This document shows, piece by piece, positions 1 through 5,022 of a stretch of 5,022 nt of DNA. This DNA is from an uncultured Eubacterium sp. (GTDB lineage: Bacteria; Bacillota_A; Clostridia; Lachnospirales; Lachnospiraceae): NCBI GenBank assembly GCA_947653505.1, contig CANTHI010000321.1:1-5022 (forward strand). The letters run 5' to 3'. The notes under the pieces were generated by a model. The model worked only from the letters and a program-made list of their open reading frames with translations. It ran no database searches and was not told the DNA's origin. The position numbers and the translations under genes are program-made. Positions within the stretch are counted from its first letter, which is position 1, and the number at the start of each line of letters is the position of its first letter.

Positions 1-828
1 AAACTGATAAGCCTCCCAGAGCATATTGCTGTAGATCATCGGCTGATACCCGGCCTTCTCTATCTGTTCACAAAATACAATCGTGTTTTTGGTAAACTGA
101 CTGCCTGTCACATGATCTGTCCTTGCCTCAGCATCCAGAATACTCTCCGGATCATAAACGACAGGCAGCTGAAGCTTTATCCCATCCAGTGTCTGCAGGA
201 CAAACGCCGCTTCCTGCGCTGCCTCTTCCTCGCTGACTGCCTGTGAAAAGAAATAAACTCCTATGTCCAGACCAGCAGCCCTGGCATTCTGAATATAATT
301 ATAGAACTGCTTATCCAGACAAATCCTCCCTTCTTTCCCATAGCCACGGTATCCTATCCGCAAAAAAGCAAATTCATATCCTTCCGCTTTCACTTTTTCC
401 CAATCAATCTCTCCGTTATGATAGGACACATCAATCCCCAGACGATAGCTGTACCGTTCATCTCCGTTATAAGAAAGCCTGTCCCCGTCATGTACAAATG
501 CATCCAGCTTATAATCATGTTTTTTTATTTCCGGATTGATCTTAACCTGATAAGCTTCTCCAAATGCATCCACAAAATCCAGAATCTGCGGCTCCTGTTT
601 TGTCTGGCTCTGTTTGTGCTGGTCAGACTGCGTCTTTGTTTGCTTCTGTATCGTTTTTTCCGGGTCTGCTTTTGTTTTTACGGAATCAGACGGCTCCTTT
701 TTCAATGGTTTTTCTTCCTGCAGCGCTGCATCTGACTGTTTTAGCAGTAAATCCGGATGCTGGCAGGCTCCCGCCAGTATACCTGACAGCATAATTACAG
801 CGAGTATAAAATCCCTGTTTTTTTTCAT
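1..828 (-). CDS. GH25-family lysozyme (muramidase), secreted or lipoprotein, 3' end cut off
   Basis: The first 276 residues are visible; the gene runs off the left edge. Residues 1-21 form a signal-like segment (MKKN, then a hydrophobic stretch) ending in AGAC, so Cys22 could be lipidated, although the lipobox is imperfect (Ala instead of Leu at -3). Residues 23-80 are a Lys/Gln/Glu-rich low-complexity linker. From about 129 the sequence is recognisably glycoside hydrolase family 25: GIDVSYHNGEIDW (130-142) carries the conserved active-site Asp133, followed by FAFLRIGYRGYG (153-164), AGLDIGVYFFSQAVSEEEA (185-203) and LPVVYDPES (221-229), where Asp226 and Glu228 occupy the catalytic DxE position. 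GH25 enzymes cleave the MurNAc-beta-1,4-GlcNAc bond of peptidoglycan. Roughly the last quarter of the domain should lie beyond the edge. The start ATG is 3 nt after the previous stop (TAA GAA ATG) and in the same frame, with only a weak AAAGG 10 nt upstream, so coupled translation is likely. Family assignment is firm; the anchoring mode is not. Confidence 0.9.
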   Translation of the reverse strand, partial: MKKNRDFILAVIMLSGILAGACQHPDLLLKQSDAALQEEKPLKKEPSDSVKTKADPEKTIQKQTKTQSDQHKQSQTKQEPQILDFVDAFGEAYQVKINPEIKKHDYKLDAFVHDGDRLSYNGDERYSYRLGIDVSYHNGEIDWEKVKAEGYEFAFLRIGYRGYGKEGRICLDKQFYNYIQNARAAGLDIGVYFFSQAVSEEEAAQEAAFVLQTLDGIKLQLPVVYDPESILDAEARTDHVTGSQFTKNTIVFCEQIEKAGYQPMIYSNMLWEAYQF

Positions 829-831
829 TTC

Positions 832-1821
832 TTATGAACCTTTCGTAAACTCCTCATAGCTTCTCGGTGGTTTACTGCTCCCCGAAAATTCACACATCCG
901 GTAAACACACTCCGTTACATAACCTTTCTGCAGCTGATCCTGTGCACCTGTATACTGTGGAAAATACAGCTTCATATGCAGTACATAAGACGGCTCAATT
1001 TTTACCATGTCATAAACAAGCCTGCTTCCCGCATCCGTATAACCTGTTACAATGACTCTTCCATAATCTTCCTCTGCAGACAATACTAATCTGGACGCAT
1101 CCCGCATCGAGGCGGTTTCCTGCCCGTAAATATAGTCTGTCATCTGTTCAATCGAACGATAATCTGTCCGCCTGTACAGCGTAAATACCAGCTCGCTGCC
1201 TGCGGATGCTGTAAAACGGATTGTCTGCATGTTCATTCCGTAATCTTTTTCCACAGGCTCTTCATTGCAGCTTACCTCATTGTACAACTCTGCGGGATAA
1301 TAAAACGCAAAATCACTGATTCCGGAATCATAGTACTGATACAAATCCGGATTCAGCACTGCCCCGTAATCTTCTATATTACTGCTGTCTGCCTGAATTA
1401 CCTGGTACTCCGCCGCACGTTCCGTATCCTTTGTCTGTTCCACATCTTTTACCGTTTCCTGCTGCTTCTTTTGTTTTTTTACTTTTTTCTTTGCATCCTG
1501 TGCTTCTTTTTTCGCTTCTTCTGCTTCTTTTTTTGCTTCTTCTGCTTCTTTTCTGGCTTTTTCCGCCTCTGTTTTGGCAGCCTCAGCCTCCTGATCTGCT
1601 GCCGCTTTCTGATCCACAGCTATCTGTACCTCATCCAGCAGATCCTGAGCCTTCTGCTTTTCCTCCTTCTCTTTCTGGTAGGAATCTATCTGGGGCCGGA
1701 CATAGGCGTATGCACCATACGCAGCTCCTGACGCCGCACCCAGCACAAGTATGGCCGCGCCAGCTTTATATAACAGGATCTTCCATTGATTACTTCCATA
1801 TCTTCCATATCTTCTATTCAT
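832..1821 (-). CDS. Single-pass membrane protein with Lys/Glu-rich helical stalk and unassigned C-terminal domain
   Basis: Not a protein I can name. Starting at the ATG at 1821 it is 329 aa. A short basic N-terminus (MNRRYGRYGSNQWK) precedes a hydrophobic segment at about 15-41, rich in small residues, which suggests N-in/C-out topology. Residues about 49-125 are a highly charged helix with seven-residue repeats (EEAKKEA, EEAKKEA, QDAKKKV), either a coiled coil or a single rigid alpha helix. Residues about 155-311 look like a compact alpha/beta domain opening with FAFYYPAELYNEV; this resembles the start of Mog1/PsbP-like folds, but only weakly. It holds three cysteines (185, 305, 310). The start was chosen because GGAG lies 6 nt upstream and the N-terminus then matches that of the lectin gene; an ATG at 1866 would add 15 residues but has no ribosome site. 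The stop is 3 nt before the GH25 start. A role as a stalked outer-face partner of the neighbouring hydrolases is inference. Confidence 0.85.
   Translation of the reverse strand: MNRRYGRYGSNQWKILLYKAGAAILVLGAASGAAYGAYAYVRPQIDSYQKEKEEKQKAQDLLDEVQIAVDQKAAADQEAEAAKTEAEKARKEAEEAKKEAEEAKKEAQDAKKKVKKQKKQQETVKDVEQTKDTERAAEYQVIQADSSNIEDYGAVLNPDLYQYYDSGISDFAFYYPAELYNEVSCNEEPVEKDYGMNMQTIRFTASAGSELVFTLYRRTDYRSIEQMTDYIYGQETASMRDASRLVLSAEEDYGRVIVTGYTDAGSRLVYDMVKIEPSYVLHMKLYFPQYTGAQDQLQKGYVTECVYRMCEFSGSSKPPRSYEEFTKGS
1501..1584 (-). repeat. 21-bp coding repeats in the stalk of the second membrane protein
   Basis: Four consecutive 21-bp units (1501-1521, 1522-1542, 1543-1563, 1564-1584) encode seven-residue repeats of EEAKKEA type. 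The first two differ at one base; the third and fourth diverge further. The coding strand is almost pure purine over much of this tract, so copy number may vary by slippage. Confidence 0.7.
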
Positions 1822-1827
1822 AACATT

Positions 1828-1835
1828 CTCCGCCT
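1828..1835 (-). promoter_or_regulatory. Ribosome binding site deciding the start at 1821
   Basis: On the minus strand AGGCGGAG ends 6 nt before the ATG at 1821 (spacer AATGTT). The in-frame ATG at 1866 has no purine-rich site within 15 nt. This supports 1821 as the true start of the stalk protein. Confidence 0.6.
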
Positions 1836-1855
1836 GTATCTGATCTGTCGCTGCA

Positions 1856-1924
1856 GCATCCTGCATGGCAGATTGTCTGTCGAATCTCTTATTTGTAATT
1901 TTTCAGGATGCATCCTGCATGGCA
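1856..1924. repeat. 15-bp direct repeat spanning the GH3 gene end and the following gap
   Basis: The plus-strand sequence GCATCCTGCATGGCA occurs exactly at 1856-1870 and 1910-1924. On the minus strand both copies read TGCCATGCAGGATGC and encode Ala-Met-Gln-Asp-Ala in the same frame, 54 bp (18 codons) apart. The right copy is the C-terminus of the GH3 enzyme, just before its TGA. The left copy lies in the 81-nt gap before the stalk protein gene and creates a decoy ATG at 1866. A perfect 14-bp palindrome, CAGGATGCATCCTG (1904-1917), overlaps the right copy and the stop codon. The likeliest origin is a short duplication of the gene's 3' end. Confidence 0.7.
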
Positions 1925-3306
1925 AATTTGACTTTTAAGATCCGTTCCAGAGATTCATCAATTCTGCTCTGCCTGATCTCTCCTTTTTTTACCGCATCCA
2001 GAATCCCCGCATACGCACGTTCAAAATCCTGCGGCATCAAAAGCAGATCTGCACCTGCCTTAAGTGCCCCTGTGGCTGCCTCCTGCGGACTGTAGTTTTG
2101 GGAAATCGCTCCCATATTTAAAGCATCTGTAATGACAATTCCGTCAAACCCCATTTCATCCCGCAATACTTCTGTAATCATCTTATGTGACATGGAAGCA
2201 GGCGTATGATCACCCAGTACTTTGGGAAGTGAAATGTGTCCGGTCATAACAAACTCTGCCCCGGCATCTATGCCGGCCTGAAACGGAATCAGTTCACAGC
2301 TGCGCAGTTCGTCCAGTGTTTTATACGAATATGCCCATCCGGAATGACTGTCCTCTTCCGTATCCCCATGTCCCGGAAAATGCTTTAACGTCGCCTGCAT
2401 ATGCTTCTCCTTTAGTCCACGCACCTCCTGCACTACCATATCCGCTACCTGCTGCGGATCACTGCCAAAAGCTCTCCGGCGGATTACAGTATTTGCCGGA
2501 TTCGAAAAAACATCTGCAACTGGCGCGAAATCCACATTAACCTGAAAACGGGATAAATATTCACCGATCTGCAATCCTGTCTGGTATGCCCGCGAACCGT
2601 CCCCATCCGTCCCGATCCGGCACATATCCGGTATATCCGGCACGTTTGCAAATCCCCGTCCGGAAATCCTTGCTACCGTTCCTCCTTCTTCATCCACACA
2701 GATAAATAACGGCAGGCCAATCCGTTCCACGCTGTAAGACTGTGCTTTACTGACCATTGTGGCAAACTGCTCCTCGGACCGGATATTATTTTTCAGATAT
2801 ACAAGCCCGCCAACCGGATACCCGTTCAGCGCCTCTTTTGTCTTTTCCCCAGCCATCACAACACCAGTTACTTTCGTAAGCGCATCCGGGGTAATGACAA
2901 AAAGCTGTGCGATCTTTTCTTCCAGCGTCATCCCGCTGATGCAGTCACGAATCTTATGCTCTGACCGGATATCTGCCTGCAGGTAATTGCCAGCGCCTGC
3001 ACGATCATCCGGGCTGCCGCGATCCTGGGATACTGCCTGTTTGTGATCCGGACTATGCTCTTGCGCTGGCGCTTTCCGTTCGCCCGTCTGACTGTAACGG
3101 TCCGGGGCTGCGTGTTTTCTGCCAGTTTTTTCTCCGCTGTCTGCAGTCTGGTCCGCATTCCTGTTTATCATAAAAAGAGCCAGCAATGCCGTTACTGTCA
3201 GCAGTACGATAGAAAACATGGATGTAAGCAGTATTTTTCTGAGCATCCGGAGTCTTTTCTTACTTTTTCTTCGTTTCCGCCTTTTTTTCGTGACTTCCTG
3301 ACTCAT
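1903..3306 (-). CDS. nagZ: Membrane-anchored GH3 beta-N-acetylglucosaminidase (NagZ-type)
   Basis: 467 aa. A very basic N-terminus (KKRRKRRKSKKR, residues 7-18) precedes one membrane segment at about 25-46, so the rest should face outward. Residues 50-115 are a hydrophilic, low-complexity linker. The GH3 catalytic domain covers about 116-460: GMTLEEKIAQLF (125-136), GLPLFICVDEEGG (197-209), NVDFAPVADV (257-266), the NagZ signature KHFPGHGDT (308-316) with the DSH motif at 319-321 that supplies the Asp/His acid-base pair, and VITDALNMGAI (391-401), whose Asp394 is the expected nucleophile. NagZ enzymes remove non-reducing GlcNAc from peptidoglycan fragments, by way of a covalent glycosyl intermediate. 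In Gram-negatives the enzyme is cytoplasmic and works in wall recycling; in Firmicutes secreted forms act after muramidases, which fits the GH25 gene two positions downstream. The start ATG has GGGAG 7 nt upstream. All key residues are intact. The exact substrate (muropeptides or other beta-GlcNAc glycans) cannot be read from sequence. Confidence 0.93.
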   Translation of the reverse strand: MSQEVTKKRRKRRKSKKRLRMLRKILLTSMFSIVLLTVTALLALFMINRNADQTADSGEKTGRKHAAPDRYSQTGERKAPAQEHSPDHKQAVSQDRGSPDDRAGAGNYLQADIRSEHKIRDCISGMTLEEKIAQLFVITPDALTKVTGVVMAGEKTKEALNGYPVGGLVYLKNNIRSEEQFATMVSKAQSYSVERIGLPLFICVDEEGGTVARISGRGFANVPDIPDMCRIGTDGDGSRAYQTGLQIGEYLSRFQVNVDFAPVADVFSNPANTVIRRRAFGSDPQQVADMVVQEVRGLKEKHMQATLKHFPGHGDTEEDSHSGWAYSYKTLDELRSCELIPFQAGIDAGAEFVMTGHISLPKVLGDHTPASMSHKMITEVLRDEMGFDGIVITDALNMGAISQNYSPQEAATGALKAGADLLLMPQDFERAYAGILDAVKKGEIRQSRIDESLERILKVKFAMQDAS

Positions 3307-3313
3307 AAATCTT

Positions 3314-3318
3314 CTCCC
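3314..3318 (-). promoter_or_regulatory. Ribosome binding site of the GH3 gene
   Basis: GGGAG on the minus strand, 7 nt before the ATG at 3306 (spacer AAGATTT). The surrounding AATGGGAG matches the beginning of each unit of the adjacent 18-bp array, so this site may be a diverged array unit, or the array units may be copies of a ribosome-site-like sequence. Confidence 0.6.
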
Positions 3319-3336
3319 ATTGCCATAAGGCCCTCA

Positions 3337-3408
3337 TTCATGTAAAACCTCCCATTACTGTAAGACCTCCCATTACTGTAAGACCTCCCATTACTGTAAG
3401 ACCTCCCA
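3337..3408 (-). repeat. 18-bp tandem array copying the lectin gene's last codons and stop
   Basis: Minus-strand unit TGGGAGGTCTTACAGTAA is present three times without change (3391-3408, 3373-3390, 3355-3372) and once with three differences (3337-3354). The first copy is the real 3' end of the lectin gene (Trp-Glu-Val-Leu-Gln-stop). The others lie in the gap before the GH3 gene and repeat the same five codons and stop in frame. Further decayed similarity (AATG plus purines) extends to about 3302. Each unit holds a ribosome-site-like GGGAGG and the short palindrome TTACNGTAA. Units abut without spacers, so this is not CRISPR. Copy-number change here would alter the intergenic distance in 18-nt steps without altering the lectin. 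Confidence 0.9.
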
Positions 3409-4107
3409 TTCTATGACATATCCCATTTTTCCGCTGTAATACTTTTCGATGGAGTCAGGGACATCGTTCCAATACCATGTATCATTTACTTCATACATAT
3501 CCAGATAATTTTCATCCCCCGTTTCATTATTCGGTTCTCCATCTCCCCATTTTGCATATGCAAAACGTTCTTTATTCACCCAGCAGAATGTATCATCCTT
3601 ACGGTATCCGCCCAGCCAGACGGTATGGATATGATCGTTGCGGTCGATCAGTTCCTCTACGATCTTTTGCTCTTCTTCCGATGTAATCACTGCCAGATGC
3701 CCGCCCCGCTGTTTTGCCGCTTTTTTCGCCTGCTTCCAGGTAGCATCTGAAACAACCAGCTCATACTCACTCACATATTCCTGTTCTGCTTCGGCTTTGC
3801 GCTGCGCTTCCCTGGCTTCTTCCTGCTTTCTGGCAGCCTCTTCTTCTGCCTTTCTGACAGCCTCTTCTTCCGCCTCCCTGGTGGCTTTGTCCCGCTCCTG
3901 AGCCAGACGCAGCGCTTCCGCCTCCTCTTTCTCCTGAAGGATCTTTTGTTCCTTCTGATAAGCAATCGTTTTGTTTTTTGCATACAGAAAGGCAAAGTAC
4001 AAAGCCACACACGCTGCCAGCGCCGCCAGTCCGATGCATACCGCGTAAAACATTTTTATCTTCCACTCATGCTCTCCAAATCTCCCATTCTCCCGCTGTC
4101 CTCTCAA
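3391..4107 (-). CDS. Membrane-anchored, stalked C-type lectin-like domain protein
   Basis: 238 aa from the TTG at 4107. A short N-terminus (RGQRENGRFGEHEWKIK) leads into a membrane segment at about 18-43, then a charged helical stalk at about 50-111 with eight-residue repeats (EEEAVRKA, EEEAARKQ). Residues about 114-236 form a C-type lectin-like domain: YELVVSDATWKQAKKAAKQR (115-134), GGHLAVI (135-141), VWLGG (163-167), EPN (191-193), Glu199, WND (213-215) and YVIEWE (230-235). Glu, Asn, Glu, Asn and Asp at the five classical calcium-site-2 positions are all present; EPN marks mannose-type sugars in animal lectins. The domain has only one cysteine (175), so the usual disulfides are missing. 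A Ca-dependent sugar-binding outer-face protein is likely; the ligand is unknown. The start is set by AGGAGG 8 nt upstream, and the TTG shares two bases with the previous TGA. An ATG at 4209 would force a 106-nt overlap with the upstream gene and is not favoured. Confidence 0.88.
   Translation of the reverse strand: MRGQRENGRFGEHEWKIKMFYAVCIGLAALAACVALYFAFLYAKNKTIAYQKEQKILQEKEEAEALRLAQERDKATREAEEEAVRKAEEEAARKQEEAREAQRKAEAEQEYVSEYELVVSDATWKQAKKAAKQRGGHLAVITSEEEQKIVEELIDRNDHIHTVWLGGYRKDDTFCWVNKERFAYAKWGDGEPNNETGDENYLDMYEVNDTWYWNDVPDSIEKYYSGKMGYVIEWEVLQ
3826..3873 (-). repeat. Two 24-bp coding repeats in the lectin stalk
   Basis: Adjacent 24-bp units at 3826-3849 and 3850-3873 differ at two positions. 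They encode an eight-residue period with Glu-rich and Arg/Lys-rich faces in the stalk of the lectin protein. An eight-residue period does not fit a classical heptad coiled coil and may favour an isolated, rigid charged helix. Confidence 0.65.
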
Positions 4108-5004
4108 TCCGTCTTCCTCCTGCCAAATATAAAATGGCCTTTTTTTGTTTCTTTTTCCATTTTCATATTTTCCAGCTTTATCCAGAATGTATAAAGCTCC
4201 CTGCCGCATTCCTCCCGTATGGCATCTGCCAGCTTTTCCCTGCGGGAAGCTTTCATATCGGATATATATTCTGCCATTGCACGCACATAACCACTGTCTG
4301 CGGATGCGCGCACTGCGGACAGCAAAGACTGTACTCCATGAATTTCCTTTTTCTTTTTCTGATAAGCCGTTTCATAATCCATGAAAATCCCGACCAGAAT
4401 CTTTTTTTGTGTTTCATCTAACTGCAGACATGTAAAAATCAGAAGGTATTCGTCCTGATCGTTTTCCAGTTCGTCCATAATCTCCGCCAGCTGGCTGATA
4501 TATATCTGAAAATCTCCGCTGCTGATGTCATCTGCAACAATCGGAATTGTATGATAGATCTGCATTTCCTTTACATTCGTAAACTTCCTGCCTTCCTCAC
4601 ATGCACGTATAATAATATTTCCAAAATGTAAAAGCCTGATCTTTGTTACTGGCAGCTGTACATGCTGCATATTACAGTAATTCTGTACCTCGACAGCACA
4701 CTTTGCGTATTTTTTATCCATTCCGGCATTGTATTTCCGCTTTCTGACAAACTGTTTCTTTTCCGCTACTTCTGTCAGCCGCTCGATCGTGCCAATCAGC
4801 CTCTCACACCCTTTTCCGGCAATCTGTCCCTTTCCGGCATCCTGCAGCCATAGAAACAGATCAATGGCAGCTTCATAAATCCCTTCCGCTTCTTCCTGCT
4901 GTCTTAATATGGATACTGCCATATCCACGACCTGATCAAAATAGCCGTAAGCCTGCATGGGAGCGTCACCCCAGTCCCTGGCAAAAACTGCTGCCAGATC
5001 TGTC
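4104..5004 (-). CDS. Unrecognised helical protein, 5' end missing at contig edge
   Basis: 299 residues to the stop are visible; I do not recognise the family. The frame is open with no stop up to the adapter at 5005, and the 15 residues before the first ATG at 4958 (TDLAAVFARDWGDAP) look like normal protein. With no good ribosome site before that ATG, it is probably internal and the gene truly starts beyond the edge. The visible part is soluble-looking and largely alpha-helical (for example EGIYEAAIDLFLWLQDAG and YETAYQKKKKEIHGVQSLLSAV), with no signal peptide, membrane segment or catalytic motif I can identify. The C-terminus is basic (FGRRKTD), and its Arg-Arg-Lys codons double as the AGGAGG ribosome site of the lectin gene, whose TTG start overlaps this gene's TGA. 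That tight coupling argues for a shared role with the envelope genes. A helical-repeat scaffold is one possibility, with no firm support. Confidence 0.75.
4116..4121 (-). promoter_or_regulatory. Perfect AGGAGG ribosome site for the TTG-initiated lectin gene
   Basis: AGGAGG lies 8 nt before TTG at 4107 (spacer AAGACGGA), inside the last codons of the upstream gene. Its strength and spacing decide the start: initiation at TTG gives a 2-nt stop/start overlap (TTGA) and an N-terminus like that of the stalk protein at 832-1821. Confidence 0.85.
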
Positions 5005-5022
5005 AGATCGGAAGAGCGTCGT
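5005..5022. other. Untrimmed Illumina TruSeq adapter at contig end
   Basis: The final 18 bases, AGATCGGAAGAGCGTCGT, are identical to the start of the Illumina TruSeq adapter read-through sequence. They are sequencing residue and not genomic. They interrupt the 5' part of the gene at 4104-5004, and any translation across 5005-5022 is meaningless. Confidence 0.95.

Follow-up and report, generated by a model that had tools for sequence, protein, structure and literature searches.

The DNA analysed here, a contig of 5,022 bases (the window), encodes a membrane-tethered C-type lectin with a complete EPN-type calcium/sugar site sequence, and relatives of this lectin recurrently lie close to a gene for a NagZ-like GH3 enzyme, namely at 36 loci including the window (20 + L168 + G355 + 11 + 3). 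The link of the lectin family to NagZ is strong, and it is nearly certain that the window protein has the C-type lectin fold together with the site sequence. What the protein does is read more tentatively; the interpretation preferred here, with a confidence that falls somewhat below even, is that of a receptor or holder of wall fragments, probably of terminal GlcNAc, rather than an adhesin for host glycans.

The recognisable genes of the window all lie on the minus strand and amount to five main open reading frames (Table 1). The lectin frame that an earlier note had claimed from the letters was borne out, with a TTG start and an upstream AGGAGG; its start overlaps the stop of the upstream frame, and homologue P0002, of 98% identity and likewise 238 aa long, begins at the same first residue. 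A tail of only 18 residues precedes the membrane helix. The Pfam scan found no kinase, PASTA repeats or any other signalling domain in the window lectin, and no LPXTG signal was read from its sequence. A whole-protein model built from a 20-row alignment places a helix over residues 14-107 and is weak near the site (block mean pLDDT 56-68 over residues 181-220); it was relied on solely for the long helix, since the listed Foldseek matches have an rmsd of about 11.5-14 Å, and the reach of the stalk is arithmetic from this modelled helix. The tandem repeat between the lectin and NagZ-like genes, which also takes in the end of the former, comprises 3.9 copies with 98% matches; its units contain GGGAGG, a possible ribosome-binding site, and its copy number could vary among strains.

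Table 1. Positions of features in the window, numbered from its first base.
Feature	Position	Strand	Remarks
Membrane-tethered C-type lectin gene	3391..4107, including stop	minus	238 aa, TTG start, residue 1 at 4107
AGGAGG ribosome-binding site	4116..4121	minus	8 bases before lectin TTG
Lectin tail motif GRFGEHEWKI, residues 8-17	4057..4086	minus	resembles STK2 N-terminus
Predicted lectin transmembrane helix, residues 19-43	3979..4053	minus	read from sequence; inside modelled helix 14-107
Lectin stalk, residues 44-107	3787..3978	minus	E/A/K/R-rich, helical; about 95 Å if straight
C-type lectin domain, residues 108-238	3394..3786	minus	profile and structural matches
EPN, residues 191-193	3529..3537	minus	alignment, residue numbering
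Glu199	3511..3513	minus	alignment, residue numbering
WND, residues 213-215	3463..3471	minus	alignment, residue numbering
18-base tandem repeat	3341-3410		lectin gene end and gap to NagZ
NagZ-like GH3 beta-N-acetylhexosaminidase	1903..3306	minus	PF00933, E 1.1e-83; next gene after lectin
NagZ catalytic-dyad motif (Asp-His), KHFPGHGDTEEDSH	2344..2385	minus	
NagZ nucleophile motif, VITDALNM	2113..2136	minus	
STK2, second stalked membrane protein	832..1866	minus	C-terminal domain without Pfam family; ORF and profile scan
STK2 tail motif GRYGSNQWKI	1777-1806	minus	resembles lectin GRFGEHEWKI
GH25 muramidase-like gene	1..828	minus	PF01183, E 5.9e-22; 3' end cut by contig end
Upstream gene	4104..5004	minus	5' end missing, no Pfam family; stop overlaps lectin start
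Contig end, AGATCGGAAGAGCGTCGT	5005-5022		

The fold was assigned along several lines. A Pfam search, which the earlier note had proposed, returned Lectin_C (PF00059) at E 3e-10, its 41.2 bits exceeding the cut-off of 22.6; animal C-type lectins are among the matches of a PDB sequence search, and the best structural matches of the domain, at identities of about 23-26%, include mannose and fucose binders. EPN, the glutamate eight residues on and WND fall at the aligned loop positions of a calcium-dependent EPN-type lectin, and the residue numbers previously given for them are exact when counted from the TTG, such that a complete calcium-site sequence on a C-type lectin fold, as had been claimed, is supported by Pfam, the PDB search, the alignment and the structural matches. 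In sites of this type the sugar is bound via neighbouring hydroxyls (PMC7618208). The protein contains only three cysteines (Cys24, Cys33 and Cys175), in line with the claimed loss of the canonical disulfide cysteines; one lies inside the domain, so neither disulfide can form. Because the two conserved disulfides of canonical animal C-type lectins (collectin/MBP type) are missing, the window lectin is assigned to the superfamily but not to its animal-type members.

The five site positions are invariant in all 20 aligned sequences (the window and 19 homologues), and a region-restricted homologue search added solely P0021 (EPS/E/WND) and P0022 (EPN/G/WND), giving a full site in 20 of 22. The view that bacterial folds have often lost this site fits the 51 domains obtained from scans without motif seeding, six of which have EPN/E/ND, 24 EPS/E/ND and three QPD/E/ND, the rest being other or unscorable. 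A complete EPN site is therefore a minority state in that set, one retained by the clade in which the window falls. A separate group of 51 contig loci was seeded with EPNN patterns, which biases its site counts, and is excluded from the count of 51 domains.

The lectin had also been described as standing beside two wall-glycan hydrolases, a description that holds for the adjoining NagZ-like GH3 gene but less so for the GH25 gene, which lies three genes downstream of the lectin and is cut off by the contig end. The neighbouring enzyme combines the GH3 family with the Asp-His dyad motif of NagZ, and its hydrophobic N-terminal segment, read from the sequence, is a putative membrane anchor; it is called NagZ-like because NF003740 gave 190.6 bits, below the cut-off of 207. 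Further downstream, STK2 shares features with the lectin: its tail motif is present in STK2 homologue P0023 (99%) and, by alignment, an STK2-like tail motif in lectin homologues P0003-P0011 and P0013, and STK2 homologues P0027, P0029 and P0042 start with zinc ribbons, with neither element found in P0024 and P0038. Lectin relatives likewise carry either the tail motif or a zinc ribbon, and a common cytosolic partner of the two families is possible. P0003, a homologue of the lectin, aligns with 16% of STK2 at E 5.4e-4. The longest contig listed for P0003 has 24,399 bases, as has the one listed for the STK2 homologue P0024, so the lectin and STK2 may occur together in another organism too. At the other end of the window, AGATCGGAAGAGCGTCGT resembles an Illumina adapter; therefore the first residues of the upstream frame, RRSSDL, are probably not genomic.

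The lectin loci compared here include 51 that came from genome contigs; others were taken from 397 genomes in the family to which the closest relative, a Lachnospiraceae MAG, belongs, or from further sources. At E 0.001, 72 of the 397 genomes match, with up to six candidates scored per genome, although 72 is no lectin count because some genomes match over the stalk alone. Among 55 lectin-bearing genomes of this family, 33 hold a total of 41 NagZ-like genes, 13 of which have a lectin no more than 2.5 kb away, always on the same strand, compared with 0.12 expected by random placement, an expectation that ignores genome kinship; the tree described below needs 13 changes of NagZ state. In the family with Olsenella-like MAGs, the lectin matches at E 1e-8 in 25 of 140 genomes, and 16 of these have a NagZ match inside the 1.5-kb flanks, of which three are weaker partial matches (L185, L188, L190) and five are genomes already in the 51-locus contig set. 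Of 392 genomes sampled at order level, 25 have a match at E 1e-20, and three further pairs (L210, L214, L225) came from this sample.

A NagZ-like gene directly adjoins the lectin in 19 tree rows and the window, and the stop-to-stop frames overlap or are at most 100 bases apart in all 19 rows; the frames also overlap at L168, and the two matches in genome G355 are 59 bases apart. NagZ may stand upstream or downstream of the lectin, and in L011 and L018 it is on the opposite strand. The strict dyad motif is present in 16 of 27 NagZ-like proteins and the nucleophile motif in 11 of 27. Scans covered 63 of the 76 proteins that neighbour 13 pairs at loci of Bacillota type, and these include at least 12 GH3 proteins, at least 11 zinc-ribbon proteins and at least three M15 D-Ala-D-Ala dipeptidases. 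Across 20 NagZ-linked genome loci and the window, no gene cluster beyond those of lectin and NagZ occurs in more than four loci; such figures are lower bounds, given that wrong-strand frames were called in G+C-rich loci and the NagZ cluster itself covers 17 of 21 loci, and the single-linkage lectin cluster (34 genes, 18 loci) includes other genes, for instance the L168 kinase.

Other explanations were rejected. A conserved operon extending beyond the lectin-NagZ pair is opposed by the GH25, STK2 and upstream genes, which have no BLAST match in the lectin loci (136, later 176). Nor does NagZ cluster with zinc-ribbon proteins in general: 28 NagZ genes have no lectin in the surrounding 2.5 kb, 17 of them were taken, and one of the 15 readable loci showed a zinc ribbon when two genes per side were inspected over their first 60 residues; NagZ is therefore not simply a neighbour of such membrane proteins. 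A phage or plasmid gene was likewise discarded, with no phage match and a weak match to three of 72,556 plasmid records. Viral contigs scanned with the single lectin protein gave none that was confirmed, and a viral scan with an EPNN-seeded alignment gave 39 contigs (L052-L090) with distant lectin domains, which were kept out of the tree; 26 of their 27 distinct scored domains are EPN/E/ND, but that scan carried the EPNN seed. An Rfam scan of the window gave no match.

The tree (106 rows, 132 columns) was built by a quick method that leaves many forks unresolved, with viral rows and domains of E above 1e-12 omitted and L168, which has NagZ, dropped for weak domain scores. All 20 NagZ-linked rows fall in one 67-row group (SH-aLRT 97), together with 21 rows without NagZ and 26 without readable context, and the remaining 39 rows comprise 25 without NagZ and 14 unreadable ones; in all, the rows without readable context are 21 from loci and 19 from homologues. 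Among the genome relatives closest to the window whose flanks can be read (L109/L137, L009/L139, L111/L141, L002), none has NagZ beside the lectin, and L001 has none in the 1.7 kb downstream, the one flank present. Moreover, among the 35 other NagZ-linked loci, each of the 34 that were scored (G355 was unscored) is one position off EPN/E/ND: 18 have EPN/E/YD (Tyr for N214), 15 EPS/E/ND (Ser for N193) and one EPT/E/ND (Thr). The NagZ-linked lectins, such as L177-L190 and L112-L131, can thus be sorted into two site types, EPN/E/YD (18) and EPS or EPT/E/ND (16). With all scored NagZ-linked relatives altered and the nearest relatives without NagZ, the window is the only locus seen to combine the full site with NagZ. 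From their residues, the altered branches may bind a somewhat different sugar, or none.

The latter case leads to a reading in which the calcium-stabilised fold binds no sugar and instead takes a protein or peptide partner, for example NagZ itself or STK2. Every scored NagZ-linked relative keeps the gene pair despite the changed position, and C-type lectin folds can take other ligands (PMC7618208); yet the window clade retains all five positions in 20 of 20 sequences, seemingly more than the fold alone would need, and this reading is considered rather unlikely.

Among relatives, the lectin domain caps membrane proteins of several kinds on the extracellular side, including the tail-helix-stalk kind of the window, zinc-ribbon proteins (L137, L015) and Ser/Thr kinases with a lectin ectodomain (L139, L007, L014, L016, L018; PF00069 at E 4.9e-32 or better), the kinases being five of 16 Pfam-scanned relatives that were picked and not random. 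Genes for a PP2C phosphatase and a second kinase come after the kinase-lectin of L139 (7207-10789), L018 combines kinase, lectin and adjoining NagZ, and an FHA protein and a kinase are found near L168. Proteins with a zinc ribbon, a VWA domain and a lectin domain also occur (L142, L144, L147, L149); three of them adjoin NagZ, and L149 is unreadable. These architectures bear on the possibility that the lectin is a substrate-capture subunit, a separate carbohydrate-binding module that feeds fragments of its own or a neighbour's wall to NagZ for food, without signalling. The proximity of NagZ in the window and at 35 other loci and the lack of a signalling domain in the window lectin would suit such a role, but related domains on Ser/Thr kinases, one of them adjoining NagZ, and the FHA protein and kinase near L168 argue against it, and it is judged unlikely.

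In peptidoglycan chains, free 3- and 4-hydroxyls are known only from the non-reducing terminal GlcNAc, and muramidases (GH25) leave terminal GlcNAc ends. Mannose-binding lectin is said to recognise peptidoglycan through GlcNAc, according to the title of a reference in PMC6448482. For the preferred reading, that of a wall-fragment receptor or holder, we infer calcium and sugar binding, a ligand and a division of labour between lectin and NagZ as follows. The lectin would be anchored in the membrane with its domain just outside, where it would bind, via one calcium, the exposed 3-OH and 4-OH of a GlcNAc-type sugar at the end of fragments released in peptidoglycan turnover. GlcNAc ends would be created by muramidases, the nearby GH25 among them, and removed by the adjoining membrane-anchored NagZ; the lectin would hold or report the ends that NagZ erases, and kinase-fused relatives could convert the ligand into a signal. 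A GH25 maker, a lectin binder and a NagZ eraser in one window fit a receptor or holder of GlcNAc ends.

The modelled stalk would be too short to reach through a Gram-positive wall and would keep the domain within it, which speaks against a host-facing adhesin. A role at the cell surface, as lectin or adhesin towards glycans of the host or its diet (mannose, fucose, GlcNAc), is accordingly regarded as quite improbable: the modelled stalk would not span the wall, an LPXTG signal is missing, and NagZ proximity and kinase fusions point inward, even though mannose and fucose binders are among the best structural matches and the exact EPN/E/ND is kept in the window clade and not in NagZ-linked relatives. 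That animal-lectin EPN sites bind mannose, fucose and glucose (PMC7618208) is a further point for the adhesin. NagZ, for its part, is an N-acetylglucosaminidase (PMC6448482). Where the earlier note had offered host glycans or the cell's own wall, the wall is consequently favoured through recurrent NagZ, kinase relatives and the stalk, and the host side less so, but the wall reading is in turn weakened by the NagZ-linked relatives, none of the 34 scored having the exact EPN/E/ND. The altered site in those relatives, the nearest relatives without NagZ and the lack of a signalling domain are the reasons for holding the wall-fragment reading somewhat under even. A wider form of it is doubtful, namely that membrane C-type lectins, kinase-fused in some cases, read terminal amino sugars of wall fragments in gut Bacillota and Coriobacteria-like Actinomycetota, with NagZ as a dedicated eraser, the NagZ branches being retuned at one site position and the window clade keeping the full animal-type EPN.

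Bacterial sensing of the cell's own wall turnover is known mainly via PASTA kinases and cytosolic muropeptide sensors. If the preferred reading is true, a second, lectin-based input on wall turnover, paired with an enzyme that destroys its ligand, would be a testable new route, and a sugar site of the kind that animals use for recognising bacterial peptidoglycan would be present in the bacteria too. For gut bacterial proteins with a lectin domain but no assigned function, the pairing of the genes offers a first functional hint.

Compared with known systems, the window lectin resembles the carbohydrate-recognition domains of collectins and the mannose receptor (CL-K1, MBP, mannose receptor CRD4) at about 23-26% identity, but it is bacterial, lacks the disulfide cysteines and sits on a membrane stalk instead of a collagen tail or receptor array. 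With the PASTA kinases PrkC and PknB, receptor kinases for wall fragments (PMC5786024, PMC4478028), it would share an extracellular wall-binding domain on a membrane protein; PrkC and PknB, however, have a cytosolic kinase and PASTA repeats, whereas the window protein has a lectin domain and no kinase, although some related lectin domains are also found on Ser/Thr kinases. The window NagZ-like enzyme is similar to the extracytoplasmic NagZ/LpqI of wall recycling, a GH3 enzyme with an Asp-His dyad; LpqI, the mycobacterial NagZ orthologue, is expected on the outer face of the membrane (PMC6572805) and is a lipoprotein, whereas the window enzyme is instead linked to a lectin gene. The variable proteins of diversity-generating retroelements in cyanobacteria likewise use a C-type lectin fold as the ligand-binding end, and PMC7517822 treats Ser/Thr kinases among multidomain variable proteins; these proteins are hypervariable, whereas the window lectin site is conserved, and no reverse transcriptase is present among the five main open reading frames of the 5-kb window. 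Bacterial C-type lectin folds are therefore already known, including in cyanobacterial retroelement systems with kinases (PMC7517822). No earlier account of a C-type lectin-NagZ pairing was found in the literature at the level of titles and abstract beginnings, with few subscription papers included, and the new part is the genomic context, a lectin paired with NagZ.
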